A DNA stretch of 64,000 bases from Akkermansia muciniphila (GTDB taxonomy: Bacteria > Verrucomicrobiota > Verrucomicrobiia > Verrucomicrobiales > Akkermansiaceae): assembly GCF_018709685.1 (NCBI RefSeq), contig NZ_JABDHQ010000003.1, positions 1 to 64,000 of the forward strand, written 5' to 3'. Position 1 is the stretch's first letter. The number at the start of each line of letters is the position of its first letter. Positions 1 through 64,000 of this stretch are shown in pieces. Position numbers and translations under genes: made by a program. The notes beneath the pieces were generated by a model. That model was not told where the DNA came from and did not search any database. It saw nothing but the letters and a program-made list of their open reading frames with translations.

Positions 1-126
1 CCAATCCTTTTCCTTTCATGAAAGGCCCCCTGCCAAGGCTCTTTTCACCGCGTCTTTCCCCTTTTAAACCCTTTTCCCGGCGCCCCTGCCGTGAACATTC
101 CACCTCCGGATTTTGTCTAAACGCGC

Positions 127-690
127 ATGAAGAATCAGGAAATCCATTTGCCAACGCCCGATCCCGAGCATCCTTACGGAGCGGGAAACGGGCGTTACCG
201 TTTTCCGGATATCAACGGCATGAACCTGCTGGGGGATAATGTCTCCCTGCCTCCCATTGTGCCGAAAAGCTTTCATATCATGCTGACCGTGTTTCATCCG
301 GAAACCCTGTACAGCATGAAGAAGTGGCTTCCGTTCTGCGAGGATGTACGCAAGCAGTACAAGCATACCCCCACCCCGGTGGAGTACACCATTTTGCTGG
401 TTTTGCAGCCTCCGCCCATTGAAGGGGACGTTCCGGCTTTCACCCAGGCCCTGGGGGATATTCCGGATTTCTACATGAAGACCAATTCCCTGATTTCCTA
501 TTACGACCAGTCTTTCGTACGCCGCAGGCTTTCCCTTCATAAGAAGGCGGAGACCGCGATCGTCCTTCTGGACGGCAACGGCAATATTATCTGGATGGAT
601 GAGGGAGCCTTCACGCCCGCACGCGCAGAACATTTAAAGGTCATTCTGGAGACGCTTTCCCCGCTCGCGCCCAAGACAAGGACGCATTAG
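127..690 (+). CDS. Hypothetical protein, possible thioredoxin-like fold
   Basis: The 187-residue product has no signal peptide or membrane segment. A short FPDINGMNLLG stretch near residue 30 resembles the lead-in strand of redoxin domains, and the C-terminal part (AIVLLDGNGNIIW, then a helix) resembles the beta-beta-alpha end of a thioredoxin fold. No CxxC is present, so thiol redox activity is not supported. It ends about 75 bases before aroB, which has its own promoter. The fold assignment is inference from pattern only; the gene itself is likely real because its frame is intact with coherent composition. Confidence 0.6.
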   Translation: MKNQEIHLPTPDPEHPYGAGNGRYRFPDINGMNLLGDNVSLPPIVPKSFHIMLTVFHPETLYSMKKWLPFCEDVRKQYKHTPTPVEYTILLVLQPPPIEGDVPAFTQALGDIPDFYMKTNSLISYYDQSFVRRRLSLHKKAETAIVLLDGNGNIIWMDEGAFTPARAEHLKVILETLSPLAPKTRTH

Positions 691-729
691 GAAACGGCGC
701 GCCTTCTTCGCCTCATCCGCACTTTCCGT

Positions 730-758
730 TTGAGCTTCCTTCCGGAATGCCTCATACT
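730..758 (+). promoter_or_regulatory. Putative aroB promoter, leaderless arrangement
   Basis: TTGAGC at 730-735, a 17-base spacer and CATACT at 753-758. The predicted transcription start falls on or next to the ATG at 765, so the mRNA would be leaderless. This favours 765 over the upstream in-frame ATG at 747, which lies inside the promoter. Confidence 0.5.
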
Positions 759-764
759 GGCCGC

Positions 765-1877
765 ATGCCTACCATTTCTCTTGCTCTCGGGGAACGTTCC
801 TACGATATCCACGTGGAAAACGGCGCGCTGGACCGCGTGGGTGAGTTTGCCTACCGCGCCGGGCTGGACGGCAAGATCGCGATTATCACGGATACCTGCG
901 TGGCTCCCCTTTATGCGGAACGCGTGATGAAGTCCCTGGAGAGCGCGGGCTTTATGCCCAGCCTGCATGTAGTGGAAGCCGGGGAAGCGTCCAAGAATAT
1001 GCTTCAGGCGCAGGAATTGTGTTCCGAACTGGTACGGGCGGGCATTGACCGCACCGGATGCATCGCCGCCCTGGGCGGAGGCGTGGTGGGGGATTTGGCG
1101 GGTTTTGTAGCCTCCGTTTATTACCGGGGCATTCCTTTCATGCAGATTCCCACGACGGTGGTAGCCCAGGTGGACAGCTCCGTGGGCGGAAAGACAGCCG
1201 TCAATATTCCGGAGGGGAAAAACCTGGTGGGCGCTTTCCACCAGCCGTCTGTCGTGGTGATTGATCCCACCACGCTGGTGACGCTGGACCGCCGGACTCT
1301 GGCGGAAGGACTGGCGGAAGCCGTCAAGCACGCCGCCATCAGGGACGCTTCCATGCTTCATGATTTGAAACGGCTGGGGCCGGAGCTTTCCATCGGCTTT
1401 TCCCTGAATACCATTTCCAGGCTTCCGGAGCTGATTGCCCGGAACGTGGCGATCAAGGCCCGCATTGTGGAGAGCGACGAGCTGGAGACGCTTGATATCC
1501 GCGCCCTGCTCAATTTCGGCCACACCATCGGCCACGGCATTGAAGCCGCCGTCCCCTACGGCACCATCCTGCATGGAGAAGCCGTGGCGCTGGGCATGCG
1601 CGCCGCCCTGTTCCTGAGCGAACGGAAGGCCGGCTTGAGCCCTTCCGATTCCCGGAAGATTCTTTGCGCTCTTGAAGCGCTGGAACTGCCCCTGGTCCTT
1701 CCGGACGATATCGACACGGAACTGGTACTCAAGAAAACGGCCTCCGACAAAAAATTCCGGGCCGGGACCATCCGCTTCGTCCTTCTCTCCAAGGCGGGGG
1801 AAGCGGGCATTTCCAAGAAAATCACGCGGGAAGACATGGCGGAAGCCATTGAAGAATTGCGCCGCCCCCTGGCCTGA
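765..1877 (+). CDS. aroB: 3-dehydroquinate synthase
   Basis: AroB converts DAHP to 3-dehydroquinate, the second step of the cytoplasmic shikimate pathway, using NAD and a divalent metal. The 370-residue product shows the family hallmarks in order: GGGVVGDLAGFVAS (nucleotide site), TTVVAQVDSSVGGKTAVN, KNLVGAFHQP, an EGLAEAVKHAAI segment with a metal-ligand Glu, and LLNFGHTIGHGIE with metal-binding histidines. The length is normal for the family. An ATG at 747 would add six residues, but the promoter geometry favours 765. The gene appears to stand alone; the next gene is on the other strand. Confidence 0.96.
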   Translation: MPTISLALGERSYDIHVENGALDRVGEFAYRAGLDGKIAIITDTCVAPLYAERVMKSLESAGFMPSLHVVEAGEASKNMLQAQELCSELVRAGIDRTGCIAALGGGVVGDLAGFVASVYYRGIPFMQIPTTVVAQVDSSVGGKTAVNIPEGKNLVGAFHQPSVVVIDPTTLVTLDRRTLAEGLAEAVKHAAIRDASMLHDLKRLGPELSIGFSLNTISRLPELIARNVAIKARIVESDELETLDIRALLNFGHTIGHGIEAAVPYGTILHGEAVALGMRAALFLSERKAGLSPSDSRKILCALEALELPLVLPDDIDTELVLKKTASDKKFRAGTIRFVLLSKAGEAGISKKITREDMAEAIEELRRPLA

Positions 1878-2063
1878 TTTTCTCTCCGGAGTTTTCCCAA
1901 TCCTCCGGAAAGGAGAATTCCAGGCCCCCGTTTCAAAGACAGCCTTTTTCCCGTTAAAGCGGGAAAACCGCTCTCACAAAAAATTGCGCCCTCCCTTCCC
2001 TGAAAAGCGGGGAGGGAAAGACGCCGATACAGTCCGCAACTGCCGGACGGAGGCAAACGATTT

Positions 2064-2477
2064 CTACGGTTCCTCCGGAGTAGGTTCAAACGCATCCACA
2101 TCCAGAGGCACACTGCCGGTGTATTCTCCGGTGTCCAGGTTGATCCCTTTTAAGGCGTCTTCCAGGGGCAGGGAGCCGTAACATTCCCGGCTGCCCAGGC
2201 GCATCAGTTCATTGGCGATGTTCACGCCTTCTTCATTGGAAATATCCTTGGGAAGGGAGGCTGCCAGCTCTTTCACCTCCTCCGCATGGGCGTTTGCCGT
2301 CGCCTGGTCCTGGATCAGCACCAGAACGGCCAGCATTTTTTCTCCCGGCGTTTTAGGCACCTCCTGTTCGGAGGGAAGGGGAGTCTTCCCGGTCAGGTCC
2401 GGCTTTTTGCCGCTGTCGCAGGAAACAAGGGCCAATGCCGCCAAGGCCATTGTAAAAGGAATGAGATTTTGTTTCAT
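2064..2477 (-). CDS. Hypothetical lipoprotein
   Basis: A 137-residue protein with a type II signal peptide: MKQN, a hydrophobic core, then LVSC as the lipobox (Cys20), predicting a lipid-anchored envelope protein. The mature part is acidic and mostly helical, with a Pro-rich linker after the Cys and an acidic Pro-rich tail (EPTPEEP). No family is recognised. A putative promoter on the same strand lies at 2520-2548. It converges with aroB; an 8-bp hairpin (1946-1967) between them has no clear T-run. Confidence 0.75.
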   Translation of the reverse strand: MKQNLIPFTMALAALALVSCDSGKKPDLTGKTPLPSEQEVPKTPGEKMLAVLVLIQDQATANAHAEEVKELAASLPKDISNEEGVNIANELMRLGSRECYGSLPLEDALKGINLDTGEYTGSVPLDVDAFEPTPEEP

Positions 2478-2519
2478 AAAATAATGATCTATTGGTAAGC
2501 CGGAGGCCTCAGTGGATTC

Positions 2520-2548
2520 ATCATGAACACAGGGGAATCCGGAGTCAA
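2520..2548 (-). promoter_or_regulatory. Putative promoter of the lipoprotein gene
   Basis: On the minus strand, TTGACT (2543-2548), a 17-base spacer and CATGAT (2520-2525) lie about 40 bases upstream of the lipoprotein ATG. The 13-nt string from the -35 box into the spacer is the same as the one next to the left inverted repeat at 44677-44689. Confidence 0.45.
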
Positions 2549-2614
2549 ATCAGTTTTTTACTCCCGTGAAATGTTTTTTCAGACAAAATTTTCCGTCGCG
2601 CACGCTTTGTTTTC

Positions 2615-2639
2615 TGAACAGGGGGAGTATCCCTGTTCA
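2615..2639. repeat. Inverted repeat (hairpin) upstream of an orphan terminator
   Basis: TGAACAGGG (2615-2623) and CCCTGTTCA (2631-2639) form a perfect 9-bp stem with a 7-base loop. It lies in the divergent gap, about 40 bases before the strong terminator at 2680-2721. Confidence 0.6.
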
Positions 2640-2679
2640 ACTAATAGCCAGAATATAGTGCATTCATTGGTTCCCTGCA

Positions 2680-2721
2680 GCAGACGCAATTTCCGGCAAC
2701 GGGCGTTGCGTCTGCTTTTTT
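2680..2721 (+). terminator. Strong rho-independent terminator with no gene in front of it
   Basis: GCAGACGCAA (2680-2689) pairs with TTGCGTCTGC (2706-2715) across a 16-base loop, followed by six T. The T-run is only on the plus strand. The nearest plus-strand gene upstream is aroB, about 800 bases away, and the downstream Gfo/Idh gene has its own promoter after this terminator. It may end a small RNA. Confidence 0.75.
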
Positions 2722-2744
2722 GCGTCACCACCCCAATACAGCGT

Positions 2745-2772
2745 TTGATTCCACCGCCTGACAACGTATAAT
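2745..2772 (+). promoter_or_regulatory. Putative near-leaderless promoter of the Gfo/Idh gene
   Basis: TTGATT (2745-2750), a 16-base spacer and a perfect TATAAT (2767-2772). The predicted start point is about 3 bases before the ATG at 2782. Confidence 0.6.
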
Positions 2773-2781
2773 TCCACCGAG

Positions 2782-4065
2782 ATGGGCTCCCCTATTTGGA
2801 ACAGACGCAGCTTTTTAAGAACCGCCGCGGGAACGGCCGGGTTCCTGGCGGCCATGCCCTATTTGAATGTAAACGCCGCCGGAGCCGTGCCGGACGCCAG
2901 GCCGCTGAAGGTTGGCCTGGTCGGCTGCGGAGGCCGCGGCCTGGGCGCCATGAAGAACGCGCTGGACGCGGACCCCGGAACAGTGGCCTGGGCGCTGGCG
3001 GACGTGTTTCAGGAACGGATTGATTTCGGCTCCAACCTGCTGGCGGAGGAGTACGGAAGCCGCGTGCAGGTGGATAAGAACCGCATGTTCGACGGCCTGG
3101 ACGGCTACAAGAAGCTGCTGCAAACGGACATTGACGTGGTGCTGCTCTGCACGCCGCCCGCTTTCCGCCCGGAACATCTGGCGGCGGCCATTGACGCCAA
3201 CAAGCATATTTATGCGGAAAAACCCGTGGCGGTGGACGTTCCCGGCGTGCTTTCCGTCCTGGAATCCGCACGGCTGGCCAAGCTCCGGAATCTGGTTATC
3301 CTGGACGGTTTCTGCTGGCGTTACGACAAGGCGAACGAAGCGGCCCACCACAAACTGTCTTCCGGCCAGCTGGGCCGCGTACTTTCCTTTGACGGCCTTT
3401 ATTACACCACGCCGCCCAAGTCCCCTCTGGCGCTGGATTCCCGCCCCGCGTCCGATACGGACGTGGCCTGGGCCCTCCGCAACTGGACTGCCTGGAACTG
3501 GCTGAGCGGCGGCCAGTTCGTGGAACAGATCGTTCACACGATTGACGGCATGGTGTGGTCCATGAATGAGCAGCTTCCGCTGGCGGCTTTCGGCTCCGGC
3601 GGGCGTGCCCAGCGCCGGGACGATGGAGACGTATGGGACCATTACGACGTTTATTTTGAATATGACCACAACGTGGCCGCCCACATCTCATGCAGGCAGT
3701 GGGTAGGCTGCCACGGGGAGATCGTGGACCGGACGGTTTGTGAAAAAGGCATGCTGGTCACTCCGTACCGTCCCCACATCCAGGCGGATAAACGCTGGCG
3801 TTTCCGCGGAGAACGGGGCAATATGTACGCAGACACGCACGTGGCCTTTTACCGTTTCCTCCGCTCCGGCACCTGGACGCAGACGCTGGAAAGCGCGGCC
3901 AACAAGACCCTGGCGGCCATCATGGGACGTGAGGCAGCCCATACCGGGCAGCGCATCACCTGGGAACAGATTAAAAAGAATACCACGCGGCTGGTGCCTG
4001 AAGACCTGACGATGGATACGCCGCTGCCCCCGGCCCGCATTCCGCGGCCGGGCAGGACAGCCTGA
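2782..4065 (+). CDS. Tat-exported Gfo/Idh/MocA family oxidoreductase
   Basis: A 427-residue protein with a twin-arginine signal (NRRSFLRTAAGTAGFLAA, residues 7-24), so it is probably exported already folded with its nucleotide. The mature N-terminus carries a Rossmann motif (VGLVGCGGRGLG), followed by the family EKPVAVD segment with its catalytic-site Lys, then the C-terminal alpha/beta dimerisation domain. Akkermansia also encodes Tat-exported GH109 hexosaminidases on the same scaffold, but those lack EKP at this site, so an oxidoreductase or other sugar-modifying role fits better. The substrate is unknown. A 6-bp GC hairpin plus TTTT at about 4067-4083 may weakly end transcription before actA. 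Confidence 0.85.
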   Translation: MGSPIWNRRSFLRTAAGTAGFLAAMPYLNVNAAGAVPDARPLKVGLVGCGGRGLGAMKNALDADPGTVAWALADVFQERIDFGSNLLAEEYGSRVQVDKNRMFDGLDGYKKLLQTDIDVVLLCTPPAFRPEHLAAAIDANKHIYAEKPVAVDVPGVLSVLESARLAKLRNLVILDGFCWRYDKANEAAHHKLSSGQLGRVLSFDGLYYTTPPKSPLALDSRPASDTDVAWALRNWTAWNWLSGGQFVEQIVHTIDGMVWSMNEQLPLAAFGSGGRAQRRDDGDVWDHYDVYFEYDHNVAAHISCRQWVGCHGEIVDRTVCEKGMLVTPYRPHIQADKRWRFRGERGNMYADTHVAFYRFLRSGTWTQTLESAANKTLAAIMGREAAHTGQRITWEQIKKNTTRLVPEDLTMDTPLPPARIPRPGRTA

Positions 4066-4097
4066 CGGCGGGTCCCGCCTTTTCTCTCTACCGGACC

Positions 4098-4802
4098 ATG
4101 GCCAACATCTTTCCACCCAATACCAACAGGCGCTTTTACGGAGGCGTCGCGCTGATTGCGCTTGCCGCCGCACTGGCGCTGGGGGGCCTGTATTACGTCA
4201 ATTTCCAGGTTCCGGAGTACGAACCCGTGCAACCCGTCCGTTTTTCCCATAAACTCCACGCCGGAGACTTGAACATGAGCTGTACGGCCTGCCACAGCGC
4301 AGCCCGCCGCTCGCCCAGGGCAGGCATTCCGGATACGAAGTCCTGCCTGGGCTGCCACCAGCATATTCTTCCCAACAGCCCGCTCATCGCTCCGCTGCGC
4401 CAGGCAGCCGATCCCCAATATCCCGGCTACACGGGTGAACCGGTCCGCTGGGTGATGGTCAACCGGCTGTCCGGCCACGCCTATTTCAACCACATGGCCC
4501 ATCTGAACCGCGGCATCGGCTGCACTTCATGCCATGGCGACGTAGCGGGCATGGAACGCATCAGGGCCCCGCGGGATGCCCGCATGCAGTGGTGCCTGGA
4601 CTGCCACCGCAACCCGGCGCCGCACCTGCGCCCGCTGGAGGAGACGGCCGCCTCCCATTATTCCGCCGCGGATTATCTCCGCACGCATTCCGTCCGGGAT
4701 GCGGAAGGAAACCGCCTCCGGACTCCCCTCCAGTTGGGAGATTTCCTGAAACGCCAGTGGAAGATCCAGCCAAAACTGGATTGCTCCACATGCCACCACT
4801 AG
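4098..4802 (+). CDS. actA: Pentaheme cytochrome c, ActA-like subunit of alternative complex III
   Basis: A 234-residue protein with an N-terminal membrane anchor (about residues 15-34) and five CxxCH heme c sites at about residues 62-66, 83-87, 142-146, 166-170 and 229-233, plus extra histidines (FSHKLH, FNHMAH) that could be distal ligands. Anchor plus five hemes is the ActA pattern. ActA accepts electrons on the periplasmic side of a quinol:cytochrome c or oxidase oxidoreductase. It is followed after 70 bases by actB, as in act operons, but actC-F are missing from this locus. Confidence 0.88.
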   Translation: MANIFPPNTNRRFYGGVALIALAAALALGGLYYVNFQVPEYEPVQPVRFSHKLHAGDLNMSCTACHSAARRSPRAGIPDTKSCLGCHQHILPNSPLIAPLRQAADPQYPGYTGEPVRWVMVNRLSGHAYFNHMAHLNRGIGCTSCHGDVAGMERIRAPRDARMQWCLDCHRNPAPHLRPLEETAASHYSAADYLRTHSVRDAEGNRLRTPLQLGDFLKRQWKIQPKLDCSTCHH

Positions 4803-4872
4803 CAGTACGGAAAGCCTCCGCAGCGCTTGATTTTCACGTTAAATTTTTCTAAAAACCTCCAACCCTCCCACT

Positions 4873-7833
4873 TTGTCCAGCCAGCAGCCAGCTCCCGGGA
4901 ATGACGTTCCCCAGAACCATCCCGCTTTTCTTCCGGAAGAAGAGCGGGAGATGACGCGCCGTTCCTTTATGAAATGGATGGGAGCGGGCGCCGCCCTGGT
5001 GGGGGTGGGGCTGCCCGCCTGCCGCCGCGTGGAGAAGTACCTGGTTCCCTATAACGAAGGGCCGGAGTGGTCTGTTCCCGGCGTGGAGACGGCTTACGCC
5101 ACCTGCCTGACCATGGGGGGAAGCGCCCGTCCCGTCCTGGCCGCCTGCTATGAAGGGCGCCCCGTCAAGCTGCTTCCCTCCCTGCCATATCCGGACGGTC
5201 CGGGCCTGTCAGCCACGGCCCAGGCCTCCATTCTGGACCTTTACGATCCGGGCCGCAGCAAGCACATCCTGTTCCATGGCAAGCCGGCCTCCGGGGACGA
5301 GTTCCGCGGCGCCTTTTCCTCCTGGTCCCGCAATCTTCGGGACGGCGGCAACATAGGCCTTCTTCTTCCCGGAACGGATTCCCCCCTGGTGCGCTCCATG
5401 CTGGAGGAAATCACCAGGAAAAACCCCGGCGTCCGGATTTACCATGATTCCCCCGTTCCCGCTCCCGGCTCCGCCATGCAGGCAGGCCTGCCGGAGGAAG
5501 TGCGGTTCCGCGTCCGGTTCACCCGCGCCAAGCGCATTCTTGCCCTGGACTGCGATTTTTTGCATGAAAATCCTTACGGCAACACCCGTGACTTCATCGC
5601 CGCCCGTTCTCCGGAGGGCCTCCATTACAAGGAGGAGAACCGGAACCGCACGCGCCTTTACGCCGCGGAGGGCCGCGTTTCCCTGACCGGGGCCCATGCC
5701 GACCACAGGCTGCCTGTTTCTCCCGCCCGCCTGGCGGTTTTTACGGAGGAGCTGTTCCACTACGTCGCCAGCAGAAAATTCTCCCCCCAGGGCGCCCCGC
5801 GTATCCCAGCTTCCCTGACGGAACGGGAATTCACGTGGCTCCGCCACTGCGGGGATGATTTATACAGCCATCCCGGAGAAAGCCTGATCCTGCTGGGGGA
5901 TAACCATCCGGAGCTGTCCGGGTGGGTCTGGAAGCTCAACCGCCTCCTGGGCGCCATCGGAACCTGCATCCAGCTTTTGAAAGCTCCGGTCTCCGTGCCC
6001 CACGGCACGCTGGGGGATTTCATCCGGGACATCCGCCAGAAAAAGGTGGACATCGTTTTCCTGCTGGATTCGGGAAATCCCGTGCTGGATTCCGGGCATG
6101 GCCCCGCACTGGCGGAAGCCCTGAACGGAACGGAAAGCATCCACCTGGGCATGTATGAGGATGAAACTTCCCGCGCCTGCCGGTGGCACCTGCCGGCGGC
6201 CCACCCCCTGGAAGCCTGGGGAGTGGAGAGGGACCGCCGCGGAAGATTCTGCTACCGCCAGCCCGTCATCCTTCCCCTGTACGGCGGAATTTCCCCGGAG
6301 GAAGTGCTTTCCGGCCTGCTTTCCACCAAGGGGCAGCTCATCACGGCGGACAATTCACCCACCCATCTTTCCCCCGTTTACCACCGGGCGCGCAAATGCT
6401 TTGAACGTGCCGTGAATCCGGAGAACAAGACCGCCGCCTGGACAGAGGCACTCCAGCGCGGCTATTCGGAGGAAACGGCATACCCCCCCCTCTCCCCGCA
6501 GGAAGAATCCGCTTTCGCAGCCATCACGCCGGATGTGTCCGTTACGGAGGTCCGCCCCCATGCGGACGCGCCGGGGAGCGAACTGCTGGAACTGCAATTT
6601 TACCCGGATTACACCATCGGGGACGGCCGCTGGAAGCGCAACGCCTGGATGCAGGAATGCCCGGACCCCGTCACGGGCGTCAGCTGGGCGGCTTCCGCAC
6701 AGGTTTCCCCCGCCACCTTCCGCCGGCTGGGCGGCGCGGGGTCCGGCCCCATGCTCTGCACCATCACGGCCCCCGCAGGGCGCATGGAAGTGATCCTGTG
6801 CCCCATCCCCGGAGTGGCGGAAAATCTGCTGGTACTGCCCCTGGGGTACGGCGGCATGAACCACGTGGCGGAAGGCCAGCGGAATTCCAACGGGTATGAA
6901 CTCCGCACGCAGGTGAACCAGGCGCACGGCTGCGGAATTTCACCGGACCAAGTTGTCCTGCGCGGCCTTCCGGACCGTACGGAGGCCATTCAAAGTCCGG
7001 TGGTCCGGCCCTCCCCCTTCACGGCCGGGACGGCCCCGCCTTCAGCCCCGTTCACTTCTCCCGGCGCAGATACCGTTTATCAATGGAAAATGGCGATTGA
7101 CACCTCGCGCTGCATCGCCTGCAACGCCTGCATGATTGCCTGCCGGGCGGAGAATAACATTCCCGTGGTGGGCCGTGACCAGATGGCGAAGGGCCGCGCG
7201 CTGGATTGGATACGCCTTGACAGGTATTTCACGGAGGAGGGGGCCCTTACCGCCATTCCCGTGGCCTGCCAGCAGTGCGGCAAGGCCCCGTGCGAGTCCG
7301 TATGCCCCGTAAACGCCACCGTCCACACCACGGAAGGGCTGAACGCCATGGTGTACGCACGGTGCTGGGGCACCCGGTACTGCGCCACCAACTGCCCGTA
7401 CAAGGCGCGCCGCTTCAACTTTTTTGACTATGCGAAGGCGTCCGAGGAAGCCACCCGCCTCCAGCGCAACCCGAACGTAACTGTCCGTTCCCGCGGCGTC
7501 ATGGAAAAATGCACCTACTGCGTCCAGATGGTGGAACGCGCCAAAATCCGGCATAAATCCCGCCTGATGAAGGAGCATCCGGGGCAGCCCTCCACCTCCG
7601 TCCGGGTGACGGAGAAGGACCTGCTCCTGCCGGACGGCGCGGCGCAGACCGCCTGCCAGCTGGCGTGCCCCATGGGCGCCATCACCTTTGGAAACGTGCT
7701 GGATACGTCCTCCGCCGTCTTCCGCGCCAAATCCCTGCCGCGCCATATGGACCTGCTGCCCACCCTGGGGACGGAACCCGGCACCGGCTACCTGGCCCCG
7801 GCGCGCAACCCGAACCCCGCCATGGAAGAGTAA
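4873..7833 (+). CDS. actB: ActB-like iron-sulfur subunit of alternative complex III (molybdopterin-oxidoreductase fold)
   Basis: A 986-residue protein. It begins with a Tat signal (TRRSFMKW, residues 28-35) that runs into a lipobox-like LPAC (Cys50). A long region with the molybdopterin-oxidoreductase fold follows; in characterised ActB this part binds no molybdenum. The C-terminal ferredoxin-like domain from about residue 740 holds four cysteine clusters, starting CIACNACMIAC and continuing CQQCGKAPCESVCP, CWGTRYCATNCP, CTYC and CQLACP, as expected for four Fe-S clusters. The chosen start is TTG at 4873; an ATG at 4951 would remove 26 residues before the Tat motif. It would pass electrons between an NrfD-like quinol site and ActA, but no such membrane subunit follows. 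Confidence 0.9.
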   Translation: MSSQQPAPGNDVPQNHPAFLPEEEREMTRRSFMKWMGAGAALVGVGLPACRRVEKYLVPYNEGPEWSVPGVETAYATCLTMGGSARPVLAACYEGRPVKLLPSLPYPDGPGLSATAQASILDLYDPGRSKHILFHGKPASGDEFRGAFSSWSRNLRDGGNIGLLLPGTDSPLVRSMLEEITRKNPGVRIYHDSPVPAPGSAMQAGLPEEVRFRVRFTRAKRILALDCDFLHENPYGNTRDFIAARSPEGLHYKEENRNRTRLYAAEGRVSLTGAHADHRLPVSPARLAVFTEELFHYVASRKFSPQGAPRIPASLTEREFTWLRHCGDDLYSHPGESLILLGDNHPELSGWVWKLNRLLGAIGTCIQLLKAPVSVPHGTLGDFIRDIRQKKVDIVFLLDSGNPVLDSGHGPALAEALNGTESIHLGMYEDETSRACRWHLPAAHPLEAWGVERDRRGRFCYRQPVILPLYGGISPEEVLSGLLSTKGQLITADNSPTHLSPVYHRARKCFERAVNPENKTAAWTEALQRGYSEETAYPPLSPQEESAFAAITPDVSVTEVRPHADAPGSELLELQFYPDYTIGDGRWKRNAWMQECPDPVTGVSWAASAQVSPATFRRLGGAGSGPMLCTITAPAGRMEVILCPIPGVAENLLVLPLGYGGMNHVAEGQRNSNGYELRTQVNQAHGCGISPDQVVLRGLPDRTEAIQSPVVRPSPFTAGTAPPSAPFTSPGADTVYQWKMAIDTSRCIACNACMIACRAENNIPVVGRDQMAKGRALDWIRLDRYFTEEGALTAIPVACQQCGKAPCESVCPVNATVHTTEGLNAMVYARCWGTRYCATNCPYKARRFNFFDYAKASEEATRLQRNPNVTVRSRGVMEKCTYCVQMVERAKIRHKSRLMKEHPGQPSTSVRVTEKDLLLPDGAAQTACQLACPMGAITFGNVLDTSSAVFRAKSLPRHMDLLPTLGTEPGTGYLAPARNPNPAMEE

Positions 7834-7878
7834 GCCCCCGGAGGCGGATTCATCAAAACATCCGTCCCGCCAAAGAAT

Positions 7879-7906
7879 AAGGCCGTCCTTTTCCAAGGAC
7901 GGCCTT
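7879..7906. terminator. Hairpin terminator between convergent genes
   Basis: A perfect 12-bp stem (AAGGCCGTCCTT pairing with its complement) and a 4-base loop lie between actB and the convergent gene at 7937. Neither side has a long T-run; the minus side has ATTCTTT. It probably serves both genes. Confidence 0.7.
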
Positions 7907-7936
7907 ACCAGTCAAAGGTTTTTACAAACTGATCAC

Positions 7937-8380
7937 TTAGTCTTCCACAATTTGTTCCACGGACGTAATCGTTTCCACCACTTCAATGTTGGCGGCGTCA
8001 GCGAAGTTGTTCACGGCCTTGAGCAGAGCGGGGGTCATGAGCTTGTCCTTCTGAATGCGTTCGCAGTTTTCCAGCATGTCCACGATGGTATCCTGGGCGT
8101 CGCCGTTCATCTTGGTGATTTTAATGGCCTGTTCGGAATTGAGCTTCATCTTTTCCATGGCCTTGTCCAGCTGCTTGGCCTGCTCGGTCAGGGCATTGAT
8201 CTGCTTGATGGCGATGTCAACCGCCGCATTGTCCTTCACATCGTCCAGAACCTTGTTAGCGGACGAAATGAGGTCGATATTCTGCTTAACCATCTGCACG
8301 GGATCGGCAGCGTTCTGGGCAAGAGCGGAGGCGGAGCATACGATGGCCACCACAGGGAGTATTTGGTACGTTTGAATCAT
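7937..8380 (-). CDS. Exported alpha-helical protein of unknown function
   Basis: A 147-residue protein with an apparent Sec signal peptide ending near SALAQ (about residue 22). The mature part (NAADPVQMVKQNIDLISSANKV...) is almost entirely predicted amphipathic helix, with no cysteine pair and no known motif. It is separated from recG by about 140 bases. The function is unknown; a periplasmic helical-bundle protein is the most that can be said. Confidence 0.7.
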   Translation of the reverse strand: MIQTYQILPVVAIVCSASALAQNAADPVQMVKQNIDLISSANKVLDDVKDNAAVDIAIKQINALTEQAKQLDKAMEKMKLNSEQAIKITKMNGDAQDTIVDMLENCERIQKDKLMTPALLKAVNNFADAANIEVVETITSVEQIVED

Positions 8381-8518
8381 TGTTTTATCGGTGTTCGGGT
8401 TAAAGAAGAGTCATCCTCTTTGCCTCTTTAGATTCATTCCAAGACAGAAACCGTTGCACGCCGTATCTGTCATACATTCCCTACACGCTGATTGTCAGCA
8501 CGCCACAGGCAGACAATA

Positions 8519-10618
8519 TTATCCCGTCACACGCCTTTCCTCCCCGTTTTCCAGTAGAAAACGGAGCGGGCGGTACTTGGCGGATTCCAGATCGGGGTCT
8601 TCCGCCAGAATGGCCTCCGCCAGCTCCCTCCCGCGGTGGATCAGGCGCGCGTCCAGCAGCCATTCCTCAAAGCGCACGCCCTTCAGGCCGCTCTGGGAGG
8701 TTCCCAGCACGTCGCCGGGGCCGCGAAGCTTCAAATCCTGTTCCGCCAGGTCAAACCCGTTGGCCGTGGTTTCCACAATGCGCAGCTTGTCCCACTGTTC
8801 ATCCTCCGGCAGGGCTTCCGTCATCAGGATGCAGTAGGACTTGTGCGCCCCGCGGCCAATGCGCCCGCGGAGCTGGTGCAGCTGGGAAAGGCCGAAGCTT
8901 TCCGCATTGTTGATGATCATCACCGTGGCGTTCGGCACATCCACCCCCACTTCCACCACCGTGGTGGCCACCAGCACGCTGATGCGGTTGGCGCGGAAAT
9001 CCTTCATGACGGCCTCCTTCTCTTCAGAGGACATCCTCCCGTGCAGCAGTCCCACATCCACCTGGGGCAGAAGCGCCTTCCATTCATCCAGCTCCTTCGT
9101 CACGGCCTTCCCTTTCCGGGATTCCTCCCCGTCAATGAGGGGGGAAACCACGTAAATCTGCCTTCCCTCCTCCAGCTGGCTCCGGACGAACGCAACCACC
9201 TTCCCCTTATCCTTCTCCGTGCGGATGGCCGTCACCACAGGGCCGCGGCCCCCGGGAACGCCGTCCAGGATGGAGACGTCCAGCTCCCCGTAAAAAGTCA
9301 GTGTCAGCGTGCGGGGAATGGGGGTGGCGGTCATCACCAGCACGTCCGGGCGCTCTTCCCGGTCAATCAGCTTTTCCCGCTGGTTCACGCCGAATTTGTG
9401 CTGTTCGTCAATCACGACCAGCCCCACACGTTCCGGAACGTTTTTCCCGTACAGCAGCGCGTGCGTGCCCACGACAATTCCTCCCTGGTTCCCGAACGCC
9501 ACGTGGGATTCCTCCTTCCTGTCCGCCGTCACCAGGGACACGGGAACGTCCAGCTTGTCCAGCATCTGGCGGAACTTCAAGTAGTGCTGCTCCGCCAGAA
9601 TCTGGGTGGGGGCCATCATCACGGCGGAATATCCGTGCTCCACGGCCAGCAGCATCGCGCACAGGGCCACCAGCGTCTTTCCGGACCCCACATCCCCCTG
9701 GAGCAGGCGGTTCATGGAGTGCGGGGCCTTCATGTCCCGGTAAATCTCCCTTACGCAGCGCTTCTGGGCTTCCGTCAGCTCAAACGGCAGGGAATCTGCC
9801 AAATCCTTCACCAGATGGCTGGACCCTGCGGTCCGCATGCCGGGCACCGCCTCAGCGCGCCGTCTCCGGTAAGCCACGTTCAACTGCTGGGCCAGGCATT
9901 CCTCCAGCGCAAAGCGCCTTCTGGTCCGGTCCCGCGCCTCCACGGATTCCGGAAAATGAAGGTCCTTCAGCGCCGTCTTGCACGGGATGTCCGGAACAAA
10001 CTCGTAAATCTCCGGTTCCGGTGCGGGGGAAAGACAGGACAGAGCCTCCCAGACGATTTCCCGCAGCCTGCGCACGGCAATCCCCATGCGGCCGCTGTAT
10101 ACGGGAACAATGCGGTTCAGGTGGATGGACTGGTCATCCCCCTCCCGGATGAGTTCAAAATCCGGATGGACGATGCTCAGCTTCTTCCCGTACAGCTTCA
10201 TGCGTCCGTACACGATCATCTCCTGCCCGGCGCACAGCATCCTGGCCACGCCCGGCATGCTGAACCACAGGCAGGAAAAACGGGCACGCCCCAGGGACTG
10301 CTCATCCTCCAGCACGGCTTCCACATAACGCCCGCGGCCCTTGCCGCCCTTCCCTCCCCAGCCTTTCCAGCCCACGTCCACCACGCGCCCCCTCAGGCAG
10401 ACGGGCGCGCCGGAAGACAGGGAATCATAGCGGTCAAACATGCGGCGGTCCTCATACCTGCGCGGCAGCGTGAACAGCAAATCCCGCACGGTGGCCATTC
10501 CCGCGGCCTGCATGGCCGCCAGCTCCCTGGGGCGGATGAAGGCGCACTCCTCCAGGGGAGATGTCAAAAGCAGCTCTCCGGCCATGGGTCCAGGCGTATT
10601 CCTCACAGATCGCATCAT
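8519..10618 (-). CDS. recG: ATP-dependent DNA helicase RecG
   Basis: RecG reverses stalled replication forks and drives branch migration. The 699-residue product has an N-terminal wedge/OB domain ([16 protein letters not shown], with an unusual Gly/Lys-rich insertion), Walker [12 protein letters not shown] (about residue 305-315), motif [13 protein letters not shown] (about residue 400; RecG proteins use DEQH), motif [12 protein letters not shown], and motif [11 protein letters not shown]. The length is normal. The start follows the amidase stop by 16 bases on the same strand, so the two are probably co-transcribed. The product starts MMRS; either Met is possible. Confidence 0.97.
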
Positions 10619-10634
10619 GATGCGCGCGCCTCCG

Positions 10635-11306
10635 TCAGAGCGCCGCGGCGGGACGGGTTTCCAGGCAGCGCCTGTAGTAATCCACGCGGGAAACGAACCA
10701 GCTCCACTTATGCCCCGGACGCCCGTTGGTCAGCAGCGGGGCCGGACAGTTCTTGCCCGTCCAGTAATAATGGGGCACCACATTGCGGAGGGGGATGTTG
10801 TACTGCTTCATCAGCACGGCCGTCAGCTTGGCGGAGCGGTTCCAGGTGACGATGGGGTTGTGGCTTCTTACCTCGCCCATTTCAATCCCGATGGAATACA
10901 TGTCCCCGGGGCCGCCGCGGTCCGCATGCCGCCCCGTCTCATTCAGCGGAATATGCTGGATGGCCCGGTACTGGTCCACCGTAAAATGCCAGTTCAGGGA
11001 GCCCATCGCCCCTCTTTTCAGCGCCCGGGCGTGCGCCGCGGCGTCTCCCGTGGGATTGGCCGTGCTGTGGATGGTGATGAAGCGCGGACGCATGGACCGG
11101 GCCGCACGGCGCGGGCGGGAACGCGGAGACATGAAATCACGGCTGATATGCACCTCCCGGGACATCTGGGACATGGTGCGCGGCACGGGGGGAGCGTTCT
11201 GAATCTTGAAGCTGACGGCGGGCGGGCGCGAGGCATCCGAACACGCCGCCAGCAGGGCCGGCAGCACCAGAATCACCGCATTTGCCATCAACTTTCTAAC
11301 ATTCAT
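10635..11306 (-). CDS. N-acetylmuramoyl-L-alanine amidase (amidase_2 type), lipoprotein
   Basis: A 223-residue protein with a lipoprotein signal ending LLAAC (Cys22), so it should be anchored in the envelope. The amidase_2 domain shows the expected zinc-ligand histidines: [18 protein letters not shown] and [14 protein letters not shown], the last in the family context HxxxxxKxCP. It would cleave the bond between MurNAc and the stem peptide, in recycling or cell-wall remodelling. It is upstream of and close to recG on the same strand. The domain call is good; the physiological role is inference. Confidence 0.88.
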
Positions 11307-11520
11307 GATTCTTCCCTAGACTATCACGCGCGAGCTGGCAAGCAGATTTCCAGTCAAAACGGCCTTTTTTCTGCTTGCGGGAACACGCCAACAGGGAAAA
11401 AACAGGGCCCCGGGAACGGTCCCGCCCGGAGCGCCCCGTATTCCGGGCAACGCCTTCCCCTGCACCGGATTTCCCCTCCCGGAGAAACAAAACGGCCCCG
11501 CAAAAAGCCGCACGGGAGAC

Positions 11521-11549
11521 TTGCCAACGCCCATTTCCGTGCATACACT
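11521..11549 (+). promoter_or_regulatory. Putative near-leaderless pckG promoter
   Basis: TTGCCA (11521-11526), a 17-base spacer and TACACT (11544-11549). The predicted start point is about 3 bases before the ATG at 11559, which supports that start over the long in-frame upstream extension. Confidence 0.55.
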
Positions 11550-11558
11550 ATTTGCACC

Positions 11559-13385
11559 ATGAGTACCACTCACGAAGCAGCTAAGAAGTGGGTCGAAGAA
11601 ATCGCCCAGCTTTGCCAACCCGACTCCATCTATTGGTGCAACGGCTCTCAGGAAGAAAATGATGAGCTTTGCAACATGATGGTTGAAAAGGGCACCTTTA
11701 TCAAACTGAACCCCGAGAAGCGCCCCGGATGCTTCCTCGCCCGTTCCACCCCCTCCGATGTGGCCCGTGTGGAAGACCGCACGTTCATCTGCAGCGAGAA
11801 GGAAGAAGACGCCGGCCCGACCAACCACTGGGCCGACCCCGCCGAAATGAAGACCAAGCTGAAGGGCTTCTTCAAGGGCTGCATGAAGGGCCGTACCATG
11901 TACGTGATTCCCTTCTGCATGGGTCCCCTGGACTCCCCCCTGGCCAAGATCGGCATTGAAATCACGGACTCCCCCTACGTCGTGGTCAACATGCGCATCA
12001 TGACCAAGATGGGCGCACAGGTTCTCAAGCGCCTGGAAGACGAAGTCAAGGGCGGCGGCAACCCGAAGCGCGACGGCTACGGAACCTTCGTTCCCTGCCT
12101 CCACACCGTGGGCGCCCCGCTTGCAGACGGCCAGATCGACGTGCCGTGGCCCTGCAATGAAGAAAAATACATCTGCCACTTCCCGGAAACGGAAGAAATC
12201 TGGTCCTTCGGTTCCGGTTACGGCGGCAACGCCCTGCTCGGCAAGAAGTGCCTGGCCCTGCGCATCGCCTCCGCCATCGCCCGCAAGAACAAGTGGATGG
12301 CTGAACACATGCTCCTCCTGGGCATTGAATCCCCGGACGGCACGAAGGCCTATGTCGGCGGCGCATTCCCGTCCGCCTGCGGCAAGACCAACCTGGCCAT
12401 GCTCGTTCCCCCCGCCTCCTACCGCGAAGCCGGCTGGAAGACCTCCATCATCGGTGACGACATCGCCTGGATCTGGCCCCATGAAGACGGCACCTTCCAC
12501 GCCATCAACCCGGAAAACGGCTACTTCGGCGTGGCTCCCGGCACGTCCTACAAGACGAACCCGATCGCCATGGACACCATCAAGGAAAACGTCATCTTCA
12601 CCAACGTGGGCCTGACGGACGACGGCGACGTCTGGTGGGAAGGCATGGACGGCCCCGCTCCCGCCCACGCCATCGACTGGCAGGGCAATGACTGGACCCC
12701 GGACTGCGGCCGCAAGTGCGCTCACCCGAACGCCCGCTTCACCGCTCCCGCCGCCCAGTGCCCGACGATCGACCCCGAATGGCAGAACCCGGAAGGCGTT
12801 TCCCTCTCCGCGATCCTGTTCGGCGGCCGCCGCGCCACCACCATGCCCCTCGTCTTCCAGTCCCGCGACTGGACGCACGGCGTATACGTCGGCGCTACGA
12901 TGGGCTCCGAAATGACCGCCGCCGCCTTCGGCAACATCGGCCAGGTCCGCCGCGACCCGATGGCCATGCTTCCCTTCATCGGCTACAACGTGGGCGACTA
13001 CTGGCAGCACTGGCTGGACATGGGCAAAACCGTGGCCAATCCTCCGCTGATCTTCAACGTGAACTGGTTCCGCAAGGACAAGGACGGCAACTTCATCTGG
13101 CCGGGCTTTGGTGACAACATGCGCGTTCTCGACTGGATCCTCCGCCGCGCCAAGGGCAAGACGGAAGGCCAGAAGACCGTGCTGGGCGTCTCCCCGACCT
13201 ACGCCGAACTGGACAAGACCGGCCTGGACTACAGCGAAGAACAGTTCAACGCCAACATGGCTCTCAACCCGAGCGAATGGCAAGCTGAACTGGAAAGCCA
13301 GACCGAACTGTTCGACAAGGTGGGCAAGAAGCTCCCGGCCGAACTGGAAGAACAGCGCCAGATCCTCATCAAGAGCTTCTCCTAA
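11559..13385 (+). CDS. pckG: Phosphoenolpyruvate carboxykinase (GTP)
   Basis: PckG interconverts oxaloacetate and PEP with GTP/GDP. In fermenters that make propionate or succinate it can run toward oxaloacetate. The 608-residue product has the GTP-type motifs: [12 protein letters not shown] (P-loop, about residues 270-281), GDDIAW (metal-binding Asp), and [15 protein letters not shown]. The frame stays open far upstream (to 10440), but that part lies over the reverse strand of recG and the amidase. The family length and the promoter fix the start at 11559. Its codon use is strongly biased to C-ending codons, consistent with high expression. Confidence 0.97.
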
Positions 13386-13421
13386 GCAGAGAAACTCCTG
13401 ACTGAGCGTCAACTCAACAGC

Positions 13422-13456
13422 AGAGGCTGTCCCATGAACGGGACAGCCTCTTTTTC
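13422..13456 (+). terminator. Rho-independent terminator of pckG
   Basis: AGAGGCTGTCCC (13422-13433) pairs with GGGACAGCCTCT (13440-13451) over a 6-base loop and runs into a T-rich tail. Confidence 0.9.
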
Positions 13457-13788
13457 ATTCCCCCTCATCTTCTCAACATGCACTTAGGGACCGCGGCAGG
13501 CCCGCTCACACGGCATGGTCAAAAAATCTCTGCCAGTTATCGGCTTCCCATTAAAAGATGGCAGGTAGCCATGTCTTTCCATCTATCGGGGCGGGGCGAA
13601 TGAAAAGGCGTAAAGAGCTGCAATGAGATGATATGAACAGAAAAAATAAAATCGTTTTCCGCCTGAATATAATATTCAGCATTTTTTGGGTTTGCAGCTC
13701 TATTTGAACTTGAAACATTATCTTTATTTAGGGTTTTCTGAAAGAAAGAAATGGGAAAACGGGTATAGTAGGGAATAGGTTCAACCAT
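13457..13788. other. AT-rich intergenic segment with small inverted repeats
   Basis: This stretch is visibly richer in A/T than the rest of the window. It holds a 10-bp inverted repeat (AGAGCTGCAA 13614-13623 with TTGCAGCTCT 13692-13701). Inside it is an AT-rich palindrome (CTGAATAT-A-ATATTCAG, 13663-13679) followed by CATTTTTT, which could be a weak plus-strand terminator. The minus-strand frame at 13537-13944 shows no recognisable protein character. No gene was seen. Confidence 0.4.
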
Positions 13789-14085
13789 GTGTTTCATGGT
13801 TTTTATGGCCGCGGCATATGTTGGGAAGCCATTCCCGGTATGATGCCGCGCCCACTTATCAACTCCGGATTTATCTGGGACGGCTTGAGGAATGCCTGGC
13901 TTAAGATGGATAACAATACAAATAGCCGGCGGCCTGCCCGCCAAAGCGGAAATGTCCGGTATCTGAATGCAACGTCCCGGAAAAAGAAAAAAACTACGGT
14001 TAGCGGATTAAGGCGCCTTTACATCCTGAAAGAACGCTGCCGGGCGCTCAAATGGAAAATTGCCCTGGGAAAAAGCCTGAATTAA
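13789..14085 (+). CDS. Doubtful small basic protein upstream of the GH42-like gene
   Basis: A 98-codon frame whose C-terminal half is Lys/Arg-rich (NATSRKKKKTTVSGLRRLYILKERCRALKWKIALGKSLN). It ends 24 bases before the next gene. No motif or family is recognised. It could be a small nucleic-acid-binding protein, a remnant of a larger gene, or a chance frame. Its location in the AT-rich gap next to a probably acquired gene pair makes a remnant plausible. Confidence 0.3.
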   Translation: MFHGFYGRGICWEAIPGMMPRPLINSGFIWDGLRNAWLKMDNNTNSRRPARQSGNVRYLNATSRKKKKTTVSGLRRLYILKERCRALKWKIALGKSLN

Positions 14086-14109
14086 TTTAAAAAGAAAGAT
14101 TACCAACTG

Positions 14110-17100
14110 ATGAAACGGTTACCGCTATTGCTCTGCATCCTGCTGACGGGCCTTCTTACTCCCGTATTCGGCAAACTGGACGGCACTTACATGAATGAGG
14201 CCGGAATGACCCTGAAAACGCCCCATGCCGCATGGGATGAAAAAGGCGAGCTTCCCCATAAGAACGTACTTTTTATCATGCAGCAGACGGCCTCGCGCGA
14301 GGTCATTGAACTGGTCCAGCGTTTCCCGGGCTTTGAATATGAAGTGGTTCTCACAGCCAGCGAAAAGAGCATCGGAGCGGATGATATTTACAGCAATCCG
14401 ATTGCGGGGCTGGGCACCGCCGACAAACATCAGGAGCTGGCCGCCAAGCTGGCGAAGGATTATGACCTGGTGGTCATGGCGAACGTCGATTTTGAAATCC
14501 TGCCGGACGAGCAGAAATTTCGCCTGATGACGATGGTGCGGAACGGAACCGGCCTGGTCCGGATTCAATCCCGCGAACCTTGGCTGGAACTTAGGAAACT
14601 GCCTTATAAAAAACCGTACGCCAAACCATTGTCCCGGCCGGAATGGATTGCCGGAAGCAACAGCCTTCCCGGAACCAGGCCGGAAAATTTTGAATCGCGT
14701 ATCTTCAACGCCTGGCAGTTCGGCCATGGCCGGATCGTCGAAGTCGATTATGGCGCGGGCTACCGGGCAGGAGTGGGGCTGACGCCGTATTTTGACTACA
14801 CCACGGACTGGTTCTTTCTCTATGAAACGTCGCAGGCTTTTCTGGCCCAGGTGCTCTATTACGCCAGCGGAGTGGAACTGCCGGCATTTTCAGTACGGCA
14901 GGACAGCGGCAAATTTGCCGTGGCCTCTCCGGAGAAAACCGTTGTGGAGGGCCGTATCCGGCAGACGAATAATTCCGTCATCCGGAACAGCCTTGATTTC
15001 ACGAACCTTCCGGCGGCTAGATATACCGCAGACGTATTGGTCCGCCGGGATGGCGCGCTGGTCAACTTCGGCGCCTTTCCCTTTACGGTGGAATCCGCTT
15101 TCGGGGCCGTATCGGTGGAAGCGCCCAGGCTGGTGCAGGACCGCGGCCCCTTCTCCGGCACGCTGAAACTGGCTTCGCCCGCGCAGAACGGTTACTCCGT
15201 CAAAGTGGAGCTGATGGACGCTCCCTACCGCAATGTATGGTTCAGCAAAACATTTCCTTTGGAGGCCGGAAAGAAAGAGTTCCCATTTGACCTTGAAGAT
15301 TACCGGATGCCGACCATCGGCGGTTATCTGCGCTGTACCGTTTACGATGCCCGGGGCCACGCGGCGCATGCGGAAAAACCGGTGATTTTCCCGGACTATT
15401 CTCTGGAGGATTACCTCCAGCTTACCTGGGGGCAGGTTGGCTGCACCTTCAACCCCGCCTTCGGGGAGAGGATTATCGACCGCCTCGGCTGGAACGTATC
15501 GCTGCAATTTTTCAGCAAGGGAGATATTGAAAACACCCTGCGGAACGAAAAACTGTGCCCGTATATTTGCCGGATCGGGATGGAAGCCGGACCAGACAAT
15601 GAAACCAGGATATTGCGCAAGCTATGGTCCGAACAGAAAGAAAATATAGAGCAGCTGGAGACGTTGAACGGCGACGAATCGTTCTACCATCCATTGGTCC
15701 GGAAGCTTTGGGCCGACGATCTGCGGCGCCAGGCAGAATACCTGAAAGACCTGAGTCCTGTGCTGTACAACCTGGGCGACGAGAATTTTTACACCTACGA
15801 CGCCGGATTCGGAGAGTCGGATAAACAGCCGTTCGCCGATTTCCTGCGGTGGAAGTACCAGACCATTGAAAACCTGAACCTTGAATACGGCGCCTCCTAC
15901 GCCGGCTTCAGTGAAGTGCCCCACCTTCGGCTGGACGAGGCCAAAAAAGAAGGAAACCTGGTCGCCTACAACGACCACCGGGAATACATTGAAAAAATGT
16001 ACGTGGACATGCATCACTTCCTGGCGGCGGAAATCAAAAAGGTTCATCCCGGAGCCCGGGTAGGCGCGGAAGGCTCGCCTCCCGGCAATCTTGAAGAAAT
16101 GATTAAAGGGCTGGACTTCTGGGGCCCTTACAGCGGCATGCAGGAGAACGAGGCGCTGCGCGCATTCGGGGCGGACCGGGTCCGGACCATCTGGTGGGGC
16201 GGCTATTGCTTGGAACGTTCATCTTATCCGTACAAACTTTGGGAACACCTGCTCCAGGGAGCGATCAACGGCCACGCCTGGTTCCTGATCAACCCCGCCC
16301 TGGGAGAAACCAGCCATTCCGGCGACCTCTCCGAGGCGGCATACCTGCGCCAGTACATGCCCTACCTCGATGACCTGAATTACGGCCTCGCGCAGCTCCT
16401 GATCAAAACGCCGTTTCCGGATACCGGCATTCTCTTCTACTACAGCCACTCCTCCAAATCTGCCGCCCAGGCGGACAGCCGCTGCGTCAACCCGGACGCC
16501 AGCATGAATCCGCTGCTCCGGTATTGCTACCAGCGCGGACTGGGCTTCAATTTCGTCTCTCCCAACACCCTGGAACGCCTGAAGAACGCCCGGCTCCTCT
16601 TCCTTTGCGGAACGTCCTCCCTGAGCGACAAAGAGTGCGCGGCCATTCTGGATTTCGTCAAATCCGGCGGCACCGTACTGGCGGACGCCAATATCGCGCT
16701 CCTGAACGAAAACCTGAAAAAACGCCCCCGGAACCCCTTGAGCGAACTTTTCGGAGACCTGACGTTCGACCAGGCAAAAGAGCTCGAAATCCAACCCTAT
16801 GAGAGCACAAGCGGCTCCCTGGCCCTGGCGGGAGAAAAGGCGCATGCAGTCCACGGCAATCCGGGCCTGCGGCTCCACAAGGCCGGCAAAGGAAATGCCA
16901 TCCTGCTGAATGCCTCGCTCTCCGTTCTGGAAAATAATTCCCGGCCCGGCTCCTCTCTGAACGCGTTCCTTGACCAGGTGGTAAAGAGCGTGGGCATCCG
17001 TCCTCCGGCCGTGATTCCCGATTTCAGCGACACCCTGATGGTCCGTCCCCGGAAGGCCGGAGAATTCGAACTGCTGGGCGCCCTCGGCCAGGAAAAGGAC

Positions 17101-17517
17101 CTCGGCAAATCATTCACCGCCAATTTGCCGAAAGAAAAATACATCTATGAATGCCGCAAGGGACTGGTCGGGAAATCAGACCGGCTTGCCTTTAAATTCT
17201 CTGAAGCGCCGTTCCGCTGCTTTGCCCTGTTTGACCGGGAGCAGCAGCCGCCCGTGGTAACCGCTCCGGCCCAGGCGGCAAAAGGAGCCCGTGCCCTGCT
17301 TAAAATTTCCGGACCGGCCAATCCCCGGGAGCGCGCGTACCGGATTACGGTAACGGCCCCGGACGGCAGGGAAATGCTGCACCGCAGCAAAACCATCTAC
17401 GGCAAGACGGAATACCCGCTGGATTTCGCCTTCAACGACCTGCCCGGCATCTACCGCATCTCCATTGAAGATGCAGCTACAGGCTTGAACACTCAACACG
17501 AAATCGAGGTAAAATAA
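14110..17517 (+). CDS. Secreted GH42-like (beta-galactosidase fold) glycoside hydrolase candidate
   Basis: A 1135-residue protein with a Sec signal peptide (about residues 1-21). Residues about 50-150 look like a GATase/ThuA-like alpha/beta domain (KNVLFIMQ, DLVVMANVD, GTGLVRI). A central TIM-barrel-like region holds YNLGDENFYTYD followed by FADFLRWKYQTIENLNLEYG. This matches the GH42 region around the acid/base Glu (here E558), where the next helix reads like FRxWLKxRYGTIExLN. A C-terminal part (DTGILFYYSHSSK, LLFLCGTSSLSDKE, FVKSGGTVLADA) resembles the beta-galactosidase trimerisation domain. The nucleophile cannot be assigned confidently. The next gene starts 2 bases after the stop. The substrate is unknown; a beta-galactoside or related host glycan is an inference. 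Confidence 0.75.
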   Translation: MKRLPLLLCILLTGLLTPVFGKLDGTYMNEAGMTLKTPHAAWDEKGELPHKNVLFIMQQTASREVIELVQRFPGFEYEVVLTASEKSIGADDIYSNPIAGLGTADKHQELAAKLAKDYDLVVMANVDFEILPDEQKFRLMTMVRNGTGLVRIQSREPWLELRKLPYKKPYAKPLSRPEWIAGSNSLPGTRPENFESRIFNAWQFGHGRIVEVDYGAGYRAGVGLTPYFDYTTDWFFLYETSQAFLAQVLYYASGVELPAFSVRQDSGKFAVASPEKTVVEGRIRQTNNSVIRNSLDFTNLPAARYTADVLVRRDGALVNFGAFPFTVESAFGAVSVEAPRLVQDRGPFSGTLKLASPAQNGYSVKVELMDAPYRNVWFSKTFPLEAGKKEFPFDLEDYRMPTIGGYLRCTVYDARGHAAHAEKPVIFPDYSLEDYLQLTWGQVGCTFNPAFGERIIDRLGWNVSLQFFSKGDIENTLRNEKLCPYICRIGMEAGPDNETRILRKLWSEQKENIEQLETLNGDESFYHPLVRKLWADDLRRQAEYLKDLSPVLYNLGDENFYTYDAGFGESDKQPFADFLRWKYQTIENLNLEYGASYAGFSEVPHLRLDEAKKEGNLVAYNDHREYIEKMYVDMHHFLAAEIKKVHPGARVGAEGSPPGNLEEMIKGLDFWGPYSGMQENEALRAFGADRVRTIWWGGYCLERSSYPYKLWEHLLQGAINGHAWFLINPALGETSHSGDLSEAAYLRQYMPYLDDLNYGLAQLLIKTPFPDTGILFYYSHSSKSAAQADSRCVNPDASMNPLLRYCYQRGLGFNFVSPNTLERLKNARLLFLCGTSSLSDKECAAILDFVKSGGTVLADANIALLNENLKKRPRNPLSELFGDLTFDQAKELEIQPYESTSGSLALAGEKAHAVHGNPGLRLHKAGKGNAILLNASLSVLENNSRPGSSLNAFLDQVVKSVGIRPPAVIPDFSDTLMVRPRKAGEFELLGALGQEKDLGKSFTANLPKEKYIYECRKGLVGKSDRLAFKFSEAPFRCFALFDREQQPPVVTAPAQAAKGARALLKISGPANPRERAYRITVTAPDGREMLHRSKTIYGKTEYPLDFAFNDLPGIYRISIEDAATGLNTQHEIEVK

Positions 17518-17519
17518 TC

Positions 17520-18590
17520 ATGCAGAAACTCGCCCTGACCGTACTGGCCGGATTGTGCAGCACACTGCTGTCCGCCGCCCCTTTCATTGAAAAGAAAGAA
17601 GAACAACTTGACCGCAAGGGAACTGCCCTCCTTGTGACCCGCCATACCGTCAACCTTGGCAATGGAAAGATCAATTACCACACCGTTACCAATCCCAATG
17701 ACAACAAGCCCATTCAGCAGGAATGGGGGGATTTCAGATTCGGCATTGAATACTGGAGAAACCCTAATACTCCCGGGAGCTGGAGCCCCGTCAATTTCCT
17801 TGCCGTGATTGGCAGGGACGGCAAAACGCTGCTGGACCGGAAAGTAGCGGAAAAAATTGACACCGTGGAAACCGGCCGGATGGAAATGGCTGTCTTCACG
17901 TTCCGTCCGGAAAATAGTGTTCTGGACGTCAGGATAGCGCAGTTCAAGGACCGTCCGGACTGGCTGTTCGTCAAGGTCGCTTATCCCGGACAAATGGATG
18001 AAGTATGGGCATCGCCTGTTCACGGTTACGGAAAGCCGGAACTGGAGTCACAATACGCCCTGAAAGAAGGAGCCGGGGCAAAGCCATGCGGAAAGCCGGA
18101 CTGGATTCTGACGAAAACGACCGGGGGAAACGGGGTGATGAACTTCAACCGTTATGCTTACAAGGAATTCGGCACTTTCATCGTTTTTGAAAAAGAATCC
18201 CTCCGGCAAATCCGGATTCATGGAGATGACATCAAATTTGAGCTGAAGCCGGAGTCGGACAGCTTCAGCTTTGCCATCAGTTATTTTAAAGACCGGAAAC
18301 CGGAAGAGGTCCGTCCGGAATTCTTCAACGTGACGGTTCCGGAAGTGGAAAGCTTCCTGAAATCCATTGATTGGAACCCGGCCCCCGACCGGAAGGCGTT
18401 TTCCGAACTTGCGGATAAAACCCGGGAAAATATCTCCATCCTGAAAAGGGACGGCGGTCCCGTGGCGGACTACGAGAAGAAAATGAACGAGCTGGAAACC
18501 GATTTTGCCAAAGCGCCAAGCTTTGAAATTCTGGCCGCCCTTCGCAAACTGAATATGGAGATAATCAGGAAGAATCTTGAAAACCTGTAA
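17520..18590 (+). CDS. Secreted protein of unknown function, partner of the GH42-like gene
   Basis: A 356-residue protein with a signal peptide ending near LLSAAP (about residue 20). The mature part is beta-rich (GDFRFGIEYWRNPNTPGSWSPVNF, SDSFSFAISYFKDRKPEEV) with a helical C-terminus after about residue 275. No catalytic motif or family was recognised. It begins 2 bases after the stop of the GH42-like gene, so the two are almost certainly co-transcribed and functionally linked. A beta-sandwich carbohydrate-active or binding module is possible but is not shown by the sequence. Confidence 0.7.
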   Translation: MQKLALTVLAGLCSTLLSAAPFIEKKEEQLDRKGTALLVTRHTVNLGNGKINYHTVTNPNDNKPIQQEWGDFRFGIEYWRNPNTPGSWSPVNFLAVIGRDGKTLLDRKVAEKIDTVETGRMEMAVFTFRPENSVLDVRIAQFKDRPDWLFVKVAYPGQMDEVWASPVHGYGKPELESQYALKEGAGAKPCGKPDWILTKTTGGNGVMNFNRYAYKEFGTFIVFEKESLRQIRIHGDDIKFELKPESDSFSFAISYFKDRKPEEVRPEFFNVTVPEVESFLKSIDWNPAPDRKAFSELADKTRENISILKRDGGPVADYEKKMNELETDFAKAPSFEILAALRKLNMEIIRKNLENL

Positions 18591-18727
18591 GAACAAAGTG
18601 TCCGCCGGTGCCGCTGGCAAGGTATCCGGTAAAAATTTCCGGGCGCAGAACCGGATTATGTTCGGCCAGCTTTGGCGCAGGGAAAACGGTCCCGGATGCG
18701 GCAAAGGCTTGCAACGCTCCTGAAGCG

Positions 18728-19129
18728 TCAGGAAAATTCCAGAGCTTCCGCAAGGGAGATGACGGTGGCGGCGGCGCTGTGGGGGGAGTGGGTCATGGTC
18801 AGCAACCAGCCCGTGATGCCCTGCTCCCGGGCCGTCACCCCGGCAGTGCCGTGCAGCAGGAGGGAGGGAGCGCCCGCATCATTGCGCACCACTTCCACCT
18901 CCGTGAAAGAGCATTTTTCCCCAATGCCTGTACCCAGAGCCTTCGCCACGGCCTCCTTGGCCGCAAAACGGGCCGCCAGGCGCGGCACGGGGTCCGCATG
19001 CCTCCGGCAGTAGGCCCATTCATCCGGGGTGCAGATGCGCAGGGCAAAGGCCTCCCCGTTTTTCTGGAGGGCCTGGCGCACGCGGTCCAGGTCAACCAGG
19101 TCCATTCCCAATCCTGCAATGCGGCTCAT
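18728..19129 (-). CDS. acpS: Holo-[acyl-carrier-protein] synthase
   Basis: AcpS transfers 4'-phosphopantetheine from CoA to the serine of apo-ACP. The 133-residue product has the family signature GMDLVDLDRV (Mg-binding Asp) at residues 7-16 and RFAAKEAVAKALGTGIG (catalytic Glu/Lys), and the length is normal. It is the last gene of a minus-strand set with pdxJ 36 bases upstream. This pdxJ-acpS adjacency is also found in enterobacteria. Confidence 0.96.
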   Translation of the reverse strand: MSRIAGLGMDLVDLDRVRQALQKNGEAFALRICTPDEWAYCRRHADPVPRLAARFAAKEAVAKALGTGIGEKCSFTEVEVVRNDAGAPSLLLHGTAGVTAREQGITGWLLTMTHSPHSAAATVISLAEALEFS

Positions 19130-19165
19130 GTTCCTGCAACCGGGGTTAGCGTTGAAACGGGAGCA

Positions 19166-19906
19166 TCAGCTCAGGCGGTCGATCGCCTGGCGCATTTCCC
19201 TCACGGCCTGCTCCATCCCCACAAAGAGGGCGCGGGCTACGATCGTATGGCCGATGTTCAGCTCATGCAGGTAGGGCACGCCGGCCATCAACTGTTCCAG
19301 ATTCTGGTAGTTGATGCCATGGCCCGCATTCACCTGGATTCCCAGGGAGTGGGCCTGTTCCGCGGCGCGTTTCAGCCGGGCCAGCTCCGCCGTGCGTTCC
19401 TTCCCGGCGTGGTTGGCGAAGCATCCGGTATGCAGCTCAATCATGGGCGCGCCCAGACGGGCGGCGGCGTCCACCTGGGCCAGCTCCGGATCAATGAACA
19501 GGCTCACCTGAATGCCGTTGTCCGCCATTCTTGCCATGGTCGGGGCCAGTTCCTTTTCATGAAAGACGGCGTCCAGCCCGCCTTCCGTAGTGATTTCCTC
19601 CCGCTTTTCCGGAACCATGCACACATAGTCCGGCTTTAACCGGAGGGCAAAGTCCACCATCTCCGGGGTATTCCCCATTTCCAGGTTCAGCGGAAGAGCC
19701 ACGCTTTCCCGGACGCTCAGGGCGTCCGTGTCCTGCATGTGGCGGCGGTCGCCCCGGACGTGGAGGGTGATGGAATCCGCCCCGCCCCTTTGCGCCGCAT
19801 AGGCGGCGTCCAAAACGCTCGGCTCCACGTTGAAGGAATCAAGCATGGTCGCATAGCGGGCCTGCCTCAGCGTGGCGATGTGGTCTATATTTACACCTAG
19901 CAACAT
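19166..19906 (-). CDS. pdxJ: Pyridoxine 5'-phosphate synthase
   Basis: PdxJ condenses 1-deoxyxylulose 5-phosphate with 3-amino-2-oxopropyl phosphate in the DXP-dependent vitamin B6 route. The 246-residue product begins with the typical LLGVNIDHIATLRQAR and contains GADSITLHVRGDRRHMQD, then ELHTGCFAN, INAGHGINYQN-like VNAGHGINYQN, and ELNIGHTIVARALFVG near the C-terminus. The length is normal. It sits between purH (39 bases upstream) and acpS on the minus strand. Confidence 0.97.
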   Translation of the reverse strand: MLLGVNIDHIATLRQARYATMLDSFNVEPSVLDAAYAAQRGGADSITLHVRGDRRHMQDTDALSVRESVALPLNLEMGNTPEMVDFALRLKPDYVCMVPEKREEITTEGGLDAVFHEKELAPTMARMADNGIQVSLFIDPELAQVDAAARLGAPMIELHTGCFANHAGKERTAELARLKRAAEQAHSLGIQVNAGHGINYQNLEQLMAGVPYLHELNIGHTIVARALFVGMEQAVREMRQAIDRLS

Positions 19907-19945
19907 ATCGGTTTTAAGACAAGGGGACGGGGCCGATCATTCAAA

Positions 19946-21493
19946 TTAATGGAGGAAATGGCGGTGGCCCGTGAACACCATGGCGATGCCCGCGGCGTCC
20001 GCGGCGGCGATCACTTCCTCGTCCCGGATGGAACCGCCGGGCTGGATGCAGGCGGTGGCTCCGGCGTCAATGGCTACCTGGAGGCCGTCCGCAAACGGGA
20101 ACATGGCGTCTGACGCCACCACGCTGCCCTTCAGGTCCAGTCCGGCCTGTCCGGCCTTCCAGACGGCAATGCGGGCGGAATCCACGCGGCTCATCTGCCC
20201 GGCGCCGATGCCCAGCGTGCGGTCCGTGCCGCCAAAGACGATGGCGTTGGAGTGCACCTGCTTCACGACGCGCCAGTTGAAGCGCATGGCGGTAAGTTCT
20301 TCTTCCGTCGGGGGACGCTTGGTCACCACCTTGGCTTCCAGGTTGTCCAGGCCCATCACGTCCGTATCCCGCTTCATGGTCATGAAGCCGCCGGGAGCGG
20401 AGCGGATGATGGGTTCCAGGCGGGCCTTCATCCAGGCTTCCGTGTTCATGCGGATGATGCGGCAGTTCTTCTTTTTCTGAAGAATGGCGCGGGCTTCCGC
20501 GTCGTATTCCGGGGCGATGATCACATCCGTGAAAATGGCGCTCAGCACGCGGGCCAGGCCTTCCGTCATTGGGCGGTTGACCACGATCACGCCGCCGAAG
20601 GGGGCCTGCGTGTCCGTTTCAAAAGCCTTCTGCCAGGCGTTGCGCAGGTCTTCGTCGTCCTGGCCCACGCCGCAGGGGTTCGTGTGCTTCAGGATGCCCA
20701 CCGTCGGGCGGCGGAACTGGGTAATCAGCTCGGCGGCGCCTTCAATGTCCAGCACGTTCGTGTAGGAAAGCTCCTTGCCCTGGAGCTGGTGGAAAATATC
20801 GCCGAAATTGCCGTACAGGCTGGATTCCTGGTGGGGGTTGTCCCCGTAGCGCAGTTCCTGGTACAGGGGGGCGCAGATGCAGAAGCTTCCCTTAGTGCTC
20901 TCCGCGCTCTGGTGGCCCAGGTAGTTGGTGATGGCGTTGTCGTAATTGGACGTGCGCATGAACACCTTCACCGCCAGGTTTTCACGGGTTTTCAGAGTCG
21001 TGTCTCCCTTGTGCGTCTGCATTTCATCCAGAATGCGGGGATAGTCCGCGGGATCGGAGACCACCGTAACGGAGGCGTAGTTCTTGGAGGCGGAGCGGAG
21101 CATGGACGGCCCGCCGATGTCAATCTTTTCAATAGCTTCCTCCAGCGTGACGCCGGGCTTGGCGACGGTTTCCTCAAAGGGGTACAGGTTCACGCAGACC
21201 AGGTCAATGGGCTTGATGCCGTTTTCCTTCGCCTGGCGCACATGCTCCTCATTGTCGCGGCGGTGCAGCAGGCCTCCGTGCACCATGGGATGGAGCGTCT
21301 TCAGGCGTCCCTCAAACAATTCCGGCTCTCCGGTATAGTCGGAAATTTCAATCACCGGAAGGCCCAGGCCTTTCAGGAAAGCGGCGGTGCCGCCGGTGGA
21401 AATAAGCTCTACTCCAAACTCGTGCAGGCCCTTGGCAAACTCCTCCAGGCCGGTCTTGTCGGAAACGGATATCAATGCGCGCTGAATAGCCAT
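19946..21493 (-). CDS. purH: Bifunctional AICAR formyltransferase / IMP cyclohydrolase
   Basis: PurH performs the last two steps of IMP synthesis. The 515-residue product starts with the MGS-like cyclohydrolase domain (ALISVSDKTGLEEFAKGL, ELISTGGTAAFLKGLG, GRLKTLHPMVHGGLL). The AICAR transformylase domain follows (RYGDNPHQESSLYG, LKHTNPCGVG, and the C-terminal SDAMFPFADGLQVAIDAGATACIQPGGSIRDEEVIAAAD). The length is normal. It leads the minus-strand purH-pdxJ-acpS set. Confidence 0.98.
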   Translation of the reverse strand: MAIQRALISVSDKTGLEEFAKGLHEFGVELISTGGTAAFLKGLGLPVIEISDYTGEPELFEGRLKTLHPMVHGGLLHRRDNEEHVRQAKENGIKPIDLVCVNLYPFEETVAKPGVTLEEAIEKIDIGGPSMLRSASKNYASVTVVSDPADYPRILDEMQTHKGDTTLKTRENLAVKVFMRTSNYDNAITNYLGHQSAESTKGSFCICAPLYQELRYGDNPHQESSLYGNFGDIFHQLQGKELSYTNVLDIEGAAELITQFRRPTVGILKHTNPCGVGQDDEDLRNAWQKAFETDTQAPFGGVIVVNRPMTEGLARVLSAIFTDVIIAPEYDAEARAILQKKKNCRIIRMNTEAWMKARLEPIIRSAPGGFMTMKRDTDVMGLDNLEAKVVTKRPPTEEELTAMRFNWRVVKQVHSNAIVFGGTDRTLGIGAGQMSRVDSARIAVWKAGQAGLDLKGSVVASDAMFPFADGLQVAIDAGATACIQPGGSIRDEEVIAAADAAGIAMVFTGHRHFLH

Positions 21494-21677
21494 AAAATCA
21501 AATATCTGTAATGTATCCGCGGGCGGACCCTCCTCTCTGGGAGCGAACGCGATAAATGCGGTTCCTTTCCCTACATACTACCGCCGCGTGAAGCAAGCGC
21601 AATGTCACCTATCATGACAGCCGGGGGGATTTTTTACTCCCAAAACGTAAAAAAACGCCCTTTTTATCGCTCTTGTC

Positions 21678-21706
21678 TTGACATTCGGGCGAATACTTAC
21701 TACTTC
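21678..21706 (+). promoter_or_regulatory. Putative rplI promoter
   Basis: A perfect TTGACA (21678-21683), a 17-base spacer and a weak -10 (TACTTC, 21701-21706). The leader to the ATG at 21739 would be about 25 bases. Confidence 0.45.
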
Positions 21707-21738
21707 AACCGCTCACAAATAACCATTTCTTTTTAGCC

Positions 21739-22194
21739 ATGGCAACGATGGAAGTAATTCTCGCAACAAAAATTGAAGGACTCGGCGCGGAAGCCGACCT
21801 GGTGACCGTTAAGGCTGGCTATGGCCGCAACTACCTCATTCCTCAGGGTCTGGCCCACGAAGCAACGGCCTCCAACCGCCGTTTCATCGCCAATCTTCAG
21901 GCCGCCCGCGCCAAGCGCGAAGCGGAAGAACTCAGCGCCGCCCAGGAAGTGGCCGCTAAGATCAACGGACTGACGGTGGACCTCGTCCTTGAAGTAGGCC
22001 AGGGCGGCAAGGCGTTCGGCGCCATCACCAACCAGAACATTCATGACGCCCTGACCGCTCAGGGAGTGGAAGTGGACCGCCGCGCGATTGAGCTTGAAAA
22101 GCCGATCAAGAGCGAAGGCGAACACGAAGTTGCCATCAAGGTGCATCCCCAGGTGGAAGCCACGCTCAAGGTGGTCGTCAAGGAAAACGCCTAA
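21739..22194 (+). CDS. rplI: 50S ribosomal protein L9
   Basis: bL9 binds 23S rRNA at the base of the L1 stalk. The 151-residue product has the standard N-terminal domain MEVILATKIEGLGAEADLVTVKAGYGRNYLIPQGLA, then the long connecting helix (QAARAKREAEELSAAQEVAAKI) and the C-terminal domain. In many bacteria rplI follows rpsF-ssb-rpsR; here it stands alone with its own promoter and terminator. Confidence 0.97.
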   Translation: MATMEVILATKIEGLGAEADLVTVKAGYGRNYLIPQGLAHEATASNRRFIANLQAARAKREAEELSAAQEVAAKINGLTVDLVLEVGQGGKAFGAITNQNIHDALTAQGVEVDRRAIELEKPIKSEGEHEVAIKVHPQVEATLKVVVKENA

Positions 22195-22219
22195 GCGGCG
22201 CACATCCCTTTTTTCCGGC

Positions 22220-22257
22220 AGGCCCGGTTCCCACCTTGGGAACCGGGCCTCTTTTTT
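22220..22257 (+). terminator. Rho-independent terminator of rplI
   Basis: GGCCCGGTTCCC (22221-22232) pairs with GGGAACCGGGCC (22238-22249), has a 5-base loop and is followed by a run of six T. Confidence 0.93.
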
Positions 22258-22366
22258 GTCACCCTTTTTACTTTCCTTCCCTGTATAAACAAGGCATCAT
22301 ACCCGCGTTGGGTGTCACTCGACATCATGCACGGAATCGTTCCACCCCCTAACCGACATTAACGGC

Positions 22367-23359
22367 ATGATTCGACTTTATCGTCAAACCCCGGAAGGCA
22401 TTGAGCGCACCACCCAGGTGGATGCGGCGGAACAGAACTTGGACTCCGTCTTCTGGATTGACCTCCTTACCCCGGAACCGGCGGAAATCAAATTTGTGGA
22501 ACGCCTCTGCGGGCTGGAAATGCCCACCTACGACGAGATGCGGGAAATTGAGGCCACCAGCCGCCTGTACACGGAGGACGGCGCCCGCTTCATGACCACT
22601 ACGGTGCTCAGCCGCGTGGACACAGAATCCCCCTCCCTGTCGGAAATCACCTTCGTCCTCATGGGGGCCAAAATCATCACCATCCGCCATTCGGACTCCT
22701 ACTCCTTCCGCGTCTTCTCCCACCAGCTCCTGCGCCAGAAGCAGATCAGCCGGGACCAGGTTTTCACCGGCCTGCTGGAAACCATCGTGGACCGCCAGGC
22801 GGACGTGCTGGAACGCTTCGGCGCGGAACTGGACCGCCTTTCCAAAAACATCTTCCGCAGGGACGAACCGGAAGGCAAGGGCGGCAAGCGCGCCCCCGTC
22901 TCCAGCGCCCTGCGCCTCATCCTCCAAGACCTGGGACGCGTGGGCGACCTGCTCACCCGCCAGCGGGACTGCCTGGTGAACCTTCTGCGCCTGCTCACGT
23001 ACGCCAGCAATGAGGAAGCCCTGGACGACACCAACTCCACCCTGTACATCAAGCTCCGCCCGCTGAGCCGTGACGTCACCTCCCTTTCGGAATACGCCAA
23101 CTTCCTTTCCAGCAACGTAAACTTCATGCTGGACGCCGTTCTGGGCCTCATCAATATTGAGCAGAACGAAATCGTGAAAATCTTCACCGTGGCGGCCGTG
23201 GTCTTCATGCCCCCCACCCTCATCGCCAGCATTTACGGGATGAACTTCTCCCACATGCCCGGCCTGGAAAACGAATACGGTTATTACATCTCCCTGGCGG
23301 TCATGCTCGTTTCCATCATTCTTCCCCTGGTTTATTTCAGGAACAGGCGCCTGCTTTGA
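22367..23359 (+). CDS. corA: CorA-family magnesium/cobalt transporter
   Basis: CorA is a pentameric inner-membrane channel for divalent metals. The 330-residue product has a large cytoplasmic N-terminal domain and two C-terminal transmembrane helices. The first (KIFTVAAVVFMPPTLIASI) ends in the selectivity motif YGMNF (about residues 290-294), and the second is YGYYISLAVMLVSIILPLVYF, followed by a short basic tail. The length is normal. Flanking genes (rplI upstream, argB downstream) are unrelated in function. Confidence 0.94.
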   Translation: MIRLYRQTPEGIERTTQVDAAEQNLDSVFWIDLLTPEPAEIKFVERLCGLEMPTYDEMREIEATSRLYTEDGARFMTTTVLSRVDTESPSLSEITFVLMGAKIITIRHSDSYSFRVFSHQLLRQKQISRDQVFTGLLETIVDRQADVLERFGAELDRLSKNIFRRDEPEGKGGKRAPVSSALRLILQDLGRVGDLLTRQRDCLVNLLRLLTYASNEEALDDTNSTLYIKLRPLSRDVTSLSEYANFLSSNVNFMLDAVLGLINIEQNEIVKIFTVAAVVFMPPTLIASIYGMNFSHMPGLENEYGYYISLAVMLVSIILPLVYFRNRRLL

Positions 23360-23423
23360 ACGGCCCCTCCCGCGGATTCCCACCCTCTTTCTCTCTTAAC
23401 CATTCCTACGTTTCATTACTGAC

Positions 23424-24317
23424 ATGGACTCCAAAATCACCCGCCTGATTGAACAGGCCTCCGTCATCGTCGGCGCACTGCCCTACCTCCAGGCCTACCG
23501 GGACAAGACGTTTCTCATCAAATTCGGCGGCAGCGCCATGGATGACGCCCGCCTGGTCAAGAAGCTCATGCGGGACATCGTCCTGCTGGAAGCCCTGGGC
23601 TTCAATCCCGTGATTGTGCACGGCGGCGGCAAGGCCATCTCCAAGGCCATGGCGGAAGCCGGGCTGGAAGCCCGCTTCGTCAACGGGCTGCGCGTCACGA
23701 CGCCGGAAGCCATCTCCATCGTGGAACGCACCCTCTCCGGAACCATCAATCCCGGCCTGGTCCAGATGTTCCGTGACTACGGCGGCAAGGGCGTGGGCAT
23801 TCCCGGCACGGAAATCTTCGTGGGAGAGCGCATCCAGGAAAAGGACGAACAGGGCAGCCCCGTGGACATCGGGGAAGTGGGCAACGTCATCGGCTGCCTG
23901 ACGGAACGCATCACGGAAGCCCTGAAACTCCAGATCACCCCCATCGTCTCCCCGCTGGCCAAGGAGCTGGGCACCCACAAGCCGCTCAACGTAAACGCGG
24001 ACCTGGCTGCGGCGGCGCTCGCCAAGGAACTCAAGCCCGTCAAGCTCATCTACATTTCCGACGTGCCCGGCATCATGAAGGACCCCTCAGACCCTTCCAC
24101 CCTCATTAAATCAGTTACCCGCACGGAAGCCCTGGACCTGATTGAAGACGGCACCGTTTCCGGCGGCATGATTCCCAAAATCCATTCCGCCATTGATGCC
24201 CTGAACGCGGGCGTGCGCAAGGTGCACTTCATTGACGGGCGCCTGCCCCACACCCTGCTGCTGGAAATCTTCACCCCGGACGGCATCGGCACGGAGGTCA
24301 TCAGAGAACAGCGTTAA
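23424..24317 (+). CDS. argB: Acetylglutamate kinase
   Basis: ArgB phosphorylates N-acetylglutamate, the second step of arginine biosynthesis. The 297-residue product shows FLIKFGGSAMDD (phosphate-binding Lys and Gly-rich loop), VIVHGGGKAISKAM, NVNADLAAAALAKELK, and KLIYISDVPGI. The N-terminal helix (DSKITRLIEQASVIVGALPYLQAY) resembles that of hexameric, arginine-inhibited ArgB proteins, so feedback control is likely but inferred. A small lipoprotein gene follows after 10 bases. Confidence 0.96.
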   Translation: MDSKITRLIEQASVIVGALPYLQAYRDKTFLIKFGGSAMDDARLVKKLMRDIVLLEALGFNPVIVHGGGKAISKAMAEAGLEARFVNGLRVTTPEAISIVERTLSGTINPGLVQMFRDYGGKGVGIPGTEIFVGERIQEKDEQGSPVDIGEVGNVIGCLTERITEALKLQITPIVSPLAKELGTHKPLNVNADLAAAALAKELKPVKLIYISDVPGIMKDPSDPSTLIKSVTRTEALDLIEDGTVSGGMIPKIHSAIDALNAGVRKVHFIDGRLPHTLLLEIFTPDGIGTEVIREQR

Positions 24318-24327
24318 CTGCCCGGCC

Positions 24328-24693
24328 ATGCGCCTCTTCCTCCTTCTTCCGGCTCTTTCCCTGCTGGCGGCTTCCTGCTCCGTGAAGCCGTCCGCCGCCA
24401 GCCTTTCCGGCTGCTGGACCCAGCCCGTTCCCGGACAGCCGCAGCACATCCAGGGCATGGCGCTCATGCCGGACGGCCGCGCCAGCTCCATCAACATGCA
24501 CACGCTCCTTTACACGGGCTGGCGCCTGGACGGCAACCGGCTGACCCTGACGGGGAAAAGCATAGGCAACGGAAATTCCTCCGTCTTCACCACGGCCTCC
24601 ACCATTGACCGTCTCAGCAAAACCATGCTCATCCTGAACACGGACGGAAACCGGGAGGCCTATACGCGCACGTCCCGGTGCGTGGAGCAATAA
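24328..24693 (+). CDS. Lipocalin-like lipoprotein
   Basis: A 121-residue protein starting MRLFLLLPALSLLAASC, so the lipobox is LAASC with the lipidated Cys near residue 17. The mature part (LSGCWTQPVPG, then QGMALMPDGRASSINMHTLLYTGWRLDGNRLTLTGKSIGN) matches the pattern of the Lipocalin_3-type small beta-barrel lipoproteins known mainly from Bacteroides. The frame extends upstream to 24232, but the signal peptide fixes the start at 24328. The ligand is unknown. Confidence 0.75.
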   Translation: MRLFLLLPALSLLAASCSVKPSAASLSGCWTQPVPGQPQHIQGMALMPDGRASSINMHTLLYTGWRLDGNRLTLTGKSIGNGNSSVFTTASTIDRLSKTMLILNTDGNREAYTRTSRCVEQ

Positions 24694-24707
24694 GCGGCAC
24701 GCCCCTC

Positions 24708-24992
24708 CTATTCCTCTTCCAGCAGGGATTTGTTGGCCGCCTTCGCCAGCTCGCAATTCGGGCATTTGTCAATCAGGCGGTCCATCAGGGCCTCAATGCG
24801 GGCGTCCTTCGCCATCAGCTGCTCATCCTTTTTCTTGAGCAGGTTCAACGTATAGTTCACGGCAATCGTCAAAACGCCCAGGCCGCCGATGGCTCCGGCG
24901 GAGGAAACAGCCCCATCCACGGAAATATTGCCCAGGATCGTCGAACATCCGCCTATGGAAAACAAGCACTTAGCTATGGAAAAATTCATCAT
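24708..24992 (-). CDS. Small membrane protein with coiled coil and CxxC
   Basis: A 94-residue protein with one hydrophobic segment (about residues 26-50, GAVSSAGAIGGLGVLTIAVNYTLNLL), then KKKDEQLMAKDARIEALMDRLIDK as a likely coiled coil, and a terminal CPNC pair. The arrangement resembles some small phage-type membrane proteins, but no other phage gene is near. It converges with the lipocalin-like gene, with only 14 bases between. The function is unknown. Confidence 0.6.
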   Translation of the reverse strand: MMNFSIAKCLFSIGGCSTILGNISVDGAVSSAGAIGGLGVLTIAVNYTLNLLKKKDEQLMAKDARIEALMDRLIDKCPNCELAKAANKSLLEEE

Positions 24993-25282
24993 GGGTCCCG
25001 TCTAGCAAATCACGGGCCGGACCGCATCACGCCCGATCCGTCCATGTTCCCGGCCCTGCCCCGGACGGAACACACTCCCCCTTCCCATGGAAAGCCGCCA
25101 TTCCCGGGAATAACCCCCTCCCGTCCCGCCGCCGGAAAAGCCCGGGCGGGGCAGAAAAATACTTCTTCACGGAACGCATTTCCTTCTTCGGCCTGGCGGT
25201 GTTTATGCTAAAGTGGCGTCAATCCGCCCGGTCCGGGCCTTTACCAATACTTCACTTCATCCAATAGAAAGACACAAACATC

Positions 25283-26329
25283 ATGCATATGGCGGACGGC
25301 TTCATCTCACCGGCGGTAGGCTGCACCATGTTGGCGGCTTCCGCGGCCATCACGGCGCTCTGCGCGCGCAAGGTCAGGCAGGAAAAGGAAGTGCGGCTCG
25401 TCCCGCTCATGGGCGTGCTGGGAGCCTTCATCTTTGCCTGCCAGATGCTGAACTTCACCATTCCCGGCACCGGGTCCAGCGGCCATCTGGGCGGCGGGCT
25501 CATTCTCGCGGTTCTGCTGGGGCCGTACGCCGGGTTCCTGGTCATGGCGGCCATCCTGGCGGTGCAGGCCCTTTTCTTTGCGGACGGCGGCCTGCTGGCC
25601 CTGGGCTGCAACATCTTCAACCTGGGCTTCTTCTCCTGCCTGGTGGCCTATCCCTTCATTTACAGGCCTCTGGCCGGGAAAACTCCCGGCACGGGGCGCA
25701 TCACGCTCGCCAGCATCACCGCCGCCGTCATCGGTCTTCTGCTGGGCGCCTTCTCCGTAGTCCTGGAAACGACGGCCTCCGGCATTTCCGCGCTGCCCTT
25801 CGCCCAGTTCGTGGAACTGATGCTGCCCATCCATCTGGCGATCGGCATTGTGGAAGGGCTTGCCACGGCGGCCATCGTCATCTTCATCAGCAAGGCCCAG
25901 CCCTCCCTGCTGCGCCCGGCGGACCTGGAAACGGGCCCGGTTAAAAAAGCCTCCTTCACCGTCCTGGGCATCTTTGCGGTAGCGGCCCTGCTCTGCGGGG
26001 CGGCCCTCTCCTGGTTCGCCTCCGCCTATCCGGACGGCCTGGAATGGTCCGTGGCCGGCGTCACCGGATCGGAGGAAACCACTCTGGCGGAACCTTCCTC
26101 CCTCCACCGCAGCCTGGAATCCGTGCAGGAATCCACCGCCATCATGCCGGATTACGCCCTTCCCGCCGCGGAGCAAACGACCTCCGCCGGGGAAACGGAG
26201 GAACCCTCCTCCATCGTCAACCCTGAAACGAGCCTGGCCGGCGTTCTGGGGAGCGTCATCATTGCGGCCGTCATCTTTGGCGCCGGCTTCCTGTTCGGCA
26301 GAAAACCGCACGGCCACTGCCCCCGCTGA
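25283..26329 (+). CDS. cbiM: CbiM-CbiN fused substrate-binding component of an ECF cobalt/nickel transporter
   Basis: A 348-residue membrane protein. The N-terminus MHMADGFIS matches the essential metal-binding MHxxxG of CbiM/NikM, which fixes the start at 25283. Six or seven hydrophobic helices follow, with LNFTIPGTGSSGHLGGG and CNIFNLGFF typical of CbiM. The C-terminal part carries PDGLEWSV, the hallmark of the small subunit CbiN, between two further transmembrane helices, so CbiM and CbiN are fused. It begins a set with cbiQ and cbiO. Whether the metal is Co or Ni cannot be settled here. No B12-box was recognised in the 290 bases upstream. Confidence 0.92.
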   Translation: MHMADGFISPAVGCTMLAASAAITALCARKVRQEKEVRLVPLMGVLGAFIFACQMLNFTIPGTGSSGHLGGGLILAVLLGPYAGFLVMAAILAVQALFFADGGLLALGCNIFNLGFFSCLVAYPFIYRPLAGKTPGTGRITLASITAAVIGLLLGAFSVVLETTASGISALPFAQFVELMLPIHLAIGIVEGLATAAIVIFISKAQPSLLRPADLETGPVKKASFTVLGIFAVAALLCGAALSWFASAYPDGLEWSVAGVTGSEETTLAEPSSLHRSLESVQESTAIMPDYALPAAEQTTSAGETEEPSSIVNPETSLAGVLGSVIIAAVIFGAGFLFGRKPHGHCPR

Positions 26330-26337
26330 CCCTCCCC

Positions 26338-27150
26338 ATGGCCCTGTTCACGGACGCCGCGCGGCACTTCCGCCAGATGGACCGGTTTTCCTGCGGAAAC
26401 ACCGGCTTCCACCGTCTGGACGCCCGCATCAAAATCGGGGCCTTCCTCGTCTTTCAAATCTGCGTGCTCTCCTGGCCTCCGCAGGAAATCACGGGGCTGC
26501 TGCCCTTCTTCCTGTTCCCGGTCTGCGTCATCCGCATGGCGGGGCTCCCCCTGGGATACCTGCTGAAACGCACCCTGTGGCTGCTGCCCGTCGCCATCAT
26601 GATAGGCATCTTCAATCCGTTGGTGGACAGGACGCCTGCAGGGGAATGGTTCGGCATTCCCGTCACCCGGGGCATGATCTCCTTCATCTCCATCATCCTG
26701 CGGTGCATGCTCACCATCCTGGGGGCCTTCACGCTGCTGGCCGCCACGGGCTTCGCCCCGCTGTGCCGCGGCTTAAGGCAGCTTGGCGTGCCGCGCATCC
26801 TGATCACGCTGCTGGCCTTCCTGTACCGGTACGCCTTCATCCTGATGGATGAATTCCAGAACATGCTGATGGCGTTCCGTTCCCGGCGGGGCGGCTCCGG
26901 TTCCGTCCCCCTCTCCACCTGGGGGGCCATGACCGGCCAGCTCCTGCTGCGCACCTTCGGGCGCGCGGAACGCATCTACCAGGCCGTCCTGTGCCGGGGC
27001 GGGGAAGACCCGCAATTCGTCAGCGCCCCCGGTGTCATCACCTGGCGCGGCATAGCGGGCGGCCTCCTCTTCTGCACGCTCGTCATCCTCTTCCGCTGTT
27101 TTAACGTCACCATGCTGGCGGGCCAGTGCGCCCGCGGCCTCCTCTCATGA
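26338..27150 (+). CDS. cbiQ: ECF transporter transmembrane component CbiQ
   Basis: The 270-residue T-component couples the ATPase to CbiM. It has the usual start (LDARIKIGAFLVFQI), several transmembrane helices, and the cytoplasmic coupling region with the two Ala-Arg-Gly-like signatures (FRSRRGGSG and VLCRGGEDP, where many relatives have ARG). Its ATG is 8 bases past the cbiM stop and its stop overlaps the cbiO start (ATGA at 27147-27150), so the three genes are translationally coupled. Confidence 0.92.
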   Translation: MALFTDAARHFRQMDRFSCGNTGFHRLDARIKIGAFLVFQICVLSWPPQEITGLLPFFLFPVCVIRMAGLPLGYLLKRTLWLLPVAIMIGIFNPLVDRTPAGEWFGIPVTRGMISFISIILRCMLTILGAFTLLAATGFAPLCRGLRQLGVPRILITLLAFLYRYAFILMDEFQNMLMAFRSRRGGSGSVPLSTWGAMTGQLLLRTFGRAERIYQAVLCRGGEDPQFVSAPGVITWRGIAGGLLFCTLVILFRCFNVTMLAGQCARGLLS

Positions 27151-27917
27151 GCCACCACCTTGTAGAAACCATTGACCTGTGCTTCAGCTACCCGGATTCC
27201 CCACCGGCGCTGAACCGCGTCTCCCTGCGCATCACCCACGGGGAATCCGTTGCCGTCGTGGGCGGGAACGGAGCGGGAAAATCCACCCTGCTCCTGCATC
27301 TCAACGGCCTGCTGGAGCCCTCCTCCGGCCAGGTGCGGGTGGGAGACATACCCGTAACGCCCAGGACCGCCGCCCGCGTCCGGGAGAGCGTGGGGATGGT
27401 GTTCCAGCAGGCGGACGACCAGCTTTTCATGCCCACGGTCCGGGAAGACGTGGCCTTCGGCCCCCTCAATATGGGCCTTCCCCCGGAAGAAGTGGACCGC
27501 CGCGTGCGGCAGGCCCTGCGGGACGTCCATGCGGAAGCTCTGGCGGATAAAATGACCCATCATCTTTCCGGCGGGGAAAAGCGCGCCGTCTCCATCGCCA
27601 CCGTCCTTTCCATGAGTCCGGACATCCTGGTGCTGGACGAGCCCAGCGCGAACCTGGACCCCGCCTCCCGCCGCACGCTCATCAGCCTGCTGCGCCAGTT
27701 CTCCCATACCAAGATCATCGCCACCCATGACCTGGACATGGTCATGGACCTGTGCACGCGCTGCATCGTGATGAAGGACGGCGCCATTCTGGCGGACGCC
27801 CCCGTTCCGGACATCTTTGCGGACTGCGCCCTGCTGGAGGAGGCGCGCCTGGAACAGCCCCTCAGCTACCGCCTGATGCAGTACGGCAGGGAGCGGGAAA
27901 ACTCCGGCCAGCTTTAA
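27147..27917 (+). CDS. cbiO: ECF transporter ATPase CbiO
   Basis: The 256-residue ABC ATPase energises the Co/Ni importer. Motifs: Walker A VGGNGAGKSTLLLHLNG, Q-loop VFQQADDQLF, signature HLSGGEKRAVSIATVL, Walker B DILVLDEPSANLDP and the switch His in IIATHDLDM. The DDQLF after the Q-loop is typical of ECF ATPases. An in-frame ATG at 27126 exists, but the ATGA overlap with cbiQ supports 27147. It converges with dinG; only a 5-bp hairpin (near 27914-27928) lies between. Confidence 0.95.
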   Translation: MSHHLVETIDLCFSYPDSPPALNRVSLRITHGESVAVVGGNGAGKSTLLLHLNGLLEPSSGQVRVGDIPVTPRTAARVRESVGMVFQQADDQLFMPTVREDVAFGPLNMGLPPEEVDRRVRQALRDVHAEALADKMTHHLSGGEKRAVSIATVLSMSPDILVLDEPSANLDPASRRTLISLLRQFSHTKIIATHDLDMVMDLCTRCIVMKDGAILADAPVPDIFADCALLEEARLEQPLSYRLMQYGRERENSGQL

Positions 27918-27926
27918 GGAAAAGCC

Positions 27927-29912
27927 TTACACGAATTCCAGCCGGGCATCCGGCAGGGACTTGATGAACCGCGCCCCGTACCTCTTGGTGGCTACGCGGG
28001 GGTCCAGGATCACCACCATGCCGGAATCGCTTTTCGTGCGGATCAGGCGCCCCACCCCCTGCCGCAGCTTCAGAATGGCCACGGGCACGGAATACTCGTA
28101 AAACGGGTTGCCCCCCCGCGCCCTGATGCTCTCAAAGCGGGATTCCACCAGCGGGTGGTCCGGCACCTCAAACGGCAGGCGCGTCACGATCACGTTGGAA
28201 AGAGCCTCTCCCGGCACGTCCACCCCGGTCCAGAAACTGTCCGTGCCGAAGAGCACGCTGTTCACATCCTTCCGGAACGCCTCCAGCATGGCGTGCCGCT
28301 GCATGTCCTGCCCCTGCACGTACAGCGTCCACCCCTGTTCCTCACAGAACGGGCGCACCTTCTCCGCCACCTGCACCATCAGGCGGTAGCTGGTGAACAG
28401 CACGAAGGCCCTGCCGCGGGACTCCGCCAGATACCTTTTAATCCACTCCGGCAGCACTTCCGCGTACTCCGGCTGGTCCGGCTCCGGCATGGAGCGGGCC
28501 ACAATCAGGCGCATCTGCTCCCGGTAATTGAACGGGCTGCCTATCTGGAGCTTCCGGACGCTTTCCGCCCCCACGCGCCCCGCAAAGTAACTCATGTCCG
28601 CATCCCCCGTCCCCAGCGTGGCGGAGGTCAGAATGGCGGAACGCCCGGCGGAAAACAAGCGCTCCCTCAGAATATCCCCCACCTCCACGGGAGCGGAGCA
28701 CACGCTCATGTTCCTGCCTTCCGGGCCGGACCGCTCCGCCCAGTACACGTGCCCCTCCTCCGTCATGTCCATCAGCACCTTCAGGGAGGCCTGCGCCTCC
28801 TCCATCCGGGCGGCCATGTCCGCCAGTTCATCCTTCACGGCCGTGTTCTCCTCCTGCTTTGCGGCTTCCCGCTTCAGTTCCCCCACCAGCTCCGCCAGAG
28901 GGAGGGAAAGAATGTCCTGGGACCACTCCGGCTGGAGAATGCGGACAATCTTTCCGGAACCCGCAAATCCCAGGTCATCCCGCGCGTTCTGGAAGAACAG
29001 GTCCGACGCGTCAATCACCTCCTGCACGCACTGGAACAGGGCCGCATTATTCAGCGGTTTCAGCAGCCCTTTGCGCGTGCGCGGATTAAACATGCGCAGC
29101 AGTTCATAATTCAAATGCGGCTGGGACAACTGCACGCCCAACTGCCTGGCGGCGATGTTCTCAATCATGTGGGCCTCATCCAGAACCACGAAATCACCGG
29201 GAAAAACGAACCCCGCCTCCTCGGAATCCTCCGCCTGGGCCATCAGGCCGAAAAACAGGGTATGGTTCAGCACCACCACCTTGGCCTCCAGCACCCTCTT
29301 GCGGGCCACCTGGTACGGGCAGGAGGGGCCGCAATGGCGCATGCTGCACGCATGCGGCTCACTGCACACCATGGCCCACACCTTGGGGGAGGGGCGGAAC
29401 GTCATGTCGCTCAGGGTGCCGTCCTGCGTTCTCAGCGCCCAGTCCTGGATCCGCGTCAGCTCCGCGGCCTCTCCCTGCGTAAACAGGGAATCCATCTGGG
29501 ACAGTGCGCGCCGCAGGCGCGTGTGGCACAGGTAATTCTGCCTGCCCTTCAGCAGGGCGGCGGAAAAATCAATCCCCAAGGCAGCCCGGAGCAAAGGAAT
29601 ATCCTTATTGAACAACTGCTCCTGAAGGTTGATCGTGTGTGTGGAAATGACCGCTTTCCGGTCAAAATCCAGCGCAAACTTCACCGCAGGCAGCAGGTAG
29701 CCCAGGGACTTGCCCACGCCCGTGCCGGCTTCCACCAGCAGCGGGGCGTCCACCTGGAGCGCCCTGGCCACGGCCAGGGCCATGCTCTGCTGCTCCGCCC
29801 GGTATTCAAAATCCCTGGCGCGGGAAAACAGGCCGTCCGGGGCAAATGCCCGGTGGACATAAGCCTCAAAGGCGCTAACGCCTTCCCCTTCATCTGCCCC
29901 GGCGCCATTCAT
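27927..29912 (-). CDS. dinG: DinG-family ATP-dependent DNA helicase
   Basis: A 661-residue superfamily 2, XPD-like helicase. Walker A is EAGTGVGKSLGY (residues 61-72) and motif II is VVLDEAH. Between them, cysteines in YLCHTRL, CSEPHACSMRHCGPSC provide the four ligands expected for the Fe-S cluster. C-terminal motifs include FWTGVDVPGEAL and QGVGRLIRT. It would unwind DNA 5' to 3', for example R-loops or damaged forks. It lies 16 bases after a small exported-protein gene on the minus strand. Lacking the DinG exonuclease domain, it is the YoaA/DinG short type. Confidence 0.93.
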   Translation of the reverse strand: MNGAGADEGEGVSAFEAYVHRAFAPDGLFSRARDFEYRAEQQSMALAVARALQVDAPLLVEAGTGVGKSLGYLLPAVKFALDFDRKAVISTHTINLQEQLFNKDIPLLRAALGIDFSAALLKGRQNYLCHTRLRRALSQMDSLFTQGEAAELTRIQDWALRTQDGTLSDMTFRPSPKVWAMVCSEPHACSMRHCGPSCPYQVARKRVLEAKVVVLNHTLFFGLMAQAEDSEEAGFVFPGDFVVLDEAHMIENIAARQLGVQLSQPHLNYELLRMFNPRTRKGLLKPLNNAALFQCVQEVIDASDLFFQNARDDLGFAGSGKIVRILQPEWSQDILSLPLAELVGELKREAAKQEENTAVKDELADMAARMEEAQASLKVLMDMTEEGHVYWAERSGPEGRNMSVCSAPVEVGDILRERLFSAGRSAILTSATLGTGDADMSYFAGRVGAESVRKLQIGSPFNYREQMRLIVARSMPEPDQPEYAEVLPEWIKRYLAESRGRAFVLFTSYRLMVQVAEKVRPFCEEQGWTLYVQGQDMQRHAMLEAFRKDVNSVLFGTDSFWTGVDVPGEALSNVIVTRLPFEVPDHPLVESRFESIRARGGNPFYEYSVPVAILKLRQGVGRLIRTKSDSGMVVILDPRVATKRYGARFIKSLPDARLEFV

Positions 29913-29927
29913 ACGGGAATGCGTTCC

Positions 29928-30494
29928 CTACTGGCCCACGGGAAGCTGGCGGGAGGAAACCGGAGGCAGGTTCACCTTTTCCGGCAGGTCATAAAACATG
30001 GAACGCAGGGCATTCGCATTCATCCTGGAGGCGTCGATGAACGTCCAGGGGCCCTTGTCCTTCAAATCCTTCACCAGCACCAGAACGCCGGTATTCTCCA
30101 TCTTCACGGGCATCCCGTCCGGGCGCTTCATGGAAATGACCATCCGGGTGGGGAGCACCACCAGCACCTCGTCCCCGTTCTTCACCAGGTGTTCCGCCGT
30201 GGGATTGCCGATTTCATACGTCTCCACCACCATGCCGCGCTCTTTCATCACGGCGGCGGCGGCCTGCATCTTTTCCCTCATGGTCGTCATGAAAGCGGCC
30301 TCTCCGCCGGGGAAGGAAGAAACGAGCTGCTTCTTCATGGGCGCATACATCTTCTCAATCATCCACATCATGTCGCCCGTCTTCACCGCTCCGGAAAGCT
30401 CGCGGGCGGCCTGGACCGCGCTGGCTCCATATTCCCCGGCCTGGACGGCGCACGCAGCCACGAGGGCCACGCCTGCAAACAAACTCTTCATCAT
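29928..30494 (-). CDS. Exported protein of unknown function
   Basis: A 188-residue protein starting MMKSLFAGVALVAACAVQAGEYG, a signal peptide with likely cleavage after VQA. The mature part has a helical first half (MIEKMYAPMKKQLVSSFPGGEAAFMTTMREKMQAAAAVMKERG) and a beta-rich second half, similar in layout to NTF2-like/DUF4878-like proteins, though no family is secure. An upstream in-frame Met (30530) would put 12 residues before the signal peptide, so 30494 was chosen. It sits between ispE and dinG. Confidence 0.7.
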   Translation of the reverse strand: MMKSLFAGVALVAACAVQAGEYGASAVQAARELSGAVKTGDMMWMIEKMYAPMKKQLVSSFPGGEAAFMTTMREKMQAAAAVMKERGMVVETYEIGNPTAEHLVKNGDEVLVVLPTRMVISMKRPDGMPVKMENTGVLVLVKDLKDKGPWTFIDASRMNANALRSMFYDLPEKVNLPPVSSRQLPVGQ

Positions 30495-30557
30495 GGCAGG
30501 AGTGTAACGGCATGCCTCCCCCGCCGTCAAGGCAACGCCGCCTGCGGCAACATGTTT

Positions 30558-31406
30558 TTACCGGGTGCCCCGCTGCATCACGCGGCCGGACCACATCCAC
30601 AGGGTGGGGTCCAGCTCCCGGGCGGCATCCTCCATCAGCCTGCGGGCCGCTTCCGCGTCCTCCGCCACGGCGAACATGGTGGAGCCGGAGCCGGACATCA
30701 TGGCGCCGCGCACGCCGGGCCTTTCCAGCAGCCAGCTCTTCATTTCCGCCAGAAACAGATGCTTCTCAAACACGGGCCTTTCCAGATCGTTCACCAGCAC
30801 ATGGCCGTCCACCCGCTGCTCCCCGTAAGGTATGCCCGGCAGTTCCCTTGAACCTGTCCAGCGGCGGTAAGCGTCCGGTGTGGAAACGCCGAAGGACGGT
30901 TTCAGCAGCACTACCTGGGGCCGCCATTCCCCCCATTCCGGCAGGGGTTCCACCTTCTCCCCGCGCCCGGTGCAGCGGCACGCCGCGCCGTAAATGAAAA
31001 ATCCCACGTCGGAACCGATCTCCCCGGCCAGTTCCGCCAGGCGTTCCGGCGGCAAGCCTCCGTGTTCCAGCTCATTCAGGGCGCGCAGCACGCATGCGGC
31101 GTCACTGCTGCCGCCGCCCAGCCCCGCGCCATGGGGCACGTTCTTGACCAGATGCACATGCCACGGCATGGGCCGCCCCAGCTCCCGCTCCATCAGGCGC
31201 CCCGCCTTCATGACCAGGTTGCTTTCATCCAGCGGAACGCCCGGAGCGTCGCAGCTCATTTCCAGGGCGTCTGCCGGGGAAAACTCCAGCACGTCGCACA
31301 ATTCCAGGGGAACCATCACGGTATCCACTTCATGGAAGCCGTCCGGCCTCTTTCCCAGAACGCGGAGGGAAACGTTCACCTTGCACGGAGCGCTGCGACT
31401 GATCAT
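30558..31406 (-). CDS. ispE: 4-diphosphocytidyl-2-C-methyl-D-erythritol kinase
   Basis: IspE is the ATP-dependent kinase of the MEP isoprenoid pathway. The 282-residue GHMP kinase shows [25 protein letters not shown] at the N-terminus, the phosphate loop [37 protein letters not shown], and the C-terminal [11 protein letters not shown]. The length is normal. It heads the minus-strand ispE-unknown-dinG set and is divergent from the topoisomerase gene. uppS, a downstream isoprenoid gene, is only 2 kb away on the other strand. Confidence 0.96.
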
Positions 31407-31483
31407 ACGTCATGGATTCCACCAAGGGACGGCCTCCGGGTCAAGCCCCCATTGGGCGCAAATGGGCGGACACGCATTTTTTC

Positions 31484-31512
31484 TTCGCAAATTCCGGGGG
31501 CTCCGCTATAAT
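31484..31512 (+). promoter_or_regulatory. Putative promoter of the topoisomerase-uppS group
   Basis: TTCGCA (31484-31489), a 17-base spacer and a perfect TATAAT (31507-31512). The leader to the ATG at 31532 would be about 13 bases. Confidence 0.55.
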
Positions 31513-31531
31513 AAGTGCGACCCCGCTGCAC

Positions 31532-33373
31532 ATGGCTTACGACGAAAACAGCATTAAAACCCTGGACTGGAGGGAGCATATCCGCATGCGTCCGGGGATG
31601 TACATCGGCAAACTGGGCGACGGCACCTCTCCGGACGACGGCATTTACGTCCTGCTGAAGGAAGTCATCGACAACTCGATTGACGAATTCGTCATGGGCT
31701 ACGGCAAAAAGATCACCATTGACGTGACTCCGGACGGCCTGTGCGAGGTGCGCGACTTCGGCCGCGGCATTCCCCTGGGCAAACTGCTGGACTGCGCCGC
31801 CAAGATCAATACCGGCGCCAAGTACGACAGCGACGCCTTCAAAAAATCCGTGGGTCTCAACGGCGTGGGCATCAAGGCGGTCAACGCCCTTTCCGACTTC
31901 TTTGAAATTCAGGCCTACCGGGACGGGGAAACCCGCTCCTACCAGTTCTGCCGCGGGAAGGAAATCCCCAAGGGGCGGAAGGACGGCGCCACGGAGGAAC
32001 CCAACGGCACGCGCACGGCGTTCCATGCGGACGCGGACATTTTCCCGGTAAACACGCAGTTCCGGCCGGAATACATTGAAAAAATGTGCCGGTACTACTC
32101 CTACCTCAACAAGGGGCTGGCCCTGCACTACAACGGCCGCCGCTATGTCTCCAAAAACGGCCTGCTGGACCTGCTCACGGAGGCCATGAGCGAGGAACCG
32201 CTGTACCCCATCATCCACCTGGAAGGGCATGACATCGAGGTGGCCTTCACCCATGGCGGCCAGTACGGGGAAGAGCACTACTCCTTTGTCAACGGGCAGC
32301 ACACCACGCAGGGGGGCACGCACCAGGCGGCCTTCCGGGAGGCCATCGTCAAAACCCTGAGGGACTTTTACAAAAAGAACTATGAGGCCGGGGACATCCG
32401 CTCCTCCCTCGTGGCCGCCATCTCCATCAAGGTGAAGGAACCCGTCTTTGAATCCCAGACCAAGACCAAGCTGGGGTCCAACACCATCAGCCCGGAGGGG
32501 GAAACCATCCGCACCTTCGTAGGCAACTTCATTGCCAAGGAGCTGGACAACTACCTGCACAAGAATCCGGAAACGGCCAAGGCGCTGGAAGCCAAGATCA
32601 AGGACTCCGAACGTGACCGCAAGGAGCTCTCCGGCATCCAGAAGCTGGCGCGTGAAAACGCCCGCAAGGCAAAAATCCACAACAAGAACCTCCGGGACTG
32701 CCGCGTGCACTACAACTCCAAACACGCCCGCGCCGGGGAAACCACCCTGTTCATTACGGAAGGCATCTCCGCCTCCGGCTCCATCACCACGGCGCGCGAC
32801 GCGGAAATCCAGGCGGTCTTCTCCCTGCGGGGCAAGCCCCTGAACTCCTTCGGCATGAGCCGCAAGGTCGTCTATGAAAACGAGGAATTCAACTTCCTCC
32901 AGCATGCCCTGAACATTGAAAACGGGCTGGAAGACCTGCGCTATGACAAGGTGGTCATCGCCACGGACGCCGATGACGACGGCATGCACATCCGCATCCT
33001 GCTGATGACCTTCTTCATCCAGTTCTTCCCGGAACTGATCCGGGAGGGGCACCTCTTCATCCTCCAGACGCCCCTCTTCCGCGTACGCAACAAGCAGCAG
33101 ACCATTTACTGCTACTCGGACGCGGAGCGGGAAGCAGCCATCGCCCTGCTGGGCAAAAACCCGGAAATTACCCGTTTCAAGGGCCTTGGGGAAATTTCCC
33201 CCCAGGAATTCAAAGCCTTCATTGGGGACGGAATCCGCCTGGACCGCGTGCGCCTGGAAGATTCCCACAAGGTGAAAGACCTCCTTTCCTTCTACATGGG
33301 GAAAAATACGCGGGAAAGACAGGAATACATCCTGAAAAACTTGCGTGTTGAACTGGACCCGGTCATGGACTAG
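31532..33373 (+). CDS. parE: Type IIA DNA topoisomerase subunit B (ParE/GyrB-like)
   Basis: The 613-residue ATPase subunit has the GHKL ATP site ([39 protein letters not shown]), the transducer domain with the switch Lys region (QTKTKLGS), and the TOPRIM domain ([13 protein letters not shown] with the Mg-binding Glu, [11 protein letters not shown]). The C-terminal [12 protein letters not shown] is usual. It lacks the GyrB insert, so ParE fits better, but phylogeny would be needed. The ATG at 31532 follows the promoter; an upstream frame to 31412 exists but spans the promoter. No parC/gyrA lies next to it. Confidence 0.88.
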
Positions 33374-33376
33374 AGT
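33348..33376 (+). promoter_or_regulatory. Putative internal promoter for uppS
   Basis: TTGAAC (33348-33353), a 17-base spacer and TAGAGT (33371-33376), overlapping the end of parE and giving a leader of about 13 bases to the ATG at 33396. Confidence 0.4.
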
Positions 33377-33395
33377 AGCGGAGCCACATCTATCT

Positions 33396-34112
33396 ATGCT
33401 TACCATTCCCAAGGAAAAACTGCCGGTCCATATCGCCTGCATCATGGACGGCAACGGGCGCTGGGCTCACAGCCGCCATCTGCCCCGCCAGGCGGGGCAC
33501 CGTGCGGGAGCGGATACTGTGGAACACTGCGTGGACTTCTGCATTGACCACGGCATCCCCTGGCTGACCCTGTACGCATTCTCCTCGGAAAACTGGAACC
33601 GCCCGAAAATGGAAGTTCACGCCCTGATGGTCCTCCTGCATGAGTTCCTGAAAAAACGCCTCGGCCAGATGCAGGAAAAAGGCGTGCGCCTCCGCGCCAT
33701 CGGAGACATTTCCCGCCTCCCCAAACGCACCCAGAAGCTGCTTCAATCCAGCATGGAGGCCACCCGGGAAAACACCCGGCTCAACCTGGTCCTGGCCCTC
33801 TCCTACGGTAGCCGGGCGGAAATCACCGCCGCCGCCAGGAAAATTGCGGAAAAGGCCGCCCGGGGGGAAATCCACCCGGACCAAGTCACGGAAGACCTCT
33901 TCAACCAGCACCTGGACACCGCCGGCATGCCGGAACCGGACCTGCTCATCCGCACTTCCGGTGAAATGCGCGTCTCCAACTTCCTGCTCTGGCAGATCAG
34001 CTATTCGGAACTCTATGTGACGGACACGCTGTGGCCGGACTTCAGCGACCGGGACATGGAAGCCGCCCTGCTGGACTATTCCCGCAGAAAGCGCCGCTTC
34101 GGCGCGCTCTGA
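33396..34112 (+). CDS. uppS: Undecaprenyl diphosphate synthase (cis-prenyltransferase)
   Basis: UppS makes the C55 lipid carrier used for peptidoglycan and glycan export. The 238-residue product has the catalytic CIMDGNGRWA, the Gly/His-rich QAGHRAGADTVEH, YAFSSENWNRP, and the C-terminal PDLLIRTSGEMRVSNFLLWQISYSELY. An upstream in-frame ATG at 33345 lies inside parE; the promoter and family alignment support 33396. It is followed by a sugar nucleotide gene 30 bases on. Confidence 0.95.
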   Translation: MLTIPKEKLPVHIACIMDGNGRWAHSRHLPRQAGHRAGADTVEHCVDFCIDHGIPWLTLYAFSSENWNRPKMEVHALMVLLHEFLKKRLGQMQEKGVRLRAIGDISRLPKRTQKLLQSSMEATRENTRLNLVLALSYGSRAEITAAARKIAEKAARGEIHPDQVTEDLFNQHLDTAGMPEPDLLIRTSGEMRVSNFLLWQISYSELYVTDTLWPDFSDRDMEAALLDYSRRKRRFGAL

Positions 34113-34142
34113 CCACTTTAAAACCATCCTTACGGAATCGCC

Positions 34143-35201
34143 ATGAACCAATACGCTCTCATTCTGGCAGGCGGAAGCGGCACCCGTTTCTGGCCGCTTT
34201 CACGGGACCACCGCCCCAAGCAGCTCCTGAACATGTTCGGAGAAGGAACCCTGCTCCGCCAGGCCATCGACAGGCTGGACGGCCTGGTGCCCCGGCAGAA
34301 CATCTTCATCCTGACCAACCACCTTCAGGAAGCGGAAGTGCGCAGGCAGGCCCCGGACGTTCCCGCAAGCAACATCATCTCCGAGCCCGTGCGCCGGGAC
34401 ACCGCCCCCGCCATCGCCCTGGGCATCGGCCTCATCAAGGCGGCGGACCCGCACGGGGTCATGCTCGTCATCCCCTCGGACCAGCTCATTCAGGACCAGG
34501 AGGCCTTCCGCTCCCTGATGAAAGCCGCCATGGACACGGCGGCCCGGGAAAAGGCACTCGTCACCGTGGGCATCAAGCCCACCTGGCCGTGCCCTTCCTA
34601 CGGCTACATTGAACGCGGGGAGGAAATCGCCTCCGCCCCGGGATGCTCCTGCCGGGAAGTCGTCCAGTTCCGGGAAAAGCCGGACACGGCTACGGCCGCC
34701 GCCTACCTGGACCGGGGAAACTTCTGCTGGAATGCCGGTATGTTCGTCTGGAGCATTCCCACCGTGTGCGAACAGCTTGACAAGCACTGCCCGGAGCTGG
34801 CCTCCTTCGTGGAGCACATCGCGGAATCCCCGGACAAGCAGGAAACCCTCCGGGAGGAATTTCCGGAACTCACGCCCATCTCCATTGACTTCGCGCTGAT
34901 GGAAAACGCGGACCGGGTGCTGAACTTTGAAGCCACCTTTGACTGGGATGACGTAGGCTCATGGATCTCCGTCTCCAACTACCTGGAAGACCACAGCCGG
35001 AACACCGCCAACACGGACCTCACCGTGCAGGACGCCTCCGGAAACATCGTCTTCTCCCAGCGGGGGGACAAGCACGTGGCCCTGCTGGGCGTAGAAAACC
35101 TGATCGTGGTGGAGACGGCGGACGCCATCCTCATTGCGGATAAAAACAAGGCGGACGAAATTAAAAAAATCGTCAACCAGCTCCCGGACGAACTCAGATG
35201 A
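34143..35201 (+). CDS. manC: Mannose-1-phosphate guanylyltransferase
   Basis: This enzyme makes GDP-mannose from mannose-1-phosphate and GTP. The 352-residue product starts with the pyrophosphorylase motif LILAGGSGTRFWPLSRDHRPKQLL, and also shows EPVRRDTAPAIALG, VIPSDQLI, YGYIERGEE and FREKP, then FCWNAGMFVW. It lacks the C-terminal isomerase domain of bifunctional ManC/AlgA proteins. It shares ATGA with ruvX. GDP-mannose would feed surface polysaccharide, in keeping with uppS next door. Confidence 0.9.
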   Translation: MNQYALILAGGSGTRFWPLSRDHRPKQLLNMFGEGTLLRQAIDRLDGLVPRQNIFILTNHLQEAEVRRQAPDVPASNIISEPVRRDTAPAIALGIGLIKAADPHGVMLVIPSDQLIQDQEAFRSLMKAAMDTAAREKALVTVGIKPTWPCPSYGYIERGEEIASAPGCSCREVVQFREKPDTATAAAYLDRGNFCWNAGMFVWSIPTVCEQLDKHCPELASFVEHIAESPDKQETLREEFPELTPISIDFALMENADRVLNFEATFDWDDVGSWISVSNYLEDHSRNTANTDLTVQDASGNIVFSQRGDKHVALLGVENLIVVETADAILIADKNKADEIKKIVNQLPDELR

Positions 35202-35623
35202 CCCCCCAGCATCCGGCCCTGGGCATTGACTACGGAGAAGCCCGCATCGGCATAGCCGCCACGGACCCCGTGGGCATCATGGCCCACCCCGTGGAAACCA
35301 TCCACAGGCACAAGACGGACGGTGTCACCCGCATCGTCCAGCTCGTCCAGGAGCGGGGAATCCGCACCCTGGTGCTGGGCATCCCCGTGCGCATGGACGG
35401 CACGGAAGGAACCGCCGCCGCCAAGGTGCGCGCCTTCGGCAAGGAACTGGCTGCCGCACTTCCCGGCCTGCCGATGATATTCATGGATGAATGCCTCACG
35501 ACCGTCATCGCCCAGGAAAAACTGCACGCCGCCGGGAAAAAGCAAAAAAGCTTCCGCCCCATCATTGACCAGGTGGCCGCCGTGGAAATCCTCAGCACAT
35601 GGCTTGACTCCACGCTGGGCTGA
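35198..35623 (+). CDS. ruvX: Putative Holliday junction resolvase RuvX (YqgF)
   Basis: The 141-residue RNase H-fold protein shows LGIDYGEARIGIA (first catalytic Asp), LVLGIPVRMDGTEG, and FMDECLTTVIAQEKL (second acidic site). The family acts in Holliday junction resolution and/or 16S rRNA 5' maturation. Its ATG overlaps the stop of the guanylyltransferase gene by four bases, so it is translationally coupled. It converges with the DUF3592-like gene. Confidence 0.93.
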   Translation: MTPQHPALGIDYGEARIGIAATDPVGIMAHPVETIHRHKTDGVTRIVQLVQERGIRTLVLGIPVRMDGTEGTAAAKVRAFGKELAAALPGLPMIFMDECLTTVIAQEKLHAAGKKQKSFRPIIDQVAAVEILSTWLDSTLG

Positions 35624-35662
35624 AACGGCAAACGGCGCGCACGCCGCGGCGCAATTCCCGCT

Positions 35663-36202
35663 CTATGCGCCGACGGAGCTCCGCACCTCTCTCTTCCTCA
35701 GCAGGACCGTTCCCCCGGCAAGCAGAAACGCCGTCAGCCACAGGGCCCGGCGCGTTTCCGGCCACCAGATGAAGCTGTCCGCCACACGGGCGTCCTGCGG
35801 ATGTCCCGGCTGATAGCAGACCTTCACCGCATCCCCTCTGGCATACGCGGACCAGAAAAGGAAGGCAGGAGACTGGAACGTGACTTCCCCTTCCCCGGTC
35901 TGCGTCAGGAACCACACCTCCGGGGCCCAGACAGGCAGAGAGGAGCTGGAGACAGACCGCGAACGGGGCCAAAGCCTCACCTTATCCTCCGTAATTTTCC
36001 GAACCTCCCCTGTTGTGCACAGCCCCTCCCGTGCAAACAGGTTCTTTTCCAGGAAAAAATTACAGGCCTGCCAGATGGAATAGAGGCTCAGAACCGCCAT
36101 GACCCATGCCAGCAACCAGTACCACCCGAACCACGGAACGCTGAAAAAATCCCTCCAGCGCTCCGCAGTACGGGAAAACAACCGTTCTTCCGCTCCGGTC
36201 AT
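35663..36202 (-). CDS. DUF3592-like membrane protein
   Basis: A 179-residue protein with two transmembrane helices (about residues 24-47 and 155-172). Between them is an extracytoplasmic beta-rich domain with the DUF3592-like pattern: TTGEVRKI, then YARGDAVKVCYQPGHPQDARV (compare GDxVxVxYxPxxPxxARV). The function of this family is unknown. The start ATG overlaps by one base the stop of the upstream MDR-type oxidoreductase gene (TGATG), implying coupled translation. Confidence 0.75.
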   Translation of the reverse strand: MTGAEERLFSRTAERWRDFFSVPWFGWYWLLAWVMAVLSLYSIWQACNFFLEKNLFAREGLCTTGEVRKITEDKVRLWPRSRSVSSSSLPVWAPEVWFLTQTGEGEVTFQSPAFLFWSAYARGDAVKVCYQPGHPQDARVADSFIWWPETRRALWLTAFLLAGGTVLLRKREVRSSVGA

Positions 36203-37209
36203 CAGGCGTTGTCCATGCTCAGCACCACCTTGCCGCTGCGGAACTCCTCCTGGGCCTTTTCCACGGCCTGGCGCACGTCGCTCAGCGGATAAACGGTATC
36301 CACGGCCTGCTTCAGCCTGCCGTCCGCCATCAGCCGCGCCAGCTTGTCGTAAGCGGCCTCAATCTCCGGAACGGGGGCATTCTTGAGCCACTGCGTCACC
36401 CACAGGCCTTCCAGCCTGATTCCCTTGAAAATCAGGAACCCGTTAGGTACCTTGATGCTCTTCCTGCTCATGGCGCCGTACGTCACCATGCTGCCGCCGG
36501 GGGCCAGCATGTCCATCAGGCGCAGGGCGCTTTCCCCGCCTACGGCGTTGGAAGCCAGCACGGGCCTCTTCCCGTCCAGACGGGCCAGCGTTTTTTTCAC
36601 CACGTCCTCGTCATCCTCTCCCACCACCAGGTCGGCGCCCAGGGCGGTCAGCTCATCCCTCAATTCATCCGGTCTTCTCACAAAATTCACCGTCCTCACG
36701 CCCATCTCGCGCGCCAGCTGGATAATGCACCTGCCCACGCCGGAATTGGCGGCATTCTGCACCACCCAATCCCCCGGCACCAGGGAAACGAACCCCTCCA
36801 GCATGCGCAGGGCCGTCAGGGGATTCACCTTCAGCATGGCGGCCTGGACCGGATCCACCTTCACGGGAAGCTTCATCACATTCACGGCGGGAACCGCCAC
36901 ATACTCGCTCCAGGAACCCACGCCCCTCAGCAGAATCACCTCATCCCCCTTGCGGAAACCCTCCGCACGGGACTCTTCCACCACTCCGCAGCCTTCCAGC
37001 CCGGCGCGTGAATGGGGCAGCACGGGCTTCACGCCGTACACGCCCTGCACAAAGTTGATGTCCGCCGGATTAATGGGAGCGGCCTTCATCCGGACCAGCA
37101 CCTCCCCTTCCGCCGGAACCGGCATGGGACCGGAAACGTACTCCAGCACATCCTGGGGCTTCATGCTGCACTCGGAAAACTCTGCATAATGATTTTCATT
37201 CATGGTCAT
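36202..37209 (-). CDS. MDR-family oxidoreductase, 2-enoyl thioester reductase-like
   Basis: A 335-residue zinc-free medium-chain dehydrogenase/reductase. INPADINFVQGVYGVKPVLP and GLEGCGVV match the mitochondrial enoyl reductase (MECR/ETR) branch, followed by a nucleotide-binding NAANSGVGRCIIQLAREMGVRTVNFVRR, in which the basic residues suggest NADPH. The C-terminal GLWVTQWLKN also fits MECR proteins. It may reduce 2-enoyl-CoA/ACP or quinone-like substrates; the former is favoured. It may be co-transcribed with the DUF3592-like gene. Confidence 0.82.
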   Translation of the reverse strand: MTMNENHYAEFSECSMKPQDVLEYVSGPMPVPAEGEVLVRMKAAPINPADINFVQGVYGVKPVLPHSRAGLEGCGVVEESRAEGFRKGDEVILLRGVGSWSEYVAVPAVNVMKLPVKVDPVQAAMLKVNPLTALRMLEGFVSLVPGDWVVQNAANSGVGRCIIQLAREMGVRTVNFVRRPDELRDELTALGADLVVGEDDEDVVKKTLARLDGKRPVLASNAVGGESALRLMDMLAPGGSMVTYGAMSRKSIKVPNGFLIFKGIRLEGLWVTQWLKNAPVPEIEAAYDKLARLMADGRLKQAVDTVYPLSDVRQAVEKAQEEFRSGKVVLSMDNA

Positions 37210-37507
37210 AATCTCTCACGGAGCATCCCTCCGTGCAAGCGCGGGATACGTTTTACGCAGCCATACCGCTTCCGGGGCAACCAGGGCCATCCCAGGATTC
37301 CTCCTTCGGCAGAAGGCCGGAAGGCTCTGACTGAAATGATGTTCCAGGAGGACATTTTAACATCGCGGGAACGCGCCCGGCCGCCGGATTCCGCCCCCAA
37401 ATTACCTCCCTGCCCCGGTCCCTGCCGCTCTCCGGGAGCCGGATGCGTTCTCCGGCCTTCTTCCGAACGCCGCCCAAACAAATTCCGAGTCTTTTATCCG
37501 GTTATTC

Positions 37508-37535
37508 TTGACCTTAGGCGAAAATACGCTAGACT
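37508..37535 (+). promoter_or_regulatory. Putative rpmB promoter
   Basis: TTGACC (37508-37513), a 16-base spacer and TAGACT (37530-37535). The leader to the ATG at 37569 is about 27 bases. Confidence 0.55.
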
Positions 37536-37568
37536 ATCTCTCTCGTATTAACAATAACTTCGATTGCC

Positions 37569-37832
37569 ATGTCCCGAATTTGCATCATCCGAGGCACCAT
37601 GCCTCACAAAGGTCGTCGTATCCATCGCTCCGGTCTTGCCAAGAAAAAGGGCGGTATTGGTCGTCACGTCACTAAGACTGTCAATCGTACCGTTTTCCCC
37701 AATCTCCAGGAAAAACGCATCTGGGTTCCTGAACTGGGCCAGTTCGTTAAAATGAAGATTTCCGCCAAGGCGCTGCGTACGATTAACAAGAACGGTGCTT
37801 ACAATACTCTTAAAAAGGTAGGTCTCCTGTAA
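37569..37832 (+). CDS. rpmB: 50S ribosomal protein L28
   Basis: bL28 is a small basic protein of the large subunit. The 87-residue product starts MSRICIIRGTMPHKGRRIHRSG and contains TKTVNRTVFPNLQEKRIWVPELG and KMKISAKALRTINKNG, all family-conserved. Only one Cys is present near the N-terminus, so it is the zinc-free type. It is transcribed alone, not with rpmG. Confidence 0.95.
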   Translation: MSRICIIRGTMPHKGRRIHRSGLAKKKGGIGRHVTKTVNRTVFPNLQEKRIWVPELGQFVKMKISAKALRTINKNGAYNTLKKVGLL

Positions 37833-37877
37833 AAAGATTCTTTTTTTGAACGTTGTTACACCACTTGAACTCTAAGG

Positions 37878-37961
37878 CTTCAACGAGGTGAGCAACTGAA
37901 AGAAAAGATGTCCAAAAAGACAAGGGATCATCTGCTTAAGTGAGGCACCTCCAAGTTGAAG
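37878..37961 (+). ncRNA. Candidate structured RNA upstream of the 74-aa protein
   Basis: An outer stem pairs 37878-37884 with 37955-37961 (7 bp) and 37885-37890 with 37946-37951 (6 bp), leaving a 3-base bulge. A nested hairpin pairs AGATG-TCC (37906-37913) with GGA-(t)-CATCT (37925-37933). The structure lies between rpmB and a small gene and is more ordered than the surrounding spacer. It could be a leader element, a small RNA, or chance. No known RNA family was recognised. Confidence 0.35.
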
Positions 37962-38029
37962 GTTTTATTGAAATATTAATATACCAAAGGACGTAGATAA
38001 AGAGTCCACTACTGGAAAAGATCACACAG

Positions 38030-38254
38030 ATGAAAGCCCAAACCAAAATCGCTCTGAGAATTAATGATGACAACCCCAACCACCACCTGTGGAACAACAG
38101 GGGGGTATGGTGGTGCCACGTTACGGTTCACAAGCCTGACTCAACGGCTGAACGCCTGAGATTCTCCCTGAAGACCCGTGACATCGAAAAAGCCCGCGCC
38201 CGCCGCGACAAGATTTTCGCCTCCATTCAGCAGCACTTCGGCATTGCCGCGTAA
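38030..38254 (+). CDS. Small arm-DNA-binding-like protein (integrase N-terminal-like)
   Basis: A 74-residue basic protein. VWWCHVTVHKP, then LRFSLKTRDIEKARARRDKIF follows the pattern of the arm-type DNA-binding domain at the N-terminus of tyrosine recombinases (three strands, then SLKTxDxxxAxxRRD helix). There is no catalytic domain downstream, only a terminator at 38298, so it is either a free-standing DNA-binding protein of the AP2/arm type or a leftover from an integrase. Two hundred bases of partly structured spacer separate it from rpmB. The similarity is by pattern only. Confidence 0.6.
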   Translation: MKAQTKIALRINDDNPNHHLWNNRGVWWCHVTVHKPDSTAERLRFSLKTRDIEKARARRDKIFASIQQHFGIAA

Positions 38255-38297
38255 GTCCGCCAGGAGGTAAAGGCAAGTCACATCAACTCCTTTTAAA

Positions 38298-38332
38298 AAC
38301 CGTTCCGGTCATCCCGGAACGGTTCTTTTTTT
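38298..38332. terminator. Bidirectional rho-independent terminator
   Basis: AACCGTTCCGG (38298-38308) pairs with CCGGAACGGTT (38314-38324) and is followed by seven T on the plus strand. An A-run before it gives T on the minus strand, serving the convergent GH27 gene. Confidence 0.9.
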
Positions 38333-38348
38333 ATCCTGATCCCGCTCA

Positions 38349-39950
38349 TCAGTTCTTTTTGATGAACCGGAACATGGCGGCTCCGTGGCTGTTGAGCTCC
38401 ACGGACATTTTTCCCTTCACCGTGCCCTGGTCGGCGCGTTTCCACAGGTCGCGTACCTCATACGTATCCGGCAGGCCAAGTTCCCCCAGGTTCACGCTCA
38501 GAACGCCCCTGGCGCCTCCCGTATTGAAAAAGGCCGCCGCCACGGAGCCGTCGGACAGCTCCTTCGTCCAAACCTGGAAATCCCCCCGGTGCCATGCCTT
38601 GCGGGACGGACGGGCCGCCGGATCCTGGTCCACGGCAATCACCTCGTCATTCGTAAGAAGGCCCATCGTGAACGAATCAATGTTCTCCAAATCGCAGGAA
38701 ATAATCAGCGGAGCGGACAGCAATGCCCACAGGGTCACGTGCGTATACTGCTCATCCGGAGAAAGCCGCGTCTGCACAAACGTGGTATTGGCATTGTTGG
38801 GCTTGCCCAGCTTCCCGATCTGAAGAATATCCGGATCATTCCAGTGCCCGGGGCGCATGTGCTTCTGCCAGCGTTCCTGGGAAAAACCTATCCTGCTGAC
38901 GCTGCCCCAGTGGTCCTCGATATCACCTGTAGTCCGCCACAGGTTGGCCAGCTTGGCCAGCCCTTCCACGTGCTCATACGGAGCGGCGTTGGACAGGCTC
39001 AGCACGATGTCCCGTCCGCTTGCGTCCAGCGCCTTGCGGATGCGTTCCGTCGTAGGCACGTCGTTGGGGTTCCAGTCCACCTTTACATAATCAAAGCCCC
39101 AGTCAGCCCATTGCCTGGCGTCCCGGTCAAAGAACCACACGGGCCCCGTGCGGTCCGCCTTCCTCCGATGCACTCCGGGATAACCGCCATACACCTGGTT
39201 CTCCTGCTTGCGGTCCTTTTCCGGAATGGTCAGTTCCGTATAATCCCCTTTCTTGTTGGGCGCGCTGCCGCCGATGAATCCGGCATACGTCCCCATCCAC
39301 GGGCTTGAATAAATGCCCGCCTTCATTCCCATGGCATGGATGGCGCTGCACATGGCCTTCATGTCCGGAAAACGCTTGTTGGGCTGGATGGCGCCATTCT
39401 TTCCTCCGCGCTCCCCCTGCCAGCAATCGTCAATATTAATGTAGCTCCAGCCATGGTTGGTCAATCCGAGTTCCACAAACAGCCGGGCCGTCTTGAGCAC
39501 GTTGTCCTGCCCCACGGCCTCACTGTAGGAATACCAGCTGCTCCACCCCATGGGAGGCGTCAGGCAAAGATCGTCCCCCACCTTCAGCACCCATTCCCCG
39601 GAATCCTTCCCATGGCTGTTGGCGGCCTTCAGCGCGACCTTGTATTCCCCCCTCTTTGCCGGGGCCTTCCCCGTAATCAGGCCTTCCGGGGTCATCTTCA
39701 ATCCCGGAGGAAGGCCGGACGCCTGAATCTTCATGGGCCTCTCTCCGGAAACCGGAACCTGGAACAACACGCTGGAACCGGGCCTGGCGCCGAACACGCG
39801 CGCTCCGTTGATGGAGGGCGCGGGAGACGTTTCAGGCGTCAGGCGCACTCCGGATTCCGCCGCCGGGTAGGGATTTGGAAATTCCGCGCCAAAAGCGGCG
39901 GAGACGGCGGTGCCCATAAGGACGGAAATAAATAACGGGGACATTTTCAT
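38349..39950 (-). CDS. Secreted GH27 alpha-galactosidase (or alpha-N-acetylgalactosaminidase)
   Basis: A 533-residue protein with a signal peptide (MKMSPLFISVLMGTAVSAAFGA), then an Ig-like domain (ASGLPPGLKMTPEGLITGKAPAKRG is the usual putative-Ig pattern), then the GH27 barrel from LTPPMGWSSWYSY. The nucleophile Asp is in YVKVDWNP (about D292) and the acid/base in GHWNDPDIL (about D372). NIDDCWQGERGG is the usual substrate-binding loop. A C-terminal beta domain follows. It would remove alpha-linked terminal galactose (blood group B-type or alpha-Gal caps) from mucin glycans. An upstream in-frame ATG (39977) precedes the signal peptide and was not chosen. Confidence 0.93.
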   Translation of the reverse strand: MKMSPLFISVLMGTAVSAAFGAEFPNPYPAAESGVRLTPETSPAPSINGARVFGARPGSSVLFQVPVSGERPMKIQASGLPPGLKMTPEGLITGKAPAKRGEYKVALKAANSHGKDSGEWVLKVGDDLCLTPPMGWSSWYSYSEAVGQDNVLKTARLFVELGLTNHGWSYINIDDCWQGERGGKNGAIQPNKRFPDMKAMCSAIHAMGMKAGIYSSPWMGTYAGFIGGSAPNKKGDYTELTIPEKDRKQENQVYGGYPGVHRRKADRTGPVWFFDRDARQWADWGFDYVKVDWNPNDVPTTERIRKALDASGRDIVLSLSNAAPYEHVEGLAKLANLWRTTGDIEDHWGSVSRIGFSQERWQKHMRPGHWNDPDILQIGKLGKPNNANTTFVQTRLSPDEQYTHVTLWALLSAPLIISCDLENIDSFTMGLLTNDEVIAVDQDPAARPSRKAWHRGDFQVWTKELSDGSVAAAFFNTGGARGVLSVNLGELGLPDTYEVRDLWKRADQGTVKGKMSVELNSHGAAMFRFIKKN

Positions 39951-40055
39951 CAGTGTGACAGGAGTGTCTACTAACAACGCCGCATCCGCCCTTCTTCTTT
40001 CATCTGAATTCTTCCGCGGAAACCATGTGCGCCATCCCCGTCTCCCGGCGGAGAA

Positions 40056-41084
40056 CTAGGGGTTCACGAAAGAGCTCAGCAGAAAGACTCCGGGCAGGCA
40101 CTCCGCCAGGGAACGGAAATCCTCTTCACTCATCACGCAGGCAGCCGTCGCCAGCGCATCCGCCATGGCTGCGCTGGGCGCCTGCACGCTTGCCTGGCGC
40201 CCTTCGGTAACGCCCAGCCCCGTATTCGGGTCCAGCACGTGGGAATACTCCACTCCGCCAATCTTCACCATCTGGCGGGCGTTCCCGGAGGTGGAAACGG
40301 CGGCATGGCTCAACAGCAGCGTTCTTCCTTCCCCGTGCCCGGCCTCCACCCGCAGCCGCCATCCCTTCTCCCCGGGCGGGGGAGCTCCCGCCAGCACGTC
40401 GCTGGTACTGTCAATGAAGAAAGAAAGCACCCCTTTTTCCTTTAAAAGCTCCGCCATCCGGTCCACGGCAAACCCCTTGCCGATGCCTCCCAGGTCCAAC
40501 CTCATTCCGGGAACCTTCTTGAGCGCCCCTCTCTTCCCCACGCACAGCTTTTCCCAACCGGAAGCCCGGCGTGCGCATTCCAACTCCTCATGGGACGGGA
40601 GAACGTCCCGGCGGCGGCTCTTCTTCCACAGGCGGATGCAGGGCCCCAGCGTGAGATCAAACGCGCCGTCCGTCAGCCGGGAATATTTCATGGCCAGCAG
40701 CAGAACCTCTTTCAGTTCCACAGGTATGGGCACGACAACGCCGCTTTCCGCCGCGTTAAATGCGGCCAGGGAGCTTTCCGCATCCATGGCGGACATCACC
40801 TTCTCCCAGTGAACGGCGCAGGCCAGCGCCTCCGTACAGGCTTTTTCCGTCTCCGCCGCGTCCATGCCCTTCCCGGGATAGGCGCGTACCGTAAACACCG
40901 TCCCCATGGCTGCGCCGCGGACCGTCACCCTGCCGTCCGCGGCATGCACGCAGGAAAGCGGGTTCAGCGGCGCGCCCTCCTTTTCCGCCCCGTGCGCACA
41001 ATCCATTCCCACGGCGATCAACAGGCATAGCATCATAACAACGGACTGCCGGGAAAAAGAGATCATGCGCAACTGAGTAATCAT
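40056..41084 (-). CDS. apbE: FAD:protein FMN transferase
   Basis: ApbE attaches FMN covalently to Thr residues of exported flavoproteins such as NqrB/NqrC and RnfG. The 342-residue product has an N-terminal signal or anchor (about residues 14-32), AAMGTVFTVRAY at the start of the domain, DGAFDLTLGP, the signature LDLGGIGKGFAVDRM and the C-terminal YSHVLDPNTG with the metal ligand, followed by VQAPSAAMADALATA. The first Met (MITQLRMISF) or the second (MISFSRQS) could be the start. The target is not encoded in this window. Confidence 0.93.
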   Translation of the reverse strand: MITQLRMISFSRQSVVMMLCLLIAVGMDCAHGAEKEGAPLNPLSCVHAADGRVTVRGAAMGTVFTVRAYPGKGMDAAETEKACTEALACAVHWEKVMSAMDAESSLAAFNAAESGVVVPIPVELKEVLLLAMKYSRLTDGAFDLTLGPCIRLWKKSRRRDVLPSHEELECARRASGWEKLCVGKRGALKKVPGMRLDLGGIGKGFAVDRMAELLKEKGVLSFFIDSTSDVLAGAPPPGEKGWRLRVEAGHGEGRTLLLSHAAVSTSGNARQMVKIGGVEYSHVLDPNTGLGVTEGRQASVQAPSAAMADALATAACVMSEEDFRSLAECLPGVFLLSSFVNP

Positions 41085-41091
41085 GTTTTAA

Positions 41092-44631
<3,540 letters not shown>

Positions 44632-44667
44632 TCCTAAAATATTCATACAACTTTTTCCAGAGCTCTC

Positions 44668-44683
44668 CGGATTATCAATCCGG
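44668..44683. repeat. Left 16-bp inverted repeat (IRL) of a putative invertible element
   Basis: CGGATTATCAATCCGG, the exact reverse complement of 44940-44955. The site is itself nearly palindromic with an ATC centre, and is part of a 9-bp hairpin (44665-44685). It lies 36 bases after the stop of the DUF3472/BNR gene. Confidence 0.85.
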
Positions 44684-44689
44684 AGTCAA
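44684..44689 (-). promoter_or_regulatory. TTGACT -35 box facing away from the autotransporter
   Basis: On the minus strand TTGACT directly abuts IRL. In the orientation shown, the base pairs 17 nt beyond it (AGAGCT) are no -10. After inversion it would sit 17 nt from AATTAT (44957-44962), in front of the autotransporter. Confidence 0.55.
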
Positions 44690-44790
44690 GAGCGAATTCT
44701 AAGAGTCAGGAATTTGTGCGGAACAGCTACTGTATCATGAAGCATTCCCCCGCATTAACTTCCCCGGATTCGCCCCACACGTTCCGGGAG

Positions 44791-44810
44791 CGCCGCATGT
44801 CCATGCGGCG
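44791..44810. repeat. GC-rich palindrome inside the putative invertible segment
   Basis: CGCCGCATG (44791-44799) and CATGCGGCG (44802-44810) are perfectly complementary with two bases between. This could be a terminator-like or protein-binding site within the segment. Confidence 0.5.
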
Positions 44811-44939
44811 TCTGCACTAGATGTGTCCGTCAGGACGTACTGCCTTTCCGAGAATACAGTTCGCTGCCGCTCAGTTCCATATTCAGGTGCCACGACGCTC
44901 CTTGCAGAGGCAGGTATTTATGTGCTGTTTTAATGCATA

Positions 44940-44955
44940 CCGGATTGATAATCCG
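44940..44955. repeat. Right 16-bp inverted repeat (IRR) of a putative invertible element
   Basis: CCGGATTGATAATCCG, the exact reverse complement of IRL at 44668-44683. It ends 14 bases before the autotransporter ATG; the fixed AATTAT (44957-44962) lies just outside it. Confidence 0.85.
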
Positions 44956-44969
44956 CAATTATCATTAGG

Positions 44970-47462
44970 ATGAAAACGATATTGCCATTTAAACCAGTAA
45001 TATCCCGGCTCTTTTGCATCGCCGGCATTACAGTGGCCGGAAGTTTCCTGGCGGAAGGCGCAGGTGTGGAACTCACCTATCCCGGAGCCCCACTGGACGA
45101 AAACGGCCTCCTGTTCCCGCAGGACAGCCTATCGGACAACACGGTCTCCATCACGGGAGGCTCCATTCCCGGAAACGCCTATGGAGCCAAAACAACAGAC
45201 GGAGACACTGTCCGTAACCGGATTTCCATGACCGGAGGTTCTGTCCTCCATCTTCTCGGAGCTTATTCCGCGACGGGAACCGTGGAATATAATTCCGTCA
45301 TTCTTGGGGGCGGGACGGTCGCCCGCAACGTTTATGGCGGAGAAAGCGGCAGCGGAAACGCTCAATATAATTCCATCACAATGACGGGGGGAAGCGCTCA
45401 ATGGGTGCAGGGGGCCTACAGTGATTCCGGCAATGTCACGGGGAACGAAGTCCTTATTTCCGGCGGTACGTTAAGCGGCGGCGTCAATGGAGGCCAAACA
45501 GCCGGCGGAGACGCTATCTCCAACAGCGTGCGGCTTGGCAATGCCACGGCAACTTGGCTCAACGGCGGCTATTCCTCTACAGGGAATGCCTCCGGCAACC
45601 GGGTAATCATCACCAGCGGCGGCGTCAACAACAATGCCTTCGGAGGTTTTGTGGAATCCGGCCGGGGGAACGCCTGCAACAACCTGTTCATCATGCATGG
45701 AGGAGAAGTGGGGCTCAACGGAGAAATACCCGGCGTAGGCCATGGAATCATGGGAGGGAGGGCCAGTGAAGGAAACGCCTCCGGCAACCGGGTAATCTTC
45801 CTCGGTGGCCATACAGGATTCATTGACGGGGGGACTTCCTCCAACGGAGGGGCCGCTTCCGGCAACCATGTTCTTATTCTGGGAGGGAACATTGACGGCT
45901 CCGTCACGGGTGGAATGAGTTTCCAGGGATCTTCCAGCGGCAATGTGGTGGAAATCCGGGGAGGCACGGTAGGGGGATATATCTACGGAGGCAGAGCGGA
46001 CAAAGGAACGGCCAGCAACAATACCGTTATTCTGGAAGGCAACTTCAACCTTAACGGTGTTTTCGGCGGATGGGACGCCTATGCCTCCAGTCCAGGAGCC
46101 ACGGCTATGGATGTAACAACGGGCAACATGCTCATTCTGGAAAACTTTCAGGGAAGCGCAACGAACGTGGGCAATTTTGAGCACTACGTTTTCCGCCTGT
46201 CGTCCTGGAACGAAAACGGCGCTCCCATGCTCACCATCTCCAACGGAACTTCTTCCACCGCTCCCTCGGCTACGGACCTTTCCGGCTCCACCATCCGGGT
46301 GGAAATCACCGGTGTTTCTCCGGGAAGCCCCGGCCCTGCTGTGGGAGACACCATTTCCCTCATCCGCAACAACATGGGGCTCATCACCAACGGCATGATC
46401 CTGAAAACCCCTTTCGTCTCCTTCAAACGCGGCATCGCCATGCTCTATGACGCCGCCGTCTCCGTGGGAAACACCAGCATTGACGCTACCGTCACTTCCA
46501 GCCGCCTGAATCCCCAGCTGAAATCCCTTTCCGAAGGCCGCGCCGCCGCCATGGCCCTGAACAACCAGGGCGGGGACCTCGCCGCCGGGCTGGGAATCAG
46601 CCGCGCCGCCATGGCCACCATGCGGGGGGGCTCCCCTTCCGGCATGGAAACATTCCTCGCCATGGAAGGCTCTCATTCCAACTACGCCACCGGCTCCCGT
46701 GTGGAACAGGACGGCTACGCCATTCTGGCAGGCGTTTCCGCCGGATTTTCCAAAAACCGTTCTGTAGTGCTGGGCGGTTTCATGGAAAGCGGCTGGGGCA
46801 GCTACACGGCCCACAACGCCTTTGCAGACGCCCCCTTTGTACGGGCTTCCGGGGACACCTCCTATTACGGCGGCGGCCTTCTGGCCCGCTGGGACCTCAC
46901 GGATAACGGCCTCAGAGGAATCGCACTGGAGGCTTCCTTCCGCGCGGGACGGCTGGACTCGGACTACCGCAGCGGAGACCTAGTGGACGGGGCGGGCAAT
47001 CCCTCCGCCTATAACCTTTCCTCTCCTTACTACGGCGGCCACGCTGGAGCGGCGTTGACAAGGGAGCTGGGCCGGAAAGTGAACATGGAGGCCTACGGGC
47101 GCTTCCTGTGGACGCGCCAGGACGGTGACCACGCCACGGTCTCCGGGGACCATATCCGGTTCCGGGACATGAACTCCAGTCGGCTCCAGGGCGGTGCGCG
47201 CTTCCACTACGAGATGACGCAAGCCATCCGCCCGTACGCGGGAGCGGCGTATGAATGGCAGTGCAATGGAACGGCCCGCGCCTCCGCCTACGGCCAGGAC
47301 ATCGCCGCGCCCACCTTGCGCGGCGGCACGGGCATGGCGGAACTGGGCGTGATCTTCCAGCCCGTAGCCGGCAAACCCATGTTCGTTGATCTTGGAGTGA
47401 AAGGATACGCGGGCAAACGCGAGGGGGTGAGCGGAAACCTCCAATTCCGGGCGGCTTTCTAA
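44970..47462 (+). CDS. Autotransporter with repetitive passenger domain
   Basis: An 830-residue protein with a long signal peptide (about residues 1-30, cleavage near AEGA). Residues about 35-360 consist of degenerate repeats of roughly 30 residues, pattern N-x-V-x-I-x-GG, then GG-x-(S/T), then G-x-A-x-x-N, which should form a beta-helix. Residues about 560-830 are an outer-membrane autotransporter barrel (DGYAILAGVSAGFSKNRS, GGLLARWDLTDNGLRG, GMAELGVIF) ending in aromatic Phe (LQFRAAF), as required for BAM recognition. It is predicted to be surface-exposed. It lies directly behind the putative invertible promoter, so its expression may be phase-variable. Confidence 0.88.
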   Translation: MKTILPFKPVISRLFCIAGITVAGSFLAEGAGVELTYPGAPLDENGLLFPQDSLSDNTVSITGGSIPGNAYGAKTTDGDTVRNRISMTGGSVLHLLGAYSATGTVEYNSVILGGGTVARNVYGGESGSGNAQYNSITMTGGSAQWVQGAYSDSGNVTGNEVLISGGTLSGGVNGGQTAGGDAISNSVRLGNATATWLNGGYSSTGNASGNRVIITSGGVNNNAFGGFVESGRGNACNNLFIMHGGEVGLNGEIPGVGHGIMGGRASEGNASGNRVIFLGGHTGFIDGGTSSNGGAASGNHVLILGGNIDGSVTGGMSFQGSSSGNVVEIRGGTVGGYIYGGRADKGTASNNTVILEGNFNLNGVFGGWDAYASSPGATAMDVTTGNMLILENFQGSATNVGNFEHYVFRLSSWNENGAPMLTISNGTSSTAPSATDLSGSTIRVEITGVSPGSPGPAVGDTISLIRNNMGLITNGMILKTPFVSFKRGIAMLYDAAVSVGNTSIDATVTSSRLNPQLKSLSEGRAAAMALNNQGGDLAAGLGISRAAMATMRGGSPSGMETFLAMEGSHSNYATGSRVEQDGYAILAGVSAGFSKNRSVVLGGFMESGWGSYTAHNAFADAPFVRASGDTSYYGGGLLARWDLTDNGLRGIALEASFRAGRLDSDYRSGDLVDGAGNPSAYNLSSPYYGGHAGAALTRELGRKVNMEAYGRFLWTRQDGDHATVSGDHIRFRDMNSSRLQGGARFHYEMTQAIRPYAGAAYEWQCNGTARASAYGQDIAAPTLRGGTGMAELGVIFQPVAGKPMFVDLGVKGYAGKREGVSGNLQFRAAF

Positions 47463-47486
47463 TTCCCCGGACAGCCGTTCAAAACA

Positions 47487-47521
47487 ACAGGCCGCGGCGT
47501 TCTGCCGCCGCGGCCTGTTTT
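47487..47521. terminator. Terminator between convergent autotransporter and dapL genes
   Basis: A 13-bp GC-rich stem (47487-47499 with 47506-47518), a 6-base loop and a TTTT tail on the plus strand; the minus side also reads TTTT. Confidence 0.88.
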
Positions 47522-47540
47522 CATTTACCGTGCCGCCTGC

Positions 47541-48782
47541 CTATCTGGCGAACAGGGAGTGAATGCGGCGGCAAACCTCATCCACGTTCTCCCGTGAATT
47601 GAACGCGGAAATGCGGAAAAACCCTTCCCCTCTGGAACCGAAGCCGGAACCGGGCGTAATGACCACATTCGCCTCATACAGCATCTTGTCAAACATCTGC
47701 CAGCTATCCAGGCCGTCCGGGCACTGCACCCAGACGTACGGGGCGTTTTCCCCGCCCCACACGCGCATTCCCGCCTGGCGGCAGGCATTCAGCAGCAGAG
47801 CGGCGTTCCCCAGGTAATGGCTGATCAGCACGGCAGTCTGCGCCATGCCTTCCAGAGTGAACAGGGCCGCGGCGCCCCGCTGGACGATGTAGGAAGCGCC
47901 GTTGAACTTCGTACTGGTGCGCCGGCTCCAGAGCTGGCTGATCAGCACCTTGTTCCCCCGTGAATCATGGCCGTGCAGGTCTTTGGGAATTACCACGTAG
48001 CCGCAGCGCACCCCCGTAAAGCCTCCCTGCTTGGAAAAGGAGCGGAACTCAATGGCGCAGTCGCGCGCGCCGGGAATCTCAAAAATGGACCTGGGAACGG
48101 CAGAATCCTGAATAAAGGCCTCATACGCGGAATCATACAGGATAATGGCATGGTTCGCCCGCGCATACTCCACCCACTTCAACAGTTCATTCCGGTTGGC
48201 GACGGCTCCGGTAGGATTGTTCGGGAAGCACAGGTAAATCAAATCCACGTGTTCATCCGGCAATTCCGGCACAAAATTATTCTCCGGCGTGCAGGGAAGG
48301 TACACCAGCCCTTCATAGGAGCCGTCCGCACCGGCCTCACCGGTATTGCCGGCCATCACATTGGTATCCACGTATACGGGATAAACCGGGTCCGGCACAG
48401 CAATCTTGTTCCCCGGGCCGAAAATGTCCAGAATGTTGCCCGTATCACACTTGGCGCCGTCGGACACGTAAATCTCATCCACCTCCACATGCACGCCATG
48501 GGCCTGGTAGGCTTTTTTGGCAATCGCCTCCCGCAGCCAGAAATACCCCTGTTCCGGCCCGTAGCCGTGAAAACGCTCATGGCAGGCCAGATCGTCCACC
48601 GCCTCATGCATGGCCTCAATGGCCGCCATGGGCAGAGGCTCCGTCACGTCTCCAATGCCGCAGCGGATCAGCCTTTTAGCCGCCTCCGGGTGGGACTCCA
48701 TGAACGCATTCACGCGGCGCCCTATTTCCGGGAACAAATATCCCGCCTGCAGCTTGAGGAAGTTATCGTTAATATTAGGCAT
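47541..48782 (-). CDS. dapL: LL-diaminopimelate aminotransferase
   Basis: DapL converts tetrahydrodipicolinate directly to LL-diaminopimelate, the lysine and peptidoglycan precursor route of plants, Chlamydiae and Verrucomicrobia. The 413-residue PLP enzyme shows [21 protein letters not shown], the [10 protein letters not shown] loop, [22 protein letters not shown], and the PLP Lys in [16 protein letters not shown]. The C-terminal [18 protein letters not shown] is typical. The frame runs upstream to 48869, but the conserved N-terminus begins at 48782. Confidence 0.96.
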
Positions 48783-48921
48783 GGTTTTAATAGTAAGTGT
48801 ACCCATTCCATACCTTGCACGGAACGGAATCAAGGCCCGGTTCCGGCATCCCCCGCCTCCCTGCGTCACAATCCCGCGCGGGCCTCTCCGCCTCCCCGCA
48901 TGCGCAGGGAGGGCCCGCGGC

Positions 48922-49617
48922 CTATTTGCGCTTCATGCTCCGCATCAGTTCCTTGTCTTCCCGGCTCACCCGCAGGGATTCAATGATCTTCTGCAATGCC
49001 TTGTTGTAAGTGAAATCGGACAGGGAGGAATTACGCAAATATTCCAGCGTCAGCGCCGGGAACTTCACATAACAGACGGAAACCGCCCAGGCTACGGCCA
49101 TGCCCACGTAGTAATCCTCATGCCGCACCCCGTCCAGCAGGGAAAGCACCCGCTCCACGTAATCCTCCGTAATGAAGTGGGCCAGCATCATCACCACGGC
49201 AAAGCGGACATCATACACACGGGTGGAATTCAAATACGGCTGAATGAACTCCCACACCAGGGACGGATGCTTTTTGCTGAACTTCAGCCCGGAGCAGAAG
49301 GTATCGCAAACGGCCCAGTTATCCATGCGGGGCACAAAGCGCGCGACGTGTTCCAGGCGTTCCTCCGGCTCCATGCGCGCCAGCGCTATCAGCATGCCGT
49401 CCAGCATCACTTCCTCCGCATACGGATCCCCGGCGGGGTTCTCCAGTAGCTCCCGCCAATTCCCCCTCAACTCCTCACGGGCAAGATTCCGGAGTACGGG
49501 CAGGCGGACGCCCAGCAGGCGGCTGACGCCGGGAATCAGGGCAGCGGAAAACTTCTGGAACTCCGGTTCCGCCAATGCCTCAATCTTTTCCCTCAGCTTC
49601 CGCCTGCGCTCAATCAT
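48922..49617 (-). CDS. DNA alkylation repair protein (HEAT-like, AlkD/YhaZ-type)
   Basis: A 231-residue all-helical protein. The pattern [28 protein letters not shown] and [27 protein letters not shown] matches the ALK-type HEAT-repeat DNA glycosylase family, which binds alkylated bases through the DNA backbone. The catalytic context is not clear from sequence, and many relatives have unknown substrates. The frame extends to 49791 and another Met is at 49626; 49617 or 49626 fits the family start. It diverges from the zinc-ribbon gene. Confidence 0.85.
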
Positions 49618-49801
49618 GGGCGCCATCCTACATGGAGGCCATGTGCCGCACAAGGGGGAATTCCCGTGTGAGAGGCGGTGGAATCCATGCGGAATCCTCC
49701 TTCGGAAACGCTCTTCCTGCCCTTCCGGAGGCGCACCTAAAAAGAAATGGCGGCTTCCCGCCTTCTGTGGTAGCCTGCGGACAGGCAGCAAGCCGTCCCC
49801 T

Positions 49802-50458
49802 ATGTCTTCCAGCCTTCAACAATTGAAATGCCCCGGATGCGGCACTCCGTTTTCCGCGGCGGATGTGGACAACCGCCGGGATACGGTCACCTGCGGAAGC
49901 TGCGGACTTTCCACCCCCTGGACGTCCCTGGTCCGGGAGCATGAATTCCATGATGTGCCTGCTGCCCCTTCCAGGCATCTGACGGTAACATCCGCCAAGG
50001 GAAAGGTCACACTCACCTACAGGCATTCCCTTTCCAAAATACTTCTTTATACGGGGCTGGCCGTGGTTTGGGGGCTGGTTACCCTGGTGCTCGTCCTCAT
50101 CTCCTTCGGACCGGGGAAAACGGACTTCGCGCTGCCCGTCTTCACCACTTTCTTTGCCATCACGGAAGCCTTCATCATCTTTCTCTGCGTTGACATGATG
50201 CTGGGAAAAGCCGTTCTCCGGGTGGAACCGGGTAAAGCGTCCCTTTTCCGGGGCATAGGCCCGGTGGGGAGCACATGGACTTTTCTTCTTCCCGCGCAGG
50301 CCCCGATCATGATGGAGCGCAAGGGAGGGGAAAAAACGGACTACTGCCGCATCTCCGTGCCCCAGCCCACCGGAAGGCCGTTTTACTTTTCCGGCGGCAT
50401 TTCAGACCCGGAGACTCTTGAATACATTGCCGCCGTTCTGCGTCAGTTCCGCGCCTGA
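49802..50458 (+). CDS. Zinc-ribbon membrane protein, paralog A
   Basis: A 218-residue protein. Two CxxC pairs (Cys10/13 and Cys31/34) form a zinc ribbon (LKCPGCG...VTCGSCG). After a linker come two transmembrane helices (about residues 80-103 and 112-132), then a C-terminal domain with VLRVEPGKASLFRGIG and ISVPQPTGRPFYFSGGI, which looks PH-like. The same layout occurs at 53908-54570. The function is unknown. The frame opens at 49244, but the ribbon sits at the N-terminus with ATG at 49802. Confidence 0.75.
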   Translation: MSSSLQQLKCPGCGTPFSAADVDNRRDTVTCGSCGLSTPWTSLVREHEFHDVPAAPSRHLTVTSAKGKVTLTYRHSLSKILLYTGLAVVWGLVTLVLVLISFGPGKTDFALPVFTTFFAITEAFIIFLCVDMMLGKAVLRVEPGKASLFRGIGPVGSTWTFLLPAQAPIMMERKGGEKTDYCRISVPQPTGRPFYFSGGISDPETLEYIAAVLRQFRA

Positions 50459-50481
50459 AGCCGGAATTTTCACGGTCATGA

Positions 50482-51837
<1,356 letters not shown>

Positions 51838-51865
51838 TCAAAAATATGTTGTTTAACTGCAAAGA

Positions 51866-52234
51866 ATGCTCTGGAGACGCCGCTATTACCATCGTTTTAC
51901 CTTGGCGGAACTTGAAATCCGCCGGGAGAAACGTGCCCTGATCGTCCAGAGGGCCCTGCGCCTCTTTGCCATCGTCCTGGCCCTGTGCCTCACCATGCTG
52001 CTTTCCCTGGTGTGTTTTAAGCCGTGGAAGGACCTGCGCTCCCTGGAGCATGAGCGTTCCTTCCTCCAGGCGCATCTGGAAAAATCCAGGAGGCAGATGG
52101 AACAGGCCAAGAATGAATTCATCTGGATTTCCCAGGACCCCCATTACTTTGAAATGATCGCGCGGGACAAGGGCAACCTGGCCCTTCCTGGTGAGCATAT
52201 CCTCCGCATCGCGGAACCAAAGCGCCTTAAATAA
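51866..52234 (+). CDS. ftsB: FtsB/DivIC-like septum formation initiator
   Basis: A 122-residue single-pass protein: a basic cytoplasmic N-terminus, a transmembrane helix (about residues 32-50), a short extracytoplasmic coiled coil (WKDLRSLEHERSFLQAHLEKSRRQMEQAKNEF) and ISQDPHYFEMIARDKGNLALPGEHILRI, which matches the family pattern (DPxYIExxAREKxxLxxPGE). These proteins join FtsL and FtsQ in the divisome. It sits 28 bases after eno. Its stop codon is inside the terminator hairpin. Confidence 0.85.
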   Translation: MLWRRRYYHRFTLAELEIRREKRALIVQRALRLFAIVLALCLTMLLSLVCFKPWKDLRSLEHERSFLQAHLEKSRRQMEQAKNEFIWISQDPHYFEMIARDKGNLALPGEHILRIAEPKRLK

Positions 52235-52246
52235 GGCGCTTTTTTA
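52219..52246 (+). terminator. Rho-independent terminator of eno-ftsB, overlapping the ftsB stop
   Basis: AAAGCGCCTTA (52219-52229) pairs with TAAGGCGCTTT (52232-52242) and is followed by T. The TAA stop of ftsB (52232-52234) lies in the 3' arm. Confidence 0.88.
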
Positions 52247-52345
52247 ATGGAAAAGCGGGACCATGAATACCATGATCCCGTACGGAGCGCGGGCCAGCGC
52301 CCTGCGCGTGCCCTGGACCGGGCGCGGGCAACCCCGACCCATGGC

Positions 52346-53740
52346 TCATTCAGGCTGCTTATCCGGCGTAGTCTTGTCATACTCCCGCATGAGCTTGGCG
52401 GACCAGCTGATGCTGTCCGGGAAGCGGCACGCGGGCGTAGTGGTCAGGTAGGTTCCCAGCTTTTTGGCGAGGGGATCCGCATCCTGATGCTTGGAAAAAT
52501 ATAAATCCTTCTGCTCCTGGGGATCATCCGTAACGCTGTAAAACTGCGGCGCGCGGTCCGCCACCAGCAGGTACTTCAAATCCCCGTCCAGCACAGCGGA
52601 GGTGTAATCCGTGCACCAGAAGAACGTGCGCGGGACGGAAGCCTTCTTATTGCCTACCAGCTCCAGAATATCCATGCCGTCCAGCTTCTTCGGAATCTGG
52701 TGGCCGTTTGCCTTCAGCAACGCGGGAAGCAGGTCCACCGTGGAAACGGGCTGCCTGCAAACGCTCCCTGCCGCCAGCCTCTTGTCCGCAGGATACCTGA
52801 TGATGAACGGCACGCGCACCCCCCCTTCAAAATGCTGTCTCTTGGCTCCACGGAAAGGGGCGTTGCAGGAAGGAGCTTCCGGAGCGCCGCCGTTGTCCGA
52901 CAGGAACACGACAATCGTGTCCCTTTCCAGGCCGTCCTTCTTCAAGGCGTCCAGAATGCGCCCCACGCCCTTGTCCATGGCATACACCATGGCGCAGTAA
53001 ATCCTGCGGTCCCGGTTCTGCACGTTCTTGAATTTGGCAATATCCTCCGGCTTGGCCTGGTAGGGCCAGTGGGGGGCATTGTAGGAAACGAACATGAAAA
53101 ACGGCTTTTTGTCCTTTCCGGCTTCCTGCAGGAACTCCACCGCCCGGTCCGTAATGTCGTCCGTCAGGTAGGTAATATCCTTCTTATCCGTGAAATTGGA
53201 CTCAATGGCGGAGGGGCTCAGGCCTTCAGCCTCCTTCTTGACGGGGAAATAAGGCCGTGAACCCCCCAGGAACCCCCACCAGTGCGTGAAACCGCGTTCC
53301 GGCGGCGTGTACCCCTTCGTGTGGCCCAGATGCCACTTGCCGAACACGGCACTCCGGTAGCCGTAAGGCTTCAAATATTCCGGAATCAGCTTCTCCGTCT
53401 GGGGCAGTCCGTAATGGGACTCCGGAAGGTAATCCACCTTCACATTGGGATTCGTGGTAATGCCGTAGCGCTTCGGGAAACGGCCCGTCAGCAGTCCCAT
53501 GCGGGAAGGTGAACACATCGGCGCCGTTACGTACGCCCGGGAACAGAACACGCCCTCCTTCGCCAGCCGGTCCAGGGAAGGAGTCTTGATCTGTTTGGAC
53601 CCTGTGCAGCCCAGATCTCCGTACCCCAGGTCATCCGCCAGAATAACGATCATGTTCGGCGGCGTGGAAGGACGGCTCTGCGCCCCCGCCACCCCGCAAA
53701 GCAGGCCGAACAGAATCAACAACAAATGCGCTCTCTTCAT
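52346..53740 (-). CDS. Secreted sulfatase (Cys-type, FGly-dependent)
   Basis: A 464-residue protein with a signal peptide (about residues 1-20, LLCGVAGA). It has the metal-binding NMIVILADDLGYGDLGC and the sulfatase signature MCSPSRMGLLTG, in which Cys76 would be converted to formylglycine (by an anaerobic maturase encoded elsewhere). VFGKWHLG, the C-terminal LSDNGG and FRGAKRQHFEGGVRVPFI complete the site. It is likely to remove sulfate from mucin glycans, but sugar and position specificity cannot be read from the sequence. It has a putative near-leaderless promoter (53750-53777). Confidence 0.95.
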   Translation of the reverse strand: MKRAHLLLILFGLLCGVAGAQSRPSTPPNMIVILADDLGYGDLGCTGSKQIKTPSLDRLAKEGVFCSRAYVTAPMCSPSRMGLLTGRFPKRYGITTNPNVKVDYLPESHYGLPQTEKLIPEYLKPYGYRSAVFGKWHLGHTKGYTPPERGFTHWWGFLGGSRPYFPVKKEAEGLSPSAIESNFTDKKDITYLTDDITDRAVEFLQEAGKDKKPFFMFVSYNAPHWPYQAKPEDIAKFKNVQNRDRRIYCAMVYAMDKGVGRILDALKKDGLERDTIVVFLSDNGGAPEAPSCNAPFRGAKRQHFEGGVRVPFIIRYPADKRLAAGSVCRQPVSTVDLLPALLKANGHQIPKKLDGMDILELVGNKKASVPRTFFWCTDYTSAVLDGDLKYLLVADRAPQFYSVTDDPQEQKDLYFSKHQDADPLAKKLGTYLTTTPACRFPDSISWSAKLMREYDKTTPDKQPE

Positions 53741-53749
53741 AGTCTGCTA

Positions 53750-53777
53750 AATCTACACGGTTCTCCGTTCCTATCAA
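53750..53777 (-). promoter_or_regulatory. Putative near-leaderless sulfatase promoter
   Basis: On the minus strand TTGATA (53772-53777), a 16-base spacer and TAGATT (53750-53755), with only 9 bases between the -10 box and the ATG at 53740. Confidence 0.5.
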
Positions 53778-53907
53778 TCAAAAAACCGTCCCGGCTTCTT
53801 CCGGAGAATCCCATGGCCCGCACATTTCAAATGCGGTCACGGCAGTCCCTGCCCCTCCCTTTTCTCCCGCCTTTCTTCAAAACCAGCGCCCTGCCGGAAC
53901 TGCGGCC

Positions 53908-54570
53908 CTACCCCCTCATCTGCCGCAGAAGGGCCGCTACATACTGCTGGGCTTCCTTTTCCGCGATACCCGTGCCGAACTCGAACGGCTTGCCGTCCGG
54001 CTGATCCACCACAATCTTGTTCAGCACTTTATGATTCTGCTGCATGTTGCTCGCCTCAATGGAAACGCGGGCATCCTTCGCCAGAAGAAACTGCTGGCGG
54101 CGGCCCAGGCTCCCCACTCCGCGGAACAGCTCTCCCCTGCCCGGCGTCAGAGTCAGCGTCATGCGGCCGAACAGCACATAAACGGCGCCCAGCAACGTGC
54201 CGAATCCAACCAGGACGAAAGGAATCAGGAACAATTGCCCGAATAAACCCTCATGGGTCATTTTCCCCATCATCGCAAACAGGATGCTATACGTAATGGC
54301 ATTCCATATCACGGAAAACAGCAAAAAGAAAAATCCGGCGCCCTTCGGCTTCTTATAAGTCACTTCCAGTCCCCGCGCCGTTTTTACCACGCTCATGCGC
54401 CGGGGAATAGAATCAAGGATTTCCTCATCCCGTTCCTCCTGCACAAGGTCTGAAAACCTGCTTATCTTATTGCAGGCGCGGCATAAAGCCATATCCGTGG
54501 CCATATTCACATCTTCCATCGCCAGCAGGGCGCCGCACTTCGGGCACTTCAATTCAACAGGGGTAGTCAT
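53908..54570 (-). CDS. Zinc-ribbon membrane protein, paralog B
   Basis: A 220-residue protein with the same order of parts as the gene at 49802: a zinc ribbon (Cys9/12 and Cys30/33, LKCPKCG...LCRACN), a linker, two transmembrane helices (about residues 80-101 and 114-136), then a C-terminal domain ending VDQPDGKPFEFGTGIAEKEAQQYVAALLRQMRG. That end aligns with the corresponding segment of paralog A. The two lie about 3.5 kb apart in opposite orientation. The function is unknown. Confidence 0.75.
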   Translation of the reverse strand: MTTPVELKCPKCGALLAMEDVNMATDMALCRACNKISRFSDLVQEERDEEILDSIPRRMSVVKTARGLEVTYKKPKGAGFFFLLFSVIWNAITYSILFAMMGKMTHEGLFGQLFLIPFVLVGFGTLLGAVYVLFGRMTLTLTPGRGELFRGVGSLGRRQQFLLAKDARVSIEASNMQQNHKVLNKIVVDQPDGKPFEFGTGIAEKEAQQYVAALLRQMRG

Positions 54571-54835
54571 GCCCGGAACTCTAACAAACTTTCATACCCT
54601 GCAAAGCATAAAAATCATCCTGTTACCATCTATTTCACCGCCACCCTTTCACCGGAATCGCCTCTTTCAAGGGGGATGAAACAACGCTGCCATTCGTCCG
54701 GAAAAAGAACAAGCCAACCTTTCCCATGAATGGCTTTTGCTTATACGGAAGGCGCTCCCCAGAGACAGCTATGCTCTTCACTCCATCAGCTCTCTTACCT
54801 TCAAAGGCTGCCCGCGGAGGGGGGCATATTGATAT

Positions 54836-55699
54836 TCACGGTTTTGCCTTTTGTACATCCTTCGGCATTCCTTTGTATAAAAATTCCGTAGCCGGGGTCC
54901 GCCCCAATGTCCGGTTGATCAAGTCCGGAATTTCCTTGTCCGCGTACCCCGCCATCCGGAGGTAGTTCTTTACCGCCCCACTTTGTCCAGGAAACAGATT
55001 CACCAGCATTTCCACAAACTCCTCCATCCAGCAATCGGAAAGATAATGCTCCAGCCTTCTATTCCGGGTATCGTTTACTCCCAGCTTGTTGAGGAAGACA
55101 TGGTACTGGGGGTTGACCAGACTGCCGATCTCCTTCTTCTTGAACTCTTCTTCCACGTACTTCCGGTTCAACGGAATAAACGACTTCTTCAGGGCCTCAT
55201 GCTTCGCCTCCAAATCCGGATCATAATGGCTCCGGAACTGCGCATAGGTAGCAGCAGCGTACGTGGCCAGCAAGTCGGACAGCGTCTTGCCCCGCAGATG
55301 CAGGCGGCGCGCCATCGGCGCAGCGTCTCGGCTCATCACGTAGAGGAAGGACAGCATGTAATGTTTGATATCCTGGTCCTTATTGTCAAAAATGCTCTCC
55401 GGCGTGGCCTTATCGTAGTCCGCGGGATACAGGGGCGCGGAGGCAATGTCATGGAACAGCCAGAGCTGCAGCGCCAGCTCCTCCCTCGTGATCTGTTTAT
55501 TGTCAACGGATTCACATCGGCCCAGCAGGGCGTGCGTCCCGGCATAAAACTCCCTCAGCTTCCCCTGCTTCAGCTTTTCCCGCAAGCCGGACAGCTCCGC
55601 AGGAGGAGATTTAAACGGGTCCATGCATGCCGGTGCAGGAATGGCATGCCCCAGCGCAGCCGCGCAGAACAACACGGCAACGCAGACAAACAGGTTCAT
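54836..55699 (-). CDS. Secreted protein of unknown function
   Basis: A 287-residue protein with a signal peptide (MNLFVCVAVLFCAAALGHA). The mature part is helical, with LREKLKQGKLREFYAGTHALLGRCE, HYMLSFLYVMSRDAAPMARRLHLRGKTLSDLLATYAAATYAQF and a Lys-rich middle. An upstream Met at 55723 (MNMSGNNLMNLF) would overlap the previous gene by 20 bases. The spacing to that gene (4 bases from 55699) implies co-transcription. No family was recognised. Confidence 0.65.
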   Translation of the reverse strand: MNLFVCVAVLFCAAALGHAIPAPACMDPFKSPPAELSGLREKLKQGKLREFYAGTHALLGRCESVDNKQITREELALQLWLFHDIASAPLYPADYDKATPESIFDNKDQDIKHYMLSFLYVMSRDAAPMARRLHLRGKTLSDLLATYAAATYAQFRSHYDPDLEAKHEALKKSFIPLNRKYVEEEFKKKEIGSLVNPQYHVFLNKLGVNDTRNRRLEHYLSDCWMEEFVEMLVNLFPGQSGAVKNYLRMAGYADKEIPDLINRTLGRTPATEFLYKGMPKDVQKAKP

Positions 55700-55703
55700 C
55701 AGA

Positions 55704-56711
55704 TTATTTCCAGACATATTCATAATTCATTTGGTGATTGTATAAATCATAGGAGATGGCGCGCCCGAATTTCCTGATGGCAATCTGGACTTCTTTAATC
55801 TCGCCATCTATTGCCTCAAATTTCATATATTCAACTTTGAATCTCTGCTCCACGGTCCCTACTTTGAAAATATCGTCGTTGGCAGACTCCTTGCCTCCAT
55901 CTCCATCATGCACTTTCCAATCACAGGTCCAGAACCATTCCTGCGGCAGTTTAGCGCCCCATACTGTGTTATAATACGCCGCATAAGCCACCTGATCAAT
56001 CAACGAATTATTTAGTTCAATGATCCTGGCGTCATCGCATCCATGACCCGTATGCGGTACGCCCAACTTTATTTCACCTTTCTGGGGATCGGGAGGCGGG
56101 TCCGGCATGACATAGGTCAACCCTCCATCGCGCTCAATTAGTTTGATGTTTTTAAAACTCACCTCCGTAGGCTCTACCGTCAGTTTGACATCCGCCGCCA
56201 CAACAACGATATTGGGATCACTCGGAAGACTGGATTTAACGGGAACGGCTGCCGTCAGTTTGGTTGGCACAAGAATCTCAAAGGCAATGGTTTTTTCCAG
56301 GCCTTCACTTGTGGTGACGGTGACTTCCACCTCTCCCTTCTTTTGTATCCGCTTATTCACCGTCAATACCACCTTCGTCTTCCCTTCCGTTTTGTCAAAA
56401 AAAGAGGCCAATTCTTTCCCCTTGGTAACCTTCCACTGCAGTTGGGAAATATCCCCCTTGGGTTTTCCGGCCAAGGTCAACACTACATCTTCACCCATGC
56501 CCAGTTTTTTCCGCTCCTTATCCGTCTTTTCATCCACATCCTTCCCCTGTTCCCTGGCAATATAGAAATCGGCAGAACACAGCGTCGTTTCCGACTTGAT
56601 TTCCAGCGCCTGTACCTCATCAGGCATATCTTCCACAGCTTGTGCAAAAACGCCAAACCAGTGGACCATCAACATCAGGGAAACCGAACGTATTTGAAAC
56701 AGAGACAACAT
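55704..56711 (-). CDS. Secreted protein of unknown function with repeated Ig-like or beta domains
   Basis: A 335-residue protein with a signal peptide (MLSLFQIRSVSLMLMVHWFGVFAQA); an upstream Met lies at 56729. The middle contains several beta-rich segments: MGEDVVLTLAGKPKGD, VTVTTSEGLEKTIAFEILV, and VKLTVEPTEVSFKNIKLIE, resembling bacterial Ig-like folds. The C-terminal part (LPQEWFWTCDWKVHDGDGG, MKFEAIDGEIKEVQIAIRKFGRAI) is unfamiliar. It is followed immediately by another secreted protein gene, as a two-gene unit of unknown role. Confidence 0.65.
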   Translation of the reverse strand: MLSLFQIRSVSLMLMVHWFGVFAQAVEDMPDEVQALEIKSETTLCSADFYIAREQGKDVDEKTDKERKKLGMGEDVVLTLAGKPKGDISQLQWKVTKGKELASFFDKTEGKTKVVLTVNKRIQKKGEVEVTVTTSEGLEKTIAFEILVPTKLTAAVPVKSSLPSDPNIVVVAADVKLTVEPTEVSFKNIKLIERDGGLTYVMPDPPPDPQKGEIKLGVPHTGHGCDDARIIELNNSLIDQVAYAAYYNTVWGAKLPQEWFWTCDWKVHDGDGGKESANDDIFKVGTVEQRFKVEYMKFEAIDGEIKEVQIAIRKFGRAISYDLYNHQMNYEYVWK

Positions 56712-56853
56712 GGTAGAGGCATCTGGCAAGTTGTTGTCCTATCCAGGTAATTTATTTGTTTGCGGATGTAAAGAAAAAGTTAAAAATCTTAATCACCCTT
56801 AATAAATTACGAGCACTCTTCCCTCCCTTTCCGGAGTGGTGTCCGCTTCCCGC

Positions 56854-56886
56854 AAAAACGGCGTCCTCCATCACGCGGAAGACGCC
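56854..56886 (-). terminator. Rho-independent terminator of the ABC-GntR genes
   Basis: On the minus strand a 10-bp stem with one wobble (56877-56886 with 56860-56869), a 7-base loop and a GTTTTT tail lie about 55 bases after the GntR stop. Confidence 0.85.
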
Positions 56887-56940
56887 CGGACTTCCTGGCG
56901 CCGAATCAACTGCCGGATCAAGCGGCAAAGCACACAGCCA

Positions 56941-57636
56941 TCAGGCGCGGAACTGGCCGCTTATGCTGACAGTGTCAAATTCCACGATCTTCACAATGAT
57001 GTTTTCCGCGGTGTCCGCCTCCCGCTTCCGGATGGCATCCAGCAGGTCGTCATGCAGCTTCATGGCGCCGGTGTCATATTGCTTCTCCTCCAGCAGCCCT
57101 TCCAGATTCTCCTGCACATGGCGGACAACCACGTTGTACAATTCCGCCAGCACCGGGTTATGCGTGGCGCGGGCCACGGCGGCATGGAACAGCATGTCGT
57201 CCTCAATGCCCGGCCTTACCCTGGCATGGCAATCCCTCAGGGAGCTTTCCAGCTCCTTCAAATCCTCCTCCGTCCTTTTAACGGCGGCCAGCCGCGCAAT
57301 CTCCTTTTCCAGCGCCAGGCGGGCCTCCAGAATCTGGGGCAGTTCCGATTCCTTCAGGCGGTTGCTTACCGCTACGGCAAACCGGTCCGACGCCATCACG
57401 TAGGTGCCGTCTCCGGGCCGCGCTTCCAGCATTCCCATGTGAATCAGGGATTGCAGGGCTTCCCGGATGGTATTATGGCTGACGGAGAAGGCCCGCGCCA
57501 GTTCCGGCTCTGCGGGAATGCGGTCCCCCACCTTCCACTTGCCGGAGCGTATCATGGATTCCATGGCGGTGAGCACTTGGCGGGACAGAGACACCCTTAC
57601 AGGCTTCTTCAACTCCATTTTCTTGGCTTTCTTCAT
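56941..57636 (-). CDS. GntR-family (FadR-type) transcriptional regulator
   Basis: A 231-residue regulator. The N-terminal winged helix (MESMIRSGKWKVGDRIPAEPELARAFSVSHNTIREALQSLIHMGMLEARPGDGTYV) matches the GntR signature. The C-terminal FCD domain has the three-helix ligand-binding pattern, with DCHARVRPGIEDDMLFHAAVARATHNPVL (metal-ligand His and Asp). It starts 6 bases after the ABC ATPase stop. A possible target is the inverted repeat at the ilvC start (59544-59572), an inference from proximity only. Confidence 0.9.
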   Translation of the reverse strand: MKKAKKMELKKPVRVSLSRQVLTAMESMIRSGKWKVGDRIPAEPELARAFSVSHNTIREALQSLIHMGMLEARPGDGTYVMASDRFAVAVSNRLKESELPQILEARLALEKEIARLAAVKRTEEDLKELESSLRDCHARVRPGIEDDMLFHAAVARATHNPVLAELYNVVVRHVQENLEGLLEEKQYDTGAMKLHDDLLDAIRKREADTAENIIVKIVEFDTVSISGQFRA

Positions 57637-57642
57637 GAAAAG

Positions 57643-58440
57643 TTAACGGATAACGGTCCAGAGGCGCCCCTTTTCCGTCTTGATCAGCTGGATATCCAGC
57701 TCAAAGGCGTCTTTCAGGTTTTCCTCCGTCAGCACCTCGTCCCGGCTTCCGTGCGCCACAATCTCGCCGGACTTTAAAATCATGCCCCGGTTGAAGACGG
57801 GCAGAATGTCCTCAATGCGCTGGGTGATGAACACGATGGTCAGATCAGGCCGCGTCTCCGCCAGCTCCTCAATGGTGTTCAGCAAGAATTCCCGCCCGGC
57901 CAGGTCCAGGTAAACGCTGGGCTCGTCCAGGATCATCAGCTCCGGGTTCGTCATCAGGGCGCGTGCAATCAGCACCTTCACCTGCTCCCCGGAAGACATG
58001 GCCACCACAGGCCTGTCCATCAGATGCTCCGCCTTCAGGGATTGCATGATCCCGGCGGCTTTTTCCTCCTCTTCCGGCGTAGGCTCTCTCAGCAGGCCGA
58101 TCGTCCCGTCGGGGCCGGAAAGCACCATGTCGCGCCCGCTCCAGGCTCCGTCCTCCAGCCATTTGTGCATGAACGGACTCACCCATGCAATGGATTTGCG
58201 CAGTTCCAGCAGGTTCACCTGCCCGAAGGTCTTGCCCAGCACCTGGACCTTGGCGCCGAAGAGAGGCCAGGCAAACCCCATCAGCACCTTGACCAGCGTC
58301 GTTTTCCCGGCGCCGTTCGCGCCCAGGATGAAGCAGCGTTCTCCGCGCTGCACCTGCCAGGAAATATTGTGCAGGATTTCATGTCCGCCCAGAAACACTC
58401 TGGCGTTCTCCACATTGACGGCCGGGAGGGAATTGTCCAT
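57643..58440 (-). CDS. ABC transporter ATP-binding protein, stand-alone
   Basis: A 265-residue ATPase: Walker A ILGANGAGKTTLVKVLMG, a Q-loop region VSPFMHKWLED, signature MSSGEQVKVLIARAL (with SSGEQ rather than SGGQ), Walker B LMILDEPSVYLD, and ITQRIEDI where the usual switch His is replaced by Gln. There is no permease next to it. ModF/YlmA-like soluble ATPases share this look. It is followed by the GntR regulator. Its substrate or role is unknown; the His-to-Gln change should be verified. Confidence 0.85.
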   Translation of the reverse strand: MDNSLPAVNVENARVFLGGHEILHNISWQVQRGERCFILGANGAGKTTLVKVLMGFAWPLFGAKVQVLGKTFGQVNLLELRKSIAWVSPFMHKWLEDGAWSGRDMVLSGPDGTIGLLREPTPEEEEKAAGIMQSLKAEHLMDRPVVAMSSGEQVKVLIARALMTNPELMILDEPSVYLDLAGREFLLNTIEELAETRPDLTIVFITQRIEDILPVFNRGMILKSGEIVAHGSRDEVLTEENLKDAFELDIQLIKTEKGRLWTVIR

Positions 58441-58484
58441 AAACTGAAAGATGGCGGGCTTCCGGGGGAAGTCCGGGTTGTATG

Positions 58485-58519
58485 CGGGCCGTTCCTCCGG
58501 AATACGGCGGAACGGCCCG
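58485..58519 (-). terminator. Possible terminator of ilvC (no T-run)
   Basis: An 11-bp GC-rich stem (58485-58495 with 58509-58519) follows the ilvC stop on the minus strand. The loop contains an extra short pairing. Its 3' side lacks a T-run, so read-through into the ABC gene is possible. Confidence 0.45.
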
Positions 58520-58539
58520 TGAAAGAGTCAAAAGAAACC

Positions 58540-59520
58540 TTAGTTCCTTTCAAACAGGCTGCGAATCTTGGCGCCCACGATTTCCACCGGGTGCTGGCCC
58601 AGGGCTTCGCGCTTGGCCTTGAGGTTGGGCGCGCCCTTGGCGGCTTCTTCCAGCCAGTCCTTGGCGAACTTGCCGGATTCAATGCGCTTGAGGGATTCCT
58701 TCATGCGTTCCTTCACATCGGCGGGCAGGATCTGCGGGCCGTTGTAGTATTCACCGAATTCAGCGGTGTTGGAAATCACGGAATTCATCTTCTGGATGCC
58801 GCCCGTGTAAATCAGGTCCACGATCAGCTTGGCTTCATGCACGCATTCAAAGTAAGCCATTTCCGGCGGATACCCGGCTTCCGTCAGGGTTTCAAAGCCG
58901 TACTTCATCAGGTCCACAATGCCGCCGCACAGCACGTTCTGTTCACCGAAGAGGTCTTCATACGTTTCCTGGGCCATGGTGCATTCTAGCACGCCGCCGC
59001 GGGTCAGGCCTTCAGCCTTCGCCATGGCAAGGGCCACGTTGCGGGCATTGCCGGAGGGGTTCTGGTGCACGGCGATCAGGCCGGGGCAGCCGAAGCCTTC
59101 TTCAAACACGCGGCGCACTTCCGTGCCCGGGCCCTTGGGGGCCACCATGATCACATCCACGTCCGCGGGAGGAACGATGGTGTTGAACACGTAGGCAAAG
59201 CCGTGGGAGCAGCAAAGCGTCTTGCCGGCCTTCAGATAGGGCTTGATTTCAGCTTCATACACGGCGCCGTGGCTTTCATCAGGCAGCAGAATGTGGATGA
59301 TGTCCGCCTTGTCGGCGGCTTCAGCTACGGTCATCACCTGGAAACCGTCCTGGGTGGCGGCGTCAAAAGACTTGCCGGGGCGAACGCCGATAATCACGTT
59401 CACACCGGAGTCACGCATGCAAAGAGCCTGGGCGCGGCCCTGGGCGCCATATCCGATCACGGCAACGGTCTTGCCGTTCAAAGCGCTGAGATCAGCGGCG
59501 TTATCATGAATAATATCCAT
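58540..59520 (-). CDS. ilvC: Ketol-acid reductoisomerase
   Basis: IlvC isomerises and reduces acetolactate to dihydroxyisovalerate, in valine/leucine/isoleucine synthesis. The 326-residue class I enzyme shows VAVIGYGAQGRAQALCMRDSG (nucleotide site), HILLPDESHG, CCSHGF, VIMVAPKGPGTEVRR, ETYEDLFGEQNVLCGG (Mg ligands) and YFECVHEAKLIVDLIYTGG. The leader has a clear Shine-Dalgarno (AAGGAG, 7 bases before ATG), unusual for this window, and a 12-bp inverted repeat. Confidence 0.97.
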   Translation of the reverse strand: MDIIHDNAADLSALNGKTVAVIGYGAQGRAQALCMRDSGVNVIIGVRPGKSFDAATQDGFQVMTVAEAADKADIIHILLPDESHGAVYEAEIKPYLKAGKTLCCSHGFAYVFNTIVPPADVDVIMVAPKGPGTEVRRVFEEGFGCPGLIAVHQNPSGNARNVALAMAKAEGLTRGGVLECTMAQETYEDLFGEQNVLCGGIVDLMKYGFETLTEAGYPPEMAYFECVHEAKLIVDLIYTGGIQKMNSVISNTAEFGEYYNGPQILPADVKERMKESLKRIESGKFAKDWLEEAAKGAPNLKAKREALGQHPVEIVGAKIRSLFERN

Positions 59521-59543
59521 TGTTACTCCTTCTTTAAGTAGAA

Positions 59544-59572
59544 TTCATCCAAACATCCAATGTTTGGATGAA
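59544..59572. promoter_or_regulatory. Perfect 12-bp inverted repeat at the ilvC start point, possible operator
   Basis: TTCATCCAAACA (59544-59555) and TGTTTGGATGAA (59561-59572) with a 5-base loop. It overlaps the predicted transcription start (about 59570), so it could be a repressor operator or a leader hairpin. Confidence 0.6.
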
Positions 59573-59576
59573 TGAC

Positions 59577-59604
59577 AACATAGCCGTCCGCGGGACGATT
59601 GCAA
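59577..59604 (-). promoter_or_regulatory. Putative ilvC promoter
   Basis: On the minus strand TTGCAA (59599-59604), a 16-base spacer and TATGTT (59577-59582). Confidence 0.5.
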
Positions 59605-59974
59605 GCGCTTTTAACCGGATAGCCGCGTTTTTTAAAAGATGTGGACGGAGAAGAGGCAACAGGGAAAAAGTTTGAAAGGCCAATGAATCACCCCCCGGTT
59701 CCCGGCAGAGCAACCATCAGAGGACGCGGCGGAAGGACTGTTTTCCCACGGTTTGAACAAAACACGGCCAACTGGGAGAAGGTTTGATTCGTTCATCTTC
59801 CAGATTCCCCGGCACCGCGGGCTTCATGCTTCGCATTCCGTCCAACCGGGCACGCCCGGCTTCCCGGCCTTCACAGTTGTATTTCCCCGGAACGGAGCGA
59901 AGGCGTTTTTCCCATAACGGAACACAGCTTTTCCATCAAGCTGCCGCTTCTTCCCGGTTCACGGACTGCAACCC
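59605..59974. other. Intergenic gap, nothing recognised
   Basis: No gene, RNA or strong hairpin was seen between the ilvC promoter and the end of the lipocalin gene. The short frames here have no family character. Confidence 0.4.
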
Positions 59975-60502
59975 TCACAAATCCCGCCCCACGGCATGCT
60001 CCTGGGAAGACGGGGAATTGCTGTAAATCAACTGGGAGGTATCGTACCCCAGTTCCTCCGCGCAATGAAGCATGGGCTGAAGTTCGCCGTCATCAAGCTG
60101 CGGCCTCCGGGCCAGCAGCCACAGGTAATTGAGGGAGCCGCCGGAAACCACGGCGCGGCTGTAATCCTCATCCAGAAAAGCCACTTCATACCGTCCGTAC
60201 ACCAGGGGCACGAAGTATACTTTCAAATGGTTGGGGGCATCCGCCACCACGGCCCGCGCATGAGCCTCCTTCCGCTCCCCGGTGCGGACGTCATAGCCGC
60301 TGTTGGTAACGGAAACGGTGCCGTTTTCTCCGTGGTCGTACCGGGCCGTCACCTTGCGCAGCCCGCGCTCAAACCAGTTTTCCAGACGGGCAATTTCATG
60401 CCAGTCCCCCAGGTAACGTTCCAGGTTGAAATCCGGCATGGGAGCCGTCTTGACGGAATGGCCGGGAAACAGTGAAGTGAAGATGGTTTGGATGATGCTC
60501 AT
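59975..60502 (-). CDS. blc: Lipocalin (Blc-like)
   Basis: A 175-residue lipocalin. NLERYLGDWHEIARLENWFERG is the GxW family motif of the bacterial Blc group, followed by KVTARYDHGENGTVSVTNSGYD and YEVAFLDEDYSRAVVSGGSLNYLWLLARRP, the usual second conserved strand (YxxLWILSRxP). There is no clear lipobox, so unlike E. coli Blc it may be soluble. Its start overlaps the SDR stop by four bases (ATGA), implying coupled translation. The ligand is unknown. Confidence 0.88.
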   Translation of the reverse strand: MSIIQTIFTSLFPGHSVKTAPMPDFNLERYLGDWHEIARLENWFERGLRKVTARYDHGENGTVSVTNSGYDVRTGERKEAHARAVVADAPNHLKVYFVPLVYGRYEVAFLDEDYSRAVVSGGSLNYLWLLARRPQLDDGELQPMLHCAEELGYDTSQLIYSNSPSSQEHAVGRDL

Positions 60503-61365
60503 GATTTGTCGGGGAATGCCTTGTTGAAAAAAGTGCGGATATCCGGATATTGAAATTCAAATCCCTCCCGCAGCAGCGTTTCCGGCACGGCGCACTGCCC
60601 GCGGGTAATCACCTGGGAAGCCTCCCCCATCAGCAGGCGCAGAACGGCGTCCGGCACATGGATGGACAGGCGGGTGTGGAAATGCTCCGCGGCGGCCTTG
60701 TAGAATTCGCGGTTGGTGGTGCGTTCCGGGGCCGTCACATTGACCGGGCCGGAGATGTCTCCCTTCCCCATGATGAAGATCAGGGCGTCCACCAGGTCCT
60801 CCAGGGCCACCCAGGAGAAGGAATGGTCCGGGTCCCCTACGGAAGCCGTGATGCCGAACCGGGCGGGCCTCACCATTCTGGGCAGGACTCCGCCATCCGG
60901 GGAAAGAACCACGCCAAACCGGGTGCGGACCAGCCGCACGGAGCCGTTCACCAGCTCAGCCTCCTTTTCCCAGGCCAGGCATAATTCCGCCAGAAAGGAA
61001 TCCGCCGTTGGGTCATCCTTCTCACCATGGCACCCGGACGGGCTGTAGTACCCCACGGCGGAAGTGGAAATCATCACTTCCGGCGGCTCATGCAGGCGGT
61101 TGACCGCTTCCACCAGCTTGCGGGTGGTCATGATTCTGCTTTCCACCAGCTCCTTCTTGTAATCATCCGTCCAGCGCCGGTCGATGGGCGCCCCGGCCAG
61201 ATTGATGACGGCATTGCACCCCGCCAGGGCTTCTGCCAGGCAGTCCACGCTGTCCTGCGTGAAGAGGTAGCGCCACAAGGGCGTGACCTGGTGCCCCAGC
61301 ACCGCCAGGCGGCTGGATAAATGGCTGCCGATAAATCCGCTGGATCCCGTAATGGCTACATTCAT
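60499..61365 (-). CDS. TIGR01777-family SDR protein (epimerase-like)
   Basis: A 288-residue atypical extended short-chain dehydrogenase. MNVAITGSSGFIGSHLSSRLAVLGHQV is the NAD(P) site, followed by NLAGAPIDRRWTDDYKKELVESRIMTTRKLVEA, SASAVGYY-like STSAVGYYSPSG and SFSWVALEDLVDAL, all signatures of the YfcH/SDR39U1 group. Its biological role is not defined. The frame extends to 61548, but the Rossmann strand begins at 61365. It is coupled to the lipocalin gene. Confidence 0.9.
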   Translation of the reverse strand: MNVAITGSSGFIGSHLSSRLAVLGHQVTPLWRYLFTQDSVDCLAEALAGCNAVINLAGAPIDRRWTDDYKKELVESRIMTTRKLVEAVNRLHEPPEVMISTSAVGYYSPSGCHGEKDDPTADSFLAELCLAWEKEAELVNGSVRLVRTRFGVVLSPDGGVLPRMVRPARFGITASVGDPDHSFSWVALEDLVDALIFIMGKGDISGPVNVTAPERTTNREFYKAAAEHFHTRLSIHVPDAVLRLLMGEASQVITRGQCAVPETLLREGFEFQYPDIRTFFNKAFPDKS

Positions 61366-61776
61366 GACCTTGAATTCAGATAACGTCCATTTCCGCCGCC
61401 GCATTCCGGCATACTGCCGGAAACATCCTGCACGGAAACGGACAACCTTTAACGGATAAGACATTTCTTCCGCGCCCCTCCGTTCAGCGGAGGACGTACT
61501 TTGACAGTCCACCGCCTCCGCAACGTCTCCCAGCACCGGATTCCGCACGCGGCCCGGGAAAAGGGAACCTGGTTTCCGCCCACCTCATTTATGCAGGGAA
61601 ACGCCCCTGCAACCACTTTCTCAAGAACAAACCATCATCCTTCACCACTCCCGCAGTGACCGTCATTGGTGCGGGGCCGCAGGTCCCTACCCTCTGCAAT
61701 TTCATCCGCAGCCTTTCGCACTGTCGTGCGCGCAATTGAGCAAGCGTCCCCCCGGCACGCCGGAACGGGGGCGGCC
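61366..61776. other. Intergenic gap, nothing recognised
   Basis: About 410 bases lie between the SDR start and the membrane protein stop. The open frames here lack coding character. No terminator with a T-run was found. Confidence 0.4.
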
Positions 61777-62454
61777 TCAAGCCGGGCCGGAGATGGAAAA
61801 GTCGTCTTCTTCCCCTTCTTCGGCAAATTCATGTTTGAGCATGAAGAGGCCGCACACGTTCATCAGCACGCAGGTGACGTAGAGCTTCACGGGGGCCATG
61901 ACAAAATCCAGCAGCAGACCGGAAGGAAGGTTCAGGATCACCCATCCTCCTGCGCCAATGGCGGCAAGCACCCCGGCATAGGCCAGGGGCGCCCTCCGGA
62001 CCAGCATCCACCAGCCCACGGGTGAAAGCCCGGAAAAACTTTCCAGAACGGCTGTTCTCATGAACGCTCCCGGGAAGTACACCGCCCCCGCCGCAATGAA
62101 AAGCCAGGCCAGGGGGCCGTCCAAATCCCAGTCCGCCACGTTCAGGTAAATAACCAGAGGCAGGGAAGACACCACCATGCACGCCACCAGTTGAATGAAA
62201 GGCATCATCATGCTGTCCAGCCAGTCCTCCAGCTCCGGGAAAAGGCAGATTTCCTCCTCACCCATGGCGGACTGCTGCACCATCTTCATGAAAAAGACGC
62301 CCATGAAGGGCAGCAGGAAGCAGAAATTGGCAATCAGGCCAATGAGGGAAGCCCATGAAGCCAAATACATGGCCCATATAATAAGCACTCCAAAAATAAA
62401 CACCATGGGGCGCCCCCGGAAAGGGTAGCCCAAAGAAGAGAGGTAGTCGGACAT
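61777..62454 (-). CDS. Membrane protein, DUF4013-like
   Basis: A 225-residue protein with about six hydrophobic segments. The N-terminal part (LSSLGYPFRGRPMVFIFGVLIIWAMYLASW) and the mid-protein AWLFIAAGAVYFPGAFMRTAVLESF resemble DUF4013-type integral membrane proteins, whose function is unknown. The C-terminus is acidic (EFAEEGEEDDFSISGPA) and probably cytoplasmic. It stands alone on the minus strand. Confidence 0.7.
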   Translation of the reverse strand: MSDYLSSLGYPFRGRPMVFIFGVLIIWAMYLASWASLIGLIANFCFLLPFMGVFFMKMVQQSAMGEEEICLFPELEDWLDSMMMPFIQLVACMVVSSLPLVIYLNVADWDLDGPLAWLFIAAGAVYFPGAFMRTAVLESFSGLSPVGWWMLVRRAPLAYAGVLAAIGAGGWVILNLPSGLLLDFVMAPVKLYVTCVLMNVCGLFMLKHEFAEEGEEDDFSISGPA

Positions 62455-62530
62455 GCGGAAATGTTAGATAAGCTACCCCACACCGTCAACGCCTTATTCC
62501 ATCTCTAACAAAAAAGTTTATTCCTCCCTT

Positions 62531-63517
62531 TCAGGAATAAAACGCCTCCACCGCCCGCGCCATGCGCTCCATGTCCTGCGGACCGCAGCGCTGGTCCACG
62601 GGCAGCGGCAGCAGATGCAGCGCCAGCTTCCATTCCAGGCTGTCCGCCGGAGCCCGTTCCAGTACCTCCGGCCACAGCAGGGGAACCAGGATGCGTTCAT
62701 CAATCAGAGCGTTTCTCAATTCCGGAAAAGCCGTCCAAAACGGATAGCAGAAAGGCCCGGACACGGAATCAAGGTCCACGGACAGCCGGTTCAACGGCCC
62801 CAGCCTTTCGTGCAGAAACCGGAAGTTCTCCATGCGCCGGAGCCTTGCCCGCTCATAGTCAATGCCGCCAATCAAACGTTCCGTCAAACGGGACATCCTG
62901 CGCAAGGGGGCGTTCCGCAAACGCTCCTCGTTGCGCCCGCAGGCCGCAGACGCCCCCTCCGGCCCATGTTCCAGCCATTCCAGCAGGAAGGCGGCGTCCG
63001 GCAGGGATTCATCCCGTTCCTCCGGCTCCGGCAGCGGATCCCCGGCCCCCATGACGGCAATACCCCCGTCCGGCAGCCCGGAAAATTTGCGCGGGCTGTA
63101 CAGGGCGCACGCCCCGGAACGCGGCGGGGAATACAGGGCCAGCGCATTGTCCACAATCAGCCTCCCTCCATACCGGGAGGCCAGCAGGTCCACATACTTC
63201 TCCTTGATGCCGAAGTAATTTGCGTACAGCAGGTATTCCCCCTCCTCCAGTTCCGGCAGCTTCTCCAGCTCCAGGCGTTCGTCCAGGCGGTAAAAGACGG
63301 CGGGCACCCGGAGCCGTTCCATCGGTTCCAGCGCCGCCGGGCACGTATACAGGGGAACATGGACGCGCCGCACATCTCCCAGACGGCGTAGGATATGCTC
63401 CAGTGCGCGCCTGCCGGAATTCACGGCTACGCTCCGGCCAGGATGCCATTGCGGGAAATTGCCGTATTCCGGCAGTTCCAGACCGAAAAAGCCGCCTATG
63501 TCCGTCCGCCCTTCCAT
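62531..63517 (-). CDS. DegT/DnrJ/EryC1-like PLP-dependent aminotransferase
   Basis: A 328-residue protein. NSGRRALEHILRRLG is the phosphate/substrate site, followed by VPLYTCPAALEP, LIVDNALALYS (PLP-pyridine Asp) and LYSPRKFSGLPDGGIAVM, where the Lys should bind PLP (this family usually has SxxKxxxxGGG). It is shorter than the typical 370-400 residues. Such enzymes make amino sugars for surface glycans, but no sugar-nucleotide partner lies next to it. Confidence 0.75.
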   Translation of the reverse strand: MEGRTDIGGFFGLELPEYGNFPQWHPGRSVAVNSGRRALEHILRRLGDVRRVHVPLYTCPAALEPMERLRVPAVFYRLDERLELEKLPELEEGEYLLYANYFGIKEKYVDLLASRYGGRLIVDNALALYSPPRSGACALYSPRKFSGLPDGGIAVMGAGDPLPEPEERDESLPDAAFLLEWLEHGPEGASAACGRNEERLRNAPLRRMSRLTERLIGGIDYERARLRRMENFRFLHERLGPLNRLSVDLDSVSGPFCYPFWTAFPELRNALIDERILVPLLWPEVLERAPADSLEWKLALHLLPLPVDQRCGPQDMERMARAVEAFYS

Positions 63518-63896
63518 GCGCCATGCATACTACATCCGCCTCTTAAAAGAAAGCGCCATGTGGAACGGCCCCGTGCCCGCCATGGCGGAACAGCGCGGGA
63601 ACGGTTGAAAACGGAGCGGCCTCCCATCGGCTTCATGCTCCCGGAACACTGGAACAAGGGCAAGATACAGCGTTCCCCTCAATCCCTCCCCGCCCTTCCC
63701 GGCGGTTTGAGAAGGGATGCGCCCGCTCCCGCACCGGGGGGAGTGGCAGAACACGGCCGGGAAGAAAAAATCAAAGGGGAATGGATCGCAGGCATGCGGG
63801 AAAAGACGCCGGGCGCCCAGGCATCAGGCTACCTCCGCAACGCCTCTCAAACCGTCGCATTTTGAACGGATGCCCCGGGAATGGACTCCAGACCTT
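63518..63896. other. Intergenic gap, nothing recognised
   Basis: The frames in this stretch overlap the DegT-like gene and do not resemble proteins. No RNA gene or terminator was found. Confidence 0.35.
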
Positions 63897-64000
63897 ATGC
63901 CTTCATCATTCACACTTCACAGCAAGGACCTGGGCGGCGTCGCCACGCCTGTCAACCGGCACACCAGCATTGGAGGAGCCAATCAGTCCCCCCAGCTCTT
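63897..64000 (+). CDS. YbhB/YbcL (PEBP) family protein, 5' part cut by the window end
   Basis: The 34 visible codons start MPSSFTLHSKDLGG and continue to GGANQSPQL. This matches the N-terminus of bacterial phosphatidylethanolamine-binding-like proteins (FxLxSxDF...GxNxSPxLxW). The rest lies beyond the window. The role of bacterial members is poorly defined. Confidence 0.7.
   Translation, partial: MPSSFTLHSKDLGGVATPVNRHTSIGGANQSPQL

Follow-up and report, generated by a model that had tools for sequence, protein, structure and literature searches.

Inverted-repeat switches have been described in Akkermansia. CGGATT..AATCCG is a published Akkermansia inverton repeat motif (Jiang et al. 2019, cited in PMC13343947), and the available text of PMC13343947 reports that the cps1 capsule switch of A. 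muciniphila uses it. In the available part of an inverton survey (PMC11892184), the Akkermansia invertons with this motif constitute group 138. The survey counts 32 A. muciniphila invertons in the group, one of them near two autotransporter-domain proteins, and the invertase links in that part of its text do not cover the group. Inversion of Akkermansia invertons was demonstrated with reads and PCR, according to the available text of both sources (PMC13343947 and PMC11892184).

We analyzed a 64,000-nucleotide stretch of A. muciniphila DNA (RefSeq assembly GCF_018709685.1, contig NZ_JABDHQ010000003.1, positions 1 to 64,000; here, the window) in which an earlier note had proposed an invertible promoter, in the OFF orientation, ahead of an autotransporter gene. 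The element is very probably an inverton with a split promoter, driven by a tyrosine recombinase. Judged by its sites, the putative switch is a new locus of the known Akkermansia inverton family.

Results

Sites and promoter boxes at the window locus

A check of the sequence bore out the geometry described in the earlier note. Exact 16-bp inverted repeats (44668-44683 and 44940-44955) enclose 256 nt and lie 14 bp 5′ of the ATG at 44970. TTGACT abuts the left repeat and reads away from the gene, AGAGCT is the hexamer 17 bp beyond it, and TGCATA, which abuts the right repeat on the inside, now stands 17 bp before AATTAT. Extended by one base, the repeats become 17-bp sites (CCGGATTATCAATCCGG at 44667-44683 and CCGGATTGATAATCCGC at 44940-44956). 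Both sites match CGGATT..AATCCG with 0 mismatches, they lie a few hundred base pairs apart, and their spacers (ATC and GAT) are identical in inverted orientation. Each arm is a palindrome around an asymmetric 3-base spacer, and it is this spacer that gives the site its direction. The element is intergenic, between 44631 and 44970, with the autotransporter-like gene downstream (Table 1).

Table 1. Coordinates of features at the window locus
Feature	Position	Strand	Remarks
Upstream neighbour, 1151 aa	41176..44631	+	DUF3472/PA14/sortilin-like
AGAGCT	44661..44666	-	Hexamer now faced by the -35 box at 17 bp; no -10 box
Left recombination site (putative), CCGGATT-ATC-AATCCGG	44667..44683	+	Family motif CGGATTNNNAATCCG; motif published for Akkermansia invertons
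Invertible segment (predicted), 256 bp	44684..44939	.	Bounded by both sites
-35 box TTGACT (candidate)	44684..44689	-	Within segment, against left site; points away from gene in present OFF orientation
TGCATA	44934..44939	+	Inner hexamer now at gene end; no -35 box
Right recombination site (putative), inverted copy (CCGGATT-GAT-AATCCGC on + strand)	44940..44956	-	Spacer is left spacer inverted
AATTAT, candidate fixed -10 box	44957..44962	+	Abuts right site on the outside
Autotransporter-like surface protein, 830 aa	44970..47462	+	Signal peptide, Gly/Asn-rich repeats, C-terminal ...LQFRAAF

The slot can be recognized in related species by the conserved 3′ end of the upstream gene. Four other species have neither the gene nor the element there, and in a further genome (G012) only gene fragments were found. 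The name autotransporter, as used in the earlier note, rests on the architecture of the 830-aa protein. The protein's sole model match is the LOFI repeat model, no Pfam or NCBIfam barrel model matched, a PDB sequence search gave nothing usable, and an iterated profile did not reach known barrels. A single-sequence AlphaFold model (pLDDT 31) was too poor to use.

Related sites in this and other genomes

Further copies of the 16-bp site were sought in the genome, initially with ≤2 mismatches to the window repeat allowed, and many were found, in close inverted pairs. The relaxed pattern CGGATTNNNAATCCG has 56 exact matches in this genome, compared with 0 for the same pattern read backwards, and shuffles of the window give an expectation of 0 matches; on both counts the window pair is beyond chance. 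At least 29 site pairs in this genome have the same geometry as the window pair, and the genes adjoining the switches include PEP-CTERM proteins, glycosyltransferases, and autotransporters, a pattern that is as expected. About 20 site-poor genomes carry a single unpaired site with spacer TTC/GAA, probably within conserved coding sequence (L354:2513, L355:2593, and others).

The sites listed in this genome, in G009 (complete genome, same species), and in G001 (complete genome, same genus) yielded a set of 89 pairs. Within each pair the 3-base spacers match in inverted orientation, and between loci they differ; the match within pairs is not a free result, since the pairing rule demanded it. Among neighbouring sites of this set in the three genomes, none had directly matching spacers, and only five unmatched neighbour combinations occurred; they came from two clusters, four of the five from a tandem of two internally matched pairs. 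Spacers vary freely even between paralogous segments that are 95% alike (CCT in L237 and CTA in L245 of G009). Free variation between loci combined with a match within the pair is the behaviour of the strand-exchange region of a site-specific recombinase.

Position of promoter boxes relative to the sites

The arrangement read earlier from the window, with the -35 box inside the segment, the -10 box outside, and the repeat as a 17-bp spacer, proved to be typical of the family, as sampled by the 89 pairs. In 81/89 pairs TTGAC (≤1 mismatch) lies immediately inside the site at one end and not the other; no pair has it at both. Exact TTGAC occurs 75 times at distance 0 from the site and at most once at each of the next 39 positions. 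A binding-arm role would need TTGAC at both ends and is therefore disfavoured. Directly outside the site, the dinucleotide TA is present at exactly one end in 56/88 pairs (background 3.6%). Of the pairs in which one end clearly has the -35 box and one end clearly has TA, 21 are in the ON and 30 in the OFF arrangement, which indicates that the -10 box goes with the flank and the -35 box with the segment. Read in this way, the 17-bp recombination site is the putative promoter spacer, across which the -35 box flips while the -10 box stays.

The fixed hexamer in the window matches TATAAT at 4/6 positions and is without the leading TA usual in the inverton family, making it a weaker -10 box than in most sibling switches. 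Relatives with few sites often have TATACT or TATGCT as the fixed hexamer, near the consensus -10. Transcription from the joined promoter would be expected to give a near-leaderless or leaderless message, since the ATG lies only 7 nt past the -10 candidate. In several switch-controlled genes (window 44957-44970 and L045:5360-5380 among them) the start codon lies very near the -10 position, and leaderless messages are likely.

Candidate recombinases

The earlier statement that the window encodes no recombinase held in a genome search, which placed all five tyrosine recombinases of this genome outside it. A serine recombinase was rejected as the inverting enzyme, as none was matched in the genome. 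XerC, XerD, and a 365-aa protein on contig C48 are the only tyrosine recombinases common to this genome and G009. The C48 enzyme contains a Phage_integrase domain (PF00589, E 9.7e-10); R, K, R, and H are conserved with XerC/XerD, the C48 family has D for the first H of HxxR, and the catalytic Tyr was assigned by eye. The 3.4 kb around its gene are conserved in three further genomes. A third Xer-like recombinase (L069; G000 C19:18395-19354), conserved at ≥90% in only 6/76 genomes, was rejected as a general enzyme, since many site-rich genomes lack it, G009 of the same species among them.

Orthologues of the C48 enzyme at ≥90% identity are present in 12/76 genomes, which have 36 to 84 sites each. 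These account for 12 of the 14 site-rich genomes, and no site-poor genome has such an orthologue. The remaining two, G045 (88 sites) and G002 (22 sites), are without a close orthologue (best 44 to 47%); all others of the 76 genomes have ≤11 sites each. Alone this correlation is weak, as the 12 genomes seem to be a single group of close relatives and common ancestry confounds it. In site-poor genomes, C48-family genes of 37 to 42% identity start 16 to 213 bp from 12/21 site pairs and face them, and one more C48-family gene lies beside a site pair in G003. This proximity is a line of evidence independent of the orthologue correlation. In several site-poor genomes (L319, L320, L323, L329, L280, and others) a module-like set recurs that consists of a C48-family recombinase, one site pair, and a small protein of ~80 aa (..IDRTSVIKLALYLFA..). 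The small protein is divergent from the recombinase, lies in several cases behind a TATACT-type hexamer, and had no Pfam match over the cut-off.

This genome also encodes a 448-aa paralogue of the C48 enzyme (C1:313.6 kb) with a site pair just before the gene. TTGACT in that pair (L288:4408-4571; G000 C1:313.4 kb) stands directly before the likely start, and the paralogue may itself be phase-variable.

We consider it probable that the C48-type tyrosine recombinase family supplies the inverting enzyme. It is unlikely that XerC/XerD or another recombinase outside the C48 type does so. XerC and XerD occur in every genome examined closely and are likewise shared with G009, G045 holds its 88 sites without a close C48 orthologue, and the recombinase search was confined to the tyrosine and serine families. 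Yet XerC/XerD are found just as regularly where sites are few or absent, and genes of the C48 family repeatedly adjoin site pairs, in site-poor genomes, in G045, and at C1:313.6 kb of this genome. For the window switch, the enzyme is most likely the 365-aa C48 tyrosine recombinase or a paralogue of it, as suggested by these gene distributions.

Orientation of segments between genomes

Nineteen orthologous pairs were compared between this genome and G009. Two were flipped, two had the same flanks and a different inner segment, and the rest agreed. The flipped pairs (L042/L229 at C1:31.5 kb and L046/L225 at C1:332.8 kb) are 98 to 99% identical once inverted, with flanks of 94 to 99% identity. 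Because two orthologous pairs are opposite in two genomes of one species, such segments do invert. The proposal of an invertible promoter in the OFF orientation gains support from these two pairs and from the same-geometry pairs described above. By analogy with its siblings, the window segment may be expected to invert as well.

The two pairs with conserved flanks and different inner segments are L047/L236 and L067/L247. In this genome L047 and L067 are 91% alike and both have the spacer CCA; this points to swapping of inner segments among loci of equal spacer. In one case, the start of a contig (L056, G000 C15:1) falls right within a recombination site, which would be expected had the reads held both orientations.

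A comparison of the window segment across Akkermansia genomes, a check proposed earlier, found it OFF in each of its four carriers (this genome, G009, G001, and G046), representing at least 3 species. In G009 and G001 the segment is 97.7 to 98% identical and lies the same way round. The autotransporter-like homologue in G046 occupies the same slot behind the same element, which has an altered but matched spacer (GCG/CGC) and AAGGAT at the -10 position. This homologue (L367) is split over two overlapping frames and may be broken or misassembled. Finding only OFF at this locus in four consensus genomes, from comparison collections with one genome per species, is a weak test, and two sibling pairs show both orientations.

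Agreement in orientation among four genomes of at least 3 species, together with the weak AATTAT box, could also mean that the element is a former inverton locked OFF, with intact sites but no flipping or a dead joined promoter. This is improbable: both sites are perfect motif matches in three genomes, the flanks have diverged at least as much as the segment, and the G046 spacer is altered on both sides yet matched, which suggests continued recombination. Seventeen other orthologous pairs are also in a single orientation in this genome and G009, so agreement in orientation says little by itself. A hairpin role for the repeats, as terminators of transcription or as REP-like elements, is hardly credible, for although every site is a palindrome able to form a hairpin (the left site with a 9-bp stem), the sites of the family lie in close pairs with matched inverted spacers, two of which were seen inverted, and terminators need neither matching 3-base loops nor a -35 box inside at one end only.

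Discussion

The preferred reading is an active inverton with a split promoter. A tyrosine recombinase would bind the two palindromic 17-bp sites, and strand exchange within the matched spacer would invert the 256-bp segment. The segment would carry the -35 box at one end only, the -10 box being fixed outside, beside the gene. Inversion would join TTGACT to AATTAT at the standard distance, with the 17-bp site as spacer, and switch on the surface protein; as sequenced, the -35 box faces away, and the gene would be OFF. The site family, the spacer matching, the -35/-10 layout, and the two sibling inversions speak for this reading. The OFF state in all four carriers, a -10 box without TA, and an ATG 7 nt away speak against it.

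For Akkermansia more broadly, we lean toward a model in which the site serves as promoter spacer, only the -35 box flips, and each gene keeps its own -10 box. Dozens of switches would then be driven by one chromosomal tyrosine recombinase family, marked by D for the first His of HxxR, with satellite copies that carry their own switch. If this is true, dozens of switches of one simple design determine the surface of an abundant gut commensal. The split plan would explain the 17-bp length of the site and the one-ended -35 box, and the ON or OFF state could be read straight from any assembly. Removal of the candidate enzyme would freeze all switches together and so open the role of phase variation in Akkermansia to testing.

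The split-promoter layout and the enzyme assignment are possibly new parts, and we do not claim priority for them. The window locus and its genome, the use of the repeat as a spacer, and the inverting enzyme were not described in the available text of the inverton literature searched, in which Jiang et al. 2019 figures through citation. The same scope, in which terms such as "-35" were unsearchable, yielded no promoter split across an inverted repeat.

The comparison with Bacteroides in the earlier note is an analogy, both systems having promoter segments bounded by inverted repeats, but the site belongs to the published Akkermansia inverton family. In the invertible capsule promoters of Bacteroides, the whole promoter lies within the segment, whereas the window switch would have the -35 box alone inside.

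As far as their available descriptions go, the Akkermansia CGGATT..AATCCG invertons resemble the window element in motif, genus, segment size, and position 5′ of surface proteins, autotransporters included. The cps1 inverton (PMC13343947) is described as sharing the motif and OFF/ON control of a surface structure; it governs a capsule operon, whereas the window switch faces an autotransporter-like gene. The UpaE element of uropathogenic E. coli, in the available text of PMC6083910, likewise combines an invertible promoter, a tyrosine recombinase, and an autotransporter target, but differs in its site, its recombinases, and its phylum.
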